Assembly: GCF_007904085.1 (NCBI RefSeq)
Contig: NZ_CP042326.1
Span: forward strand, 2,790,001 to 2,854,000
Source of the DNA: Euhalothece natronophila Z-M001
GTDB lineage: Bacteria; Cyanobacteriota; Cyanobacteriia; Cyanobacteriales; Rubidibacteraceae
Direction: 5' to 3'
DNA length: 64,000 nt
Numbering within the stretch: position 1 is the stretch's first letter; every line of letters begins with the position of its first letter. This document shows, in pieces, positions 1-64,000 of the stretch. Made by a program: the position numbers and the translations under genes. The notes under the pieces are model-generated. The model was given only the letters and a program-made list of their open reading frames with translations. It was not told where the DNA came from and did no database searches.

Positions 1-5
1 TGCTA

Positions 6-79
<74 letters not shown>

Positions 80-115
80 CTTTATTTTCTGGATAATTGA
101 TGTTTTTGTTGTACA

Positions 116-304
116 GTGACAAATTATTTGACATCGGTGACAGATTACTGTCGTCTTAAGGAATTGCTTGTCACTAATCATTACTCTGTTAAAGGACATG
201 AATTAACGGCAGTTCGATGTAAGCAGGGTCGTTTCATCCTCCTGAAATTCCCCTCAGGTGGGGAGATGGGGAGACAAAATCCTCCTCCAACTTTTTCTTC
301 CTAA
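116..304 (+). CDS. Doubtful small ORF downstream of tRNA-Val
   Basis: This 62-residue frame starts with ATG 36 bases after the tRNA. I recognise no family, see no convincing ribosome binding site, and the C-terminal part is low-complexity. It could be a remnant or a chance frame. It is listed because nothing else occupies 80-440. Confidence 0.2.
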   Translation: MTNYLTSVTDYCRLKELLVTNHYSVKGHELTAVRCKQGRFILLKFPSGGEMGRQNPPPTFSS

Positions 305-443
305 AAGCTAAAATCAGAAAAAATAATCGCGATTCCCACTCTGTAAGGATTTTACGCGATTACTTTCATTTTTAACCCCGAGAATGAAACAGCCCTAGCT
401 TAGAAGGAAAGGGGATCAATTAATGTGCTAGTTAGAGTAGTCA

Positions 444-668
444 TCACTGATTTTGATCAGATTCTTCCTCATTTTGTTTTTTTACTTCGGGAACCCAGTT
501 AGGACGTTCTTGTCCTTCCCAACCAGCAGGGCGTTTTGAGTTATACCAAGCAATTGAACCAATAGTAACAGCTGCAATAAATCCGATAATATAAACAGCC
601 GTAAAGGAAATAGGTAAACCGCCACCCGCTTCTGTGGCTGCTTCTGCTTGCATCAATATATTCATCAT
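444..668 (-). CDS. Small single-TM thylakoid-type protein (Psb35-like candidate)
   Basis: This 74-residue protein has a short N-terminal region, one hydrophobic helix (about residues 20-42, beginning ISFTAVYIIGF) and a charged tail with SIAWYNSKRPAGW and an acidic, Gln/Asn-rich end. I recall a cyanobacterial photosystem II accessory protein of this form (Psb35, Ssl2148-like), but the family assignment is from memory. A purine-rich stretch (GGAGATTAAAAAA on the coding strand) lies just upstream of ATG. It is a single gene with no operon partner in view. Confidence 0.6.
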   Translation of the reverse strand: MMNILMQAEAATEAGGGLPISFTAVYIIGFIAAVTIGSIAWYNSKRPAGWEGQERPNWVPEVKKQNEEESDQNQ

Positions 669-810
669 TTTTTTAATCTCCTAATTCTATTAAAAAGAAT
701 CTTACCAAATCTTGAAAGCAGATTAGTCTATCTTCAGTACAATTTAAGCAGTTATGGAACCACGACTTATAGTGTATTTACTATGTTAGATATTTTGGGT
801 AGTAAATCTC

Positions 811-2127
811 TTAATGATTAATAATACTCACAGGAAGAAATACTGTTAAAACCTCTCCTGCTTCTGCTCGTTGACGCACTGTTAGCTTTCCTCCTAAGGC
901 TTGAAAAAGATTTTTCGTCACATCCAGATTAAGGCTAAGATTTCCGGTTTCTGGTTGTAAGGTCAATAGTTGACCAATCGACCTTTCTTGCTTTTTACTT
1001 CTAAAACTTTCTTGAAGATTTTGAGAGAGTAATTGCAGTTTAATTTGATTTCCAGCCGTTCTTACGTGTACTTGAAACTTTCCATTGCTGGAAATACGAC
1101 CCGTAAAGTTTTCCATTAATCCTGTTAAAACCTGTGTCAATAATTCAGGATTAGTAATTACTGTGGGTAATTTTTCAGGAAGAAGAACCTCTAAATCAAC
1201 ATTACGCCGTTTGGCTTGTTTTTTCCAGTAGGGAATACTTTGAGTAAATAAATCTTTTAACGGAATTGAGGTTAAATTAACGCTTGATTCTGTTTTTTGC
1301 TTCCCTTCTAGTTCCGTTGCTTGGAAAATTAATTCCATGCGGTTAATTTGTTCAGTGCATTCTTGATCGATCACTCGCAATCGTTTTAGTACCTCAGGCT
1401 CTAAGTCCTTTCGTTTCAGTAATAATCGCGTTAGCATCCTAATGGTAGTAAGAGGAGTTCTAACTTCATGGGTGAGAGCTTGTAGCAGTTCTATGTCTGA
1501 GGTTTCTTGGCGTAAATCTTCGTTACTAGGAAGGTGATTGAGTAACTGACGGCTGAACTGAGTTACCGTACGGTAGTCTGGGGAACAAATTGGGAACTGT
1601 TCTCGTTGTTGCTCAATGGTGACAAGTTTTTCAGGATAATGATTCTGTAAGCGCGATCGCAGTGTTAGCCAAGCCTTTTGGGTAGCTTCTGGATCAAAGG
1701 AAAAATCAAAATAAGAATTTCCTTCTTCGGTTACAGTTAGCACCATTAATAGAGAAAATTCAGGCGTAAAAAGCAAGCAGAACTGCTCATGAGAATTATT
1801 ACTAGGGAGAGAGATTTCTTTCACTTGCGCGGAAGAATGATCTCCGGGTGTGAGAGTTAGCCCTGATAACGTGTTGCCGTTTTGATGAGAGTAGCCTGGG
1901 GTAAAAGCTACTGTCGTCAAATTGGGATTGATTTGTGAAAAATCAACCATAAGTGCAGGGCTAGATAAAATTAATCCCTTCTTTATTGGGGTTACTAACT
2001 CCTGCAATGCCGCGATCGCGCCATACCATTCTCGCCATCCTTTCCAGCGATCGCGTTTCTCTGTCATAGAAGATTCGTTTATCCCAATAATTTGGCTTAA
2101 TCCTGGCAACTGCTGAACTTTCACCAC
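811..2127 (-). CDS. Sensor histidine kinase with degenerate ATP-binding domain
   Basis: This 438-residue soluble protein has an N-terminal sensor region (about 1-205) with no transmembrane segment. A HisKA-type dimerisation/phosphoacceptor domain follows at about 213-270, with ALTHEVRTPLTTIRML, where the H-box His is followed by E and R as in active kinases. The C-terminal third resembles HATPase_c, but no clear N-box Asn or DxGxG G1 motif is visible; only the end (LFQALGGKLTVRQRAEAGEVLTVFLPV region) matches the G2/terminal strands. No response regulator is adjacent. It may be phosphorylated in trans, be a scaffold, or use divergent motifs. It lies divergently from the betaine genes, 460 bp away. 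Confidence 0.8.
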   Translation of the reverse strand: MVKVQQLPGLSQIIGINESSMTEKRDRWKGWREWYGAIAALQELVTPIKKGLILSSPALMVDFSQINPNLTTVAFTPGYSHQNGNTLSGLTLTPGDHSSAQVKEISLPSNNSHEQFCLLFTPEFSLLMVLTVTEEGNSYFDFSFDPEATQKAWLTLRSRLQNHYPEKLVTIEQQREQFPICSPDYRTVTQFSRQLLNHLPSNEDLRQETSDIELLQALTHEVRTPLTTIRMLTRLLLKRKDLEPEVLKRLRVIDQECTEQINRMELIFQATELEGKQKTESSVNLTSIPLKDLFTQSIPYWKKQAKRRNVDLEVLLPEKLPTVITNPELLTQVLTGLMENFTGRISSNGKFQVHVRTAGNQIKLQLLSQNLQESFRSKKQERSIGQLLTLQPETGNLSLNLDVTKNLFQALGGKLTVRQRAEAGEVLTVFLPVSIINH

Positions 2128-2587
2128 TTGCCCCCCTTATTCTCTTATTTTTAGCTACTAGACCTAATCATAACGATTTCGTTAGGTGTAATCGTAGTGG
2201 TAAAACCGAACCCATCAGTGGCAATTTCCTCTCATTTTCTAATTTATCCCCCGATTGATTTTGATTTTTTTTCTTTGACCCCTAGACAGAAACGCCAATA
2301 AACGATTCAATATAAAAAGTTACCAATGTAGCTAGATTGTAAAATGACATTTGTACATTGGGGAGGCTATGTCAATTAAACAATATCTTCCCAAGTCGTC
2401 AAAAAACAGAGCCTAAAACCTTATCAAGAGTGAAACAAAACACAAATTTCTTAGGAAAAAAATCAATAACAACTCTCCAAATCATGTTCTACTAAAAACT
2501 GATCAGGGGAGTGGAAGGGATTTCAGTTTCCTGAGGAATGAAGGCTCAACTGGTTAAACAGAATCAAAAACTATCTAGAAAAAAATT
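2128..2587 (+). promoter_or_regulatory. Long leader / promoter region of the betaine genes
   Basis: These 460 bases separate the divergent histidine kinase and glycine/sarcosine methyltransferase genes. The region is AT-rich and holds no long ORF. It contains a short upstream reading frame (2369-2416) with a good Shine-Dalgarno sequence. A TATA-like stretch near 2311-2345 could be promoter sequence, but I cannot assign a transcription start. A salt-inducible promoter is expected from the downstream function, but that is inference. Confidence 0.4.
2369..2416 (+). CDS. Possible 15-residue leader peptide upstream of the betaine genes
   Basis: ATG at 2369 is preceded by a strong GGGGAGG ribosome binding site (2360-2366). 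It opens a frame encoding MSIKQYLPKSSKNRA and a TAA stop. No family is known. It lies 171 bases before the methyltransferase start, within its probable leader. It may be a translated leader peptide or upstream ORF, or a chance frame with a fortuitous binding site. Confidence 0.35.
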   Translation: MSIKQYLPKSSKNRA

Positions 2588-3397
2588 ATGGCTATTCAAG
2601 AAAAAAAAGTCCAAGATTACGGTGATAATCCCATTGAAGTTCGTGATAGTGACCATTATCAAAACGAATATGTAGAAGGATTTGTTGAAAAATGGGATGA
2701 ACTAATCAACTGGCAAGCTCGCTCTAGTAGTGAAGGAGATTTCTTCATTAAAACCCTCAGAGAACATGGTGCAGAGCGTGTTCTAGATGCTGCCACCGGA
2801 ACAGGCTTCCACTCCATCCGTTTGATTGAAGCCGGTTTTAATGTGGCAAGTGTTGATGGTAGCGTTGAGATGCTCGTTAAGGCTTTTGAAAACGCCACTC
2901 GTAAAGAGCAAATTTTACGCACTGTCCATGCTGACTGGCGTTGGCTAACTCGCGATGTTCAAGAAAGATTTGATGCCATTGTTTGTTTAGGAAACTCCTT
3001 TACTCATCTTTTCTCTGAGAAAGACCGTCGTAAAACCCTCGCTGAATTTTATGCGGCTTTAAAACATGACGGAATTTTGATTTTAGACCAACGCAACTAT
3101 GACCTCATCTTAGATGAAGGCTTCAAAACCAAGCACACCTACTACTATTGTGGGGACAATGTGCAAGCTGAACCTGAGCATGTTGATGACGGGTTAGCTC
3201 GTTTCCGTTATCAATTCCCAGATGAATCAGTCTATCACCTGAATATGTTCCCCTTACGGAAAGACTATGTTCGTCGTCTCTTACACGAAGTCGGTTTCCA
3301 AGAGGTAACCACTTATGGAGACTTCCAAGAAACCTATCATCAAGATGATCCTGACTTCTTTATTCACGTTGCGAAAAAAGAATTTCATGAAGATTAA
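2588..3397 (+). CDS. gsmt: Glycine/sarcosine N-methyltransferase (betaine synthesis)
   Basis: This enzyme transfers methyl groups from S-adenosylmethionine to glycine and then sarcosine, the first two of three steps to the osmoprotectant glycine betaine. The 269-residue cytosolic class I methyltransferase has the SAM-binding motif VLDAATGTGFHS at about 60-71, an acidic post-motif (SVDGSVEML) and the DAIVCLGNSFTHLF segment typical of glycine N-methyltransferases. Its length matches the Aphanothece halophytica enzyme. The partner dimethylating gene follows 58 bp downstream on the same strand, so co-transcription is likely. This gene pair is the strongest sign of a halophile. Confidence 0.95.
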   Translation: MAIQEKKVQDYGDNPIEVRDSDHYQNEYVEGFVEKWDELINWQARSSSEGDFFIKTLREHGAERVLDAATGTGFHSIRLIEAGFNVASVDGSVEMLVKAFENATRKEQILRTVHADWRWLTRDVQERFDAIVCLGNSFTHLFSEKDRRKTLAEFYAALKHDGILILDQRNYDLILDEGFKTKHTYYYCGDNVQAEPEHVDDGLARFRYQFPDESVYHLNMFPLRKDYVRRLLHEVGFQEVTTYGDFQETYHQDDPDFFIHVAKKEFHED

Positions 3398-3455
3398 GGA
3401 AAACTTCCTGAGTCAAATCATTGCAACTGAAGAACGTTTACGAGGTTAATATTTC

Positions 3456-4289
3456 ATGACTAAAGCAGACGCAGTCGCTCAACAAGCACAAGACTATTAC
3501 GATAGCAATAGTGCCGACGGCTTCTACTATCGCATTTGGGGAGGAGAAGACCTCCACATCGGGATGTATAATACCCCTGATGAACCAATTTATGATGCCA
3601 GTGTCCGTACTGTTGCCCGCATTTGCAGTAAAATTAGTAATTGGCCCGCAGGCACTAAGGTACTTGATCTTGGGGCAGGTTATGGTGGCTCCGCTCGTTA
3701 TATGGCAAAGCATCATGGCTTTGTGGTTGATTGCATTAATATCAGTTTGGTACAAAACGAGCGCAATCGCCAGAAAAACAAAGAACAAGGACTAGCAGAT
3801 AAAATTCGGGTCTTTGATGGCAGTTTTGAAGAGTTGCCCTTTGAAAATAATAGTTATGACGTTCTGTGGTCACAGGATTCGATTCTCCACAGTGGCAACC
3901 GTCGTAAGGTCATCGAAGAAGCTGATCGCGTTCTTAAGTCTGGTGGAGATTTTGTTTTCACTGATCCCATGCAGACGGATAATTGCCCTGAAGGGGTGTT
4001 AGAGCCAGTTTTAGAGCGGATTCACCTTGATAGCTTAGGGTCAGTCAGTTTCTATCGCCAAGTAGCAGAAGAAATGGGCTGGGAATTTGTAGAGTTTGAT
4101 GAGCAAACTCACCAGCTAGTTAACCACTACAGCCGTGTCTTACAAGAGTTGGAAGCTCATTATGACCAACTGCAGCCTGAATGTTCTAAGGAATATTTAG
4201 ATCGGATGAAAGTGGGCTTAAACCACTGGATTAATGCAGGTAAGAGTGGTTATATGGCTTGGGGAATTCTCAAGTTCCATAAACCCTAG
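3456..4289 (+). CDS. dmt: Sarcosine/dimethylglycine N-methyltransferase (betaine synthesis)
   Basis: This enzyme methylates sarcosine and dimethylglycine with S-adenosylmethionine, finishing glycine betaine synthesis begun by the upstream gene. The 277-residue protein has motif I VLDLGAGYGGSARYMA (about 69-84), a second motif at DVLWSQDSILHSG, and a C-terminal region with paired Trp/Tyr that fits the quaternary-amine methyltransferase family. The ATG start sits 58 bp after the preceding stop. A strong hairpin terminator follows, so the pair appears to form a two-gene operon. Confidence 0.95.
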   Translation: MTKADAVAQQAQDYYDSNSADGFYYRIWGGEDLHIGMYNTPDEPIYDASVRTVARICSKISNWPAGTKVLDLGAGYGGSARYMAKHHGFVVDCINISLVQNERNRQKNKEQGLADKIRVFDGSFEELPFENNSYDVLWSQDSILHSGNRRKVIEEADRVLKSGGDFVFTDPMQTDNCPEGVLEPVLERIHLDSLGSVSFYRQVAEEMGWEFVEFDEQTHQLVNHYSRVLQELEAHYDQLQPECSKEYLDRMKVGLNHWINAGKSGYMAWGILKFHKP

Positions 4290-4316
4290 TTAGCTCGCCA
4301 CTAATCCAATTTTGAG

Positions 4317-4348
4317 ATCCTCTTCCTTTGTTTGGAAGGGGATTTTTT
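4317..4348 (+). terminator. Rho-independent terminator after the betaine operon
   Basis: ATCC(TC)TTCC pairs with GGAA(GG)GGAT across a TTTGTTT loop, followed by six T residues. It lies 28 bases after the dimethylglycine methyltransferase stop and in front of the convergent hydrolase gene. Confidence 0.85.
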
Positions 4349-4350
4349 GA

Positions 4351-5235
4351 TTACTGGTTTCTCATGGCTTCTAAAAATTGCTGAGAGATAAACGGTAATA
4401 ACGCCCGATTTGGGGAAGAAGTGGGACGTTCTGTAAAGACAACTAGCAGATAAGGGGGACAGTTGGGAAGTTTAATATAAGCGCTATCATGTCGCACTTG
4501 ACTCATCCACCCTGCTTTTGAGTATAAAGTAGCCTCTTTGGGAAGAACCTCTCCTAAAAAGCCTGTAATTTGATTTTCTTCTCCAATGTCGCTTAAAGAA
4601 GGAGGAGGCAGCGATCGCGCTAGTAATCCTTTCATATAGTGAGAAGCCTCAACAGAAACTGCCTTATCGCTAATAATTTCATGAAATAGCCTTGCCACAG
4701 CTTTAGTCGTCAGTTGATTACGATTTTCTAAAAATTCTCCCACAAACGCCCTTTCTCGCCCATAAGGGCCATCTCCCCAAGTTTTTTGATTGACATTAAT
4801 CCCTTCTAACTCTTGCCAACGTAGCGATTGGAAATAGCGATTCACTAAGTTTCGTTGCGATTGCCAAGTGAGAAAAGCATTACGTGATAATTCTGGCCCA
4901 CTGGTAGTTCCTGTTAAGCTATCCACGACTAAACTTGTGGCATCATTACTAGAGTCAATAATCATATCAGAAATGGCCCGATCTAGCTCGGAAGATTTGG
5001 CGACAAGCCCTCGTTTCAACCACTCTAATACTGCCACTAAATAAAATAGTTTTACCAAACTCGCCGGATAACATAAGTGATTTCCTCGATAACTTGCCCC
5101 TCGTAGCGGCGTGTCATAGATTAACCAAGTTAAGGCAATTTGATTCTTCTCCAATTCTGGAAACTGTTGCCAAACCTGCTTTAAGATTTCCAAGACAATC
5201 CCTTGCAGTTGTTTATCTTCCTGATAGAAGGGCAT
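4351..5235 (-). CDS. Serine hydrolase of the class A beta-lactamase/PBP fold
   Basis: This 294-residue protein has the active-site SxxK motif in CYPASLVKLFYL (about 56-67). It has an S-S-N triad in IDSSNDATS where beta-lactamases have SDN, and a KxG-type motif in LYSKAGWMS near the C-terminus, as in class A beta-lactamase-like serine hydrolases. No signal peptide is evident. True beta-lactamase activity cannot be claimed; in cyanobacteria such proteins are usually annotated simply as serine hydrolases. It is convergent with the betaine operon and followed upstream by the psaD terminator. Confidence 0.82.
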   Translation of the reverse strand: MPFYQEDKQLQGIVLEILKQVWQQFPELEKNQIALTWLIYDTPLRGASYRGNHLCYPASLVKLFYLVAVLEWLKRGLVAKSSELDRAISDMIIDSSNDATSLVVDSLTGTTSGPELSRNAFLTWQSQRNLVNRYFQSLRWQELEGINVNQKTWGDGPYGRERAFVGEFLENRNQLTTKAVARLFHEIISDKAVSVEASHYMKGLLARSLPPPSLSDIGEENQITGFLGEVLPKEATLYSKAGWMSQVRHDSAYIKLPNCPPYLLVVFTERPTSSPNRALLPFISQQFLEAMRNQ

Positions 5236-5267
5236 AATTAGCGATTGAGTTCTCTTGATTGTTCATG

Positions 5268-5296
5268 AAAAAAAACTCCCCACAAAAGTGGGGAAG
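5268..5296 (-). terminator. Rho-independent terminator of psaD
   Basis: On the minus strand, CTCCCCAC pairs with GTGGGGAG-like sequence around an AAAA/TTTT loop, then a run of eight T. It lies 30 bases after the psaD stop codon. Confidence 0.9.
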
Positions 5297-5324
5297 CTGT
5301 GGTTAAAAAGAGATTTTTTGTAAA

Positions 5325-5753
5325 TTAAACTTCGTAAGGTTCTTTTCCAGAGAATTTCACGGTCGCAGGATCAGGATTTTTACCGATTTTGCGATCGATT
5401 TTGCCCACGTAAGGACGACCTTCATTGACATTTTCAGGGAATACTCCGTCTTTAGGATGGAGATATTCTAATTCCCCATTGGGATAAATGCGATAAATTT
5501 TGAAATCCTCGATTTTAGGCTTAAATTTGGTTCGTAATTGCGTTCCCAAAGCGAGGCACTGTTCTTTACGGGCAAAATAGAAGACATTTTCCCCTTCGCG
5601 CATAATAGCAGCCCCACCTGTGGGCATTTCAAACGCTTGTTCTTTATCACTAGTCCAAGTGATGCCGTATTTTTCTTCGGTGTCGGCAGCAGTTAATAAG
5701 CCGCCGGTGCTTCCGCCAAATATAGGAGTTTGTCCAGAGAGTAATTCATTCAT
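5325..5753 (-). CDS. psaD: Photosystem I subunit II (PsaD)
   Basis: This peripheral stromal/cytoplasmic subunit of photosystem I forms the ferredoxin docking site and clamps PsaC. The 142-residue sequence is the full family length. It starts [20 protein letters not shown] and carries the conserved core [21 protein letters not shown], the basic [18 protein letters not shown] segment and the C-terminal FSGKEPYEV. The gene is monocistronic, with its own terminator and a divergent neighbour 119 bp away, as usual for psaD. Confidence 0.98.
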
Positions 5754-5798
5754 AGTCAGTTTTTTTTTCTAAAATGATGACATTTATTGGAATGCTAT

Positions 5799-5813
5799 CA
5801 CGCCTAGGGCGTG
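5799..5813. repeat. Short palindrome between psaD and the acyl-CoA dehydrogenase gene
   Basis: CACGCC and GGCGTG flank a three-base centre in the 119-bp divergent promoter region. It could be a regulator site, or the trace of an IS200/IS605 right-end hairpin, which has a similar consensus. No T-run makes it a clear terminator. Confidence 0.4.
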
Positions 5814-5872
5814 GGTTTTAGTAGTTTTGTCAAGAACTGTTACAATTTTGGCAGTTCCCATTAAGCAATTTT

Positions 5873-6976
5873 ATGAAATTGTCCTCCCCAGAAAATCAAG
5901 CTGAAACTGCTGTTACTTCTTCCTTACAAGCGTTCTTAGAAACAGATATTGCCCCAAAAGCAAACCGCCTTGATACTGATACAATTGCGTTACAAAGAGC
6001 CTTATCCCAATTGAATCAATTTCAGTTTTTGGGCTTACGAGTTCCCAAAGTGTATGGAGGCTTAGAAGCAAGTTTATTAACGTTTCGGCAAGTGCAAGCC
6101 TTAATTCCTCGTTACTCGGGAGCATTTGCCTTTCTACAAACCCAACATCAAAGTGCTGCCTCTCTACTTGCTAACAGTGAGAATCAAGTTTTAAAAGAGC
6201 GTTATCTTCCTGCTATGGCAAAGGGAGAAACCTTGATGGGGGTGGGTTTTTCGCAATTGCGACGCACTCATAATCCCCCTCTAACAGCAATACCAGTAGA
6301 AGGAGGGTATCAACTTGCGGGGAAAGTACCTTGGATTACCGGTTATGGCTATTTCCAGTATTTTATTATTGGGGCAACTTTACCAGATGGAAAAGCCCTT
6401 TATGGGGTAGTTCCCTTGATCCCGACTCCTCAACCAGAAGGGGGAAACCTGGAATTTTCCTCCCCGATGCAGTTATCTGTCATGAATGCTACCAATACCG
6501 TAGCCGCAACCGTAGAGAATTGGTTTTTAAGTGAGGAGGAAGTGCTATTTATTAAGCCTGCAAACGCCATTCATGATAGTGACAAGAAAAATGTCTTACA
6601 CCATGGTTTTTATGCTTTAGGATGTGCGCGAGCGGGGTTAGATATTCTAGAAAATAATGCGGGGAAAAAGGAGTTACCTTTTCTAGAAGAAAGTCATCAA
6701 ACCTTAGCACAAAAGCATCAGTCTCTCTCAGAAGCTATGTTTGCCGCGCTTCCCCCCACAGAAACTTCTTTTCAATATCGTCTGAGTTTACGAGTAAAAG
6801 CGATTCATTTAGCCCAACGTTGCGCCCATGCTGCGGTGATTTCCTCTAGTGGGGCGGCAAATGCTCAAAGTCATCCTGCACAACGGGTTTATCGCGAGGC
6901 GTTATTATTTTCGGTTTCTGGTCAAACTAAGGCAGTAATGGAAGCAAGTTTGAATACAATCGCAGATTATGTCTAA
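5873..6976 (+). CDS. Acyl-CoA dehydrogenase family flavoprotein
   Basis: The 367-residue protein shows the acyl-CoA dehydrogenase fold. The N-terminal helical part has FLGLRVPKVYGGLEAS (about 51-66). The middle FAD/substrate segment includes GETLMGVGFSQLRR and VPWITGYGYF. The C-terminal helical bundle ends with SGAANAQSHPAQRVYREALLFSVSGQT, the region that contacts FAD. The usual catalytic Glu cannot be placed. It overlaps the following sugar-kinase-like gene by 8 bases (stop within ATG context), which suggests translational coupling. The substrate is unknown. Confidence 0.85.
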   Translation: MKLSSPENQAETAVTSSLQAFLETDIAPKANRLDTDTIALQRALSQLNQFQFLGLRVPKVYGGLEASLLTFRQVQALIPRYSGAFAFLQTQHQSAASLLANSENQVLKERYLPAMAKGETLMGVGFSQLRRTHNPPLTAIPVEGGYQLAGKVPWITGYGYFQYFIIGATLPDGKALYGVVPLIPTPQPEGGNLEFSSPMQLSVMNATNTVAATVENWFLSEEEVLFIKPANAIHDSDKKNVLHHGFYALGCARAGLDILENNAGKKELPFLEESHQTLAQKHQSLSEAMFAALPPTETSFQYRLSLRVKAIHLAQRCAHAAVISSSGAANAQSHPAQRVYREALLFSVSGQTKAVMEASLNTIADYV

Positions 6977-7823
6977 ATGTGGTTTATTTGTTGGAATTAC
7001 TACCCTAGATTTAATTTATCTTGCCCCCTATTTTCCGCATCCCAATGAAAAGCTGAGGGCTATTGATAGTACAATTTCTGCAGGGGGTCCGGCAACTAAT
7101 GCCAGTGTTACTTTTAGTGTGTTGGGCAATCAGGCGCGGTTGTTATCAGTGTTGGGCAAACATCCGATTACCAATTTAATTCGCACTGATTTAGAGAATT
7201 ATCAAATTGAGCATCGAGATTTACAACCCTCATGGGCAAATAGTCCCCCCACCTCTTCTATTATTGTTACGCAAAATCATGCCGATCGCGCGGTTATTTC
7301 TTTAAATGCTACTCGCTGTCAGGCGGAGATTAATCAGATTCCTGATGATGCTTTAAGTCATGTTGATCTAGTTTTAATTGATGGGCATCAAATGGCAGTA
7401 GGAAGCGCGATCGCGCAACAAGCCCATGCTAAAAATATTCCCATTATTATTGATGGAGGAAGCTGGAAAGAGGGGTGGGAAAGCATTTTACCCGTTACTC
7501 AATATGCCATTTGTTCGGCTAATTTTTATCCGCCAAACTGTAATACTCAAACGGAAGTTTTTCAATACTTAAAAGAGACTGGCATCCCCTATATTGCTAT
7601 TACTCAAGGAGAAAAGCCGATTTTATATCAAACTCCTGAAACCCAAGGAGAAATCGCCGTTCCTCAGATTACGGCTAAAGATACTCTGGGGGCGGGAGAT
7701 ATTTTTCATGGTGCATTTTGCCACTATATTCTACAACAAGAATTTACCGCTGCTCTTAGTAACGCCGCGAAAATTGCCGCCGAATCTTGTACCCATTTTG
7801 GGACGAGAAACTGGATTAATTAA
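6969..7823 (+). CDS. PfkB-family carbohydrate kinase
   Basis: This is a 284-residue ribokinase/PfkB-type kinase. The N-terminal substrate-side motif is GGPATNASVTFSVLG (about 38-52). The C-terminal signature DTLGAGDIFHGAFCHYI (about 239-255) includes the GAGD anion hole and catalytic Asp. It would phosphorylate a sugar or nucleoside using ATP in the cytosol; the substrate is not predictable. It overlaps the upstream acyl-CoA dehydrogenase-like gene, so the two are likely co-expressed. Its stop overlaps tail-to-tail with the PhzF-family gene by 4 bases. Confidence 0.88.
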   Translation: MSKCGLFVGITTLDLIYLAPYFPHPNEKLRAIDSTISAGGPATNASVTFSVLGNQARLLSVLGKHPITNLIRTDLENYQIEHRDLQPSWANSPPTSSIIVTQNHADRAVISLNATRCQAEINQIPDDALSHVDLVLIDGHQMAVGSAIAQQAHAKNIPIIIDGGSWKEGWESILPVTQYAICSANFYPPNCNTQTEVFQYLKETGIPYIAITQGEKPILYQTPETQGEIAVPQITAKDTLGAGDIFHGAFCHYILQQEFTAALSNAAKIAAESCTHFGTRNWIN

Positions 7824-8710
7824 GAATTCAAAAAAGACCCTTGAGCGATTAATTTAACTTTTCCACCAATTTCAATTTGACTGGGATTTGCTTTTAAGAA
7901 TAATCGGGAAGGGCGATTAATTTCATAGCCTTGTTCTACTTTGACAGTTAAATTTCCTTTTTGATTAAGAAAACTTTGATTTGAGACTAAATAAGCAGCT
8001 AAACACCCGTTAGCACTTCCTGTAGCTGGATCTTCAGGAATCCCTAAATAATCTGCAAAAACTCGCACACACAGATCATTCTCTTCCGAATAAGTTTCTG
8101 GGCAGAAAACCAGAATACTTTTTGCTTGTAGGGAAGCAATTAATTGATAATAGGCTTCTAAATTAACTTTAATTTTTTTGAGAGTTTCTAAACTATTAAT
8201 AGGAACCACTAAAAAATAAATACCAGTTGATACTTCCTGAATCGGTAAATTAGGATTAATTTCTTCTGGAGTAATATTTAAAACCGAAGCAACTGTCTCT
8301 GCTGAAACTCTTTCCCCAAATTCAGGTTGATTTTGTAACATCCAAAAAATGGGGTCGTCTTCAGCGCTAACTTCGCATCGTACTGGAATTTTCCCAACAT
8401 TTAAACTTAGTGTAATTGCCTGATTTTCCGCTGTTTTTGCTTGCAAAAATTCACGAATAATAAAAGCAGTTCCTAATGTAGGATGTCCTGCAAAAGGAAG
8501 TTCTTGATTAGGAGTAAAAATACGAACCTTATAGGCTTGATCTCGATCTGGCTCAGGATTAATAAATGTAGTTTCGGAAAAGTTAATTTCCTTGGCAAAG
8601 TCTTGCATTTGACTAGCTGTCATTTCTCTAGCATCAGAAAAAACAGCCAGCTGATTGCCAGTATATTTCTCAACGGCAAAAACATCTACGATATAAAATG
8701 GATACACCAT
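7820..8710 (-). CDS. PhzF-family isomerase/epimerase
   Basis: This 296-residue protein of the PhzF fold (a diaminopimelate epimerase relative) has the N-terminal FAVEKYTGNQLAVF, the catalytic-Glu region INFSETTFI, the motif ELPFAGHPTLGTAFI (about 71-85) and the C-terminal ligand loop DPATGSANGCLAAYL. It is a cytosolic enzyme. Family members act on diverse small acids, so the substrate is unknown. Nothing around it suggests phenazine synthesis. Confidence 0.9.
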   Translation of the reverse strand: MVYPFYIVDVFAVEKYTGNQLAVFSDAREMTASQMQDFAKEINFSETTFINPEPDRDQAYKVRIFTPNQELPFAGHPTLGTAFIIREFLQAKTAENQAITLSLNVGKIPVRCEVSAEDDPIFWMLQNQPEFGERVSAETVASVLNITPEEINPNLPIQEVSTGIYFLVVPINSLETLKKIKVNLEAYYQLIASLQAKSILVFCPETYSEENDLCVRVFADYLGIPEDPATGSANGCLAAYLVSNQSFLNQKGNLTVKVEQGYEINRPSRLFLKANPSQIEIGGKVKLIAQGSFLNS

Positions 8711-8783
8711 AATTCTGGGTCATTAGTCATTTTTGATACATCTACTGCTAATTTTCCCCAGATCCCCCTCACCTGATTAGAAA

Positions 8784-9137
8784 CTACATCCCCGGTAATT
8801 GCAGTCCGCTGGTTAAAGCCTCCATTTTCTCGCGCATGGTTGCAGTTGACTTATTATAGGCATCTTTAACTGCTTCTGTGACAAGTTCAGAAAGTTCCGC
8901 AGCATCTTTTTGTGCAGCTTCAGGAGAAATTTCTACATTGCGAGGCTCTTGATTACCGCTCATAATTACTTTCACGGTACCATCACTACTTTGCCCCTCA
9001 ATGTCCATTTCTTCCAACTCTTGCTGGAGTTCTTGTGCCCCTTGTTGAACTTGTTGGGCTTTAGCAAAGGCTTCTTTAAGCTCCTTCATTTTGCCTAAGC
9101 CAAAACCGAACCCTTTTCCTTCTTTTTCTTCTGCCAT
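8784..9137 (-). CDS. ebfC: YbaB/EbfC nucleoid-associated protein
   Basis: This 117-residue DNA-binding dimer of the YbaB/EbfC family has a helical, Gln/Glu-rich N-terminal half ([19 protein letters not shown]) and the conserved core [24 protein letters not shown]-terminal helix has [20 protein letters not shown]. It lies just downstream of murC-murB on the same strand, with a 32-bp gap to murB, and is likely transcribed with them. Confidence 0.93.
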
Positions 9138-9169
9138 AATTAATAATTCCTTTTTTTGATCACTAAAGT

Positions 9170-10069
9170 TTAAAACTCACCCAATAGTTTAACTTCTGGG
9201 TGCAACAAAATTGACCATCTTTGTTCCACTTTTTCTTGGACGTGCTGAATTACATTGTAAATGTCTTGAGCTGTCGCTTGTCCTTGATTAAGGATAAAAT
9301 TGGCGTGACGATGGGCAACTTGGGCATCTCCTACTTGAAAGCCTTTTAATCCGGCTTGTTCAATTAGCCAAGCGGCTGCTTTTTCTTGAGGATTACGAAA
9401 CACACTGCCACAACTAGGTTTATCATAGGGCTGAGTAGTTCGCCGTTGATTGAGGTTAGCACGGGTTTGCTGTAAAATTTCCTCTCGGGAATAGCCGGGA
9501 TGGAGTTGAAAAGTTCCCCCCATCACCCAACGGGGAGAGTGTTGTAAATCGGAAGTTCGATAGCAAAAGTTTAAGCTGTCTGGGGAAACCTCTTCTAAGG
9601 TGCCGTTAGGAGTGGCAAGAACCACCTTGACTAAAGCATTTTCCATAGAAGCCCCATGAGCACCAGCGTTCATCACCACCGAACCCCCTACTGTTCCCGG
9701 AATCCCCACTGCCCACTCTAATCCACTCCAACCTCGCTTTGCTGCTTTCCAAGCTACAGTTGCTAAGGGGGTTCCTGCAGAAGCAGTAATTTGAGCAGTT
9801 TCTTCATTAATTTCTAAATTGCGAAAATGACGGGCACTAATGACGAGCCCAGATAAACCGCGATCGCTGATTAGTAAGTTAGAACCGCCCCCTAAAAAGG
9901 TCACAGCTAACTGTTCCTGCTTTGCCCACTGTAAGCTATCTTGTAACTGTTCGGTTGTTTTTGGTTCAACGTACCATTGCGCTCTTCCACCTACTCGTAA
10001 AGAGGTATGAGAGGCTAAGGAAACATTGGACTGGAGACAGCAGTTAGTTTCAGGAAGATAGAGAGTCAT
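9170..10069 (-). CDS. murB: UDP-N-acetylenolpyruvoylglucosamine reductase
   Basis: This enzyme reduces UDP-GlcNAc-enolpyruvate to UDP-MurNAc with NADPH and FAD in peptidoglycan synthesis. The 299-residue protein has the FAD-binding PP-loop [10 protein letters not shown] (about 59-68), [18 protein letters not shown], the catalytic-Ser region [10 protein letters not shown] and the C-terminal Glu ([10 protein letters not shown]). It overlaps the upstream murC by 4 bases (ATGA-type junction), so the two are translationally coupled. Confidence 0.97.
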
Positions 10070-11487
10070 GCTACTTTTGTTGTTGCTAACTTTGCCATAG
10101 TTTGAGGAATCATTTGATTAAGATTGCCAGCCCCAAGGAAAAGGGCAATATCGCCGCTGGATAATAAGTTTTCAAGATGTTTAGGAATTGTCCCTACATC
10201 TTGATGATAGATAACTTCTGGGTGATGTTGAGCAATTTTTTGGGCAAGAGTTTCCCCTGTTAGACCATTAGAAGTCTCACCAGCGCTATAAATATCAGTA
10301 ACCACCACAACATCGGCTTGTTCAAAAGCGGTGGCAAACTCAGCTAAAAAGGCTTCTGTGCGACTATAGCGATGGGGTTGAAAAATCGCCACCAAACGCT
10401 GAAAATTTGGACTCTCAAGGCGCAATTTTGCCCCAGCCAGAGTAGAACGAAGCTCACTGGGATGATGGGCATAGTCATCTACAAAGAGAATGCCATTTTC
10501 TTCGCCGTAAACTTCAAATCGCCGTTTTGCCCCAGAAAATTGCGCGATCGCGTTAGCAATTACCTTAAACTCTAACCCTAAATGACGCGCCACAGCAATC
10601 ACTGCGAGAATATTACTTAAATTATGAGAGCCTAATAGTGTTGAGTTGATCTGACCAAGAGGCTGTCCTCGCTCCCAAACTGTAGCACTTGTTCCCTTGC
10701 CATGATAGTTAACATCGCTAACTGTATAATCAGCTTTCTTGCTATCATCAAGGCTATAAGTAATTTCTGGTTTTAGGCTTGTCTGAACCGTTTTACAATC
10801 AATACACCCAACTAATATTCCAGCTTTTTGGGCAAAGGCTTGAAAAATCTCCACCACTGCATCTAAACTTTGATAATGGTCTGGGTGATCTAATTCAATA
10901 TTAGTTACGATCCCAATAGATGGATTTAATTTAATGAGTGTCCCATCAGATTCATCTGCCTCAGCGACTAAATAAGAACTGTCACCAGCGCGAGCATTGC
11001 CTTTCCAGGCTTCTACTTCCCCTCCCACCACTACCGTTGGATCAAGACCACTTTCGAGTAGCACATATCCTAATAAGCTACTGGTGGTTGTTTTACCATG
11101 AGTTCCTGCTACAGCAACACTTTCATAGTTTGCCACTAAACCGGCTAACACATCAGAGCGATGAAAAATTGGGCATCCCTTTGCTACCGCAGCTTGATAT
11201 TCTTGATTCTCGGAGCGAATAGCTGTTGAACAGATCACTTGGGGAAGGGAATTAATGGGACTACTAGAAGAGGGTAAATTTTCTAAGTTTTGAGCTTCTT
11301 GAGAGTAAAAAATCGGGACTCCTAAGCCCTCTAAACGTTCTGTGATATGGCTAGAGCCGACATCTGAACCTGTTACTGGGAGTTGCTGTTTCGCCAAAAT
11401 ATAGGCGAGTGCTGACATCCCAATACCACCAATACCGATAAAATGAAAAGGCTTACCTTTAAAGTCAATTAAATTAGAGCAACTCAT
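10066..11487 (-). CDS. murC: UDP-N-acetylmuramate--L-alanine ligase
   Basis: This ATP-dependent ligase adds L-Ala to UDP-MurNAc, the first amino acid of the peptidoglycan stem. The 473-residue protein has the N-terminal Rossmann motif FIGIGGIGMSALA, the ATP P-loop VAGTHGKTTTSSLLGY (about 125-140), the central EADESDGTL and the Mur-ligase C-terminal domain with VDDYAHHPSEL and FQPHRYSRT. It heads a murC-murB-ebfC cluster. Confidence 0.97.
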   Translation of the reverse strand: MSCSNLIDFKGKPFHFIGIGGIGMSALAYILAKQQLPVTGSDVGSSHITERLEGLGVPIFYSQEAQNLENLPSSSSPINSLPQVICSTAIRSENQEYQAAVAKGCPIFHRSDVLAGLVANYESVAVAGTHGKTTTSSLLGYVLLESGLDPTVVVGGEVEAWKGNARAGDSSYLVAEADESDGTLIKLNPSIGIVTNIELDHPDHYQSLDAVVEIFQAFAQKAGILVGCIDCKTVQTSLKPEITYSLDDSKKADYTVSDVNYHGKGTSATVWERGQPLGQINSTLLGSHNLSNILAVIAVARHLGLEFKVIANAIAQFSGAKRRFEVYGEENGILFVDDYAHHPSELRSTLAGAKLRLESPNFQRLVAIFQPHRYSRTEAFLAEFATAFEQADVVVVTDIYSAGETSNGLTGETLAQKIAQHHPEVIYHQDVGTIPKHLENLLSSGDIALFLGAGNLNQMIPQTMAKLATTKVA

Positions 11488-11814
11488 TAAACTTCCTCAG
11501 ACACCACACCCAACAGGGGATTAGGTTGAATTAAAATTAATATATTGATTCATCACTGACTGATCTAGCACTCTCTTGTTAGTAGAAATTTACCTAAAAG
11601 GTGATGATTACCTATCAACGAGAAGCCAAGCACGATCTTAACGAAGTAATCTTCGCTTTTGCCGTTAGCTAAGGGTACTATTCAATCAGCTTTCCCATTC
11701 GACTCAAGATATAAACAAAAAAGAACTACCTTGTCAAGTTTTTTAGATACCATTTGGGCTTTTCTTTTTCTTCTGTTCCAGATTTACTTGGGAAGTGTTT
11801 GCTAAGTAAGTTCA
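11488..11814. other. Gene-poor stretch between murC and maf
   Basis: These 327 bases hold no convincing gene. They are AT-rich and probably include the murC promoter, with TATA-like sequence around 11530-11545 on the minus strand. A short plus-strand frame near 11598-11669 (VMITYQREAKHDLNEVI) has no supporting context. No tRNA or clear hairpin was seen. Confidence 0.4.
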
Positions 11815-12402
11815 TCAATACCCAGAACTGATTAAGTGTGAACAATCTAAGTCTGCGAGCATTTCACGAAATAACGGCAAACTTAACCCAATCACATTGC
11901 TGTAACACCCTTCTATTTTGTCAACAAAGAGTCCGCCTCGTCCTTCAAGGGCAAATCCGCCTGCACAACATAAAGGCTCTCCTGTGGCAACATAATCAGT
12001 GATGGCGCGATCGCTGATATTAGAAAAGTAAACATCAGTAACCCGATACCGAATCAGCTGCTGGTTGTGGCTGAGATTAATTAGGGCGTGTCCAGTATAA
12101 AGTTCCCCTTTTTTACCGCGCATTTTTTGCCATTGCGCGATCGCGAGGGTTTCGTTTTCTGGTTTACCATAAATTTCTCCAGCAAAAGCCAGCACAGAAT
12201 CACAACCCAAGATAAGATGTTCTGGATATTGTTCAGCTACAGCTTTAGCTTTACAAAAAGCTAGTTCTTTCACTAATACCGTCGGATCATCCTCTTGCAC
12301 TTGTGATTCATCAAACCCACTTTTACAGACAATTGGATTAATCCCCGCCCGTTGTAAGAGTTGTAAACGAGCAGGAGAAGCGGAGGCGAGAACCAAAGAC
12401 AT
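11815..12402 (-). CDS. maf: Maf-type nucleoside triphosphate pyrophosphatase
   Basis: This 195-residue Maf/HAM1-like house-cleaning pyrophosphatase starts [20 protein letters not shown], the diagnostic S-x-R substrate motif. It has [18 protein letters not shown] in the middle and [18 protein letters not shown] at the C-terminus. Family members hydrolyse non-canonical or modified nucleoside triphosphates. It lies 10 bases downstream of the PsbP-family gene on the same strand. Confidence 0.95.
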
Positions 12403-12412
12403 GATTCAATGT

Positions 12413-12961
12413 TTAATAGACTTCAAAGGAGTTAGCCATGTTGGTAAACCGATCAGATAGACTCTCCCACCGTGATTGAGGAGTCGAAATATTTAGAGTA
12501 AAGAGTTTACCGCGACTCACAGCTACACTTGCCATATTATGACGTTTTCGTTGGTCAGGGAATGTGACTTCGTATTCTAAAATGTAGTAGGTTTGTCCTT
12601 CTTTCTCTAATTCGCCGGCACGGATTAATTCACCCTGACGCTCAGAATTAGGGGGAGCGAGGGTATTTTTTAGTCGCTGTCCTACTTCCAATGGGGTTCC
12701 TAAATCAGAGAGGGTTCTGCCCTCTGCTACTTCATTAATGACAACACTAACATTTTCACTTTGTTCTACTAAATCTCGGAATACAACATCAACCCCAGCG
12801 GTATTATTATCAACTTGTACTTGTTGCCAGCCGTTAGGGTAAAGAAACTCGTATCCCTGTTTGCCATTGGTATAACTCTGTAAGCCAGTAGTGGGGCCAC
12901 TACAACCAAACAGAATAACGCTTAATCCTACAACAATTAAAGCAAGGGTTGATTTCAACAT
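12413..12961 (-). CDS. PsbP-family lipoprotein (CyanoP-like)
   Basis: This 182-residue protein has a lipoprotein signal (residues 1-20, lipobox VILFGC, so Cys20 would be lipidated). The PsbP fold begins at NGKQGYEFLYPNGWQQVQV and includes VDVVFRDLVEQSENVSVVI and YYILEYEV. Cyanobacterial PsbP is a lumenal, low-abundance photosystem II assembly factor. It lies directly upstream of maf and probably shares its transcript. Confidence 0.92.
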   Translation of the reverse strand: MLKSTLALIVVGLSVILFGCSGPTTGLQSYTNGKQGYEFLYPNGWQQVQVDNNTAGVDVVFRDLVEQSENVSVVINEVAEGRTLSDLGTPLEVGQRLKNTLAPPNSERQGELIRAGELEKEGQTYYILEYEVTFPDQRKRHNMASVAVSRGKLFTLNISTPQSRWESLSDRFTNMANSFEVY

Positions 12962-13015
12962 AACTTAATTTTCTTTGACACTTGCCCTTATTTTCCCATG
13001 TTGCGGGTTTAGTTT

Positions 13016-13510
13016 CTAGAATTTTTCTTGGCACGTTGCTAGCATTCGTCGATCATTACTATTAATTTCTTCCACAGGAACATATCCTTTTAGTTGTAAA
13101 GGCGCTTTTACTTGTTCACTACGACTTGCTACCGGAGAGGTTTCTTCTAGCGCGATCGCGTAATCATGAAAACTATCTTCATAAGGGTGATCCACAAGCA
13201 TTTCTAGTTGATTCTCGGTAGTTTTTCCCTCAAAGCAACTAAAGGAAGAATGGGGCATATATAAAACCCCAATCAATTTTTCCTCAGTTACTTCAAACAA
13301 AATATACTCTTTGCCAATTTCATAAGGCTTACTTGATTGCCCGTATAAATAAATTCCCGTTTCTAAATCCCTAAAGTTTGCTTCACTCCCTTGAGTTTCC
13401 TTATTATTTTCTGCCCCTAAAGGAAGCCTCGGCAAAATAGCCACCGCAAACATCATTAAGGCAACGATCAAAAATTGGGAATATCGCAAACATTTATGAA
13501 TAAAATTCAT
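13016..13510 (-). CDS. Secreted protein of unknown function
   Basis: This 164-residue protein has an N-terminal hydrophobic segment (about 10-30, ending AILPRLPLGA) that looks like a signal peptide or membrane anchor. The mature part contains SKPYEIGKEYILFEVTEEKL and LYMPHSSFSCFEG, with two Cys that could pair (CFEG and ATCQEKF). I do not recognise a named family; similar small exported proteins occur in cyanobacteria. A 215-bp AT-rich gap separates it from ftsY. Confidence 0.65.
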   Translation of the reverse strand: MNFIHKCLRYSQFLIVALMMFAVAILPRLPLGAENNKETQGSEANFRDLETGIYLYGQSSKPYEIGKEYILFEVTEEKLIGVLYMPHSSFSCFEGKTTENQLEMLVDHPYEDSFHDYAIALEETSPVASRSEQVKAPLQLKGYVPVEEINSNDRRMLATCQEKF

Positions 13511-13725
13511 ATTTAAAAATAAATTGACTTCTAATTTAAACTTAATTAAATAATTTGCAGTTATACTCTCTTATAAGAATGAATAACAATTACATCCTAG
13601 GGTGAGTTTCTATTTCTAGTATAATTGATCTTTCGGTAATTTCCCGCACTCTAGTGACACTTTGTTATATTTTTTTAGGAATTTTTTTCCAATATTTGGG
13701 TGTTTTTGTTTGTCCTTGATGCTTT

Positions 13726-15093
13726 CTACTCACTTAATAACGCTTCAGCAAACTCATAACTAGAAAAGGGTCGTAAGTCCTCAATTCCCTCTCCTGCGCC
13801 AATAAAGCGTATGGGAAGGTTGAGTTGCTTGGAAATAGCCAGGGCAACCCCACCTTTAGAACTTCCATCAAGTTTGGTTAAAACAACACCACTGAGACGA
13901 GCCACTTCAGTAAAGGCTTCTGCTTGTCGCAGTCCATTTTGTCCTAAACTAGCATCAATGACAAGTAGCGATTCAATGTTGGCATCTGGGGCTTTTTTAT
14001 CAATGACCTTGCGAATTTTTCCTAATTCTTCCATCAAATTTTTCTTATTTTGAAGTCGCCCAGCAGTATCGACTAAAAGGAGTTCTGTTCCTTTACTTTG
14101 AGCCTTACTAATCGCATCATAGACTACTGCCGCTGGATCAGTGTTTTTCCCAGGATTGGCAACCACTTCTGTATTGGCGCGATCGCCCCAGGCTTTTACT
14201 TGTTCTACAGCAGCAGCGCGGAAAGTATCGGCAGCAGCAATTAGACAAGTATAATCAGATTTTTGACCAAGATGAGCTAATTTCCCTATTGTAGTGGTTT
14301 TCCCTGCCCCATTGACACCTGTAATTAGCCAAATATTGAGTTTGTCTTGTTCGGGGGCAAAAGTTATAGGCGTGTTTTTCTCTTGAAATGGGCGTTCCAA
14401 AATTTCACGAACAATTTCTTTAAGATACGCGATCGCGCTTTCTAGCGGTAACGCCTCTTCTCGCATTTTCGCCTGTAAGGTTTCAACAATATAATCAGTA
14501 GCTTCAATCCCCACATCTGCTTGCAGTAATAACGCCTCAATTTCCATTACTGCTTCTTCATTGAGGGGCCCTTTTCCCACCGTTGCTTTTAACTGATTTA
14601 AGAAGTTGCGACGGGTTTTACCTAAGCCTCTCCGTAACTGTTTAAGCCAACTAATTTCTTCCTCAGAAATCTCCTCAGGAGTTCGCCCCTGATTGGCTAA
14701 AACTTGCGCCGACCAAGTAGTTTCCTCATCCTGAGTTGTAACTGTTTCTTCACTGGTTGGGGTTTCAGTAACAGGTTCGGGTTCTGGAGTATCATCGATC
14801 GCGCTTTCTTTGAGTTTTTCTAGTCCTCCAGACTGTTGTAGCCAGGCAGGAGTTCCCGTAGGAGTGGGTTCACTGGTGGTTGTCTCCTCCTCTTCTGTCG
14901 CTTCTACAGGAGTGGGTTCATTGGCGGTTGTCTCCTCCTCTTTTGTCGCTTCTACAGGAGTGGGTTCACTGGCGGTTGTCTCCTCCTCTTCTGTCGCTTC
15001 TACTTCTTCTGGAGAAGCACTAGACTGAGACTTTTGTTCTTCTTTTTTTTCTTGTTGATCGTTAAATTGACGACGAAACCAATTAAAAACCAT
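13726..15093 (-). CDS. ftsY: Signal recognition particle receptor FtsY
   Basis: This SRP GTPase docks ribosome-SRP complexes at the membrane. The 455-residue protein has a long acidic N-terminal A domain (about 1-135) containing three 16-residue repeats of the type EATEEEETTxSEPTPV. The four-helix N domain and the G domain follow, with GVNGAGKTTTIGKLAHLG (G1), DTFRAAAVEQVKAWG, LVDTAGRL (G3), LTKLDGSSKGG (G4/G5) and GAGEGIEDLRPF. It lies 5 bases downstream of nusB. Confidence 0.98.
   Translation of the reverse strand: MVFNWFRRQFNDQQEKKEEQKSQSSASPEEVEATEEEETTASEPTPVEATKEEETTANEPTPVEATEEEETTTSEPTPTGTPAWLQQSGGLEKLKESAIDDTPEPEPVTETPTSEETVTTQDEETTWSAQVLANQGRTPEEISEEEISWLKQLRRGLGKTRRNFLNQLKATVGKGPLNEEAVMEIEALLLQADVGIEATDYIVETLQAKMREEALPLESAIAYLKEIVREILERPFQEKNTPITFAPEQDKLNIWLITGVNGAGKTTTIGKLAHLGQKSDYTCLIAAADTFRAAAVEQVKAWGDRANTEVVANPGKNTDPAAVVYDAISKAQSKGTELLLVDTAGRLQNKKNLMEELGKIRKVIDKKAPDANIESLLVIDASLGQNGLRQAEAFTEVARLSGVVLTKLDGSSKGGVALAISKQLNLPIRFIGAGEGIEDLRPFSSYEFAEALLSE
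14861..15003 (-). repeat. Three 48-bp tandem repeats inside ftsY
   Basis: A 48-bp unit starts at 14861, 14909 and 14957 with few mismatches. It encodes a Glu/Thr/Pro-rich 16-residue repeat in the disordered A domain. The unit is a multiple of three, so copy number can change without a frameshift. Confidence 0.9.
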
Positions 15094-15098
15094 AATCG

Positions 15099-15767
15099 TT
15101 ACTCGTTATTCGTGATTGTTTTTTCTGTCCCCTGATTGTCTTTCATTGTGATTTGTTTACTGACGCGACGGAGAACCCCATTAATAAAACGATATCCTTC
15201 TTCATCAGAATAGCGTTTTCCTAACTCCACTGCTTCATTAATTGCAATTTGCACAGGTGCTTCTAAAAAGACCATTTCCGCTACAGCAATGCGTAATAAA
15301 GCGCGATCGACCCGAGGAAGCCGATCAAAATTCCAATCGACAAGAGAAGAGCGAATCAGATGATCAATGTGTTCCCGCTTTTCTACAATCGTCGTTAACA
15401 ACTGTATCGTATAATTCCGAACTTCCTCTTGACTAGCAATATAGAGAAACTCGGGTAACTCAATGGCATAACCTAAACGATTAATGGCAGTTTGGGTAAG
15501 TTCTACCGCATCAGAAACCATGGTTTTGGCACTATTGATAGTTGTCGCCCGCGTTTCACTATTCAGTAAGCGATCGCGCCCTCGGGTTAACTCTTGACTA
15601 GCATTTTCAATCGTTTCTTCCACTTCAGAAGTCAGGCTTCGCACTGCTGCTAGCACAATATTATGTAATTCCTGCTGGGAGATTTTATCAGGGTCTTTTC
15701 CCATTTGACCTTGACTTAACAAAGCTAATTCTCTTGCCACGCGACGCGGTTGTTTTCGTTTTGTCAT
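15099..15767 (-). CDS. nusB: Transcription antitermination factor NusB
   Basis: This 222-residue protein is longer than the ~140-residue E. coli form, as is usual in cyanobacteria. It has the N-terminal RRVARELALLSQGQM RNA-binding helix, an inserted middle region, and the C-terminal helices DRLPRVDRALLRIAVAEMVFLEAPVQIAINEAVELGKRY-type signature (residues about 150-190), ending FINGVLRRV. It acts in rRNA antitermination with NusE. It heads the nusB-ftsY pair. Confidence 0.95.
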   Translation of the reverse strand: MTKRKQPRRVARELALLSQGQMGKDPDKISQQELHNIVLAAVRSLTSEVEETIENASQELTRGRDRLLNSETRATTINSAKTMVSDAVELTQTAINRLGYAIELPEFLYIASQEEVRNYTIQLLTTIVEKREHIDHLIRSSLVDWNFDRLPRVDRALLRIAVAEMVFLEAPVQIAINEAVELGKRYSDEEGYRFINGVLRRVSKQITMKDNQGTEKTITNNE

Positions 15768-15893
15768 AATTCAATGATTTTGCTCTTAGCAGTTTTCTCT
15801 CTTATTGTGATCATGTGCTAGGCTAATTAGCATCCTTGCTATTAGTTGCCTTTTTCTCCTAAAATTTAATCCAAACACATTCATTATAAGTTC

Positions 15894-16307
15894 ATGATGG
15901 ACTTAAAGCAGGCAAGAAAGCAATTAGATCAGTTTAGCTGTATTGAACAGAAAACCGTTGATACTGAGGAAGAAAAAGAACAGTTAAAAACTGCTCTTCA
16001 AACTATCGTCAAAGAATCAGAATGGGAAAATTTAGGCATTTGCGCTGATAATACTCAACAAGCGATTAATGCAGTAAAAAGTTATCTGACAGCTTTTGGT
16101 TATGATATCGAGCAAGTGAACTTTGACCAAACTCAGCTACTTGACCATCCTGTGTATATAAAATTTAGCACGAAGCAGATGGGATTCTATCAAGATAACT
16201 ATACTGGCGACTACCGTGGAGTTTTAGTATCTTGTCAAGCTGAAGATGATCTGGTTGCGGGAACTTATGGTCATTTACCTTTAGATCTATTTTGTCTTCT
16301 CGATTAA
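15894..16307 (+). CDS. DUF1824-type conserved cyanobacterial protein
   Basis: This 137-residue soluble protein matches the pattern of a small cyanobacterial family of unknown function (DUF1824, recalled from memory). It has the internal segments [22 protein letters not shown] and [29 protein letters not shown], and ends PLDLFCLLD. There is no signal or membrane segment. Its 3' end overlaps the convergent moaC gene by 21 bases. Confidence 0.75.
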
Positions 16308-16745
16308 CCGAATTGACTGAATGATCATGGTTTTTTCCAACGCCTTCGCCATATCATAAAGGGTTAAAGCCGCCACCGAAACCGCTGTTAAACTTTCCAT
16401 TTCTACCCCGGTTTGTGCAGTGGTTGTGGTTGTCGCCCGAATTTGATAACCGGGTAACTCATAATCAGCCATTAACTCTACTTGGACATTTTGTAGCGGT
16501 AAGCTGTGACAAAGTGGAATTAACTGGGAGGTTTGTTTGGCTGCCATAATTCCAGCTAAACGGGCTGTGGCTAAAACATCGCCTTTGGGTGCGTTTCCTG
16601 CTTCAATGGTTTCTAGTGTTTCCCGTCGCATTTTAATTTCCCCCTGCGCGATCGCGCTTCGTTTACTAACCGCTTTCTCGGAAACATCCACCATACGGGC
16701 TTCTCCAGCAGAATTAAGATGCGTTAAATTTTCCTCTTGTGTCAT
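16287..16745 (-). CDS. moaC: Cyclic pyranopterin monophosphate synthase
   Basis: This enzyme converts 3',8-cyclo-GTP to cyclic pyranopterin monophosphate in molybdenum cofactor synthesis. The 152-residue protein is the family's normal length. It has [41 protein letters not shown] with the catalytic Lys and His region, and [24 protein letters not shown]. It stands alone here, with no other moa genes in the window. Confidence 0.97.
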
Positions 16746-16792
16746 TGGTAAAGTCTGTGTTATATTTATAAACTGTTGGCAAGCAAACGCTT

Positions 16793-16866
16793 GGGCTTGT
16801 AGCTCAGTGGACTAGAGCACGTGGCTACGGACCACGGTGTCGGGGGTTCGAATCCTCCCAGGCCCG
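16793..16866 (+). tRNA. tRNA-Arg (ACG)
   Basis: The acceptor stem pairs GGGCTTG (16793-16799) with CAGGCCC (16859-16865), with discriminator G. The anticodon stem CGTGG/CCACG has loop CTACGGA, giving anticodon ACG, expected to be edited to ICG and to read CGU/CGC/CGA. The T-arm has GGTTCGAATCC. No CCA is encoded. Confidence 0.96.
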
Positions 16867-17011
16867 CTTCCCTAAAATAATAGCAAGTGTAAATTAGGAG
16901 GGACATTAGTTTCTCCTTTTTTTCATAGAAAGGCAAAATTTTCTCAGCAACCCTTGACATCCTGAAAATGCCCTTGCTATATTAATAAAGGTTGAACGAC
17001 AGCCAGCCCAT

Positions 17012-17083
17012 TGGGGTGTAGCCAAGCGGTAAGGCAGCGGGTTTTGGTCTCGCCATTCCTAGGTTCGAATCCTAGCACCCCAG
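17012..17083 (+). tRNA. tRNA-Gln (TTG)
   Basis: The acceptor stem TGGGGTG (17012-17018) pairs with CACCCCA (17076-17082), with discriminator G. The anticodon stem GCGGG/CTCGC encloses loop TTTTGGT with anticodon TTG. The T-arm is AGGTTCGAATCCT. No CCA is encoded. Confidence 0.96.
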
Positions 17084-17130
17084 TTTTTAAGTAAAATGAA
17101 AAAATAATACTCAGCTAAAGGTTAATCTTT

Positions 17131-17919
17131 GTGTCTAGTTCCATAGCACCTGATATTCTCGCCTTAGACTTTGATGGCGTATTATGTGATGGGCGTGCCG
17201 AATATCTCGAAAGCAGTCGCCGTGTTTACCAAGAAATTTGGAATGACTCTGATTTAGAAGTGGAAAAGTTGGCTTCTTGCTTCTATGAGTTACGTTCTAT
17301 TATTGAAACAGGATGGGAAATGCCTCTATTACTAAGGGCTTTAGTCTTAGGAATCGCTGATAAGGAAATTTTGCAGAATTGGTCATCTCTCGTTCCCAAC
17401 TTACTGGAAAAAGAGAATTTAAGCCAGCAAACTTTAATGCAGTTATTGGATGAAAAGCGCGATCGCTGGATTCAAAGCAATGTCCAAGACTGGCTAGCCC
17501 ATCATCAATTCTATTCTGGCATTATTCCTCAATTACAGCATATATTAGCTTCATCCAAGCCTCAAGTTTACATCATTACCACTAAAGAAGGACGGTTTAC
17601 TTATACATTACTAGAACAACAGGGCGTTAAAATTCCCCCAGATCAGATCATCGGAAAAGAATGTCAGCAACCGAAAACAGAAACACTGACAAATTTATTA
17701 CCCACAGATGATACAGTGTCTCTATGGTTTGTGGAGGATCGGCTAAAAACCTTACTCTCAGTGCAAAAACAGGCTAATTTAGCATCAGTTAAGTTGTTTC
17801 TCGCAAGTTGGGGCTATAATACAGCGCGATCGCGCACTTTAGCAATAGAAAACCAACAGATTCATTTACTCTCACTGGATCAATTTCAACAAGACTTTTT
17901 CCAATGGGAGTCTAATTGA
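17131..17919 (+). CDS. HAD-family hydrolase
   Basis: This 262-residue protein, with a GTG start at 17131, has HAD motif I LALDFDGVLCDGRAEY (nucleophile Asp about 12), motif II-like YIITTKEGRF and motif IV-like SLWFVEDRLKTLL. It is a phosphatase or phosphotransferase of the haloacid dehalogenase superfamily with a helical cap (about 20-130). The substrate is unknown. It lies just after tRNA-Gln. Confidence 0.85.
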   Translation: MSSSIAPDILALDFDGVLCDGRAEYLESSRRVYQEIWNDSDLEVEKLASCFYELRSIIETGWEMPLLLRALVLGIADKEILQNWSSLVPNLLEKENLSQQTLMQLLDEKRDRWIQSNVQDWLAHHQFYSGIIPQLQHILASSKPQVYIITTKEGRFTYTLLEQQGVKIPPDQIIGKECQQPKTETLTNLLPTDDTVSLWFVEDRLKTLLSVQKQANLASVKLFLASWGYNTARSRTLAIENQQIHLLSLDQFQQDFFQWESN

Positions 17920-18018
17920 TTTTAGAGAAAGCGCGATCGTCTGTTATTTTGTAAGTCACATTTCTTTACCGTTATATGATAGAAGTAGCCAGCATAATCC
18001 TATCCTAGAAGTATAACG

Positions 18019-18264
18019 ATGACTAACCAAGAGTTCCTAGGTGAATTTTTAGCCCTACCAACTGAAGCACAGACTGAAGTTCTCAGATTGATCGCGTTTT
18101 TGAAGCAAAAATACCAACAGGAAGGATCAGCTTCTCCCTCACCTAATATTGATTTAGAGAATGAGCCATTTCTGGGAATTTGGCGCGATCGCGAAGATTT
18201 AGAGAATAGCAGTAATTGGGTACGAAATTTGCGAGAAAATGAGTGGTCAAAAGCTCATGACTAA
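18019..18264 (+). CDS. Antitoxin of a VapBC-like pair
   Basis: This small 81-residue acidic protein has an N-terminal helix-rich part (EFLALPTEAQTEVLRLIAFLKQKY) and a C-terminal tail with DREDLENSSNWVRNLRENEW, typical of short antitoxins whose tail embraces a PIN toxin. The toxin start codon overlaps its stop by 8 bases, so translation is coupled. The specific family (DUF2281-like) is not certain. Confidence 0.75.
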   Translation: MTNQEFLGEFLALPTEAQTEVLRLIAFLKQKYQQEGSASPSPNIDLENEPFLGIWRDREDLENSSNWVRNLRENEWSKAHD

Positions 18265-18646
18265 TGCAACTATCATTGATACTGATATTTTAATTGACTT
18301 TGGTCGTGGAGTGTCTGAAGCAGTCAATTGTTTGCAAAAACTACAATCAAATTATCGATTAATAGTCAGCATCGTTACACAAATGGAATTAATAGTTGGC
18401 TGTGCTAACAAGCTAGAATTGCAGGCTTTAGAGAAATTTCTCCTGCGCTTTGATATAATCAAAATTGACCCAACCATTTCTGAGCAAGCGGTTGAATTAT
18501 TGGCTATGTATCGCCTCAGTCATGGCTTACTGATAGCTGATAGCTTGATTGCCGCAACAGCAATAACTTGGGATTATTCTTTGATCACTAAAAACCAACG
18601 AGACTACCGATTCATTCCAACTCTCAATCTCTTGCCTTATCCATAA
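18257..18646 (+). CDS. PIN-domain ribonuclease toxin (VapC-like)
   Basis: I chose ATG at 18257 because it overlaps the antitoxin stop in ATGACTAA; an in-frame ATG at 18239 would add six residues. The 129-residue protein has the PIN motifs ATIIDTDILIDFGRG (first Asp pair), TQMELIVGCANK (Glu), and HGLLIADSLIAATAITW (Asp) before YSLITKNQRDYRFIP (final Asp). It should be an Mg-dependent RNase held inactive by its partner. The target RNA is unknown. Confidence 0.88.
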   Translation: MTNATIIDTDILIDFGRGVSEAVNCLQKLQSNYRLIVSIVTQMELIVGCANKLELQALEKFLLRFDIIKIDPTISEQAVELLAMYRLSHGLLIADSLIAATAITWDYSLITKNQRDYRFIPTLNLLPYP

Positions 18647-18757
18647 TTAAGCATAACAATCCTTCTACCGAGTGGGAGAGAGGAAATTAAATTTTGTAAC
18701 TGATACATTGGAGATAAGGCAAACTGAGCAAAAGCCCTTTGCCCTCCCATAGCGTTT

Positions 18758-18783
18758 AATTGTCAATTCTCAATTGTCAATTG
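18758..18783. repeat. AATTGTCAATT doublet
   Basis: Two copies of AATTGTCAATT are separated by CTC in the 147-bp gap before the membrane-protein gene. Each copy is itself a near-palindrome. It could be an operator or a simple intergenic repeat; similar tracts are common in cyanobacterial intergenic DNA. Confidence 0.5.
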
Positions 18784-18793
18784 TTTTAATCTT

Positions 18794-20122
18794 ATGACAC
18801 CCAATCCTCTAATCACAAAATCTATTGAGAAACTCGATTATCGCGTTACTGTCGGTGATGTTGCAGGTGAGACAGGGTTACAATTACAGGAAGTCCAACA
18901 AGGCTTAGTGGGATTAGCAGCAGAAGCTGGTGGACATTTACAAGTTAGTGAAACTGGCGACATTACTTATCTTTTTCCCAAAAACTTCCGCACTATCCTC
19001 CGTAGTAAATATCTGCGCTTACGATTACAAGAATGGTGGGATAAAGTTTCAGGGGTTATCTTTTACTTAATTCGGATTTCCTTTGGCATTATCCTAGTTG
19101 CTTCGATTATTTTAATGGTGATTGCCATATTTGTGATTATTATTGCTGCAAAAACCAGTTCTGATGAAGGTAACTCAGATAATAGAATCGGTGGCGGTGG
19201 AGGATTATCAATTAACTTTTTTCCCTTTTGGCTTGGTTCCGATTTATTTTGGTTTTTCTCCCCCAACTATTATCACAGAGATGAACCAATTAGAAGAGAA
19301 AGAAGCAGACGTAATTCTCGCGAACAAAATGAGTTAAGTTTCCTCGAAGCCATTTTTTCCTTTCTCTTTGGAGATGGAAATCCTAATCGTAAATTAGAAG
19401 AACGTCGTTGGCAAGAAATTGGGCGTGTCATTCAAAATAATAATGGGGCAGTAGTCGGGGAACAAATTGCTCCCTATCTAGACAATATAAGTGAAAAAAG
19501 TTGGGAAGATGAGGACTATATGCTTCCTGTTTTAATGCAGTTTAATGGTGTTCCAGAAGTAACTGAAGATGGCAGTATTATTTATTACTTCCCTGACTTA
19601 CAGGTAAAAGCAGATCGACAAAGAAAACAGTCAGTAGAATCTTATCTAAAAGAGAACTATTGGCAATTTACTAAAGCAAGTAGTAATCAAAAAATCCTTG
19701 CTATTGGCTTAGGCGGACTTAACTTTATTCTCGCTTTAATGTTAGGATCACTACTCACAGAAGAAGTTGTTATACAACTCGGTGGTTTAATTGCGTTTGT
19801 AGATGCAATTTATGGGATTCTTATAGGCTATGCCATTGGTTATTTAGTAATTCCCTTAATTCGCTATTTCTGGATTCAACAACAGAACAAGAAAATTGCT
19901 GCTCGTAATGAAAAACGCTCTCAACGTGCTGAAGAATTCCTAAAATTAGCAGCGAGTGATCAGACTTTCCAAGGTAAACTTAAACAAGCCCAAAAATTTG
20001 CGTCTGAAACTATTTTAAGTGAAGAAGATGTTGCTTATTCGACAGAAGAAGACTTAACCGAACAAGAAGCAAAACAAAGTGATAAAATTGATGAAGAATG
20101 GAAACGTCGCTTAGGATTATAA
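18794..20122 (+). CDS. Conserved membrane protein with two duplicated N-terminal-like domains
   Basis: The 442-residue protein has an N-terminal domain (about 1-75: YRVTVGDVAGETGLQLQEVQ, then GDITYLFPKNFR) and a hydrophobic helix at about 90-120. A Gly-rich/aromatic segment follows, then a second domain that repeats the pattern (RWQEIGRVIQNNNGAVVGEQIAPYL, ending GSIIYYFPDLQ). Two more hydrophobic helices lie at about 298-355, followed by a charged C-terminal tail. The two domains look like winged-helix-like repeats around membrane helices. I recall related proteins in cyanobacteria and plastids without a known function. The ABC transporter gene follows 22 bases later. Confidence 0.75.
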   Translation: MTPNPLITKSIEKLDYRVTVGDVAGETGLQLQEVQQGLVGLAAEAGGHLQVSETGDITYLFPKNFRTILRSKYLRLRLQEWWDKVSGVIFYLIRISFGIILVASIILMVIAIFVIIIAAKTSSDEGNSDNRIGGGGGLSINFFPFWLGSDLFWFFSPNYYHRDEPIRRERSRRNSREQNELSFLEAIFSFLFGDGNPNRKLEERRWQEIGRVIQNNNGAVVGEQIAPYLDNISEKSWEDEDYMLPVLMQFNGVPEVTEDGSIIYYFPDLQVKADRQRKQSVESYLKENYWQFTKASSNQKILAIGLGGLNFILALMLGSLLTEEVVIQLGGLIAFVDAIYGILIGYAIGYLVIPLIRYFWIQQQNKKIAARNEKRSQRAEEFLKLAASDQTFQGKLKQAQKFASETILSEEDVAYSTEEDLTEQEAKQSDKIDEEWKRRLGL

Positions 20123-20144
20123 GAAAACCTCTTACTAAAAATAG

Positions 20145-21860
20145 ATGCAGAATCGAATTAATTTTCGTTTATTAAAGAAGTTTTGGTCGATCGCGCGACT
20201 GTATTGGTTTGGAGAGGAAAAATGGAAAGCAAGAGGGCTATTATTGATTATTACCCTCATGCTAATTACCTATACCGTTTTGAGTGTTATCCTTAATCAG
20301 CAACGGGGAGATTTAATCACTGCTCTCTCGGAATTAAGTGAAGATCGATTTTGGCGAGGATTACTGATTTATTTTGGCGTTATTGTTGCTTATATCCCCC
20401 TATTTGCAGGGGCAAATTATCTCATTGATCTGTTAGGATTATTTTGGCGACGCTGGCTAACAGGGCGTTTTCTTGATAACTATTTTCGCGATCGCGCTTA
20501 CTATAAATTAACCTCAGAAGGGGAAATAGACAATCCAGATCAACGGATTTCTCAAGATGTTCGCTCTTTTACCCAAGATTCGCTAACCTTTCTTTTAGTT
20601 ACGATTTCCTCTCTGTTTCAAGTAATTGGATTTGGTGGAGAATTATGGACAATTTCTTATCCCTTAGTGATTTTTCTTCTCTTCTACGCCATTATTGGAA
20701 CATTAATCACCATTGGTGTTTTTGGGAAAGCCTTAGTACGCTTAAACTTTGAACAACTCAAGCGAGAAGCTAACTTTCGGTTTGGCTTAGTTAGAATTAG
20801 AGAGAATGCTGAATCTATTGCCTTTTATCAAGGGGAAAAACAAGAAGAAAGTCAAGTTAAGTTACGCTTTGATGAGGCTTTTAATAATTTCCGACGCTTA
20901 ATTTTATGGCAAGATTTAGGCTTAAAGTCATTTACCAATAGTTATCAGCTTTTGACTTATGCAGTTCCCTTTCTAATTTTAGCCCCCCGTGTCTTTGCAG
21001 GAGACTTAGCGGTGGGAAAAGTAACTGAAGCCCAAGGGGCATTTTTACAAATTTTCTATTCCCTAAATTTAATTGTTAGTCGGTTCCAGTCTTTAACAGA
21101 ATTTGGTGCAGGAATTAATCGGATTTATAGCTTTGCTGATTATATTAATCTCACTGATTCTAAAGATGAAGATAGAAAAGATGAAACTCAGCCTAAAATT
21201 GAACTGATTAAAGATGAGCAAATTTCTGTTGAAAACTTAACCCTACAAACTCCTAACTACCAACGGACACTAATTAATGATTTAAGTGTTGAAATTCCCC
21301 AAGGAAATGGGTTATTAATTATGGGAGTAAGTGGTTGTGGGAAGAGTTCATTACTTCGCGCGATCGCGGGATTATGGGAATCAGGAACTGGCAAAATTAT
21401 TCGTCCACCGCTAACAGAAATTTTGTTTTTACCCCAACGCCCCTATATGATTTTAGGTAGCCTCAGAGAGGAATTAATTTATCCCCAAACTGAATCTGAT
21501 TTAAGCAATGAGAAACTCGGGGAGATATTAAATAAAGTCAATTTACCCCATTTAGTAGAACGCTTTGGGAGTTTAGAGGTAGAAAATAATTGGGGAGAGG
21601 TTTTATCATTAGGAGAACAGCAGCGAGTTGCCTTTGCTCGTATTTTAATTAACCAGCCACGATATGTAGTATTAGATGAAGCAACCAGCGCCTTAGATGT
21701 GGAAAATGAAGCCTCCCTTTATGAACAATTACAAACCATGAATGTTACTTATATTAGTGTGGGGCATCGTCCAAGTTTACAACAATATCATCAACTTGTT
21801 TTAGAATTAGCAGAAGATCAATCATGGCAAATCAAACAACTCAATCCACAAACTTTATGA
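20145..21860 (+). CDS. ABC transporter, fused permease and ATPase (SbmA/YddA-ABCD type)
   Basis: This 571-residue half-transporter has a membrane domain of about six helices (30-340) with SEGEIDNPDQRISQDVRSF, typical of the SbmA/BacA and ABCD families. The C-terminal ATPase has Walker A GVSGCGKSSLLRAIAGLW, signature LSLGEQQRVAFARIL, Walker B RYVVLDEATSALD and the H-loop SVGHRPSL. It should work as a homodimer at the plasma or thylakoid membrane; the substrate is unknown. Its 3' end overlaps the following methyltransferase gene by 37 bases. Confidence 0.9.
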   Translation: MQNRINFRLLKKFWSIARLYWFGEEKWKARGLLLIITLMLITYTVLSVILNQQRGDLITALSELSEDRFWRGLLIYFGVIVAYIPLFAGANYLIDLLGLFWRRWLTGRFLDNYFRDRAYYKLTSEGEIDNPDQRISQDVRSFTQDSLTFLLVTISSLFQVIGFGGELWTISYPLVIFLLFYAIIGTLITIGVFGKALVRLNFEQLKREANFRFGLVRIRENAESIAFYQGEKQEESQVKLRFDEAFNNFRRLILWQDLGLKSFTNSYQLLTYAVPFLILAPRVFAGDLAVGKVTEAQGAFLQIFYSLNLIVSRFQSLTEFGAGINRIYSFADYINLTDSKDEDRKDETQPKIELIKDEQISVENLTLQTPNYQRTLINDLSVEIPQGNGLLIMGVSGCGKSSLLRAIAGLWESGTGKIIRPPLTEILFLPQRPYMILGSLREELIYPQTESDLSNEKLGEILNKVNLPHLVERFGSLEVENNWGEVLSLGEQQRVAFARILINQPRYVVLDEATSALDVENEASLYEQLQTMNVTYISVGHRPSLQQYHQLVLELAEDQSWQIKQLNPQTL

Positions 21861-22567
21861 TTTTCCCGGGTGAAGTTTTCGCAGAGACAAAAGAATTTGA
21901 TAGTAATATTAGGCAACTGTTGCCCTATTACGATGAAATGTTAAGCGCGATCGCGCTATGTGTTCCCTCTAACAGTAAGCACATTTTAGAATTAGGCTGT
22001 GGCACAGGAGAATTAACCCTAAAAGTATTGCAACAATGCCCCAAGGCTGAAATTATCACCGTTGATTATTCCCCTCGCATGATTGACTTTGTGCAGGAAA
22101 AAATGGAAAAAGCAGGAGAAGATCAGCGCGTCGAAACCATTCAATTTGACTTTGGCGCTTGGGCAAATAACGAAGCAGGAAGTAATTTTGGAAATAACTT
22201 TGATGCGATTGTTTCTTCCCTTGCTATTCATCATCTCAGTGATGACATGAAAGCAAAACTTTTTCAAAAAGTTGCCTCTTCTCTCAAACCAAATGGCTAT
22301 TTCTGGAATTGTGATCCCCTCCTTCCTGAATTTCCTGAATTATCAGATGTTTATCAACAATCTCGTCAACGTTGGGCGCAAAAACAGGGCATTGACTTAG
22401 ATGCAGTGCGGAGTAAAGTCGGGAAAAGTGACACTCAGGGTTACTCTAGTCAAGATCAATTAGCAACCTTAGACAGTCAACTGAAAATGTTAGAGAAAGC
22501 GGGATTTTCTAAAACGGCTGTCATTTGGAAATACTATAATATCGCTGTTTTTGGAGGAATTTGGTGA
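21824..22567 (+). CDS. Class I SAM-dependent methyltransferase
   Basis: This 247-residue protein has motif I ILELGCGTGELTLKVL (about 47-62), the acidic motif TVDYSPRMIDFV and FDAIVSSLAIHHL. It methylates an unknown small molecule in the cytosol. The start lies inside the end of the ABC transporter gene. The last residues (AVFGGIW) directly abut the right end of a TnpB element, so the natural C-terminus may have been trimmed by that insertion. Confidence 0.88.
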   Translation: MANQTTQSTNFMIFPGEVFAETKEFDSNIRQLLPYYDEMLSAIALCVPSNSKHILELGCGTGELTLKVLQQCPKAEIITVDYSPRMIDFVQEKMEKAGEDQRVETIQFDFGAWANNEAGSNFGNNFDAIVSSLAIHHLSDDMKAKLFQKVASSLKPNGYFWNCDPLLPEFPELSDVYQQSRQRWAQKQGIDLDAVRSKVGKSDTQGYSSQDQLATLDSQLKMLEKAGFSKTAVIWKYYNIAVFGGIW

Positions 22568-23898
22568 ATTACCCACAACCAATCACTTCGTGATGTGGTT
22601 GGACGGGGCGTATAAACGTCTGGGGAAATCCTCACTTCCTCGTCGCTTCGCTCCTGCGTCGCTGCGTCCAGACGACAGCCCCTTGGCTTCTCAGCAGCAC
22701 CTTTCTCTTGCGCTTCGGTTCGTAACTGAGCTTTACTACTGGCGTTCATCCCTACCGCCAAATTTCTTATATTTCTAGCTGCGTTTTGATCTCTATCCAT
22801 TGATAACCCACAATGAGGACAGTTATGGATTCTTTCCGATAGCTTTTTCGGAACTGTCTTGCCACAACCTGAACAATTCTGTGATGTATTTTTGGGGTTA
22901 ACTTCTATCGTTAACTGTCCAGCATTTTCGGCTTTGACAGCTAATCTACTCAGAAAATTTCCCCAACCAGCATCATAGATTGATTTGCTTAGTCTAGTTT
23001 TAGCAAGTCCCTTAATGTTGAGTTTTTCATGGGCAATGACATCTCCTTGATTAAGAATTAATTTAATAGTGTTAAAGTGGAAATCTTTTCTCTGTCTAGC
23101 AACTTTTTGATGATGTTTTCCAAGTTGCTTGACTGCTTTTTGATAGCGTTTACTTCCTTTCTGACGACGAGATACCTTCTGCTGTAGCTTTTTGAGTCTT
23201 TCTTGTCCTTTTCGATAAAACTGAGGGATTTCTACTTTTTCACCTTCAGAAGTTACCAAAAAATCTTTTAAGCCCATATCAATACCTAGCGTATTCTCTG
23301 AGGTGGGAGTTATATCTATAGTTGATTCTGGTACGTTTGTATCTTCGAGAGAAAGTGTCAAGTAATAGCCATCAGCTTTCCTAGTTATTTGTGCTGTTTT
23401 AATCTTAAAAACATCAGGAATCGGGCGGTGCTTAATGAACTTAACTGTCCCAAATTTAGGTAAATTAATCTGATTATCTTGGACACAATTAGCTTTAACT
23501 TGCGGAAAAAGTATAGTCCGATAACGTCCTTTTCCTTTGAATCTAGGTTTTCCTGATTTCTTCCCACTCTTATCCCCCCTAAGCCAACGTTGAAAAGCCA
23601 AATCAACTCTTTTAACACAGTCTTGAAGGACTTGTGACTGGATTTGGCAATACCAAGGTCTATCTTTTTTAAGCTGAGTTAGACTTTGTTTTTGAGAGAA
23701 ATAGGTGGGACGGTCAGATAATTCTGGAAGATGACAGATTAAAGGACAAGAATTGACAGCCGTTCTATGAGTTTCCCACCAATCAAAGCGTTGACCTAAC
23801 AGGTAGTTGTATTGACACCTTAATAATTCTAGCCATTTCTCAATCTTGGCTATTTGCTCTTTGTCAGGTTTTAGGCGATACTGATAGGAAAATCGCAT
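22534..23898 (-). CDS. tnpB: TnpB RNA-guided nuclease (IS200/IS605 or IS607 type)
   Basis: I chose the ATG at 23898 (MRFSYQYRLKPDKEQ), the usual TnpB N-terminus; an upstream ATG at 23949 would add 17 unlikely residues. The protein has the wedge/REC region, RuvC-I GIDMGLKDFL, RuvC-II VIAHEKLNIKGL, a zinc finger CSGCGKTVPK...CPHCG and RuvC-III DRDQNAARNI, so all catalytic acids are present. The last ~75 residues are low-complexity and overlap the expected omega-RNA region. The final residues read into the neighbouring methyltransferase gene. No tnpA is present, so it is not self-mobile here. Confidence 0.93.
   Translation of the reverse strand: MRFSYQYRLKPDKEQIAKIEKWLELLRCQYNYLLGQRFDWWETHRTAVNSCPLICHLPELSDRPTYFSQKQSLTQLKKDRPWYCQIQSQVLQDCVKRVDLAFQRWLRGDKSGKKSGKPRFKGKGRYRTILFPQVKANCVQDNQINLPKFGTVKFIKHRPIPDVFKIKTAQITRKADGYYLTLSLEDTNVPESTIDITPTSENTLGIDMGLKDFLVTSEGEKVEIPQFYRKGQERLKKLQQKVSRRQKGSKRYQKAVKQLGKHHQKVARQRKDFHFNTIKLILNQGDVIAHEKLNIKGLAKTRLSKSIYDAGWGNFLSRLAVKAENAGQLTIEVNPKNTSQNCSGCGKTVPKKLSERIHNCPHCGLSMDRDQNAARNIRNLAVGMNASSKAQLRTEAQEKGAAEKPRGCRLDAATQERSDEEVRISPDVYTPRPTTSRSDWLWVIHQIPPKTAIL
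22568..22720 (-). ncRNA. Probable right end / omega-RNA of the TnpB element
   Basis: TnpB guides are made from the 3' end of tnpB and the element's right end. Here a strong hairpin, CCAATCAC-TTCG-TGATGTGG (about 22577-22596), ends the element next to the methyltransferase stop. A GC-rich structured stretch precedes it on the minus strand. The exact boundary and the guide segment cannot be fixed from one copy. Confidence 0.5.
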
Positions 23899-23961
23899 TG
23901 CGGTATCTGTCTTTTCTGTTATCAATTGATTATAACATGATGCCACCATCTCGACAACACT

Positions 23962-24124
23962 ATGAAAAAAATGACTTTAAGATGTACTGAAGAAGAACAT
24001 CAACAGCTTCTCTCTTACTGCAAACATAAGGGAAGAAGCCACGCAGGAAGTAATAAGAGAACCGATCAGGAAGTTATCAATCTCAGCCGGAGCTTTAGTG
24101 AGGATATTGAACCCCCTCGATTGA
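23962..24124 (+). pseudogene. Frameshifted small RHH-type gene next to tnpB
   Basis: The 5' part reads MKKMTLRCTEEEHQQLLSYC then KHKGR. The continuation ATQEVIREPIRKLS is in the next frame (from about 24034), ending at TGA 24122-24124. The join looks like the small ribbon-helix-helix style ORFs often found beside tnpB, broken by a one- or two-base indel. The unshifted frame runs to 24210 but reads nonsense. It is divergent from tnpB with 63 bases between starts. Confidence 0.65.
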
Positions 24125-24268
24125 TGGCGATTCATCCCCACCTAATCGCAGGCGATGTAGATGGGGGATTCTCGCCCATCTTGCTAAATAGAATTTTCCA
24201 AGTATGCTAGTATTTTAGCAACGGTAACCCAACTGCTTCTTAACGAGAAAAACACACTGGAAAAAAAT

Positions 24269-24682
24269 ATGAAAATCAATCGTCGTCAATTTGTAGGCTG
24301 GATGAGTATAGGCGCGATTATAACCTCCTTTCTCAGTGCTACCTCTCAAGCTGCCAGTGATTCTGAAGAAAACACCTCATCAGATAATTTTCAAGTGGTG
24401 GGAACTTTGGATGAACTAGAAGCTGAGGGGAGTTTAACTGATGATGTCGCTGGGGTAATTGTAGTGCTTAATAAAAGCAACCAGTTAATTGCCCTAGATC
24501 TGGCTTGCCCTCATCGTGGTTGCGATGTTGCCCTTCATGAGGGAGGAGAAAGACTGGCTTGCCCTTGTCATGGCTCACAGTTTACCATTCGAGGCAATGT
24601 TTTACAAGGACCTGCACGAACGAATCTCAATACTTATGAAGTAAAAACAGAAGATAATCAAGTGCTAGTCAAAGTAGGATAA
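24269..24682 (+). CDS. Tat-exported Rieske [2Fe-2S] protein
   Basis: This 137-residue protein begins with a short Tat-like signal (NRRQFVGWMSIG, twin Arg at 5-6, ending near SQAAS). It contains both Rieske motifs: CPHRGC (Cys-X-His) and CPCHGSQF (Cys-X2-His), plus the disulphide Cys in each, giving 2Cys/2His cluster ligation. It is shorter than the cytochrome b6f Rieske protein and has no cytochrome b partner nearby. It is likely a periplasmic or lumenal electron carrier of a paralogous type. Confidence 0.9.
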   Translation: MKINRRQFVGWMSIGAIITSFLSATSQAASDSEENTSSDNFQVVGTLDELEAEGSLTDDVAGVIVVLNKSNQLIALDLACPHRGCDVALHEGGERLACPCHGSQFTIRGNVLQGPARTNLNTYEVKTEDNQVLVKVG

Positions 24683-24693
24683 CTTAAAAAAAA

Positions 24694-24733
24694 ATCAAAA
24701 AAGGTGACAGCTTGTCGAAGACTTGCCACCCTT
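24694..24733. terminator. Bidirectional terminator between Rieske and ferritin genes
   Basis: GGTGACAGCTTGT and ACTTGCCACC form an imperfect hairpin. On the minus strand it is followed by a long T-rich run (TTTTTTGATTTTTTTTT), serving ferritin. On the plus strand the tail is only CTTTCT, so it is weaker there. Confidence 0.7.
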
Positions 24734-24744
24734 TCTAAGACTCA

Positions 24745-25293
24745 TTAAGCAGCACCTGTTTCAGCTTCTGGCATACTCATCGCCTTGGCTGCTTGTTCTT
24801 TTTGCGTAATTAGGCGTTCAATTTCTTGATCAATAAAAAAGATTCCTTGTCCTTCTATGCCAATCATTTCAATTTTATCAAGAATTGTCTTAAATAAAAC
24901 TTCCTCTTGATGTTGTTCTGAAACATACCACTGCAAAAATTGAAGCGTGGCATAATCTTGTTCTTGAGTTGCCAAATGCACTAAATTATTAACTTTTCTG
25001 GTCACTAATTGTTCATGCTCAAAGGTTTGTTCAAAAACATCTTTAATGGATTTAAATTGAGTAGCGGGCGAGTCAACTTCCCCCACAATTGCTAAGTTTC
25101 CTTTCTCGCTAACATAGGTTAGAATTTTACGCATGTGCATTCTTTCTTCATCGGCGTGTTCATCCAAAAACGCCGCAGCACCCTCTAAGCCCTTAGAAGC
25201 ACACCAGCAACTCATTTGCAAATACAAATTGGAAGAATACATTTCACAATTAATTTGCTTGTTGAGAGCCTCAGCCATTGATTCAGATAACAT
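24745..25293 (-). CDS. ftnA: Ferritin (non-haem, FtnA type)
   Basis: This 182-residue four-helix iron-storage subunit has ferroxidase ligands in EMYSSNLYLQMSCW (Glu17-region), AFLDEHADEERMHMRKIL (E-x2-H) and QFLQWYVSEQHQEEVLFKTIL. These fit bacterial ferritin without haem-ligand Met. It stores iron in the cytosol as a 24-mer. It lies 17 bp after ndhE on the same strand, an unusual end to an ndh cluster, and has its own terminator. Confidence 0.93.
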   Translation of the reverse strand: MLSESMAEALNKQINCEMYSSNLYLQMSCWCASKGLEGAAAFLDEHADEERMHMRKILTYVSEKGNLAIVGEVDSPATQFKSIKDVFEQTFEHEQLVTRKVNNLVHLATQEQDYATLQFLQWYVSEQHQEEVLFKTILDKIEMIGIEGQGIFFIDQEIERLITQKEQAAKAMSMPEAETGAA

Positions 25294-25310
25294 AAATTAA
25301 CTCCTTATTT

Positions 25311-25622
25311 TTACCATTTCAATAAATTAAACTGTTCCATATCCACCGTATTGCGGTTACGGTAAATCGCAAGAATAATTGCTAATCCTACTGCTGATTC
25401 CGCAGCGGCAACAATAATGACAAAAACGGAAAAAACTTGCCCTTTAATTTCAACAGGATCAATAAAACTAGAAAAGCCAATTAAGTTTAAATTAACGGCA
25501 TTGAGTAATAATTCAACTGACATTAGCACTCGGACAACATTCCGACTGGTTACTAACCCATAAATACCAATACAAAATAAACCAGCTGCCAGAATTAAAA
25601 AATATTCTAATTGTAATTCCAT
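25311..25622 (-). CDS. ndhE: NDH-1 subunit 4L
   Basis: This is the 103-residue, three-helix membrane subunit of the photosynthetic NDH-1 complex (NuoK homologue). It has [35 protein letters not shown] and the buried acidic residue in [17 protein letters not shown], the proton-path Glu. It is part of ndhA-I-G-E, in the order usual for cyanobacteria. Confidence 0.98.
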
Positions 25623-25640
25623 TTTCAGTATTTCTCCTAA

Positions 25641-26258
25641 CTATTCGTTTGATTCCCCTTTCCCGACAGAAATTAATTCCCGAGGACGTTCTTGTAAGCT
25701 GTAGGCTTCTGTTTTTGCTAAATCGGTTTCTTCTTCTTCTGGAATGAGATCACGACGGGCAATAATAATTGCGCCCACCATGGTAATTAAAAGTAATACT
25801 GAGGCTAATTCAAAGGGGAGAAGATAATCACTAAAGAAGTGCTTCCCAATAGTAATCACAGAACCTTCTGTAACCACCCCAGCGCGATCGGCTAGTGACC
25901 AAGGAGTGGAAACAGCCATGGTTCCTAATAAAGCAAATAAGCCAATACAAACTACGGCTGTGGCAATGCTTCTAATCCAACTGCGGCTAATGGGCGGAAA
26001 TGTCTCTTGTTTATTTACAAGCATAATCGCAAATAAAATTAAAACATTAACTGCGCCCACGTACACTAAAATCTGAGACGCAGCAACAAATTCAGCATTC
26101 AGTAATAAATATAATCCTGAAATACTAATAAAAACGCCTCCGAGTAAGAAGGCAGAATAGACAATATTTCTGAGTAGAACCACTCCTAACGCTGCACTAA
26201 ACATCATAGCAGCGAGAATGATAAATGAGATAAATTGAACGCCTTGTGCTAAATCCAC
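25641..26258 (-). CDS. ndhG: NDH-1 subunit 6
   Basis: This 205-residue membrane subunit (NuoJ homologue) has five hydrophobic segments. It contains NIVYSAFLLGGVFISISGLYLLL, FVAASQILVYVGAVNVLILFAIML (the pi-bulge helix region) and ELASVLLLITMVGAIIIARRD. It sits between ndhI and ndhE, 18 bp before ndhE. Confidence 0.98.
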   Translation of the reverse strand: MDLAQGVQFISFIILAAMMFSAALGVVLLRNIVYSAFLLGGVFISISGLYLLLNAEFVAASQILVYVGAVNVLILFAIMLVNKQETFPPISRSWIRSIATAVVCIGLFALLGTMAVSTPWSLADRAGVVTEGSVITIGKHFFSDYLLPFELASVLLLITMVGAIIIARRDLIPEEEETDLAKTEAYSLQERPRELISVGKGESNE

Positions 26259-26339
26259 GACTATTTCCCTTCAATATCTTACGTTACAAACATGGCTAAA
26301 CTCCCCCAATCAAAATTAGGGGAGAGATCGAGCAAGTGG

Positions 26340-26963
26340 TTAGTTTTTCTTCGCTTCCTCTTGAGACTCTTGGTTTTCTTGGAGTTCTTCCAAAATATCC
26401 TCAGGATAACGACCTGCGCGCAATGATCCTTCTGGCAAGTCATGAGGATCAGTGACTCCTTTGGGAAGGTAGCCTAATTCTCTAAGCGGTGTCACCATTG
26501 GATCTTGAGTCACTTTATAAGGAATGCGACCCATTGCCACATTATCATAGTTAAGCTCATGGCGATCAAAACTGGCAAGTTCGTAGTCTTCTGTCATGGA
26601 AATACAATTGGTGGGACAATATTCCACACAGTTTCCGCAGAAGATACAAACCCCAAAATCAATGCTATAGTGCTTGAGTTTCTTCTGTTTTTTCTTCCCT
26701 ACTTTTTCAAATTCCCAATCAACCACAGGGAGATTAATGGGACAAACGCGAACACAAACTTCGCAGGAAATGCACTTATCAAATTCAAAGTGAATTCTTC
26801 CCCGATAGCGTTCAGAGGGAATTAGCTTTTCGTAAGGATACTGTACCGTAACAGGACGACGGCTGAGATGGTCAAAGGTAACAGATAATCCCTGACCAAT
26901 ATATTTTGCAGATTGCCAAGACGTTTTGGCGTACTCGCCGACTTGTTTGAGGATGTTAAACAT
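26340..26963 (-). CDS. ndhI: NDH-1 subunit I (two [4Fe-4S] clusters)
   Basis: This 207-residue peripheral-arm protein carries two ferredoxin-type motifs, [12 protein letters not shown] (about 64-75) and [12 protein letters not shown] (about 105-116), that hold the N6a/N6b clusters. It passes electrons from ferredoxin towards plastoquinone. The acidic, Gln/Lys-rich C-terminus is typical of cyanobacterial NdhI. An 81-bp gap precedes ndhG. Confidence 0.98.
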
Positions 26964-27017
26964 AAGTCTTGTGGTTGTTGATTTTCTTCCAATGATGAAA
27001 TGCAGGAGTTAAAAGCG

Positions 27018-28136
27018 TTAACCCCCAAAGGCTGCAGGGAAAGCCAGTTTTAAGCCTGCAGTAATGAGTAAGTTGGCTAAGGAAACAGGAAGGAGAAATT
27101 TCCAACCTAAATCAAGGAGTTGGTCAATGCGAACTCGGGGAACTGTCCAACGCAATAGAATGGCAATGAAGACGAGGAAATAGGCTTTTAGTAGGGTCAT
27201 AATAATCCCTAACGAGGCAGTTAACACTTGTAGCCAAGGGTTATTCGGACTCACGCCAAACCAGTTTGCCATTTGACCTAAAGGAATGGGAAATTCCCAA
27301 CCCCCGAGATAAAGAATGGCGAATAAAATAGCTGATAGCACAAGGTTCACATAAGAACCGAGGAAAAATAGGGCAAACTTCATTCCTGAGTATTCGGTTT
27401 GATACCCAGCAACGATTTCTTCTTCTGCTTCGGGTAAGTCAAAAGGTAAGCGTTCACATTCGGCGAGGGCAGCAATCCAGAAAATCAGGAAGCCTACGGG
27501 TTGTCGCCAAATATTCCAGCCTAAAATGCCATAGCCTGCTTGTTGTTCGACAATGTCAATGGTGCTAAGGCTATTGGACATCATCACGATAGCTAAAACC
27601 GACAGAGCAAGGGGAATTTCGTAGCTAATAGACTGGGCAGCGGCTCTTAACCCCCCAATGAGAGAGTATTTATTATTAGACGCATATCCTGCCATTAATA
27701 GCCCAATGGGAGCGATACTGGAAAGGGCAATCCAGACAAAAATTCCCATCCCAAGGTCAGTAATAATCAGGTTTTGCCCAAAGGGAATAATGAGATAGGA
27801 CAAGAAAACAGGAATTACTACTAACACGGGCCCTAACGTAAATAAGAGGGGATCAGACTTAGCTGGGACGACATCTTCTTTGAAGACTAGCTTAATGCCA
27901 TCAGCGACAGGTTGCAGAACACCCAAGGGACCAGCATATTCTGGACCAATTCGTTGTTGGGCAGCCGCAGAGATTTTTCGCTCTAACCAAACGCTGACTA
28001 AAACGCCAACGGTGGCAACAATAATCATAAGGAACATAGGAAGGGGCATCCACAGGGCTTTTGCTGCCCCAGGTGGAATACCAAAGTCTTGGAGAGATTC
28101 AATAAAATTAGCTCGGAGATCAATTCCTGAATTCAT
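27018..28136 (-). CDS. ndhA: NDH-1 subunit 1
   Basis: I chose ATG at 28136 ([15 protein letters not shown]), giving the family length of 372 residues; an upstream in-frame ATG at 28178 adds 14 residues. This membrane subunit (NuoH homologue) has about eight helices. It includes [22 protein letters not shown], the quinone-site loops [20 protein letters not shown] and [23 protein letters not shown], and [18 protein letters not shown]. It heads the ndhA-I-G-E cluster. Confidence 0.97.
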
Positions 28137-28296
28137 GTTTTTGTAATTAAATTTACATACTTTAGCTATTACGCTCAATCAAGCAAAATTACTCGAAAGA
28201 TTAATCAGATTTAATTAAGATTTGTATTCTACCGTCTAGTATATCGTTGACGGGAGCTTTTCTGGGCCCAGAGACACCAGAAACAATTTATAGGTT

Positions 28297-29436
28297 TTAT
28301 GAGCGTTTTTCAATCGGTAAGTAGGAAACCCCATGATTGCCAACATATTCCTGCGTGGGTCGGAAAATGCGATTCACGGCTAATTGCTCTTTCCAGTGGG
28401 CGAGCCATCCTGCAACCCGAGCAATGGCAAAAATGGGGGTAAATAGATCGGTAGGAATCCCTAAATGGCGATAAACTAGCCCTGAATAAAAATCAACATT
28501 GGCGTAAATGCCTTTATGACCAAGTTTTTCTTCAACCACTTTTTCTACTTCCACGGCAATATCATAGTAGGGGTCTGACCCATTTTTTTCAAATAGCTGT
28601 TCTGCTAAGTTTTGTAGAATTGTGGCTCTGGGGTCTTTAACGGTATATACCCGATGACCAAAGCCCATAATTTTTTGCTTTTGCGCGATCGCGCTTTCTA
28701 TAAAGGGACGCGCATTTTCCACTGAACCAATTTCATCTAACATAGCAATCACTTCTTCATTTGCCCCACCATGAAGGGGCCCCGCTAATGTTCCGACGGC
28801 GGAGGCGATCACCGCATAGGGATCAGTCAGGGTAGAAGCAGTCACCATCGCGGAGAAAGTAGAAGCATTAATGGTGTGTTCAGCGTGTAAAGTCAGACAC
28901 ACATCAAACACCTGAGCCGCAAAAGGATCAGGTTCTTGCTCAGTCAGCATATACAGGAAATTACTAGAGTAATCGAGATCATCCCGAGGCTGCACTGGAT
29001 CATTACCGTTGCGCATCAGTTGAAACGCTGCTACCATGGTGGGAATTTTGGCTAAGAGACGAACCACCGCTTCTCGGATATACTCAGGATTATCTAAAGC
29101 TCGACGAGAATAAAATAATCCTAAGGCGGCGGCTGAGGCTTGAAGTGCATCCATCGGATGACCCGTTTCGGGAAAACATTTCATCATATCCCGAATCCGA
29201 TATTTGATCCGCCGATGGTAACGGACTTCGTCCTGAAACTTCTCTAGCTCGGTTTTCGAGGGTAATTCTCCCCAAATCAGTAAGTACGCTGTCTCTAAGA
29301 AATTACTTTTTGCTGCGAGTTCTTCAATGCGAATCCCTCGGTATTCTAAAAGACCTTGGCTACCGTCAACATAACTGACTTCGGAACGAGTGGCGGGGAT
29401 TCCTTCTAAACCGGGTTTGTACTCGCAGACTGCCAT
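28297..29436 (-). CDS. gltA: Citrate synthase
   Basis: This enzyme condenses acetyl-CoA and oxaloacetate in the cytosol. The 379-residue protein has the N-terminal SYVDGSQGLLEYRGI, catalytic-His regions CLTLHAEHTINASTF and GPLHGGANEEVIAML, and GFGHRVYTVKDPRA with the third catalytic His. It ends NHGVSYLPIEKRS. It stands upstream of ndhA on the same strand, but a 118-bp gap suggests separate promoters. Confidence 0.97.
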   Translation of the reverse strand: MAVCEYKPGLEGIPATRSEVSYVDGSQGLLEYRGIRIEELAAKSNFLETAYLLIWGELPSKTELEKFQDEVRYHRRIKYRIRDMMKCFPETGHPMDALQASAAALGLFYSRRALDNPEYIREAVVRLLAKIPTMVAAFQLMRNGNDPVQPRDDLDYSSNFLYMLTEQEPDPFAAQVFDVCLTLHAEHTINASTFSAMVTASTLTDPYAVIASAVGTLAGPLHGGANEEVIAMLDEIGSVENARPFIESAIAQKQKIMGFGHRVYTVKDPRATILQNLAEQLFEKNGSDPYYDIAVEVEKVVEEKLGHKGIYANVDFYSGLVYRHLGIPTDLFTPIFAIARVAGWLAHWKEQLAVNRIFRPTQEYVGNHGVSYLPIEKRS

Positions 29437-29610
29437 ATCGTAACTACCTTTTTATTAAGAACATCGTGAATCTGACAATAATTTATCGCAAAATTGCTAA
29501 CGATAGTGATTCTGATTTGACAGTTACCGTTTCAATGCCATGAAAATTCTAGATAATGGAGAAATATCCCTCGATTAAGAAGCCATCAACGCTATTTTGG
29601 AATCTGTTAT

Positions 29611-30477
29611 ATGTCTTGGACTCGGCTAATTAGTGCAATTATCGCAATTATTGTTGCCCTCGGAATGATTATTTTAGGGGGATGGTATTTTACCCTCGGC
29701 TTTTGTGTCATTGTGTTTCTGGGGCAATTGGAGTATTTTCAACTGGTACGGGCAAAAGGGATTGAACCAGCTGCAAAAACCACGTTTGTCGTTTCTCAGC
29801 TTTTATTAATCACTGCCGCGATCGCGCCGTCTTTAACGGATGCCATGTTTCCTGTAGCTGGAACGTTAATCTGTTTTTATTTACTTTTCCTCCCCAAAAT
29901 GTCCACCATTGCTGATATTGCCACGTCTTTACTAGGACTCTTTTATGGGGGATATTTGCCCAGTTACTGGATACGCCTACGAGTAGGATTGGATCAAGAT
30001 GTAGAAGCAGTATTGCCTTTTAATGGCTATTGGCCCGCATCTTGGTCAGATTTAACCAATTTGCCACAAGGGTTACTCTTAACCTTCTTAGCCTTTGGCT
30101 GTATTTGGGCAGCGGACATTGGGGCTTATATCATGGGTAAGTATTTAGGCAAAACCCGTTTATCTGACATTAGCCCGAAAAAAACAGTAGAGGGGGCAAT
30201 TTTTGGATTTATGGGCAGTATTGCAGTTGCCGAGTTTGGGGCTTGGTCACTGCATTGGCAAGGGTGGGCAATTAGTGGCTTATTATTCGGCGGCATGATT
30301 GGCGTGAGTAGTTTGTTAGGCGATTTAACCGAGTCCATGATCAAGCGCGATGCAGGGGTTAAAGATTCAGGACAACTCATTCCCGGACATGGGGGAATTT
30401 TAGATCGCACGGATAGTTATGTTTTTACCGCGCCTTTAGTTTATTATTTCTTTACGCTCTTTTTGCCGCTACTGTGA
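29611..30477 (+). CDS. cdsA: Phosphatidate cytidylyltransferase
   Basis: This integral membrane enzyme makes CDP-diacylglycerol from phosphatidate and CTP. The 288-residue protein has about seven helices and the C-terminal signature SPKKTVEGAIFGF followed by DLTESMIKRDAGVKDSG and PGHGGILDRTDSYVFTAP, which holds the metal-binding acids. It is divergent from gltA and followed by ycf4 54 bp later. Confidence 0.96.
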   Translation: MSWTRLISAIIAIIVALGMIILGGWYFTLGFCVIVFLGQLEYFQLVRAKGIEPAAKTTFVVSQLLLITAAIAPSLTDAMFPVAGTLICFYLLFLPKMSTIADIATSLLGLFYGGYLPSYWIRLRVGLDQDVEAVLPFNGYWPASWSDLTNLPQGLLLTFLAFGCIWAADIGAYIMGKYLGKTRLSDISPKKTVEGAIFGFMGSIAVAEFGAWSLHWQGWAISGLLFGGMIGVSSLLGDLTESMIKRDAGVKDSGQLIPGHGGILDRTDSYVFTAPLVYYFFTLFLPLL

Positions 30478-30531
30478 GAAGTGACGGTTCTAGAATAGAG
30501 GATGATCGGATAAAAATGAATTTTAATCTAT

Positions 30532-31101
30532 ATGACTGCATCGGTGACGGCTCAAGATAATCAACAAGTGTTTACCCAAAAAATTAAGGGGGCTCGTCGT
30601 CCTAGTAATTACTTTTGGGCAATTATTGCTCTCATGGGCGGTGTCGGCTTCCTTCTTGCTGGATTATCCAGTTACTTCAAAGTTAATTTACTAATTGTTA
30701 GTGATCCAAGAGGCTTACAATTTATTCCCCAAGGCATTGCTTTAACATTTTATGGCGTAGCTGGTTCGCTGGTATCTCTCTATTTGTGGCTAGTTATCCT
30801 TTGGGATGTAGGCGGTGGCTACAATGAGTTTAATAAAAATACCAATCAAGTTAAAATTTTTCGTTGGGGATATCCAGGGAAAAACCGTCGCATTGAATTA
30901 GAAAAGAAACTGGATGATGTGGAGGCGGTGAAAGCGGAAATAAAAGAGGGCTTAAACCCAAAACGCTCTCTTTATTTGCGTATTAAAGGCAACCGTCAAA
31001 TTCCCCTAACTCGTGTGGGAGAACCCCTCCCTCTCACAGAATTAGAAAACCAAGGAGCAGAATTGGCTCGCTTTTTAGGTGTCCCGTTAGAAGGAATTTA
31101 A
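30532..31101 (+). CDS. ycf4: Photosystem I assembly factor Ycf4
   Basis: This 189-residue thylakoid protein has two transmembrane helices (about 27-47 and 66-88). It contains [44 protein letters not shown] and [26 protein letters not shown], all hallmark Ycf4 segments. It helps assemble photosystem I. A cyclophilin gene follows 8 bp downstream, so co-transcription is likely. Confidence 0.97.
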
Positions 31102-31109
31102 TTTTACCT

Positions 31110-31820
31110 ATGTCTAAAATCATTAATTCGTGGCTGCCCTTGTTTTCCGTGCTACTCGCGATCGCGCTTTTCCTGAGTGGATGTAGCTCTAATGCAGAAA
31201 GTCAAGAAAATAATCCCCAAGTGTCCCAAACTAATAATGAAATTGAAATGAGTGATTTACCGCAGTTAAATGGAGAAGCAACCGTTGAGTTTATTGTTAA
31301 TGGCTCTCCCATTGTTATGGAGATTAAGGGAGATTCAGCGCCGATTACTGCTGGCAATTTTGTCGATTTAGTGCAACGAGGCTTCTATGATGGGCTAACC
31401 TTTCATCGGGTAGTGAAAGAACCGCAACCCTTTGTGGTACAAGGAGGCGATCCCAAGGGCAATGGCACTGGTGGCTTCGTTGATCCTGACACGGGTCAAA
31501 AACGCTCTATTCCCTTAGAAATTCTCCCTGAAGATGGGTCTGAGCCAGTTTATGGCAAAACACTCAAACAAGCAGGAATCCAAGGAGAGCCTAAACTTAA
31601 GCATACTGAGGGAGTTTTATCAATGGCGCGATCGCAGATGCCTAATTCCGCTTCTTCCCAATTCTTTATTACTTTAGCCGATGTTCCCTTTCTCGATGGG
31701 GATTATGCTGCTTTTGGTGAAGTCGAACAGGGAATGGATGTGGTCAAAAATATCCAAGTCGGCGATCGCATTGAGTCGGCAACAGTCACTTCTGGATTAG
31801 ACAATCTCAGTCAATCTTAA
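31110..31820 (+). CDS. Cyclophilin-type peptidyl-prolyl isomerase, lipoprotein
   Basis: This 236-residue protein has a lipoprotein signal with lipobox-like LFLSGC (Cys about 25), a Ser/Gln/Asn-rich linker, and a cyclophilin domain from about 57. Motifs include [32 protein letters not shown] and [27 protein letters not shown]. It should act outside the cytoplasmic membrane or in the lumen. It follows ycf4 by 8 bp. Confidence 0.95.
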
Positions 31821-31830
31821 AAGCAAGTAG

Positions 31831-31849
31831 GGGCGAAGAATACTCGCCC
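31831..31849. other. GC-rich hairpin after the cyclophilin gene
   Basis: GGGCGA pairs with TCGCCC around AGAATAC, 10 bases after the stop. No T-run follows, so it may be a repeat-type hairpin or a weak terminator. Confidence 0.5.
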
Positions 31850-31904
31850 TTGCGGAGTTCACTCCTCCCATATCCTAATCAATTAGTATCTAAGCAAAGG
31901 CCTT

Positions 31905-32120
31905 ATGTTTGAAATTGAATATCTTACCGATAAATCTGGTAAACCAAAAGCAGTTGTCATTCCAATTGAAGTTTGGAGAGAATTTTTTCCAGAAGAAGAG
32001 CTTTCTCTAGAACAGTTATCAGATAAGCTAGAGGATTACTGTCTTAATAAAGCTATGGATGAAGCCAAAGAAACTGCATTATTAGACCGTGATGCGGCTC
32101 TAAAATATTTGGAGGAGTAA
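31905..32120 (+). CDS. Antitoxin of a RelE/ParE-type pair
   Basis: This 71-residue protein starts MFEIEYLTDKSGKPKAVVIPIEVW, a beta-strand opening like Phd/YefM-type or DUF antitoxins, then an acidic helical tail (FPEEELSLEQLSDKLEDY). The toxin gene begins two bases after its stop. It likely neutralises the toxin and represses the pair's own promoter. Confidence 0.8.
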   Translation: MFEIEYLTDKSGKPKAVVIPIEVWREFFPEEELSLEQLSDKLEDYCLNKAMDEAKETALLDRDAALKYLEE

Positions 32121-32121
32121 T

Positions 32122-32391
32122 TTGGAAGTTGAATATCGTCAACTTTTTCTGAAAGACTTAAAAAAACTCAAAAAACAACCTGTCTATCAGCGCGTAATAG
32201 AATTAGCCTTTGAAAAGCTACCCGATGCTAAAGACTTAACTGATGTAAGTAATGTTAAAGCCTTAAAAAGTTATCCTAATCGTTATCGTATCCGTATCGG
32301 TGATTATCGGGTTGGAATTGAAGTTAAAAAAGGTAAGGTTGAAATGATGCGAGTTTTACACAGACGGGATTTTTACCGTTATTTTCCTTGA
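32122..32391 (+). CDS. RelE/ParE-family toxin
   Basis: The start is TTG at 32122, one base after the antitoxin stop codon, supported by a strong GGAGGAG ribosome binding site (32110-32116) inside the antitoxin's last codons. The 89-residue protein has the RelE fold pattern: YRQLFLKDLKKLKKQPVY, LKSYPNRYRIRIGDYRVGIEV and the C-terminal MRVLHRRDFYRYFP. Family members cleave ribosome-bound mRNA or poison gyrase; the target is not predictable. Confidence 0.88.
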   Translation: MEVEYRQLFLKDLKKLKKQPVYQRVIELAFEKLPDAKDLTDVSNVKALKSYPNRYRIRIGDYRVGIEVKKGKVEMMRVLHRRDFYRYFP

Positions 32392-32470
32392 TTTTAATGA
32401 CTGATTAATTCAAAGCGTTAAGTTTTTATACTATAATTAATTTGCACTAAAATTAGTTACTAATAACAAA

Positions 32471-33586
32471 TTGGTAGAAGTTGTTATTACAGGAATCGGT
32501 TGTTGGACAGGGTTGGGAAACCTAACCCAAACTTGGCAAAATTTACTTTCAGGTAATTCCAGTATTACCTTACAAAAACCTTTTCTTGAACTTCCTCCTT
32601 ACCCTTTATCTCTTCTTAAAAAGGAACCCACATCCTTAAAAACCATTACTGAAAAAGTGGTTCAAGACGCATTAGCAGATGCCAAATTAAGTCTGCCTTT
32701 ACCAAATTGTGGGGTTGCAGTGGGATCAAGTCGGGGATGTCAAGGAGAATGGGAAAAATGGGCGCAGAATAGAGAAACTCCCCTTAACTGGTTAGATACC
32801 CTTCCGCAGCAAAGTGCAGTCACTACAGCGCAAATTGTTGGGGCAAGAGGAAATGTTTTATCCCCCATGGCTGCTTGTAGTACAGGAATTTGGACGATCG
32901 CGCAGGGATTCAATTTAATTCAAACTGGAGAGTACGAACAAGTGATTGCAGGGGCAGTAGAAAGTCCGATTACACCCCTTATATTAACGGGATTTGCCAA
33001 AATGGGGGCCTTAGCGAAAACAGGCTGTTATCCCTTTGACGAACAAAGAGAAGGACTGGTTTTAGGGGAAGGAGGAGCAGTATTTATTTTAGAATCTCTC
33101 GCCTCAGCAAGGAAAAGAAATGCTTTGATTTATGGAGAAATCATTGGTTATGGTGTGAACTGCGATGCGTATCATGTGAGTGCGCCTAACCCTGATTATC
33201 ATTGCGCGACTAAGCTCATTCAAAGCTGTTTAGAAAAAGGAAATGTCTCTCCCCATGAGATTAATTATATTCATGCTCACGGCACCAGTACTCAACTTAA
33301 TGATCAACGAGAAGCGGCGTTAATTGAATCTTTATTCCCCTCTCAAGTGCCTGTAAGTTCCACAAAAGGGGCAACAGGGCATACTTTAGGAGCTTCAAGC
33401 GCGATCGGGGTAGCCTTAACCCTCAAGTCCTTACAAACGCAAATTTTACCCCCCTGTGTGGGCTTAACAAACTCAGAATTTCCCTTAAACTTTGTTCGAG
33501 AAAGTATCTCTAGCAATATTAATTATGCTTTAGTCTTAAGTTTTGGGTTCGGGGGGCAAAATGGAGGAATCTTACTGAAAAAATAG
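32471..33586 (+). CDS. Beta-ketoacyl-ACP synthase (FabF-like)
   Basis: The frame opens with TTG at 32471 (MVEVVITGIGCWTGLG). The 371-residue condensing enzyme has the active-site Cys in MAACSTGIWTIAQ (about 136-148), catalytic His in YIHAHGTSTQLND and second His in KGATGHTLGASSAIG, so the Cys-His-His triad is complete. It is somewhat shorter than canonical FabF (about 410). No acyl carrier or reductase genes flank it, so it may serve a special lipid or a second FabF role. Confidence 0.88.
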   Translation: MVEVVITGIGCWTGLGNLTQTWQNLLSGNSSITLQKPFLELPPYPLSLLKKEPTSLKTITEKVVQDALADAKLSLPLPNCGVAVGSSRGCQGEWEKWAQNRETPLNWLDTLPQQSAVTTAQIVGARGNVLSPMAACSTGIWTIAQGFNLIQTGEYEQVIAGAVESPITPLILTGFAKMGALAKTGCYPFDEQREGLVLGEGGAVFILESLASARKRNALIYGEIIGYGVNCDAYHVSAPNPDYHCATKLIQSCLEKGNVSPHEINYIHAHGTSTQLNDQREAALIESLFPSQVPVSSTKGATGHTLGASSAIGVALTLKSLQTQILPPCVGLTNSEFPLNFVRESISSNINYALVLSFGFGGQNGGILLKK

Positions 33587-33620
33587 CAACAGACAAAGGC
33601 GAAAAAACTCAATCTATCTC

Positions 33621-34586
33621 CTAATTAACCGTTACAGCATCAGTCATCGGGGCTAAATCTTGAAACAGGGGCGTACTTAAATAGCGTTCCCCATAACTTG
33701 GTTGAATCATCACAATTAACTTGCCCTCGTTTTCTGCTCGCTGCGCCACCTTAATCGTCGCACAAAGAGCTGCCCCCGTGGAAATTCCTGACAGAATCCC
33801 CTCTTCATTCGCTAAACGTCGCCCATAGAAAATTGCTTCTTCATCAGATACCGTAATTACCTCATCTAAAATTTGGACATTTAAAACTTCAGGGATAAAT
33901 CCTGCACCAATTCCTTGAATCTTATGAGGACCCGGTTCTCCCCCTGATAGAATAGCACTAGTACTCGGTTCAACCGCGATCGCCTGAAAATCCGGTTTAC
34001 GTTCTTTAATCACTTCCGAAATCCCAGTAATTGTCCCACCGGTACCAATGCCAGCAACCACGATATCCACCTTGCCGTCGGTATCTTCCCAAACTTCTTC
34101 AGCGGTGGTTTCACGATGAATTTTTGGGTTAGCAGGATTGTTAAACTGCTGAAGCATATACGCATTCGGGGTGTTATCAACAATCTCTTGCGCCCGTTGA
34201 ATACAACCTCCCATTCCTTGTACCCCAGGGGTGAGTTCTAATTGTGCCCCATAAGCCCGCAACATCGCGCGACGTTCACTACTCATGGTTTCTGGCATCG
34301 TCAAAATTAACTGATATCCCTTGGCGGCAGCTGTCATCGCTAGGGCAATGCCCGTATTTCCAGAGGTAGGTTCTACTAGGATCGTTTTTCCAGGTTCAAT
34401 AATTCCTTTTTCTTCCGCAGCATTGATCATACTAATGCCGATTCGATCTTTCACTGAAGCTGAGGGATTCATTCCTTCTAACTTAACCACAATATTTGCA
34501 ACACACCCCTCTTTCTTAGGAATACGATTTAATTGAACTAGGGGAGTTCGACCAATGAGTTCGGTAACATTACTGGCAATACGCAT
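33621..34586 (-). CDS. cysK: Cysteine synthase A
   Basis: This PLP enzyme makes cysteine from O-acetylserine and sulfide. The 321-residue protein has the PLP Lys in [14 protein letters not shown] (about 34-47), the substrate loop [12 protein letters not shown] and the phosphate loop [10 protein letters not shown]. It lies directly downstream of an Rrf2 regulator gene with a 28-bp gap, implying the regulator controls sulfur assimilation at this locus. Confidence 0.97.
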
Positions 34587-34614
34587 AGTTAATTTTTGAT
34601 TAAGACTAATTTTC

Positions 34615-35049
34615 TTAAATGTAGTACATTAAATCAGTTCGTTGTTTGTGATAGCACTGTTCTGATAAAGTTTGTAAATTATATTTTTGCAATTGTCTTT
34701 TAATATTGTCATCGATCACTTGCCAAATTTCTTGGACAACTGCTTTTTCGGCGGTATTAATGGGAGATCCTTCTGGGGTTGAACTTTCTAAACCTTCTAA
34801 GCATTCCACAACATCCAAAAGTGTAATCTGCCATGGCTCTCGTGCTAACAAATACCCCCCCTTTGCTCCCCGCTGGCTTTTCACCAATCCCCCTCGCCGT
34901 AATGTCGCTAACAGTTGTTCTAAGTAGCGATCTGATATTTCTTGTTTTTCGGCAATTTGCCGAATTTGTAACGGTTCTCTTTTTTGATGGTAAGCAGCAA
35001 GCTCTAAAAGAGCCAGAAGTGCATATTTCGTTTTACAGGAAAGTTCCAC
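34615..35049 (-). CDS. Rrf2-family transcriptional regulator
   Basis: This 144-residue winged-helix protein has [21 protein letters not shown], recognition helix [33 protein letters not shown] and [13 protein letters not shown], all Rrf2 hallmarks. Cys residues that could bind an Fe-S cluster are few (C36-type spacing absent; only C97-region and the tail CYHK), so it may sense a metabolite like CymR. It is upstream of cysK, with palindromes in its promoter. Confidence 0.92.
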
Positions 35050-35069
35050 AATAAGCGGTCATTAAATCA

Positions 35070-35124
35070 ATAAGGTAAAGCCTTACCCTAACCTTATCAT
35101 TGATTAAGGGGTTAAGTCCTTAAT
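35070..35124 (-). promoter_or_regulatory. Two palindromes upstream of the Rrf2-cysK pair
   Basis: ATAAGGT (35070-35076) pairs with ACCTTAT (35091-35097), enclosing a second near-palindrome GGTAAAGCCTTACC. Then ATTAAGG (35103-35109) pairs with CCTTAAT (35118-35124). Both share AAGG/CCTT half-sites with similar spacing (14 and 8 bases between arms) and lie 20-75 bases upstream of the regulator start. They are candidate operators. Confidence 0.6.
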
Positions 35125-35326
35125 ATGGCTCTGCGAAATCTAGTTTTAGTGAAATTTTTGGGCAAACAAAGAAGGTGATGGCTTCAGATGGGAGTGAGAA
35201 AGCCAGTGTAACCTAACTGTTGAGAAAATCAACCAGAAATTGGCTACACTGAACTATATGGCATTAGGAATTGACTGACTAATAACTAAGATGTTTAACT
35301 CTAGCAGTACCTGCCAAAAATGAGAC

Positions 35327-36499
35327 TTAGTGATGATGGTGATGTCCATTGTGATCATGGCTATGATGGTGTCCATGATCATGAGAATGGCTGGCACTTT
35401 GACCAATTAATTGGGGATTAACAACTTTTGCCGTTTCTGATAGTAATTCCTCAATTTGTGTGTGGGCCCATTGGGCAGCCATACTTAAAAATTCAGGATG
35501 ATCATTAACACAAGGCATTTGCACAAATTCGACATTTTTATGCTTGCGTTTAACATCATGAATGATATGGTCAACATCAAGGATTGTTTCATGATTTTCT
35601 GTGGCAAAGCCAATGGGCATCATTACTACCGCTTTTGCCCCTAATTCGATTAGATTTTTGGCGGCTAAATCAGCATTGGGCTGCGTCCATTCAATTAGCG
35701 GCGTATCATGATTTAACCAACCCACAGAAATCAGGGGATACTTATTAATTAATTTTTCACGGACACTTTCATAGAGGGCTTCACTTTCCATGATGCCAGA
35801 AGTAAATCCTTTTGCTTTGTGAGGACAACCATGGTTCATTAAAACAATGCCAATTTCTGAGGGAAGATAACCAGCAGCCAGTTCGCTTTCGATTTTTTCT
35901 TCCACCATTTTTGCCATTAAATTAATGTAGTCAGGCTGGTTATAAAAAGAGGGAATATAATGCATCCCATTTAACCATTGTTCTTCCCCATCATTGAGTT
36001 CATTTAGGGCTTCGTTAACTTGTTCGACAGCAATACCACTGGTAAAAATTGAGTCAACAACTAGCAACGGATAGACTAATAATTTGTTGAAACCTTGCTC
36101 TTTAATTTCTGCTAAAACTTGATTGGGAAGATAGGGTTTGCAGAAGTTAAACGCCTTAAAAACAGCTACTTGATCCCCCCAAGTTTTCTTTAATTCTTGT
36201 TCAATTCCCTCTCTTTGCGCTTCAAAAATTTTGTTGTGTGGAGAGATGAAATTATCGTGTTGGTGACTCCATTCATGAAAGTCAAATAATGCGAGTAATT
36301 TTGCCAGAGGGGGATACATCCACAGAGGAACTGGGGCGAATTTTGCAGTTAGTAAATTAAGGGCTTGTTCGTTATAGTTGGCAAAGTCTTCATAGCTTTC
36401 TACTTCGCCATAGCCCATTAATAAGACAGCCACGCGATCGCTGTTATCATTGTTAGTAACTTGACTAGTTTGTTGAGTTTTTTCTGGGGTTGTTACCAT
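35327..36499 (-). CDS. Ferrochelatase-like protein with His-rich tail
   Basis: This 390-residue protein has the chelatase fold: VAVLLMGYGEVESYEDF at the N-terminus, a LMNHGCPHKAKGFTSG loop and FATENHETILDVDHII, which resembles the catalytic SEHIETLYEID of ferrochelatase. It lacks the chlorophyll-binding C-terminal domain of the cyanobacterial haem ferrochelatase. It ends in a metal-binding tail with about 13 His in 20 residues. It could load a different metal or act on another tetrapyrrole; true haem synthesis is unproven. Confidence 0.8.
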   Translation of the reverse strand: MVTTPEKTQQTSQVTNNDNSDRVAVLLMGYGEVESYEDFANYNEQALNLLTAKFAPVPLWMYPPLAKLLALFDFHEWSHQHDNFISPHNKIFEAQREGIEQELKKTWGDQVAVFKAFNFCKPYLPNQVLAEIKEQGFNKLLVYPLLVVDSIFTSGIAVEQVNEALNELNDGEEQWLNGMHYIPSFYNQPDYINLMAKMVEEKIESELAAGYLPSEIGIVLMNHGCPHKAKGFTSGIMESEALYESVREKLINKYPLISVGWLNHDTPLIEWTQPNADLAAKNLIELGAKAVVMMPIGFATENHETILDVDHIIHDVKRKHKNVEFVQMPCVNDHPEFLSMAAQWAHTQIEELLSETAKVVNPQLIGQSASHSHDHGHHHSHDHNGHHHHH

Positions 36500-36569
36500 G
36501 TCTAAAGTCTATTTGACTAGGGATAGGTCTAAGATTATTGCTAAATCAATTCTAGCCTAACATCCCCTC

Positions 36570-37769
36570 TTAGGGCATCCGTCGTAAGAGAAACCCCCCG
36601 GCAAGTAACGCCATGACAGAAGCGGTATTAAAAACCCCAGTAAAACCGCCATGATTTAGCATCGGGCCTAACAAAACAGGGGACAGAAATTGCCCGAAAA
36701 AACTGGTGCCAATGCCAATGGCAAGGATGCTAGAACGGATTTCTTGAGGAGAAGCATTAGAAAGACTACTATATAAATTTGGTAAAACTAAGCCAAACCC
36801 CATACCAAAGATTGATGCAGACACAAGTAGCAAGAGATAGTAATCAAGCAGGGGAATGGTAAAGAGGGTAAGCGCCATTAAACCAAATCCTAGCGCGATC
36901 GCGCCTTGAATAGAATACCGTTTTGCGAGTTTTTTCGCCCCTAAAGCTGAGGTAAGGCCAGCAGTTAACGCCCGTGTGGCAAGTAATACGCCATTAGCAA
37001 CCGTTCCTAATTGCAATTCCTCTTTTAGATACATCGGGGCATAAATGACCACCGAATACATAATGGCAGCAGTCAGGGCAACTAAAATTAATAATTCTAA
37101 AACCCTAGCAGTGAGGAGAACGCGCTTTAATTCTGAGGAAATATTTGTGGTATTGGGTTTTCTGCGATTTTTAATCTCAGGAAACGCTAAAACTGCCATG
37201 ATTGCTAAGGGAAAGGCAATACTATAAAGGGCAAAAGCATATCGCCAGTGTAATGATCCAACCGTTCCCCCCAGGAGGGGAAAAACAATCCCCGCAATGG
37301 TTAAAGCAGCCGTGGCATAAGCAATGATTTGGGCGCGACGTTCCTGATCATATAGTTTCCCTAAGACTCCCAGACTTCCTGCGGCAATTCCCCCGGCTGT
37401 TGCCCCCAGTAACGCCCGACTGGCTAATAGTAACCAAAAGTCGCTGAGAAATGCCCCAGCAACGCCAAAAATACTGTATAACACTAAAGATGGCACTAAA
37501 ACTCGTAAGGGACCCATTTTATCAGCAACAAAGCCTAAAATCGGGCTAAATAGGGCAATGGTTAAAGCATGAATACTAACTAAGTTCCCTGCTAAAGCGC
37601 GATCGAAGTCTAAAACGGTAATTACTTCGGGTAAAACTGGGCTTGCTACTCCCCCAACCATGGTAATTAATGAGCCAGCTGCCAAGATTATAAACAGGCG
37701 CATTCTTTCCGACTGCACTAATTTCGTATCCGTCAATCTTTTCACTCCCAAATTTTCAGAATTTCTCAA
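36570..37769 (-). CDS. MFS transporter, drug/arabinose-efflux type
   Basis: This 399-residue protein has twelve predicted hydrophobic helices. Motif A-like GFVADKMGPLRVLVPSLV lies between helices 2 and 3, and ALLGATAGGIAAGSLGVLGKLYDQERR between 4 and 5. It sits in the cytoplasmic membrane and probably exports small molecules by proton exchange; the substrate is unknown. It is divergent from mraY with 54 bases between starts. Confidence 0.9.
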   Translation of the reverse strand: MRNSENLGVKRLTDTKLVQSERMRLFIILAAGSLITMVGGVASPVLPEVITVLDFDRALAGNLVSIHALTIALFSPILGFVADKMGPLRVLVPSLVLYSIFGVAGAFLSDFWLLLASRALLGATAGGIAAGSLGVLGKLYDQERRAQIIAYATAALTIAGIVFPLLGGTVGSLHWRYAFALYSIAFPLAIMAVLAFPEIKNRRKPNTTNISSELKRVLLTARVLELLILVALTAAIMYSVVIYAPMYLKEELQLGTVANGVLLATRALTAGLTSALGAKKLAKRYSIQGAIALGFGLMALTLFTIPLLDYYLLLLVSASIFGMGFGLVLPNLYSSLSNASPQEIRSSILAIGIGTSFFGQFLSPVLLGPMLNHGGFTGVFNTASVMALLAGGFLLRRMP

Positions 37770-37823
37770 TGTTAACTGTTTCTGATATTCTGATACAAAA
37801 CGCTTTTTGGTGGGAATGAGGAC

Positions 37824-38900
37824 GTGATAGAAACAAAATTGCCCGAGGAGATATTTCAGTCTGGAAAGGGATTATTATTACTTTTAACAGTGGTTGTTAT
37901 TACAGGGACAATTGCCCTTGATGTGAATAGTAGCAGTGTTGATCTCACCCTCCCTTTATTTGTCTCTTTAGTTGCCACAACCGCTGCTGGTTTTGCTGTT
38001 GTCCCTATTTTGCAACGTCTAAAGGCAGGGCAGTTTATTCGGGAGGATGGGCCACAAACTCACCTTAAAAAAGCAGGAACTCCCACTATGGGAGGGGTTT
38101 TTTTAGTTCCGATCGCGCTTTTAGTTGCTGTCTTTTGGTCTAGATTTCACCCAGAAGTAATAGCAGTGTCTTTAGTTACCCTCAGTTATGCGCTTATTGG
38201 CTTGGTGGATGATTGGCAAATTTTAGTGAAAAAGTCTAATCAGGGAATTTCGCCACGCCTAAAGTTAGGATTACAAATTTTAGCCGCGATCGCGTTTTGT
38301 ATTTATTTATTCTTTGATCACAGCAACGACATTACAACCATTCCCCTTCCTTTTGGGATGATGCTACCTCTCGGGGTTCTCTTTTGGGGATTAGCAGTGT
38401 TTGTGTTTGCTGCCGAAAGTAACGCCACTAATTTAACTGATGGGGTGGATGGGTTAGCAGGAGGCACTTGCGCGATCGCGTTTTTAGGTTTATCGGCACT
38501 CTTACAACCTGCTTATCCACAATTAGCCCTGTTTTGCATCTGTATGAGTGGGGCTTGTGTGGGATTTGTTATGCACAATCGTAACCCTGCAAAGGTGTTT
38601 ATGGGGGATACAGGATCATTAGCTTTAGGAGGCGCATTAGCAGCAGTCGGAGTTAGCAGCCAGCAATTATTTCCACTACTCATTATTAGTGGGATTTTCT
38701 TCGCTGAATCCCTCTCTGTTATCGCTCAAGTGGGGTATTATAAAGCCACTAAAGATGAAAATGGCGTGGGAAAACGACTCCTGAAAATGTCTCCCCTCCA
38801 TCATCATTTAGAACTCAGTGGTTGGTCAGAAATTCAAGTCGTGGGAGTCTTTTACGCGATCGCGCTATTCCTCTCCGTTTTGAGCATTTTTCTAAGTTGA
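37824..38900 (+). CDS. mraY: Phospho-N-acetylmuramoyl-pentapeptide transferase
   Basis: This enzyme transfers phospho-MurNAc-pentapeptide to undecaprenyl phosphate, making lipid I. With a GTG start at 37824, the 358-residue protein has about ten helices. It has the catalytic-acid motifs ALIGLVDDWQILVKKSNQG, NATNLTDGVDGLAGG and FMGDTGSLALGG, and the HHH motif MSPLHHHLELSGWSE. Its 3' 420 bases are repeated downstream (41713-42132) as part of a tandem duplication. Confidence 0.97.
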   Translation: MIETKLPEEIFQSGKGLLLLLTVVVITGTIALDVNSSSVDLTLPLFVSLVATTAAGFAVVPILQRLKAGQFIREDGPQTHLKKAGTPTMGGVFLVPIALLVAVFWSRFHPEVIAVSLVTLSYALIGLVDDWQILVKKSNQGISPRLKLGLQILAAIAFCIYLFFDHSNDITTIPLPFGMMLPLGVLFWGLAVFVFAAESNATNLTDGVDGLAGGTCAIAFLGLSALLQPAYPQLALFCICMSGACVGFVMHNRNPAKVFMGDTGSLALGGALAAVGVSSQQLFPLLIISGIFFAESLSVIAQVGYYKATKDENGVGKRLLKMSPLHHHLELSGWSEIQVVGVFYAIALFLSVLSIFLS

Positions 38901-38953
38901 TCCCATCACTAGAAACTATGAAATTAATAACCGCTTTGATCTTTTTTAATTAA

Positions 38954-38982
38954 GTTAGGAACTTCTTATAACTCACAACGTC
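38954..38982 (+). promoter_or_regulatory. Conserved upstream element of precursor 1
   Basis: GTTAGGAACTT followed by an AT-rich spacer and ACAACGTC. The same block precedes every precursor gene (39712, 42186, 43226 and 43978), 40-90 bases before ATG, so it is a likely promoter or operator. Confidence 0.55.
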
Positions 38983-39029
38983 ATTATTCAAGATGTCAGT
39001 CTAGATTAAGACCAGATAAAGGATAAAAC

Positions 39030-39614
39030 ATGAAGATCAAAAAACGAGGAAAAACTCTGATTACGCTAGTTTCAATTGCTGGTATGGCGACTGCCAGTAG
39101 TAGTGGTTTGATCAGCCAATTAGCTCAATCATTAGATCGCGCCATGATTCCTAAAGTACAGGCGGAAGAGTCAACCATCCGCAACCTGCAACGACGGGCA
39201 GTTTCTGTTGAGGATACTTTAAAAAGATACCAAGGAGTCAGAATTGCCATCGAAAGCGGAAGAGCAATGGTTGCTGACGAACGCGATAACTATCAAGCCT
39301 TAAGAGATGGGGTTTATCAGCACGAAGATTTATTTTTAATCGTTGAGCAAGGACAACTCACCGGTTATTTGGAACGAGGCACTGGTAAGCTATTTGATGT
39401 CTATGAGCGCGAGGGAAATTGGGTTGAAATCTGCCTTGGGCCCTTTTGCTGTGGAAGTGATGGTTGTGGATTTAATGGTGATGATGACATGCCCCAAATG
39501 TCTGTGGCAGAGGCTTTAGAACGATCAGAAATTTCCATGTCTGATAAAGGGGTTTTCGAGCGAGCGCAACCCTCCCAAGAAACAGAAAGACCTGTGCCAG
39601 GATCAAGTTTGTAG
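39030..39614 (+). CDS. Candidate RiPP precursor 1 (radical SAM-associated)
   Basis: This 194-residue protein starts with a signal-like leader shared by all five copies (MKIKKRGKTLITLVSIAG, then TASSSGLISQL, ending PKVQAEEST with an AxA-like cleavage site at VQA). ESTIRNLQ and a beta-rich repeat domain (about 55-125: DGVYQHEDLFLIVEQGQLTG) follow. The variable core is NWVEICLGPFCCGSDGCG. The tail ends ERPVPGSSL. It is Cys-richer than its paralogues, and its acidic run follows the core instead of preceding it. An AAAGGA ribosome site precedes ATG. Function as a precursor is inferred from repetition, variable core and the radical SAM partner. Confidence 0.7.
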   Translation: MKIKKRGKTLITLVSIAGMATASSSGLISQLAQSLDRAMIPKVQAEESTIRNLQRRAVSVEDTLKRYQGVRIAIESGRAMVADERDNYQALRDGVYQHEDLFLIVEQGQLTGYLERGTGKLFDVYEREGNWVEICLGPFCCGSDGCGFNGDDDMPQMSVAEALERSEISMSDKGVFERAQPSQETERPVPGSSL

Positions 39615-39670
39615 CCAAGAGCGTCATTGGGATGAATTTCCACAGCGCATAAAAGCCAAATGTTCTGACT

Positions 39671-39712
39671 AGAAGAAGACGAGAAGTAATCTCTTTATTC
39701 TTGTCTTCTTTG
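39671..39712 (+). terminator. Hairpin terminator after precursor 1
   Basis: AAGAAGAC and GTCTTCTT (with inner GAGA/TCTC) form a long hairpin ending in TTT. The same hairpin follows all five precursor genes. Confidence 0.7.
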
Positions 39713-39740
39713 TTAGGAACTTTCCAAAATTCATAACGTC
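39712..39740 (+). promoter_or_regulatory. Conserved upstream element of precursor 2
   Basis: GTTAGGAACTTTCC, an A-rich spacer and CATAACGTC. GTTATACC, a plausible -10, follows at about 39747. It abuts the preceding terminator, so each precursor seems to be its own transcription unit. Confidence 0.55.
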
Positions 39741-39800
39741 TGTTTTGTTATACCTAGTCATCTCAAACGATAGATGATGTAATTTAGGAGCGCAATAAAC

Positions 39801-40316
39801 ATGAAGATCAAAAAACAAGGAAAAACTCTGATTACGCTAGTTTCAATTGCTGGTATGGCGACTGCCAGTAGTAGTGGTTTGATCAGCCAATTAACTCAAT
39901 CATTAGATCGTGCCATGATTCCTAAAGTACAGGCGGAGGAGTCAACCATTCGCAACTTGCAACAACGGGCAATTCCAGTTGAGCGAGCTTTAGCCAGATT
40001 TGATGCAGTAGGGATGAAGATCAAAAATCGTAGAGCAATGCTTGTTGATGAGCGTGGGAATTATCAGCCTTTAGCAACTGGGGTTTATAATTACAAAGAC
40101 TTATTTATTATCGTTAATGATAGTGAATTTGTCGGTTACTTTGAACGAGGCACTGGTCAACTATTTGATGCCGATGATGATGATGTTGGTTTTTGGGAGT
40201 GCACTCCTCCTGAACCTGATGAGATGCCCCGAATTTCATCAGTTAAAGACACCTTACAGCGAGCGCAACCTTCATTAGAAACAGAAAGGCCTTTGCCAGG
40301 ATCGAATTTGCCATGA
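39801..40316 (+). CDS. Candidate RiPP precursor 2
   Basis: This 171-residue paralogue has the same leader and beta-rich domain (DGRG-type NYQPLATGVYNYKDLFIIV). Its single short core, GFWECTPPEPDE, is preceded by four Asp (LFDADDDD) and followed by MPRISSVKD and the conserved tail QRAQPSLETERPLPG. AGGAG lies 12 bases before ATG. The next gene is radical SAM copy 1, after a hairpin. Confidence 0.7.
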   Translation: MKIKKQGKTLITLVSIAGMATASSSGLISQLTQSLDRAMIPKVQAEESTIRNLQQRAIPVERALARFDAVGMKIKNRRAMLVDERGNYQPLATGVYNYKDLFIIVNDSEFVGYFERGTGQLFDADDDDVGFWECTPPEPDEMPRISSVKDTLQRAQPSLETERPLPGSNLP

Positions 40317-40384
40317 TCAAGTTTGTAGCCAAGAGCGTCATTGGGATGAATTTCCACAGCGCATAAAAGCCAAATGTTTTTACT

Positions 40385-40426
40385 AGAAGAAGACGAGAAG
40401 TAATCTCTTTATTCTTGTCTTCTTTA
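40385..40426 (+). terminator. Hairpin between precursor 2 and radical SAM copy 1
   Basis: This is the same AGAAGAAGAC / GTCTTCTTT hairpin as after the other precursors. Since the radical SAM gene starts 30 bases later with no other promoter visible, the hairpin may act as an attenuator giving much precursor and little enzyme. Confidence 0.65.
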
Positions 40427-40456
40427 CTTTCATCAAAATTATCAAGGAGAGAAGCC

Positions 40457-41620
40457 ATGTACTTTGTCATTAAACTTAGTAAACTCTGTAACTTGCGTTG
40501 TACTTATTGCTATGAATATGAAGAGTTAGCAAATAAAGAACGAATGTCATTACAGCAACTCGAATACTTTTTTTCTAATGTTGCTGACTATTTACTCAAT
40601 CACCCCAGCCCAAAAATTCCCGAATTTGTTTTTCACGGCGGAGAGCCTTTATTATTGCCCCATCAATACTTTCGAGATATTTGTTCCCTACAGGAAAAAT
40701 ATTTAGATCGAGTTGGGATTAATTATAGAAATAGCCTCCAAACTAACCTGTTTAAAATTTCCGACTCAACTTTAGATCTTCTACAAGAATTAAACATTAG
40801 TTTAGGGGTATCCTTTGATGTTTTTGGAAAACAACGGGTTGATATTAAAGGGAAAGATTCCCAAGAAAGTGTAATTCCTAATTTGCAAAGATTAATTGAC
40901 CGTAAAATTAACTTTGGTATTATTACGGTTTTACATGCGGAGAATATTGACTATGTTCTTAATACTTACCAATTCTGTAATGATTTAAGAATTAGTTATC
41001 GCATTTTACCAATTTCTAGTGTCGTTGAACCGCCGGCGCGAATGAAACACCTAATGTTAAGTAATGAGCAAATTTTAGAAGCCTATAAAGCTGTGGCAAA
41101 GGTTCAATTGCATCATCCTACTTCCATTCAAGTTTATCCGCTTCTAGATTTTTTCCTAGCAGCAGTTCGCTACTTAACAGGACAAACAATTAGACAGTTT
41201 CAACCCGAAAAAGAAGAGTGGGTTTTATTAATTAATGTTAATGGAGATGTTTATAATCGCGGTGAGGCTTATTTACCAGAAGGTTATATGGGGAATCTCT
41301 TTAATCAAAAATTAGAAGAATTATTAAATTCCCCTGAACATCAAGAAACCGTTGCGATCAGAGAAAAAAGAATGGAAACTTGTCGTCGTTGTCAGTTTGA
41401 TCAAAAATGTCACCAAATTCATATTGCTGAAGCAACAGACAGTGCTAGAGTTTATAACAACCAAGGACAGTTAGAATGTACAATTGCTAAACCGATGATT
41501 GAATTTATGATTGATGAAATTCAAAAATCCCCAGAAGCACAAGAACTATTAAATATGTATTATTCCTATTCTCAAGAGTCAGCCTCTCAAAGTGAAGCAA
41601 GTATTAACTTATCACTTTAG
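40457..41620 (+). CDS. Radical SAM/SPASM peptide maturase, copy 1
   Basis: I chose ATG at 40457 because AAGGAGA (40444-40450) precedes it; the longer frame from 40415 adds 14 residues across the hairpin. The 387-residue protein has the radical SAM cluster motif CNLRCTYC (residues about 11-18) and FHGGEPLLLPHQY. SLGVSFDVFGKQRVDIKGKD is a segment typical of the GrrM/OscB-like cyclophane maturases (recalled family). A C-terminal SPASM-like set follows: CRRCQFDQKC and a later Cys in LECTIAKP. Compared with copy 2, about ten residues differ, including three Arg lost around HHPTSIQVYPLLDFF. Confidence 0.88.
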   Translation: MYFVIKLSKLCNLRCTYCYEYEELANKERMSLQQLEYFFSNVADYLLNHPSPKIPEFVFHGGEPLLLPHQYFRDICSLQEKYLDRVGINYRNSLQTNLFKISDSTLDLLQELNISLGVSFDVFGKQRVDIKGKDSQESVIPNLQRLIDRKINFGIITVLHAENIDYVLNTYQFCNDLRISYRILPISSVVEPPARMKHLMLSNEQILEAYKAVAKVQLHHPTSIQVYPLLDFFLAAVRYLTGQTIRQFQPEKEEWVLLINVNGDVYNRGEAYLPEGYMGNLFNQKLEELLNSPEHQETVAIREKRMETCRRCQFDQKCHQIHIAEATDSARVYNNQGQLECTIAKPMIEFMIDEIQKSPEAQELLNMYYSYSQESASQSEASINLSL

Positions 41621-41622
41621 TT

Positions 41623-42132
41623 ATGTCACAGCGAAAGTATGCAATTATCGGTACTGGAGCAATTGGTGGTTATTATGGGGCACGCTTGCAGCAAGCCGGG
41701 TTTGATGTCCATTTTTTAGGTTTATCAGCACTGTTACAAGCGAGTGATCCACAATTAGCCCTGTTTTGCATCTGTATGAGTGGGGCTTGTGTGGGATTTG
41801 TTATGCACAATCGTAACCCTGCAAAAGTATTTATGGGCGACACAGGATCATTAGCTTTAGGAGGCGCATTAGCGGCGGTAGGAGTCAGCACTCAGCAACT
41901 GTTTCCCTTACTCATTATTAGTGGGATTTTCTTTGCTGAATCCCTCTCTGTTATCGCGCAAGTGGGGTATTATAAAGCCACTAAAGATGAAAATGGTGTG
42001 GGAAAACGACTCCTGAAAATGTCTCCCCTCCATCATCATTTAGAACTCAGTGGTTGGTCAGAAATTCAAGTCGTAGGAGTCTTTTACGCGATCGCGCTAT
42101 TCCTCTCCGTTTTGAGCATTTTTCTAAGTTGA
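41623..42132 (+). pseudogene. In-frame chimera: panE N-terminus fused to mraY C-terminus
   Basis: The first 32 residues equal the downstream PanE (GTGAIGGYYGARLQQAGFDV). After the TTTTTAG junction (41713-41719) the frame continues as MraY from GLSALLQ to the end, including GDTGSLALGG and the HHH motif MSPLHHHLELSGWSE. It has no stops, 169 residues. It lacks most of both parents and probably has no enzyme activity. It is two bases after the radical SAM stop, so it would be translated. The mraY part differs from the parent mostly at synonymous sites. Confidence 0.85.
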
Positions 42133-42185
42133 TCCCATCACTAGAAACTATGAAATTAATAACCGCTTTGATCTTTTTTAATTAA

Positions 42186-42214
42186 GTTAGGAACTTCTTA
42201 TAACTCACAACGTC
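42186..42214 (+). promoter_or_regulatory. Conserved upstream element of precursor 3
   Basis: The same GTTAGGAACTT...ACAACGTC block as upstream of precursor 1. The 12 bases between two AGAT copies present at about 38994 are missing here. Confidence 0.55.
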
Positions 42215-42249
42215 ATTATTCAAGATTAAGACCAGATAAAGGATAAAAC

Positions 42250-43128
42250 ATGAAGATCAAAAAACGAGGAAAAACTCTGATTACGCTAGTTTCAATTGCT
42301 GGTATGGCGACTGCCAGTAGTAGTGGTTTGATCAGCCAATTAGCTCAATCATTAGATCGTGCCATGATTCCTAAAGTACAGGCGGAAGAGTCAACCATCC
42401 GCAACCTGCAACGAGAGGCAATTCCACTTCGGGAGGCTTTAGCCAGATTTGAAGCAGTAGGAATGAAGATCGAAGGCCGAAGAGCAGCGGTTGTTGACGA
42501 ACGTGGGAACCCTCAGCCCTTAAAAGATGGGGTTTATGAGCACGAAGGCTTATTTTTAGTCATTGAGCGAGAACAACTCACCAGTTACTTTGAACAAGGC
42601 ACTGGTAAACTATTTGATGGCGATGATGATGATGAGTTGTGGATTGAATGTATCGGTCCCTATTGTCCTGAAGAAAATGGTGATGAGATGCCCGAATTTT
42701 CAGTTGAAGATGCCTTACAACGAGCGCAACCTTCACTAGGATCAAGACTAGAAACGTTACAAGAACGAGCAATTCCACTTGAGCGGGCTTTAGCCAGATT
42801 TGAAGCAGTAGGAATGAAGATCGAAGGCCGAAGAGCAGCGGTTGTTGACGAACGTGGGAACCCTCAGCCCTTAGAAGATGGCGTTTATCAGTACGAAGAC
42901 TTAGTTTTAGTCTTTGAGGGAGGAGAATTTACCGGTTACTTGGAACGAGGCACTGATCAACTATTTGATGCCGATGATGATGAAGAGTTGTGGATTGAAT
43001 GTATCGGTTATTGTCCTGAAGAAAATGGTAATGCTCATGAGATGCCCGAATTTTCAGTTGAAGATGCCTTACAACGAGCGCAACCTTCACTAGAAACAGA
43101 AAGACCTTTGCCAGGATCAGATTTGTAG
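42250..43128 (+). CDS. Candidate RiPP precursor 3 (two cores)
   Basis: This 292-residue paralogue has the common leader, then two copies of the beta-rich domain, each closing with its own acidic run and core. Core 1 is LWIECIGPYCPEENGDE after LFDGDDDDE; core 2 is LWIECIGYCPEENGNAHE after LFDADDDEE. Both are followed by MPEFSVEDALQRAQPS. The second domain is introduced by SRLETLQERAIPLERALARF. The two halves are nearly identical, pointing to internal duplication. It ends RPLPGSDL. Confidence 0.72.
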   Translation: MKIKKRGKTLITLVSIAGMATASSSGLISQLAQSLDRAMIPKVQAEESTIRNLQREAIPLREALARFEAVGMKIEGRRAAVVDERGNPQPLKDGVYEHEGLFLVIEREQLTSYFEQGTGKLFDGDDDDELWIECIGPYCPEENGDEMPEFSVEDALQRAQPSLGSRLETLQERAIPLERALARFEAVGMKIEGRRAAVVDERGNPQPLEDGVYQYEDLVLVFEGGEFTGYLERGTDQLFDADDDEELWIECIGYCPEENGNAHEMPEFSVEDALQRAQPSLETERPLPGSDL

Positions 43129-43184
43129 CCAAGAGCGTCATTGGGATGAATTTCCACAGCGCATAAAAGCCAAATGTTCTGACT

Positions 43185-43226
43185 AGAAGAAGACGAGAAG
43201 TAATCTCTTTATTCTTGTCTTCTTTG
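43185..43226 (+). terminator. Hairpin terminator after precursor 3
   Basis: AGAAGAAGAC and GTCTTCTTT arms, identical to the others in this array. Confidence 0.7.
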
Positions 43227-43254
43227 TTAGGAACTTTCCAAAATTCATAACGTC
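43226..43254 (+). promoter_or_regulatory. Conserved upstream element of precursor 4
   Basis: GTTAGGAACTTTCC...CATAACGTC, followed by GTTATACC as upstream of precursor 2. Confidence 0.55.
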
Positions 43255-43314
43255 TGTTTTGTTATACCTAGTCATCTCAAACGATAGATGATGTAATTTA
43301 GAAACTCAATAAAC

Positions 43315-43880
43315 ATGAAGATCACCAAAAAAGGAAAAACTCTGATTACGCTAGTTTCAATTGCTAGTATTGCGACCGCCAGTAGTAGTGGTTTGATCAG
43401 CCAATTAACTCAATCATTAGATCGCGCCATGATTCCCAAAGTACAGGCGGAAGAGTCAACCATCCGCAACTTGCAAGAACGGGCGATTCCTATTGAGGAA
43501 GCCTTAGCAAAATTTGAAGCAGTCAGAATTGCTATCAAAGATGGAAGAGCAACAGTTGTTGACCAACGTGGGAACCATCAAGCCTTGAGAGATGGCGTTT
43601 ATCAGCTTGAAGACTTTTTTTAGTTATTGAGAGAGGACTATTCATCGGTTACTTTGAACAAGGTACCGATACACTATTTGATGGTGATGATGATGGTGAA
43701 TTTATTGATGTCTGTCTTCTTTGTAGTGGGATGAATTGCTGTGAAACTCCTGATGATGTGCCTGAAATGTCTGTGGAAGAGGCTTGGGAACGAAGAGCAG
43801 TTTCTATCTCTGTTGAAGGGGCTTTAGAGCGAGCGCGACCCTCCCAAGAAACAGAAAGACCTTTGCCATCAGGTTTGTAG
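43315..43880 (+). pseudogene. Candidate RiPP precursor 4, frameshifted at a T7 run
   Basis: The leader and first domain are intact up to DGVYQLEDFF, then TAG. Precursor 5 has CTTATTTTTAG where this gene has C, seven T (43615-43621), AG: one base is missing. In the next frame the protein continues normally to 43880 with LVIERGLFIGYFEQGTDTLF, a Cys-rich core FIDVCLLCSGMNCCETPDD and the family tail ERPLPSGL. It is either a pseudogene or a gene rescued by slippage on the T7 run. The downstream half has no stop codons, so the lesion looks recent. Confidence 0.75.
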
Positions 43881-43936
43881 CCAAGAGCGTCATTGGGATG
43901 AATTTCCACAGCGCATAAAAGCCAAATGTTCTGACT

Positions 43937-43978
43937 AGAAGAAGACGAGAAGTAATCTCTTTATTCTTGTCTTCTTTG
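43937..43978 (+). terminator. Hairpin terminator after precursor 4
   Basis: AGAAGAAGAC and GTCTTCTTT arms, same as after the other precursors. Confidence 0.7.
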
Positions 43979-44006
43979 TTAGGAACTTTCCAAAATTCAT
44001 AACGTC
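43978..44006 (+). promoter_or_regulatory. Conserved upstream element of precursor 5
   Basis: GTTAGGAACTTTCC...CATAACGTC followed by GGTTATACC. A few bases differ from the other copies (CTCATCTCAATAGATG shortened). Confidence 0.5.
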
Positions 44007-44062
44007 CGTTTGGTTATACCTACTCATCTCAATAGATGATGTAATTTAGGAACTCAATAAAC

Positions 44063-44950
44063 ATGAAGATCACCAAAAAAGGAAAAACTCTGATTACACT
44101 AGTTTCAATTGCTGGTATTGCGACCGCCAGTAGTAGTGGTTTGATCAGCCAATTAACTCAATCATTAGATCGTGCCATGATTCCCAAAGTACAGGCGGAA
44201 GAGTCAACCATTCGCAACCTGCAACAACGGGCAATTCCAGTAGCTGATGCTTTAGCAAAATTTGAAGCAGTGGGAATTGTCATCAAAGACGGGAGAGCAG
44301 CAGTTGTTGATGAACGTAAGAACCATCAAGCCTTGAGAGATGGGGTTTATCAGCACGAAGACTTATTTTTAGTGATTGAGCGAGGACAACTCACCAGTTA
44401 CTTTGAACGGGGAACTGGCAAACTATTTGATGGCGATGATGATGATGATTTTTGGATTGAACATGTACCTGGGCCTTTAGGTCCTGATCCTGAACCTGAT
44501 GAGATGCCCCGATTTTCAGTTGAAGATGCCTTACAACGAGCGCAACCTTCACTAGAATCAAGACTAGAAACGTTACAAGAACGAGCAATTCCACTTGAGC
44601 GGGCTTTAGCCAGATTTGAAGCAGTAGGAATGAAGATCGAAGGTCGAAGAGTAAGTATTATTGGAGAAAATGGCGTGGTTGTTGACCAACGTGGGAACCG
44701 TCAACCCTTAAGAGATGGGGTTTATCAGCAGGAAGACCTATTTTTAGTGATTGAGCGAGGACAACTCACCAGTTACTTTGAACAAGGCACTGGTCAACTA
44801 TTTGATGCCGATGATGATGATGAGTTGTTCATTGAATGTATCGGTAATTGTACTGGATCTGATGAGATGCCCCGATTTCAAGTTGAAGATGCCTTACAAC
44901 GAGCGCAACCTTCCCGAGGAACAGAAAGACCTTTGCCATCAGGTTTGTAG
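44063..44950 (+). CDS. Candidate RiPP precursor 5 (two cores)
   Basis: This 295-residue paralogue has two domains and two different cores. FWIEHVPGPLGPDPEPDE (no Cys) follows LFDGDDDDD; LFIECIGNCTGSDE follows LFDADDDDE. The linker SRLETLQERAIPLERALARF is as in precursor 3. The second domain has a seven-residue insertion (SIIGENG). AGGA lies before ATG. It is followed by the hairpin and radical SAM copy 2. Confidence 0.72.
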   Translation: MKITKKGKTLITLVSIAGIATASSSGLISQLTQSLDRAMIPKVQAEESTIRNLQQRAIPVADALAKFEAVGIVIKDGRAAVVDERKNHQALRDGVYQHEDLFLVIERGQLTSYFERGTGKLFDGDDDDDFWIEHVPGPLGPDPEPDEMPRFSVEDALQRAQPSLESRLETLQERAIPLERALARFEAVGMKIEGRRVSIIGENGVVVDQRGNRQPLRDGVYQQEDLFLVIERGQLTSYFEQGTGQLFDADDDDELFIECIGNCTGSDEMPRFQVEDALQRAQPSRGTERPLPSGL

Positions 44951-45006
44951 CCAAGAGCGTCATTGGGATGAATTTCCACAGCGCATAAAAGCCAAATGTT
45001 TTTACT

Positions 45007-45057
45007 AGAAGAAGACGAGAAGTAATCTCTTTATTCTTGTCTTCTTTACTTTCATCA
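45007..45057 (+). terminator. Hairpin between precursor 5 and radical SAM copy 2
   Basis: The same hairpin as after the other precursors; the maturase start follows 22 bases later. Confidence 0.65.
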
Positions 45058-45078
45058 AAATTATCAAGGAGAGAAGCC

Positions 45079-46242
45079 ATGTACTTTGTCATTAAACTTA
45101 GTAAACTCTGTAACTTGCGTTGTACTTATTGCTATGAATATGAAGAGTTAGCAAATAAAGAGCGAATGTCATTACAGCAACTCGAATACTTTTTTTCTCA
45201 TGTTGCTGACTATTTACTCAATCACCCCAGCCCAAAAATTCCCGAATTTGTTTTTCACGGCGGAGAGCCTTTATTATTGCCCCATCAATACTTTCGAGAT
45301 ATTTGTTCCCTACAGGAAAAATATTTAGATCGAGTTGGGATTAATTATAGAAATAGCCTCCAAACTAACCTGTTTAAAATTTCCGACTCAACTTTAGATC
45401 TTCTACAAGAATTAAACATTAGTTTAGGGGTATCCTTTGATGTTTTTGGAAAACAACGGGTTGATATTAAAGGGAAGGATTCTCAAGAAAGTGTAATTCC
45501 TAATTTGCAAAGATTAATTGACCGTAAAATTAACTTTGGGATTATTACGGTTTTACATGCAGAGAATATTGACTATGTTCTTAATACTTACCAATTCTGT
45601 AATGACTTAGGAATTAATTATCGCATTTTACCGATTTCTAGTGTCGTTGAACCGCCAGCGCGAATGAAACATCTAATGTTAAGTAATGAGCAAATTTTAG
45701 AAGCCTATAAAGCTGTGGCAAAGGTTCACTTGCATCGTCCTACTTCCATTCGAGTTTATCCGCTTCGAGATTTTTTCTTAGCAGCAGTTCGCTATTTAAC
45801 AGGACAAACAATTAGACAGTTTCAACCCGAAAAAGAAGAATGGGTTTTAATAATTAACGTTAATGGAGATGTTTATAATCGCGGTGACGCTTATTTGCCA
45901 GAAGGTTATATGGGGAATCTCTTTAATCAAAAATTAGAAGAATTATTAAATTCCCCTGAACATCAAGAAACTGTTGCGATAAGAGAAAAAAGAATGGAAA
46001 CCTGTCGTCGTTGTCAGTTTGATCAAAAATGTCACCAAATTCATATTGCTGAAGCAACAGACAGTGCTAGAGTTTATAACAACCAAGGACAGTTAGAATG
46101 TACAATTGCTAAACCGATGATTGAATTTATGATTGATGAAATTCAAAAATCCCCAGAAGCACAAGAACTATTAAATATGTATTATTCCTATTCTCAAGAG
46201 TCAGCCTCTCAAGGGGAAGCAAGTATTAACTTATCACTTTAG
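45079..46242 (+). CDS. Radical SAM/SPASM peptide maturase, copy 2
   Basis: This 387-residue protein is almost identical to copy 1, with ATG at 45079 after AAGGAGA. It carries CNLRCTYC for the radical SAM cluster, FHGGEPLLLPHQY, SLGVSFDVFGKQRVDIKGKD and the C-terminal CRRCQFDQKC. The region HRPTSIRVYPLRDFF keeps three Arg that copy 1 lacks, so this is probably the more ancestral form. It likely cross-links residues in the adjacent precursors; three-residue cyclophane formation is suggested by resemblance to GrrM/OscB enzymes, not shown. The intact panE starts two bases after its stop. Confidence 0.9.
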   Translation: MYFVIKLSKLCNLRCTYCYEYEELANKERMSLQQLEYFFSHVADYLLNHPSPKIPEFVFHGGEPLLLPHQYFRDICSLQEKYLDRVGINYRNSLQTNLFKISDSTLDLLQELNISLGVSFDVFGKQRVDIKGKDSQESVIPNLQRLIDRKINFGIITVLHAENIDYVLNTYQFCNDLGINYRILPISSVVEPPARMKHLMLSNEQILEAYKAVAKVHLHRPTSIRVYPLRDFFLAAVRYLTGQTIRQFQPEKEEWVLIINVNGDVYNRGDAYLPEGYMGNLFNQKLEELLNSPEHQETVAIREKRMETCRRCQFDQKCHQIHIAEATDSARVYNNQGQLECTIAKPMIEFMIDEIQKSPEAQELLNMYYSYSQESASQGEASINLSL

Positions 46243-46244
46243 TT

Positions 46245-47177
46245 ATGTCACAGCGAAAGTATGCAATTATCGGTACTGGAGCAATTGGTGGTTATTATGG
46301 GGCACGCTTGCAGCAAGCCGGGTTTGATGTCCATTTTTTAGTCAAAAGTGATTATCCGTTGGTCAAAAACCAAGGATTAAAAATTGACTCCTGTGATGGA
46401 GATTTTACCCTACCGACAGTTAACGCTTATGATGATCCCTCTCTCATCCCTCCTTGCGATGTAGTTGTTGTCGCTTTGAAGGCAACTCAGAATCAGATCT
46501 TACCTAACATTCTGCCGTCGATTCTGAAAAAGGATGGCACTGTCTTACTATTACAAAATGGACTAGGTGCAGAGGAAAAGATTGCCAGTATTATCCCTAA
46601 CTCGATTATTGGTGGTTTATGTTTTATTTGTAGTAATAAAGTGGGGCCAGGTCATATTCGGCATTTGGATTACGGTAGCATCAAAATGGCTCAATATTGC
46701 CCTAATAGCGGTTCAGCAGGGATTACCAATGAGTTAAAGGCGATATCCCTAGATTTTCAACAAGCCGGCCTTGAAGTTAATCTTAGTCAGGATTTATTGC
46801 TAACTCGCTGGGAAAAACTAGCTTGGAATATCCCCTTTAATGGCTTATCTGCCCTTCTAGAAGCAACAACTGCTGAGATCATGGAAAATCCCGAAACTCG
46901 ATCCTTAGCAGAAGCGTTAGCTAAAGAAGTAGTAGAAGGCGCAAAAGCCAGCGATCGCGCTCTCTCTCAAGAGTTTATTTCCAACTTAATGGCTCGCACT
47001 GCCAAAATGAAACCCTATCATACCAGTATGAAGCTCGATCGCGATCAAAAACGCCCTTTAGAAGTAGAAGCTATTTTTGGTAATCCTCTCCGTGTGGCAA
47101 AAGAAAAAGGAATCGCATTACCCCGCATTGAAACCCTTTATCAGCAGTTAAAATTCATTGATACCAAAAACCGTTAA
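46245..47177 (+). CDS. panE: 2-dehydropantoate 2-reductase (PanE/ApbA family)
   Basis: This NADPH-dependent ketopantoate reductase family member (310 residues) has the Rossmann motif IIGTGAIGGYYGARLQQAG at the N-terminus and the catalytic region LLTRWEKLAWNIPFNGLSALLEAT (Lys/Asn). It would make pantoate for coenzyme A. It is tightly coupled to radical SAM copy 2 (2 bp). Whether it serves pantothenate or the peptide pathway cannot be told. Its first 92 bases are duplicated at 41623-41714. Confidence 0.9.
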   Translation: MSQRKYAIIGTGAIGGYYGARLQQAGFDVHFLVKSDYPLVKNQGLKIDSCDGDFTLPTVNAYDDPSLIPPCDVVVVALKATQNQILPNILPSILKKDGTVLLLQNGLGAEEKIASIIPNSIIGGLCFICSNKVGPGHIRHLDYGSIKMAQYCPNSGSAGITNELKAISLDFQQAGLEVNLSQDLLLTRWEKLAWNIPFNGLSALLEATTAEIMENPETRSLAEALAKEVVEGAKASDRALSQEFISNLMARTAKMKPYHTSMKLDRDQKRPLEVEAIFGNPLRVAKEKGIALPRIETLYQQLKFIDTKNR

Positions 47178-47257
47178 TGCTTTGAGTTTTATTGGCTTCC
47201 CCCACTGAGTCAGCTTCTCCTGCTACAATAAATCCTGTTCCGACTGCATAGAGACTT

Positions 47258-49525
47258 ATGACTGCTCCCTTTTCCTCAGAAGAAATTGCTGCTGAAAGCA
47301 TTAAACCCGACGAATACCAAGAAATTGTTAATCGCTTAAGTCGCCATCCCAATAAAGCAGAATTAGGGATGTTTGGGGTAATGTGGTCAGAACATTGTTG
47401 TTATAAGAACTCTCGTCCCCTATTAAAACAGTTTCCCACTAGCAGCGATCGCGTTTTAGTGGGACCAGGAGAAAACGCTGGAGTAATTGACTTAGGGGAT
47501 GGACTGCATATTGCGTTTAAAATTGAATCCCATAACCATCCCTCCGCCATTGAACCTTTCCAAGGAGCAGCCACAGGCGTAGGAGGCATCCTCAGAGATA
47601 TTTTTACCATGGGAGCGCGTCCCATTGCGATCCTTAACTCCCTTCGTTTCGGCAAACTCGATAATCCTCGCACCCGTCGCATTTTTTCAGGGGTAGTAGA
47701 AGGCATTTCCCATTACGGCAACAGTGTCGGTGTTCCTACCGTTGGTGGCGAAATCTACTTTGATGCAGCGTACTCAGGAAACCCCCTTGTTAATGCCATG
47801 GCAATTGGCTTAATGGAAACCCCCGACATTGTTAAGGCTGGGGCTTCTGGTATTGGGAATCCCGTGCTTTATGTGGGATCAACCACTGGGCGTGATGGCA
47901 TGGGAGGTGCAAGTTTCGCGAGTGCCGAATTAAATGAAGACTCCGCTGATGATCGTCCAGCAGTACAAGTGGGGGATCCCTTTCTAGAAAAATGTTTAAT
48001 TGAAGCCTGTTTAGAAGCCTTTAAAACGGGGGCAGTTGTCGCCGCCCAAGATATGGGGGCAGCAGGATTAACCTGTTCTACCGCAGAAATGGCAGAAAAA
48101 GGGGGAGTTGGCATTGAATTAAATCTTGATGCAATTCCCCATCGAGAAACAGGGATGACAGCTTATGAATATCTCCTGTCTGAGTCGCAAGAAAGAATGT
48201 TATTTGTCGCTGAAAAAGGACGGGAACAGGAACTCATTGATATTTTCCATAAATGGGAACTTCATGCAGTTGTGGCTGGAGAAGTAATTACTGAACCCAT
48301 TGTTCGCATTCTACAGGGAGGGAAAATCGCCGCAGAAATTCCTGCCACTGCTTTAGCCGAAAATACCCCTCTCTATGAACGAGAGATTCTTCCAGAACCC
48401 CCAGACTACGCAAAAACGGCTTGGGAATGGACAAGTGATTCCCTTCCTCCTTGTGATGAAAAAGGAATCAACGATCAAAGTTGGAATGAGATTTTATTAC
48501 AGCTACTCGCTACTCCCTCCCTTGCTTCCAAGGCTTGGGTATATCGTCAATATGATCATCAAGTGCAAAATAATACGGTTTTACTCCCAGGAGGGGCAGA
48601 TGCAACCGTGATTCGAGTGCGTTCTCAAACTCAGTCAATTTCCACTTATAAAGGAGTAGCAGCCACTACTGATTGTAATGGGCGTTATGTGTATCTTGAT
48701 CCTGATACTGGGTCAAAATTAGCAGTAGCAGAAGCCGCGAGAAACTTAAGCTGTGTTGGTGCTGAACCTGTGGCAATCACCGATAATCTTAACTTTGGTA
48801 GCCCTGAGAAACCCATCGGCTATTGGCAACTGGCAAAAGCCTGTGAAGGAATTGCAGAAGCCTGTACTGCTTTTAATACGCCTGTGACAGGGGGGAATGT
48901 CTCTCTCTACAATGAAACGTTTGATAATCAAGGCAACCCACAGCCGATTTATCCCACTCCTGTGATTGGTATGGTAGGGGTGGTAGAAGATGTGCGCCAA
49001 GTGCGAGGGCAAGGTTGGCAACAAGCAGGGGATCTAATTTATTTACTCGGACATAATACTGTCACCTTAGGGGGTTCCGAATATCTAGCAACAATTCACA
49101 ATACAGTTGCAGGTAAGCCGCCCCATCTCGATTTTGAGTTAGAAAAACAAGTGCAATTCACCTGTAGAGAAGGGATTAAACAGGGATATATTAATTCTGC
49201 CCATGACTGTGCGGAAGGAGGAATTGCCGTGGCGTTAGCAGAATGTTGTTTAGGGGGAAGTTTAGGGGTAGAAGTGACGGTTTCTCCTGATGATAATCAG
49301 CGTTGGGATGAATGTTTATTTGGGGAGGGGGCAAGTCGCATTTTAGTTTCGGTTTCTCCTGAGATGCAATCAGCATGGGAAGCCTTTTTAGGGGAGAAAT
49401 TAGGAAGTTATTGGCAACAATTAGGAGTTGTCAAGGGAGACAGCTTAAAAATTAATGATATTGTCAGAGTTAACTTAAATAGAATGAAAGAAATAACAGA
49501 AAGCGCCATTCCTAATCAACTATAA
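47258..49525 (+). CDS. purL: Phosphoribosylformylglycinamidine synthase, large subunit
   Basis: This ATP-dependent amidotransferase acts in purine synthesis. The 755-residue PurL is of the short (bacterial three-component) type. It has [18 protein letters not shown] at about 40-60, the metal/ATP loop [35 protein letters not shown] and the second half [26 protein letters not shown] and [16 protein letters not shown]. PurS and PurQ partners are not in the window. Confidence 0.97.
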
Positions 49526-49560
49526 AGATACAAATTATACTTCCCCCCAAGGAAATCATC

Positions 49561-50577
49561 ATGAAGAAAAATATAACCCCTGATCGCATTATGCAAATTG
49601 GTCTGGGATTTTGGGCAGCGAAAACCCTCCTTAGTGCCGTTGAATTAGGTCTTTTCACACAATTGGCTAAGGAACCCATGTCAGCAGAGGCAATTGGAAA
49701 GCATCTTAACCTCCATCCTCGCAGTCTTAGAGATTTCCTTGATGCCCTCGTCTCTCTAGGAATGCTTCAACGAACCTCCGATGGCTTATATCACAATAGC
49801 CCAGAAACCGATCAATTTCTTGATGCTAATAAATCTTCTTACATTGGCGGAATCTTAGAGATGGCAAATCACCGACTTTATCCTTTCTGGGGTTCTCTAA
49901 CAGAGGCTTTAAAGACAGGTGAGCCGCAGAACGAAGCAAAAAGTGGCAATGTGAATAGCTTTGATGCTTTGTACAGTAACCCAGAAAAACTAGAAGAGTT
50001 TCTAGGGGCAATGACAGGGATTAGTGTGCCAACAGCCCAAGCCATCGCCCAGAAATTTCCTTGGCAAAAATATAATACGTTTATTGATGTGGGAGGCGCG
50101 CAGGGAGGATGCACTGTACAACTTGCCTTAGCGCATCCTCACTTAAAAGGCGGAAATTTTGACTTGCCTGCAGTGCGTCCCGTATTTGAGAAGTATGTAA
50201 AACAGCATGGACTCGATGATCGCTTAATGTTTTATCCAGGTGACTTTTTCCAAGATGCCTTACCAACTGCTGATGTTTTGGTAATGGGACATATTCTCCA
50301 TGACTGGAACTTGCAAGAAAAACAAATGCTATTACAAAAAGCCTATGATGCGCTACCAGTAGGGGGTGCTCTGATTATTTATGAAGCCTTGATTGATGAT
50401 GAGCGTCAAAACAATACCATGGGGTTACTGATGAGTCTCAATATGCTGATCGAAACGTCTGGCGGATTTGATTATACAGGAGCAGACTGTTCTCAATGGA
50501 TGCGTCAAGTGGGATTCGGTGAAATTCAGGTGGAGCATTTAGTGGGTCCTGATTCCATGGTTATTGGCATTAAGTAG
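49561..50577 (+). CDS. O-methyltransferase (AdoMet-dependent, dimerising wHTH type)
   Basis: This 338-residue protein has an N-terminal dimerisation/winged-helix domain (about 1-95: [26 protein letters not shown]) and a C-terminal class I domain with [20 protein letters not shown] and [17 protein letters not shown], which carries the family His. It resembles hydroxyneurosporene or acetylserotonin O-methyltransferases. The substrate is unknown. It starts 36 bp after purL. Confidence 0.88.
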
Positions 50578-50688
50578 CCTCATGAATTAGCCTTTAATCC
50601 TTAAGGATTACTGCGCGATCGCGCCCTCCATTAATGACAGAAAAACTTGCTTTAGTTATTGAATAGGTCATTTGAAAGTTGGATTCCG

Positions 50689-50694
50689 ATGTTA
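50689..50694 (+). pseudogene. Severed start codon of the AAA ATPase gene
   Basis: ATG at 50689-50691 plus T at 50692 and the TA target join in frame with AAA ACT GTA at 53295 once both insertion sequences are removed, giving MLKTVTIKNFRNF. This places the lost start codon on the far side of two transposons. Confidence 0.75.
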
Positions 50695-52151
50695 TCCCTC
50701 TTTTGTCACTTTCCGAAGCAAGAAGTAAAAAATAATGAGTTCTAATCAACTCTTAAAAACCTATTTTAACTTGATGAACAGAAGAAAATAAATGCTGAAA
50801 CCCCAATAATAAGTGGTCATTATTAAACATCTCTAGCCAAGGGACAACTAACCAAAATAAGAACCATGGTTCCATAACTAAACGTAGGTTATGTAAGGCA
50901 TCTTTCCAGCTATTTCCCTTCCTCCAATTGGGATGTTGAGGAGAATTATTACTTGTTGATGGTTGTGTCTTATCATCACTGTCTTCATCTTGCTCAAAAG
51001 AGCTAAAACCTGGCGTTTGTAAGCTCACCATTAAATAAACACAGTAAATGATTTCCCACCACTTCTCGATCTCAGAAAACTTGGTGAAACGATAATCTTT
51101 CCAACCCAATTCTTGCTTACATTGGCGAAATCCATATTCCACCCAAGTTCTTAAACCGTAAAGGTCTCCTAGTTTTTTCTTGACCTTCCCTTGAAGATTG
51201 GTCATAACAAAAGAGGTCCCATTACTGGGCAAAGTTTCTGGGTCAGTGGTGAGATCCCAATAAGTGATTTTTCGTCTCTTGCCATAAACAATTTCTCGAA
51301 TGTATCTGGTTTCGGAACTGTTATCACTAAAGGTGCGAGTAAATTGACACCATTTATTGGCTCTTACCCTTTGTCCTGGGGGCAGTAGGACACTATGATT
51401 ACTTCTAATTGCTACTACATAGGAGAGCTGATAGTGAGTTAAAGTATTGATGAAATTGCTACTTTCTCCATACAAGCTATCTGCTAAAACTAGGTCAATG
51501 TTAAAGCCAAAATCAATTAACTCTTGAATCAGTTCTATGGCTAATTCAATCTTGGTTTGGTATTTATCCCCTGGTTTGAGAGTTCCTTTGGGCTTAAATA
51601 CCTTAAACTTTAAGGGGAAAGTGATATCTTGATACACTCCATAAGCATTGACCGAGACGATTCCTTGGTCAATTTTGCCCAAACTTCCTAAGTATTGTCT
51701 AGCGACATAATCGGTACGATTTCCCTTCTTTCTATCTCCAGTTTCATCAATAATGACGGTGATTGCTTTTCCCTTTAAGGCTTCTTTAGTTTTTTGTAAT
51801 CTTCTTTCTCTTAATTGTTCTACTGACCAAGGTGAGTTAGCAAGGAAGTGATGTAGAGATTGTGCAGAAGTAATCCCGACGACTTTGGCAATTTCTGGTA
51901 GAGATTTTCGTTTAATCGGTGCGATGAGTCCTAAATGTAAAAATTTAAAGCATTCATAATTTCTCACATCTTGAAACAGGTCTTGATAGTAACCACAATA
52001 GTTGTCTACGATCGCGCTAGTAGGTTCTGGGTCTCGCGGTAGGTGTTGACGAATCTGTAAAGCTACATCCATCATGAGCAGTCGCTTCCCTCTTTATTCT
52101 TACTTTTCCTTTCTTATCATTTTATCTCGGAAAATGACAAAAGAGGGTTAT
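50692..52151 (-). mobile_element. IS701-family element with TTAT target duplication
   Basis: The element spans 50696-52147. Imperfect inverted ends begin CCCTCTTTTGTCACTTTCCGA on the left (50696-50716) and the reverse complement on the right (52127-52147). Four-base TTAT repeats lie immediately outside at 50692-50695 and 52148-52151. It carries one transposase gene and sits at the outer edge of the IS630-type element. Confidence 0.88.
50753..52075 (-). CDS. IS701-type DDE transposase
   Basis: This 440-residue transposase appears full length, with catalytic Asp in ITVIIDETGDRKKG, second Asp in DLVLADSLYGESSNF and Glu in RTWVEYGFRQCKQELGWKDYR. The N-terminal part carries IAKVVGITSAQSLHHFLANSPW, the usual DUF/transposase lead of this family. 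No frameshift or stop was seen, and the ends are intact, so the element may still be active. Confidence 0.92.
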   Translation of the reverse strand: MMDVALQIRQHLPRDPEPTSAIVDNYCGYYQDLFQDVRNYECFKFLHLGLIAPIKRKSLPEIAKVVGITSAQSLHHFLANSPWSVEQLRERRLQKTKEALKGKAITVIIDETGDRKKGNRTDYVARQYLGSLGKIDQGIVSVNAYGVYQDITFPLKFKVFKPKGTLKPGDKYQTKIELAIELIQELIDFGFNIDLVLADSLYGESSNFINTLTHYQLSYVVAIRSNHSVLLPPGQRVRANKWCQFTRTFSDNSSETRYIREIVYGKRRKITYWDLTTDPETLPSNGTSFVMTNLQGKVKKKLGDLYGLRTWVEYGFRQCKQELGWKDYRFTKFSEIEKWWEIIYCVYLMVSLQTPGFSSFEQDEDSDDKTQPSTSNNSPQHPNWRKGNSWKDALHNLRLVMEPWFLFWLVVPWLEMFNNDHLLLGFQHLFSSVHQVKIGF

Positions 52152-52160
52152 ATGAAATAT

Positions 52161-52748
52161 CTAAATGTTTGCTACAGATAAAGCATTGAGAATAAAGTCC
52201 CATCCAGTGATCTGAGTAATCACTTGAGAACTTAATTTTGATAAGATTTTGGAAAGTCGCTTTCTTAAATCATCTAAATCGGGAAAGAATTCCCATTTCA
52301 AAGGTTTCTTAATTTCTTGCCATAATCGTTCAATGGGATTAACTTCTGGGGAATAAGGTGGTTGGAAAATTAAAATGACATTATCAGGAAGTTGTAACTC
52401 TAACCAAGTATGGCAACGACTGTTATCAACTTGTATTAAGTGTAAATCGTCAGGATATTCTTGAGCAAACCAGCTTAAATACTGCTCAAAGCAAAGACCA
52501 TCAAGATGAGAAAATTCTCTGAAAAAATTCTCTCCCGTTCTCGGTTCCACTAAACCGTACAACCATAAATAATCAAACTTCCACTGTTTTTTTCCTGTCG
52601 GTTGAATTCCTTTACCTGTAATTTTTGTATCGTGAAGTGTGATTAACCCGATTCGAGATTCATCTTGGCACCAATATCTAATGTTTTGATATCGTTTAAC
52701 CTTTTCTGAATTAGCTTCTAGTTGGGTTGTAACAATTTCACTTAGTTT
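52161..52748 (-). CDS. IS630 transposase, second frame (DDE catalytic part)
   Basis: Read in the -1 frame after the A8 run, it continues as LSEIVTTQLEANSEKVKRY, then the catalytic NIRYWCQDESRIGLITLHD (first Asp), LHLIQVDNSRCH (second Asp) and YSPEVNPIERLWQEIK (Glu). An ATG-only reading would start at 52562 and miss the first Asp, so the fused product is more likely. It ends ILNALSVANI. Confidence 0.85.
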   Translation of the reverse strand, partial: KLSEIVTTQLEANSEKVKRYQNIRYWCQDESRIGLITLHDTKITGKGIQPTGKKQWKFDYLWLYGLVEPRTGENFFREFSHLDGLCFEQYLSWFAQEYPDDLHLIQVDNSRCHTWLELQLPDNVILIFQPPYSPEVNPIERLWQEIKKPLKWEFFPDLDDLRKRLSKILSKLSSQVITQITGWDFILNALSVANI

Positions 52749-53230
52749 TTTTTAAAAGCTTCCGGTGCTCCCAATTCCTGTTTGCTATGAACTGGACGTG
52801 GCACTTTCAGTTTTCCTTCTAAACCATAGCGGACTCGTTTATGAACAGCACTATAACTAATATCAATATCTTGAATTAACTGAAGCCATGTTTGAATTTC
52901 CTTATAACTAGAAAATCCTTCTGGATCTTCTAGTTCTTGGATTAATTTTTTTTCTACTGATGGCGTGATTTTAGGGACTCGCCCAGGACTTTTCTTAACT
53001 TCTAAAAGACCTTTGAGACCTCCTTTGCGATATTTACTGAGCCATCTTGATACTGTCGTTCGGTGTTTTCCGATTAGGGAGGCGAGCGCGCCGGTACTTC
53101 TGACTTGGTTCGTTTTCAGCCAATACAAGACTTGGATTCGTTCTTTGACTTCACTGTTTTGGGAGAAGTTGAGCTGTTTTTTAAGCTCTTGAGCTGACTC
53201 GGCAATCTCAATTTTAATGACACCTGCCAT
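52742..53230 (-). CDS. IS630 transposase, first frame (HTH part)
   Basis: The 162-residue N-terminal part has helix-turn-helix regions: TGALASLIGKHRTTVSRWLSKY and SYSAVHKRVRYGLEG, with a linker containing GLKGLLEVKKSPGRVP. It ends KKN-stop at an A8 run (minus strand, 52753-52746), where a -1 shift would join it to the catalytic frame, as known for IS630 relatives. Confidence 0.88.
   Translation of the reverse strand: MAGVIKIEIAESAQELKKQLNFSQNSEVKERIQVLYWLKTNQVRSTGALASLIGKHRTTVSRWLSKYRKGGLKGLLEVKKSPGRVPKITPSVEKKLIQELEDPEGFSSYKEIQTWLQLIQDIDISYSAVHKRVRYGLEGKLKVPRPVHSKQELGAPEAFKKN
52746..52753 (-). other. Likely programmed -1 frameshift site (A8)
   Basis: Eight A on the minus strand, read AAA AAA AAC in frame 0, sit just before the first-frame stop. 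A one-base backward slip gives AAA AAA AAA CTA and continues into the DDE domain. Confidence 0.75.
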
Positions 53231-53294
53231 AGCTAATCTCGATTACTAACAATCTCTCCCTCTATTTGTAGCATACACAGTTCCATTTCATATA

Positions 53295-54422
53295 AAAACT
53301 GTAACCATTAAAAATTTTCGTAATTTTCCACATTTTGAGCTACATAATCTTGGTCGATTAAACTTATTAGTAGGAACCAATAATAGTGGTAAAACTTCAG
53401 TATTAGAAGCCATTCGGTTACTCTGTTCACAGAATGACCTTCAGCCCCTGATTGATACGACAAGAAGTCGAGGTGAATATTTTTATGATGATCATAAACA
53501 AGAACGAGAGTTAGATATTCGTCATCTTTTTCATAATCACAAAATAGAGCCATGTGATCAATTTTCAGTATCAGGCTTAGATGAAAACGGGCAAGAAGAG
53601 GAACTTCGTGCATCCATCGGAGTTCATCATGAAGATGAACAATTTGATGGCGATGATTCTCTCAGCGACAGTGAAGATAACCTTTTAGATGATTTTCAGG
53701 CTCTCGACTTTAGACTTGAATGGATATCTGGAGAAGAATATAAGCATTGGAAACGCCCTTTATCCAGTAATGGAGGATTATCCTATGATTATTTTCGTAG
53801 GTTAAAAGCTGTGGGGGCTCTTATGGGGGCTCTTAAAAAAAGTGGTACTAAAACACAGTTTATTACTTCAGCAGCGCTTACAGCTTCTGAAATGGTTAGT
53901 TTATTTGATCAAGTCGTTTTAACTGATGAAGAAGACTTAGTTGTTGAGGCTCTTCAGACAATTGAGCCTAGAATTATACGCATTGCGCCACTTAGTTCTG
54001 AAAGATATAAGTATTCCGAAGCGCGAGAAGGATTTATGATCCGCTTCAGTGATAGTAATCAGCGCATACCAATTGGCAGTATGGGAGATGGAATTTGGCG
54101 CATTCTAGGTCTAGCACTAGCAACTGTTGACGCAGCTAATGGGGTTTTATTAGTTGATGAAATCGACACCGGATTACACTTTACAGCAATGTCTGATATG
54201 TGGAAATTAGTTTGGGAAACAGCAAAAAGACTTAATGTGCAAGTTTTTGCTACCACCCACAGCAATGATTGTTGGACAAGCCTAGCCACTATTGCCAATG
54301 AAGAAGACACAACAGAACATGGAATCACCATTCAAAGAATAGAGAAAAATAAGGAGATAGGAGTTGCTTTTAGTGAAGATGAAATTGTCACTGCTGCTAA
54401 TCGGGGGATTGAGGTACGCTAA
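53295..54422 (+). pseudogene. AAA ATPase (OLD/AAA_15-like), 5' end cut off by IS630
   Basis: From 53295 a stop-free frame encodes KTVTIKNFRNFPHFEL, the Walker A motif LLVGTNNSGKTSVLEAI, a variable insertion, QRIPIGSMGDGIWRILGLALA (signature-like), Walker B GVLLVDEIDTGLHFTAM and FATTHSNDCW. It is about 376 residues once the lost M-L is restored. This is an ABC-type ATPase of the kind paired with TOPRIM or HNH nucleases in defence. The next gene starts two bases after its stop. Expression now would need a non-ATG internal start; 53811 (an internal ATG) would lack Walker A. Confidence 0.85.
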
Positions 54423-54424
54423 TC

Positions 54425-55126
54425 ATGCCCAGTGGATATCAACCCAATAAATTGATTGTGGAAGGTGAAGAGGATAAAAGAGTAATACCACAGCTTATTG
54501 AAGCCAATGGGATTCCATGGGGAGAAACCAAAGAAGAAGCAGTGGTTAGCATTGAAGCCTATGGCAATGATACTTTCGCAGATACAACGTTTATTTCCAC
54601 TGAACTCAAAGCATCTGGACTCAAAGCCCTTGGATTAATGATTGATGCAGATGATAGCTTGAATACACGCTGGGAAAGTGTAAGAAATGCTTGTTTGAAA
54701 AGTATTCCCGATCTGCCTAAAAATTTACCAGAAAGAGGCTTAATCTACACCACTACTTCTGGCATTAGGTTTGGCGTTTGGATCATGCCTGACAATGAAA
54801 CTGAAGGGATGCTAGAAACTTTCTTAACCTACCTTATCCCCAATGACAGTGAACCACTTTGGCAATATGCTCAAGAGGTAGCTGAGGATGCTCAACATAA
54901 AGGGGCTCAATTTATTAATTCTCATTTTGATAAGGCATCAATTTATACTTGGTTAGCATGGCAAAATCCCCCTGGAAGACAATTGCACGATGCTGTTAAG
55001 CAGAAAATTCTTGATCCAACCCATCCCCAAGCCCAATCTTTTGTGAATTGGTTTAAGCAGTTATCTAAAAATCACGGGTTTAAAACCCCGTCTTTTAAGA
55101 CGTTCTGTGATAAAATTTTGGCGTGA
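54425..55126 (+). CDS. TOPRIM-like DUF3226/DUF4435-type protein
   Basis: This 233-residue protein begins with the TOPRIM-like IVEGEEDKRVIPQLIEANG (Glu) and continues with KALGLMIDADDSLNTRW (Asp-x-Asp), then FGVWIMPDNETEGMLETFL. It lies two bases after the ATPase gene, so both probably work as one complex, as in OLD-like or PARIS-like systems. The last about 15 residues (HGFKTPSFKTF and on) are encoded by a palindromic segment that looks like inserted IS200/IS605-type DNA, so the native C-terminus may be altered. Confidence 0.8.
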   Translation: MPSGYQPNKLIVEGEEDKRVIPQLIEANGIPWGETKEEAVVSIEAYGNDTFADTTFISTELKASGLKALGLMIDADDSLNTRWESVRNACLKSIPDLPKNLPERGLIYTTTSGIRFGVWIMPDNETEGMLETFLTYLIPNDSEPLWQYAQEVAEDAQHKGAQFINSHFDKASIYTWLAWQNPPGRQLHDAVKQKILDPTHPQAQSFVNWFKQLSKNHGFKTPSFKTFCDKILA

Positions 55127-55308
55127 CGTTAACAGTCGCCTACTGGGAGTCCCCCAGAAAGTAACGACTAACCCTGAACTGGCAGGGTGTCTGGTTTCCA
55201 GATGGATGTATGACTAGCTGTTAAGCGGTCAGCCTAGTAACCCTCGTTCAGAGAGGAGGTTTCAGTAAGCGATTACTGAATTTGAATCCCCTAGCCTTTA
55301 GGCAGGGG
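55074..55308 (+). mobile_element. Solo IS200/IS605-like remnant (PATE-type) or structured RNA
   Basis: The segment begins with the palindrome ACGGGTTTAAAACCCCGT (55074-55091) and ends with CCCCTAGCCTTTAGGCAGGGG (in part, 55288-55308). Further hairpins lie between, including TTCAGTAA/TTACTGAA at 55261-55280 and CTGG/CCAG pairs. No transposase or TnpB frame is inside. This matches a non-autonomous IS200/IS605 derivative, whose right part resembles tnpB omega-RNA ends of cyanobacteria. The identification is by pattern, not by alignment. Confidence 0.55.
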
Positions 55309-55558
55309 AGGATATCAAATGATTTGTAATCTCAAAAAAAACTATAGTCGTTCCAATGCAGTTCCGTAGTGCAGCCATCTTGGCTGCTACTAGGGAGCAA
55401 GATGCTCCCACTACTTTTAAGCTGCTGTTTTTTATTTGGAATCACTATATATCAGAGCAATTGACTGGGTCGCTATCAACAACTCCTAGTTTAATGGTAG
55501 GCTAGACGCGATTGGACTGTGTCCATATTTCGCCCACGCGTAGCCAGTAGAAAATACA
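55127..55558. other. Non-coding stretch between TOPRIM-like gene and parA-like gene
   Basis: These 432 bases contain no gene. The first 180 belong to the IS200/IS605-like remnant, 55341-55449 to a MITE-like repeat, and the last 110 are unassigned sequence with the probable promoter of the ParA-like gene. Confidence 0.6.
55341..55449. repeat. MITE-like element with three nested hairpins
   Basis: Imperfect terminal inverted repeats ACTATAGTCGTTCCAA and TTGGAATCACTATA bound about 109 bases. Inside, GTAGTG (55366-55371) pairs with CACTAC (55409-55414). These enclose CAGCC/GGCTG and GGGAGC/GCTCCC stems, giving a three-way junction. It looks like a miniature element of a Tc1/IS630-like transposon. 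Confidence 0.7.
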
Positions 55559-56446
55559 ATGGGAACTGTCATTAGTACCGTTAATATGAAAGGAGGGGTA
55601 GGAAAAACAACCCTCACAGTTAATATTGCAACTTGTTTAGCGAAACATCATCAAAAACGAGTTTTAGTCGTTGATTTAGACTCACAAATTAGTGCTACTC
55701 TGAGCTTAATACCACCTCAAGAGTTTAGTAAAGTTCGTCGCAATCGTCGTACTCTCAGTTATTTAATTGATAAAATTGTTCGCCCCAATATTCGTCGTAA
55801 GTATGGAACGCCAGATTTAATTCAATCTCAAGTTTGCGGGATCAGTGGTTTAGAGTTACTCGCCGGCGATATTGAACTTTATGATGAGTATTTGGTTTCT
55901 AAAAAACTTCATGAAGAAGCTGTTTCTAATTCAGACCAAGATTTTAATCAGGCATGGGATAATTTTGAAGCCACTTTAGTCAAAAAAATTCTTGAGCCTG
56001 TCATTAATGACTATGATTTTATTATTATGGATTGTGCGCCGGGATATAACCTATTAACTCGCAGTGGCATTGCTGCTAGTAATTTTTATATTCTTCCTGC
56101 GCGTCCTGAACCTTTGTCCCTAATTGGGATTCAACTCCTAGAAAAACGCATTAACCGCCTAAAAAATAATGAAACAACTCAATCGGAACAGCTAAAAAAT
56201 TTAAGGTTATTAGGAATTGTTTTTGTTTTATCAGCAGGGGGCTTGTTTGGTCGCTATTACAAGCAAGTCATGCAAAGAATTGAACAAGACTTTACCCCAG
56301 AACAAGTTTTTCAACAACAAATTCCTATGGATGTTAATGTAGCCAAAGCTGTGGATATGTTTACTCCCGCAGTTTTAGCAATGCCGAATTGTAGTGGAGC
56401 AAAAGCCTTTGTCAACTTAACTGAGGAGCTTTTAAAAAAAATGTAA
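55559..56446 (+). CDS. ParA-family ATPase
   Basis: This 295-residue protein starts MGTVISTVNMKGGVGKTTL, the deviant Walker A. It continues with VVDLDSQISATLSL (Walker A') and FIIMDCAPGYNLLTRSG (Walker B), then PARPEPLSLIGIQLL. No ParB follows it, so it may be a chromosomal orphan ParA/MinD-like positioning ATPase or one derived from a plasmid. The terminator hairpin AAAGGGAAG/CTTCCCTTT follows. Confidence 0.88.
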   Translation: MGTVISTVNMKGGVGKTTLTVNIATCLAKHHQKRVLVVDLDSQISATLSLIPPQEFSKVRRNRRTLSYLIDKIVRPNIRRKYGTPDLIQSQVCGISGLELLAGDIELYDEYLVSKKLHEEAVSNSDQDFNQAWDNFEATLVKKILEPVINDYDFIIMDCAPGYNLLTRSGIAASNFYILPARPEPLSLIGIQLLEKRINRLKNNETTQSEQLKNLRLLGIVFVLSAGGLFGRYYKQVMQRIEQDFTPEQVFQQQIPMDVNVAKAVDMFTPAVLAMPNCSGAKAFVNLTEELLKKM

Positions 56447-56477
56447 AGGGAAGAAACAAATTTCCTTCCCTTTTTCT
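56443..56477. terminator. Bidirectional terminator between parA-like gene and rnj
   Basis: AAAGGGAAG pairs with CTTCCCTTT around AAACAAATTTC. Ts follow on the plus strand and complementary As lie before it, so it can serve both convergent genes. Confidence 0.8.
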
Positions 56478-56482
56478 TTCAC

Positions 56483-58342
56483 TTAAGAAGAAACAGAGGC
56501 AGAGCGACGACGACGACGGCGACCATGAAAATCTTTTTTCACAGCTGTGCCATTGCCATTATTGCTTTTAGTTTTTACAGGCTTCGGCTTATCACCATTT
56601 AGACTTGTGCCATTGGTTTTGGGCTTCGCTGAGTGATCCTCAGGGGTTTGTAATAAACAAATTGCAGTGGGTTGACTCTTCAACTCTCGTCGCACTAAAC
56701 GTTTTAAACCGCCCTCAATTTCTACTTTAAGTTCACTCCAGTTAATCTCTTTTTGTAAAGGTGTTCCATTGCCAGTTGTCGCCAAATGACTCCAGTATTT
56801 ACTAATACTTTGTTCCACACTGCGGAGAATCATTTGGTTAATCTTTGCTGGTTCAATGGGAGTAACCACCCCACGTAAGTTCACTTCTGGTTGGGCTAAA
56901 ACTTTGCCATCTAACCCCACAGCAACTGCCACAGTAATCAAGCCATCCACAGCTAACTGTTGCCGTTCACTCATAATATCTTTGTGAACTACACCAGAAT
57001 GATCCACTAATTCAATCCCTGACTGCACTTGTTCCGTGACTTCAATTTTATCGGGAGAAACTTCCACCACATCACCATTATTAATAATGACGGTATTTTC
57101 TTTCGGAATCCCCATTTGATGTGCCATTTCAGCGTGTTTAACCAGCATCCGATGTTCCCCGTGGAAAGGAACAAAAAACTTCGGTTTAGTTAACGCCAGC
57201 ATTAATTTATGATCTTCTTGCGATCCATGCCCAGAAACATGAATGCCTTGCTGACGACCATAAATCACTTTTGCCCCTAACATCATCAAGCGGTCAATGC
57301 TATTTACTACCGCAATAGTATTGCCAGGAATAGGGTTCGCAGAAAAGACGACTGTATCAGTTTCTCGGATTTGAATCTGATGGTGTTCTCCTTTAGAAAT
57401 GCGGGTCATCGCTGCCATTAATTCTCCTTGTGACCCAGTTGTCAGAATTACCACCCGTTCATCAGGATATTTATTTAACTCTTTCATGGGAACAAATAAA
57501 TCATCCCGACACTTGATATAGCCGAGATTACGGGCATGGTCAATGACATTTAACATAGATCGCCCAACAACGCCCACCACACGGTTATGTTTTTCTGCTA
57601 ATTCTAAAATGATCCGCACGCGATGCACAGAAGAGGCAAACGTTGTCACTAAGACTCGTCCGTCTGCTTCGGAAAAGATACGACTCAGATTCGGTCGTAC
57701 AGAGTTTTCTGAGGGGGTATGCCCTGGACTTTCGGCGTTGGTGGAGTCACTTAATAAGCATAAAACCCCTTTTTCCCCATATTCTGCAAGACGATGAAAA
57801 TCAAAATGTTCTCCATCAACAGGCGTATGATCCACCTTAAAGTCGCCAGTATGAATCACCACACCAAGGGGAGTTGTAATTGCAACACAGCAACTATCCG
57901 CGATGGAGTGAGTATTGCGAATAAATTCAATGGAAAAAGAACCGCCCACTTTCACCGTTTCCCGAGGCTGTACAGGTTTTAAGACGGTGCGATCTGCAAT
58001 TCCAGCTTCTTCTAGCTTGTTTTGTAGTAAAGCAAGGGCAAGACGGGGTCCATAAATCACAGGAATATCAAACTGTTTGAGATGATAAACAATGCCCCCA
58101 ATATGGTCTTCATGTCCGTGGGTGACAATCATGCCCTTAATTTTATGGCTGTTTTCCCGTAAATAGGTCATGTCGGGTATAACCACATTAATCCCGTGCA
58201 TATCTTCATTGGGAAAACCAATTCCTGCATCGAGTAACATCATTTCATCGTTGTATTCAAAGATGCAGGTATTCTTGCCAATTTCGTGTAAACCGCCGAG
58301 GGGAATAATTCGCAAGTTTGATTGTGATCCGTTTTGAGTCAT
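56483..58342 (-). CDS. rnj: Ribonuclease J
   Basis: This metallo-beta-lactamase/beta-CASP RNase processes and degrades RNA (5'-3' exo and endo). The 619-residue protein has IIPLGGLHEIGKNTCIFEY, the metal motif THGHEDHIGG (about 75-84), VVIHTGDFKVDHTPVD and SDSTNAESPGHTPSE. It also has VSGHGSQEDHKLMLALTKP of the beta-CASP part, then a C-terminal domain and a basic tail rich in Arg (HGRRRRRRSASVSS). That tail may bind RNA. Confidence 0.96.
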   Translation of the reverse strand: MTQNGSQSNLRIIPLGGLHEIGKNTCIFEYNDEMMLLDAGIGFPNEDMHGINVVIPDMTYLRENSHKIKGMIVTHGHEDHIGGIVYHLKQFDIPVIYGPRLALALLQNKLEEAGIADRTVLKPVQPRETVKVGGSFSIEFIRNTHSIADSCCVAITTPLGVVIHTGDFKVDHTPVDGEHFDFHRLAEYGEKGVLCLLSDSTNAESPGHTPSENSVRPNLSRIFSEADGRVLVTTFASSVHRVRIILELAEKHNRVVGVVGRSMLNVIDHARNLGYIKCRDDLFVPMKELNKYPDERVVILTTGSQGELMAAMTRISKGEHHQIQIRETDTVVFSANPIPGNTIAVVNSIDRLMMLGAKVIYGRQQGIHVSGHGSQEDHKLMLALTKPKFFVPFHGEHRMLVKHAEMAHQMGIPKENTVIINNGDVVEVSPDKIEVTEQVQSGIELVDHSGVVHKDIMSERQQLAVDGLITVAVAVGLDGKVLAQPEVNLRGVVTPIEPAKINQMILRSVEQSISKYWSHLATTGNGTPLQKEINWSELKVEIEGGLKRLVRRELKSQPTAICLLQTPEDHSAKPKTNGTSLNGDKPKPVKTKSNNGNGTAVKKDFHGRRRRRRSASVSS

Positions 58343-58460
58343 AGATGATGTTTCCTTGTGTTAGTGAACAATTAATAGAAAAAATCCTTATTTTCGGGGA
58401 AAAATGATTAATTCCCTGACAAATAAAACTTATATAATGGGTGAGATTTAAAAATAATAA

Positions 58461-59351
58461 TTAAAGTAACGATAAGTTGGTTAAAACATCTTTTAATTGT
58501 GTTTCTACCTCTGCTGGTAACTCCGAAAGTGGCGATCGCAGCGTTCCTACATCCCAGCCTTGTAGCTTCAGGGCAGTTTTCACGGGAATCGGATTCGTTG
58601 ATAAAAATAGCCCTCGGAATAAGGGAAATAATTTCAGATGATATTGTTGCGCTACTCCTAGTTTACCATTCTTAAAAGCAGTAATCATTTCTTGCAGTTG
58701 TAAGCCAACTAAATGGCTGGCAATACTAACAACCCCTGTTCCACCTACAGCGAGGAGGGGAAGCGTTAAAGAATCATCTCCTGAATAGATGCCAAATTCT
58801 GGAGGCGTAACGGTACGGATTTCCGAAACTTGATCTAAATCGCCACTGGCTTCTTTAATGGCAACCACATTATCCAGTTTAGCGAGTTTGGCAACAGTTT
58901 CTACCTCTAAATTTTTCCCAGTACGCCCAGGGATATTATAAAGCATCATTGGCAGGTCAGGGCTTGCCTGCGCGATCGCGCTAAAATGTTGATATAAGCC
59001 TGCTTGTGGGGGCTTACTGTAATAGGGAACTACTTGCAAACTGCCATCTAATCCCAATTTTGCCGCTTTTGTCGTGGCAGCGATCGCCTCATGGGTACAA
59101 TTAGATCCCGTTCCCGCCATCACTTTCCCGCGATTTCCCACTGCTTTTTGCACCACTTGGAATAACTCATACTCTTCTTCCCAAGTTAGGGTGGGAGACT
59201 CTCCAGTTGTGCCACAGACAACCACTGTTTCCGTTCCATTATTGATCAAATAATCTGCTAACTTCTCTGCGACAGCATAATTGACCTCTCCTTCTGCAGT
59301 AAAAGGCGTTACCATCGCCGTTAGCACTTGTCCAAAATCCACACTTGTCAT
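58461..59351 (-). CDS. dapA: 4-hydroxy-tetrahydrodipicolinate synthase
   Basis: This enzyme makes hydroxytetrahydrodipicolinate from pyruvate and aspartate semialdehyde in the lysine/diaminopimelate path. The 296-residue TIM barrel has [33 protein letters not shown] (catalytic Tyr) and [14 protein letters not shown] (Schiff-base Lys). It is 29 bp downstream of asd, whose product it uses. Confidence 0.97.
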
Positions 59352-59380
59352 TGTTGTTTTTTCTAATCTTTCTCGTTTTC

Positions 59381-60439
59381 TTACACTGACACAGCCTTTT
59401 CTGTTGTTGGCAATAACTGATCTTTTACGAGCAACTCAGCAATTTGCACCGCATTGAGGGCAGCACCTTTGCGAATTTGATCCCCACTTAACCATAACTC
59501 TAACCCACAGGGGTGGGAGATGTCTTGGCGAATGCGTCCCACAAATACCTCATCCTTGCCAGTGGCTTCATTGGGCATGGGAAAATAATTGTTCTCCCAA
59601 TCTTCTCGCACTTCTACCCCAGGCGCTTGGGATAAGACTTCCTTGGCTTTCCCCACAGGAAATGGCTCGGCAAACTCTAAATTAATTGCCTCGGAGTGCG
59701 CTCTTAATACAGGGACGCGGATACAAGTAGCACTAATCCGCAACTCTGGTGCATCAAAAATCTTCCTTGTTTCTTTTACCATTTTCATTTCTTCTTGGCA
59801 ATACCCTTGTTCGGTTAAGGGAGAATTATGGGGAAAGACATTAAAGGCAAGAGGATACGGAAAAGCGTCAGTGGGGGGTGTTTCCTCATTGAGAATGGCT
59901 CTGGCTTGCGCTTTCACTTCCGCCATCGCTTGTGCGCCAGCGCCAGAAGCTGACTGATAAGTGGCAACAATTAACCGTTGAATGGGCTGAATTTGATGTA
60001 ACGGAAAAATTGCCAATCCCATTAAAATCGTTGTGCAATTCGGGTTCGCAATGATTCCTTGATGTTGGGCAGCCGCTTGCGGATTGATTTCTGGAACAAT
60101 CAGGGGAACCGTTTCATCCATGCGAAAGGCACTAGAATTATCCACTAATACCGCCCCAGCATCAACAATGGTTTGCGCCCAAGCCTTACTGGTTGATCCA
60201 CCAGCAGATGCCAAAACTAAATCTACATCCTGAAAAGCCTCAGCACTCACTGCTTCTATAGTTAAAGCTTCCCCTCGAAAGGAAATCGTTTTTCCTGCTG
60301 AACGAGGCGAGGCTAGTAGTTTTAATTGTGATACTGGAAACGCTCGCTCTTCTAAAAGCTGTATTAATTCAGTTCCCACAGCCCCAGTCGCGCCTAAAAT
60401 AGCAACTCGTATTCCCTCTGACAAATGATTAACCTCCAA
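59381..60439 (-). CDS. asd: Aspartate-semialdehyde dehydrogenase
   Basis: This enzyme reduces aspartyl phosphate to aspartate semialdehyde with NADPH. The 352-residue protein has the Rossmann loop [17 protein letters not shown] (about 13-29), [12 protein letters not shown], catalytic-Cys motif [11 protein letters not shown] and [12 protein letters not shown]. It forms an asd-dapA operon for lysine and peptidoglycan precursors. Confidence 0.97.
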
Positions 60440-60685
60440 GATTCACTTAACAGTTGTACAGATAATGATTTTATTTAAGGAAAGAAATATCAAAAATTAT
60501 AGACTGAAAAATAAATATACTTTCTTCCACTGTACACTGTGTTTGGCAATGCTACAATAACGAGTCGGACTTTGTCTTTGGTTTAATGATCTCGTTAAAC
60601 TAGCAAATGTCTCTCGATTCTCACCCTAGCTTACTATTGCGTTTGTCTCTTGTACAACCTAGTGAATCATTACAATTAACGTTAT

Positions 60686-62065
60686 ATGAAAGTTACCCAA
60701 GAAAAACTCCCCGATAGCCAAGTCAGTCTTGAAATTGAAGTTCCAGGGGATCAAACTAAAAAAGCCTACGAAAAGGTACTAAAAGAGTTAAAACAGTCGG
60801 CGAACATTCCAGGATTTCGGAAAGGAAAAGTTCCTCGCCAAGTTTTAGTACAACGATTTGGCAAACAACGCTTAAAAGCGGCTGCTTTAGAAGAACTATT
60901 ACAGCCGTCCATTGATGAAGCCGTTAAGGAAGCTAATGTGGATGCGTTAGGGAATTATCAACTTATTTCTCAATTTGAAGAACTTTCCCAACAATATAAT
61001 CCTGGGGAACCCTTAACCTTTAAAGCCTCTGTGGATGTTCCCCCAGAAATTCAACTCGGTGACTATAAAAACTTAAAAGTGCAAGCAGAGGAAGTTAAAG
61101 CTGATCCCGAAAAAGTAGAAAATTATTTACAAGAAAAACGGGAAGAAGAAGCCACTCTCGCGCCAGTCGAAGATCGCGCGGCTCAAATGGGGGATACGGC
61201 GATTATTGACTACGAAGGGCGTTTTGCTGAAAGTGGAGAAGCCATTGAAGGCGCACAAGCCACTGACTTTGAACTGGAATTAGAAGAAGGCAAGTTCATT
61301 GCAGGTATGGTGGAAGGCATTGTGGGGATGAATGCTGGGGAAACCAAAGAAATTCCTGTTACCTTCCCTGAAGACTACGCCAGAGAAGATTTAGCTGGAC
61401 AAACCGTTAACTTTACCGTCACGCTGAAAGAATTAAAAGCAAAAGAATTGCCCGAACTCGATGATGAGTTTGCCGAAGATGTTGGAGAACATTCCAGTTT
61501 AGCGGAGTGGCGAGAAGCCCTAAGTAAACAATATGAAGAACAAGCACAAGAGCAAACTAAGAGTAATATCGAGCAAGCCATTGTTCAGGCTTTGATTGAG
61601 CAAACAGAAATGGAATTGCCTGAAACGATGATCGAACAGGAACTACAAACGATCATCACTCAAACGGCAATGCAAATGGCACAGTATGGCATTGATGTGC
61701 GGCAAATGATGACCAAAGAAATGGTCGAGCAAATGAAACAGCGATCGCGCCCTGATGCCATTGCTCGCATCAAACAAAGTTCCATCTTAGTCGAAATTTC
61801 CAAACAAGAAGGGCTTGAACCTACCCCTGAAGAAATTAGTAATAAAGCTGAGGAAGTTCGCAAACAACTTGAAGATCAACAACAAGACTATGAAGAGGAA
61901 CGACTCAATGAATATGTAGAAGAAGATCTCCGTCAAGAAAAAACCTTAGAATGGCTACGGGAGCAAGTGGAAGTAGAGTTAGTTCCTGAAGGCACACTAC
62001 AAAGCCAAGAAGAGGAATCCGAACAACAAGCCGTTGCCAGTGAAGCCAACGAGGCAAATGAATAA
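60686..62065 (+). CDS. tig: Trigger factor
   Basis: This ribosome-associated chaperone and prolyl isomerase is 459 residues. The N-terminal ribosome-binding region has IPGFRKGKVPRQVLVQRFG (about 38-56), and the FKBP-type domain has MGDTAIIDYEGRF and GMNAGETKEIPVTFPEDY. The helical arms follow, with an acidic C-terminal end. It is followed by clpP and clpX, the common tig-clpP-clpX order. Confidence 0.97.
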   Translation: MKVTQEKLPDSQVSLEIEVPGDQTKKAYEKVLKELKQSANIPGFRKGKVPRQVLVQRFGKQRLKAAALEELLQPSIDEAVKEANVDALGNYQLISQFEELSQQYNPGEPLTFKASVDVPPEIQLGDYKNLKVQAEEVKADPEKVENYLQEKREEEATLAPVEDRAAQMGDTAIIDYEGRFAESGEAIEGAQATDFELELEEGKFIAGMVEGIVGMNAGETKEIPVTFPEDYAREDLAGQTVNFTVTLKELKAKELPELDDEFAEDVGEHSSLAEWREALSKQYEEQAQEQTKSNIEQAIVQALIEQTEMELPETMIEQELQTIITQTAMQMAQYGIDVRQMMTKEMVEQMKQRSRPDAIARIKQSSILVEISKQEGLEPTPEEISNKAEEVRKQLEDQQQDYEEERLNEYVEEDLRQEKTLEWLREQVEVELVPEGTLQSQEEESEQQAVASEANEANE

Positions 62066-62122
62066 GCCATAATAAAGAAAGAAGGAAATTAAAATTTTAC
62101 CGCGAAAAAATCGAAGAAATTT

Positions 62123-62800
62123 ATGATTTACTCCCAAATGCCCGATTCTGATGTAGTCAGTGGTGCGTCTCCCCAATACAAACCTCAAGATACCGTGGTT
62201 CCCATGGTGGTAGAACAATCAGGCATGGGGGAACGTGCCTTTGATCTTTACTCGCGTCTTCTTCGTGAGCGGATTGTCTTTTTGGGAATGCCCGTAGATG
62301 ACCAAATTGCTGATTCTGTGGTCGCTCAAATGCTCTTTTTAGAAGCTGAAGATCCCGAAAAAGACATTCAACTATATATCAATTCCCCCGGTGGTTCCGT
62401 GTATGCTGGCATGGCTATTTATGACACCATGCAGCAAATTCAGCCCGATGTAGCGACCATTTGTTATGGACTGGCTGCCAGTATGGGGGCTTTTCTCCTC
62501 GCTGGTGGCGCTGCTGGAAAACGGATGTCTCTGGGCAACTCGCGGATTATGATTCACCAGCCTCTAGGGGGCGCGCAAGGACAAGCGGCGGATATTGAAA
62601 TTCAAGCGCGGGAGATCCTTTATCTTAAAAATACCCTTAATGAACTCCTCGCTCACCATACAGGACAACCGTTAGATCGCATTGCTGAAGACACCGATCG
62701 CGATTTCTATATGTCCGCAACCGAAGCGGTAGAATATGGCTTAATTGACCAAGTGATTTCCTCGCAGACTCGTTCCCCTAGGGAAGTGGCTGCCAGTTAG
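62123..62800 (+). CDS. clpP: ATP-dependent Clp protease proteolytic subunit
   Basis: This 225-residue serine protease subunit has the catalytic Ser in [16 protein letters not shown] (about 115-130), His in [19 protein letters not shown] and Asp in [20 protein letters not shown]. An N-terminal extension of about 30 residues precedes the mature start region. It forms tetradecamers working with ClpX. It lies 57 bp after tig. Confidence 0.97.
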
Positions 62801-62834
62801 ACCCTCTAAAATCAAGCAGACTCAGGTATTAACT

Positions 62835-64000
62835 ATGTCTAAATTTGACTCCCACTTAAAATGCTCCTTTTGTGGCAAATCCCAAGAACAAGTTCGGAAA
62901 TTAATCGCTGGCCCAGGGGTTTATATCTGCGATGAATGTGTAGAATTATGTAACGAGATTTTGGATGATGAGTTAATTGAACCCACTGGTCGTTCTAGGG
63001 GTGCAGTGGCTCCCACAGAAGAAGAAAAACAGCAGGAGTCAAGTCAAATCTCCTTTAACCAAATTCTGAAACCCAAAGAGATTAAACGCCATCTTGATGA
63101 CTATGTGATTGGTCAAGAAGAGGCAAAAAAAGTCCTTTCAGTGGCGGTTTATAATCACTACAAGCGTCTCAGTCTTTTAGAAGAAGGCTATTCTGACCAA
63201 GATACAGGGGTGCAATTACAAAAATCTAACATTCTATTAATTGGCCCCACTGGCTGTGGTAAAACCCTTTTAGCCCAAACCTTGGCTGAGATTCTAGATG
63301 TGCCATTTGCCGTTGCTGATGCCACTACACTCACTGAAGCGGGCTATGTGGGAGAGGATGTGGAAAATATCCTGTTGCGCTTATTACAAGTGGCTGACTC
63401 CGATATTCAAAAAGCCCAACGCGGCATCATCTACATTGATGAAATTGATAAAGTAGCTCGCAAAAGTGAAAATACTTCCATTACCCGTGATGTTTCGGGA
63501 GAAGGCGTACAACAAGCCCTCTTAAAAATGTTAGAGGGAACTGTTGCCAATGTGCCGCCACAGGGAGGACGTAAACATCCTTATCAAGACTGTATTCAGA
63601 TTGATACCAGTAACATCCTATTTATATGCGGTGGCGCATTTGTGGGACTGGATAAAGTGGTGGAACAGCGTATGGGTCGCAAGTCCATTGGCTTTATTCA
63701 CGGAGAAGAAGGAGAAACCATCACCAAAGAAAAACGCACCGCCAATATCTTGCAACATCTACAGCCAGATGATTTTATTAAGTTTGGCATGATTCCTGAG
63801 TTTGTAGGACGGATTCCTGTTTCTGCGGTAATTGAACCCTTAGACGAAGAAGCGTTAATTTCCATTTTGACTCAGCCACGGAATGCCCTTGTGAAACAGT
63901 ATCAGAAACTGTTGGGGATGGATGACATTGAGTTAGAATTTACCGAAGACGCTCTCCGCGCGATCGCGCAAGAAGCCAATCGCCGTAAAACAGGAGCAAG
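62835..64000 (+). CDS. clpX: ATP-dependent Clp protease ATPase subunit (partial, 3' end outside)
   Basis: From ATG at 62835 a stop-free frame runs past the window end (388 codons). It has the N-terminal zinc-binding domain [19 protein letters not shown] then ICDEC, the Walker [37 protein letters not shown], Walker [14 protein letters not shown], and [14 protein letters not shown]. It unfolds substrates for ClpP. It is 34 bp after clpP, likely one transcript. Confidence 0.97.

Follow-up and report, generated by a model that had tools for sequence, protein, structure and literature searches.

The window, a stretch of 64,000 nucleotides from the genome of Euhalothece natronophila Z-M001, contains a duplicated radical SAM peptide-maturation locus consisting of two radical SAM genes, four intact precursor genes and one frameshifted precursor gene, with seven variable cores among them (Table 1). 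An earlier note on this DNA had described a radical SAM locus with five precursors and seven cores, and all seven of its core segments match as written; its near-identical pair of radical SAM genes encodes proteins that are 97% identical, and the doubled cores that it reported for two precursors are those of precursors 3 and 5. The listed ORFs for the enzymes begin with TTG (40415 and 45037), and comparison with relatives, together with a AAGGAGAG site, places their starts at the ATG codons given in the table. The frame of precursor 4 shifts at a run of T, and its core (FIDVCLLCSG...) is read in another frame. The locus arose by tandem duplication, which is marked by a panE'-mraY' chimera, and its copy of mraY is broken. 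Neither this chimera nor the 41-nt hairpin-forming element that lies 3' of each of the five precursor genes had been mentioned in the earlier note.

Table 1. Features of the duplicated locus, in window coordinates
Feature	Position	Strand	Remarks
precursor 1	39030..39614	+	194 aa, intact
core 1 (GNWVEICLGPFCCGSDGCGFNGD)	39414..39482	+	
hairpin element, copy 1	39671..39711	+	
precursor 2	39801..40316	+	171 aa, intact
core 2 (GFWECTPPEP)	40188..40217	+	
hairpin element, copy 2	40385..40425	+	
radical SAM enzyme A	40457..41620	+	387 aa; start set by relatives and ribosome site
panE'-mraY' chimera	41623..42132	+	tandem-duplication junction at 41713-41719
precursor 3	42250..43128	+	292 aa, intact, two domain-core-follower units
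core 3a (LWIECIGPYCPEENG)	42637..42681	+	
core 3b (LWIECIGYCPEENGNA)	42988..43035	+	
hairpin element, copy 3	43185..43225	+	
precursor 4, first part	43315..43623	+	102 aa, stop after frameshift
precursor 4, remainder	43624..43880	+	readable in another frame
core 4 (EFIDVCLLCSGMNCCETP)	43698..43751	+	out of frame with precursor 4 start
hairpin element, copy 4	43937..43977	+	
precursor 5	44063..44950	+	295 aa, intact, two domain-core-follower units
core 5a (FWIEHVPGPLGPDPEP)	44450..44497	+	
core 5b (LFIECIGNCTGS)	44825..44860	+	
hairpin element, copy 5	45007..45047	+	
radical SAM enzyme B	45079..46242	+	387 aa

Precursor architecture

Most precursors of the close enzyme family are built alike: a signal-like leader, then a beta domain, then a Trp core with a follower behind it. 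Among the five window genes the leaders have a mean identity of 93% (lowest 89%), the beta domain 64% (six units), the follower 64% and the core only 27% (seven units each); the leader and tail had been called identical across the five genes, which is overstated. The conserved leader, variable core and adjacent maturase revealed by sequence comparison are those expected of RiPP precursors. Positive selection on the cores is unsupported (pN/pS 0.81). The follower approximates to V-x-D-T/A-L/F, an expression written by eye that fails to match 6 of the 19 close precursors and 4 of the 9 distant ones. As the earlier note had proposed, a beta-rich domain is predicted ahead of the core, in a structure model with a mean pLDDT of 61.8 and values of 81-89 for residues 51-120. 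A fold search with this model against the PDB and viral models gave no match at E 0.001 or better, and the precursor profile reached a best E of only 0.055 against solved structures; for the precursors the best E against PHROGs was 0.014. In neither NCBIfam nor Pfam did any precursor pass a curated cut-off, apart from the Nif11 leader of one distant precursor (L008); from the window, the NCBIfam search took in the four intact precursors and, of precursor 4, the first part.

Enzyme relationships and gene pairing

Both enzymes exceed the Pfam cut-offs for Radical_SAM (60.1 and 59.3 bits) and SPASM (26.9 and 27.9 bits). The cysteines of the CxxxCxxC motif and of the SPASM region (C11, C15, C18, C309, C312, C318 and C341) are invariant in 10 rows; a full SPASM motif has seven Cys, and the window enzymes carry only four in that region. 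With a dN/dS of 0.15 between copies A and B, both are under constraint. These generic Pfam domains aside, no family cut-off was reached by enzymes or precursors in the libraries searched. The top-scoring NCBIfam models, all far below cut-off, represent other chemistries (DynA, sulfatase maturase); the best match of both enzymes is DynA (142 and 141.5 bits versus a cut-off of 450), while DarE gave 101 and 102.9 bits versus 650, and partial matches were found to PapB (72.6-75 bits, cut-off 340) and the SCIFF maturase (49.6-52.3 bits, cut-off 425). The solved structures nearest to the enzyme model, by sequence and fold, are anSME (E 1.4e-12) and ChlB (4.2e-10), the latter solved together with the leader of its precursor; identity to them is only about 20%, and the window enzyme, unlike them, is adjoined by a dedicated precursor.

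The earlier note had filed both enzymes with GrrM/OscB, a placement that we reject on score and on tree. Against TIGR04261, which has a curated cut-off of 310 bits, the window enzymes reach 82 and 80.8 bits, and true GrrM proteins in relatives 412-633 bits. In a tree of 43 rows, built from proteins cut to 361-420 residues and carrying a long-branch warning, 15 GrrM form one clade (support 100/100) and 18 close-family rows are separate from it (98/94). By sequence, then, the window enzymes fall with the close family in a separate clade, outside GrrM/OscB. Their precursors are also unlike the Gly-rich GrrA beside true GrrM, which was seen in three of the four GrrM loci read by eye, the fourth (L086) having none in its 4 kb.

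The close enzyme family is small and occurs in cyanobacteria and one Bradyrhizobium. A precursor-like ORF lies directly upstream of the enzyme in 18 of 18 close-family rows (assessed by eye, L027 and L034 being identical), at a distance of 12-412 nt in the 17 that were measured. The earlier note had reasoned that precursor-like genes occurring widely without a radical SAM partner would speak against its proposal; of the 195 relatives in a search covering part of that question, six gave strong precursor matches (E at most 2e-14), and these same six genomes carry the close enzyme. Two of the six also contain paralogues, three in all (L057, L059 and L061), that sit away from enzyme genes and are without the core Trp. 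Weak profile matches (E 0.001-0.002) in three genomes were rejected by eye as not being precursors: those in G023 and G071, which are related genomes, run antisense to one and the same transporter-like ORF, and that in G125 lies inside a MiaA-like ORF. The Bradyrhizobium gene, with a W-x-Q/R motif and neither the close-family leader nor the beta domain, is a candidate precursor by position and motif. Among neighbors of the enzyme loci read by eye as raw ORFs, no conserved peptidase was recognized. A distant enzyme relative (L008, 35% identical) adjoins a Nif11-leader precursor over cut-off, a likeness to the Nif11-leader cyanobacterial RiPPs, although the window precursors show no such leader. 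The distant group comprises nine precursor-like ORFs, with no precursor identified for Nannocystis (L041, L042).

The residue two positions past the aromatic

The residue two positions past Trp (W+2) is Gln, Glu, Asp or Arg at 48 of the 54 Trp in 19 related, and hence not independent, precursors, as compared to a shuffle mean of 17.7 and with none of 5000 shuffles as high; the set excludes precursor 4 (frameshifted), L027 and L036 (copies or near-copies) and the three paralogues without core Trp. There is no excess of these residues at W+1 (18/54) or W+3 (11/54). The bias persists in a less redundant subset of 11 precursors, hand-picked as one per lineage (30/33; shuffle mean 11.0; 0/10000 as high), and the corresponding count for other window ORFs is 56/162. 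Beside the distant enzymes, W+2 is D, E or N in five of five cases among the precursor-like ORFs. As a positive control, GrrA beside true GrrM (four proteins from three loci) has N or D at W+2 in 12/12 and N at F+2 in 20/20, a pattern in agreement with the OscB links in the available part of PMC11002830. Triceptide i/i+2 links, as listed in that part, run from Trp, Phe, Tyr or His to Arg, Asn, Asp, Ser or Ala, and Gln and Glu are not among them (PMC11002830).

The single aromatic-X-acidic target that the earlier note had assigned to each core is present once in each of the seven; as evidence for the motif they are weak by themselves, because the cores duplicate one another, and the statistics come instead from relatives. 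With Cys at its W+2, core 2 conforms to the rule only as F-W-E, and in cores 4 and 5b Phe replaces Trp. Cys together with an aromatic and Glu or Asp is found in five of seven window cores, where a thioether would be possible.

Proposed chemistry and its alternatives

A conserved aromatic at i and a fixed residue class at i+2, in precursors with secretion-type leaders that adjoin a radical SAM/SPASM enzyme, are features in common with the triceptides of GrrA/OscA and GrrM/OscB. Because the W+2 bias matches the i/i+2 rule in GrrA, we predict triceptide-like three-residue cyclophanes, often at Gln or Glu. The differences are that i+2 here is Q/E/D/R rather than N/D and that the precursors are 110-295 aa long, are not Gly-rich and mostly have a domain ahead of the core. 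It is highly improbable that the window enzyme is a genuine GrrM/OscB protein that has diverged and makes ordinary triceptides: the rule and the leader type are shared, whereas the scores of 81-82 bits, the clade that excludes it and the residues at i+2 all argue otherwise.

A thioether maturase of the sactipeptide or ranthipeptide kind, linking core Cys to Asp, Glu or another residue, is unlikely. Cys adjoins or lies near Glu or Asp in most window cores, and the partial matches include PapB and SCIFF maturases, but their cut-offs are not approached, and 6 of the 19 precursors keep W-x-D/E/Q/R with no Cys after residue 40. The rank of DynA among the NCBIfam models, and cores centered on Trp, might suggest i/i+3 or ether links at Trp as made by darobactin- or dynobactin-like maturases, which we hold to be decidedly unlikely, given how far off the DynA cut-off is, that selection acts at +2 with no D/E/Q/R excess at +3, and that the precursors are dissimilar, the contrast being with the darobactin core. 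Sulfatase maturases make no ring, and with one as the nearest solved fold, a frameshifted precursor 4 and a broken mraY, the enzyme might modify the aromatic or the acidic residue in some other way that closes no ring, or might no longer matter in a decaying locus; the two-residue spacing rule and the constraint on the enzymes make this quite unlikely. PqqE, which makes a Glu-Tyr carbon link, uses the gamma carbon of Glu, works with a separate PqqD and has a different spacing, and it is not among the 25 NCBIfam families listed for the window enzymes. It does, by a radical SAM reaction, join Glu to an aromatic ring (PMC8326336), as is proposed here.

We consider it probable that the locus is a RiPP-type peptide-crosslinking module making three-residue cyclophanes at W/F-x-Gln/Glu/Asp/Arg, of a family unnamed in the libraries searched. 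In each window precursor a signal-like leader that ends in an Ala-x-Ala site would be followed by a small beta domain, then an acidic linker, then the short core and finally a follower, and the domain and follower would presumably have their parts in the process. The enzyme would cleave SAM at the CxxxCxxC cluster and abstract a hydrogen at the beta carbon of the second residue past Trp (or Phe); that carbon would be joined to the aromatic ring, closing a three-residue cyclophane at Gln, Glu, Asp or Arg, and the product may then be exported through the general secretory route. Tandem duplication of the window copy and multiplication of its precursor units produced seven different cores, one of them in the frameshifted gene, beside two near-identical enzymes. 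A bolder version is possible but doubtful: a new radical SAM class would install Trp/Phe-X-Gln/Glu cyclophanes in exported folded proteins that are kept whole, with the beta domain presenting a strained ring, or several, on the outside of the cell, a separate recognition helix coming after each ring, and with tandem duplication yielding a seven-core display set.

In the open-access literature, as judged by titles and the openings of abstracts, we found no description of this enzyme-precursor pair; the main triceptide papers appeared in subscription journals. If the cyclophane assignment is right, three-residue cyclophane chemistry would be extended to Gln and Glu partners, and to an enzyme family apart from GrrM/OscB whose precursors combine a folded domain with a follower. 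With seven cores beside two near-identical enzymes, the duplicated locus amounts to a natural experiment in substrate scope.

Layout and duplication of the module

The module of five precursor genes and radical SAM enzymes A and B lies between mraY and a purL-like gene with AIRS domains, in an assembly of 3.52 Mb and 5 contigs. Precursors 1 and 2 come first, followed by enzyme A, a chimeric ORF, precursors 3 to 5, enzyme B and finally panE, all on the forward strand. Two units of domain (the predicted beta-rich part), core (the short variable segment with the aromatic target) and follower (the conserved segment after the core) are present in each of precursors 3 and 5, and precursor 4 is frameshifted, with its core in a second frame. 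Two repeat pairs, 38481-39406 versus 41713-42626 (90.5% identity) and 39957-41719 versus 44573-46341 (91.8%), together with the chimeric ORF, which starts as panE, passes without a frame change into the 3' portion of mraY and has at its junction a TTTTTAG common to both repeat arms, show that mraY-module-panE was duplicated in tandem; precursor units also multiplied further.

Divergence between the duplicates is non-uniform: the 90-base panE piece is identical, enzymes A and B differ at dS 0.078, and the mraY part of the chimera differs from mraY at dS 0.238 (20.0 synonymous and 5.0 nonsynonymous changes; dN/dS 0.07). So low a dN/dS is odd for a broken copy and suggests either that the mraY arm diverged within a working mraY elsewhere and was then recombined into place or that gene conversion was at work. 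The transporter beside mraY is kept in 5/5 same-genus genomes; these five have no gene matching any window ORF within 1.5 kb following mraY, and no enzyme match (1e-40) or precursor match (0.01), so the module was either gained in the window's lineage or lost in theirs.

Each precursor gene is followed by an identical copy of a 41-nt hairpin-forming element, and a 65-nt probe found five genome sites, all at the module. Predicted folding energies of these regions are -25 to -28.9 kcal/mol (z -2.1 to -3.4), and the hairpin likely trims the transcript or partly terminates it, so that precursor would exceed enzyme.

Features of the window and of relatives' loci (L-numbers)
Feature	Position	Strand	Remark
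MFS-type transporter	36570-37769		adjoins mraY
mraY	37824-38900		upstream flank
Enzyme A	40457-41620	+	
panE'-mraY' chimera	41623-42132	+	holds duplication junction
Enzyme B	45079-46242	+	
panE	46245-47177	+	NCBIfam score above cut-off
purL-like gene	47258-49525		downstream flank
Hairpin element (starts)	39671, 40385, 43185, 43937, 45007		
DDE transposase gene	50753-52075	-	~3.6 kb downstream of panE
Precursor paralogues not near an enzyme	L057 1495-2097, L059 1330-1959, L061 1243-1668		two with S-A-E-Y-C core without Trp, one without core
YHGS-motif protein	Calothrix L033 6200-6661, Plectonema L037 6185-6616, Bradyrhizobium L039 3698-4642		adjoins enzyme-precursor pair
~300-aa conserved protein	L008 465-1376, L010 431-1342, L028 2874-3755, L030 2690-3655		downstream of four distant-form enzymes
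Adjacent giant proteins	L040 2740-4899, 4896-7112		719 and 738 aa; radical SAM motif at start of each; same genes in L029/L031
Nif11-like ORF	L031 3166-3609		near the giant genes
Trp segment between two similar domains	L034 4002-4763, L036 4018-4779, L038 4065-4838		domain-like sequence continues after core

Enzyme family and its companions

Pfam detects both Radical_SAM and SPASM domains in enzymes A and B, which the earlier note had associated with the GrrM/OscB family of triceptide enzymes; an HMM search did not bear this out, the two scoring 82 and 80.8 bits against an NCBIfam cut-off of 310, whereas true GrrMs exceed it in 15/100 relatives (412-633 bits). A 43-protein tree unites the 15 GrrM rows in a single clade (support 100/100), and the 18 close-family rows make up one side of a branch with support 98/94, the placement of long branches, Bradyrhizobium above all, being unsure. 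On score and tree, the enzymes are not members of that family. Among the best 25 NCBIfam matches of each enzyme (68 and 70 partial matches in all) none comes near its cut-off, including DynA (142 vs 450) and a sulfatase maturase model (131-136 bits vs 349). The structure model (mean pLDDT 70.9, pTM 0.75) has anSME and ChlB as its nearest solved structures.

Enzyme matches at 1e-40 occur in 10/195 relatives, six, the window's own genome among them, with the close form (55-67% identity when the window is excluded) and four with the distant form (33-35%), and at 1e-50 in 9 of a phylum sample of 386 genomes. A contig search turned up 11 loci, with identities of 53-56% in Nodularia, Calothrix, Rivularia, Nostoc, Richelia and Plectonema (2), 46% in Bradyrhizobium, and 32-36% in Thermosynechococcaceae (one) and Nannocystis (two). 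A precursor-like ORF stands directly upstream of the enzyme in 18/18 close-family rows. Precursors were found by this position, and the independent evidence for pairing is their absence elsewhere: strong matches to a 16-row precursor profile (12 rows from the six close-enzyme genomes) are confined to those six among the 195. Three paralogues lacking a core Trp lie apart from any enzyme, in genomes G020 and G194.

The YHGS-motif protein (L033 vs L039: 38% identical, E 1e-31; no Pfam match above cut-off) is possibly a third partner travelling with the module. The ~300-aa protein (L008 vs L028: 39% identical; likewise no Pfam match above cut-off) looks, by eye, like an iron/2-oxoglutarate oxygenase through its HLDSW and may be a second tailoring enzyme.

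Precursor anatomy and the i/i+2 motif

Sixteen aligned precursors share invariant Q30, L31, L35, A45, G94 and Y96 and near-invariant G26, L27, W131 and V148, positions that would mark a leader ending in Ala-x-Ala, a domain that carries G-x-Y, the Trp of the core and the follower; the leader suggests export. The domain (residues 69-115) is predicted as mainly strands, and fold searches matched it to no known fold. An expression for the follower, drawn up by eye, fits 13/19 close and 5/9 distant precursors, and in double precursors every core has its own follower copy, which argues that the two act together.

In 19 mutually related precursors, the 54 Trp after residue 40 are followed at +2 by Q (17), E (15), D (8), R (8) or others (6). 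D/E/Q/R thus occupy W+2 in 48/54 (shuffle mean 17.7; 0/5000 shuffles as high), compared with 18/54 at W+1, which is at chance (18.3), and 11/54 at W+3, which is under chance (17.4). A less redundant set of 11 precursors gives 30/33 (0/10000 shuffles), and 30 ordinary window ORFs give 56/162. For GrrA, in which OscB joins Trp with Asn or Asp and Phe with Asn (PMC11002830), four control proteins have N/D at +2 after Trp in 12/12 and N at +2 after Phe in 20/20. The spacing is common to both, the partner being N/D in GrrA and Q/E/D/R here, and nothing speaks more strongly for one type of reaction than this shared spacing combined with differing residues. The distant group follows the rule at Trp, with D (two), E (two) or N (one) at +2 in 5/5, its Nif11-type members having only F-x-D/E/Q and similar.

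On balance we favor a triceptide-like reading, in which the enzyme would join the aromatic residue to residue i+2 in a three-residue cyclophane; its weak points are the Cys-rich window cores and the relatedness of the sequences counted. The module would act like GrrA/GrrM but lies outside that family.
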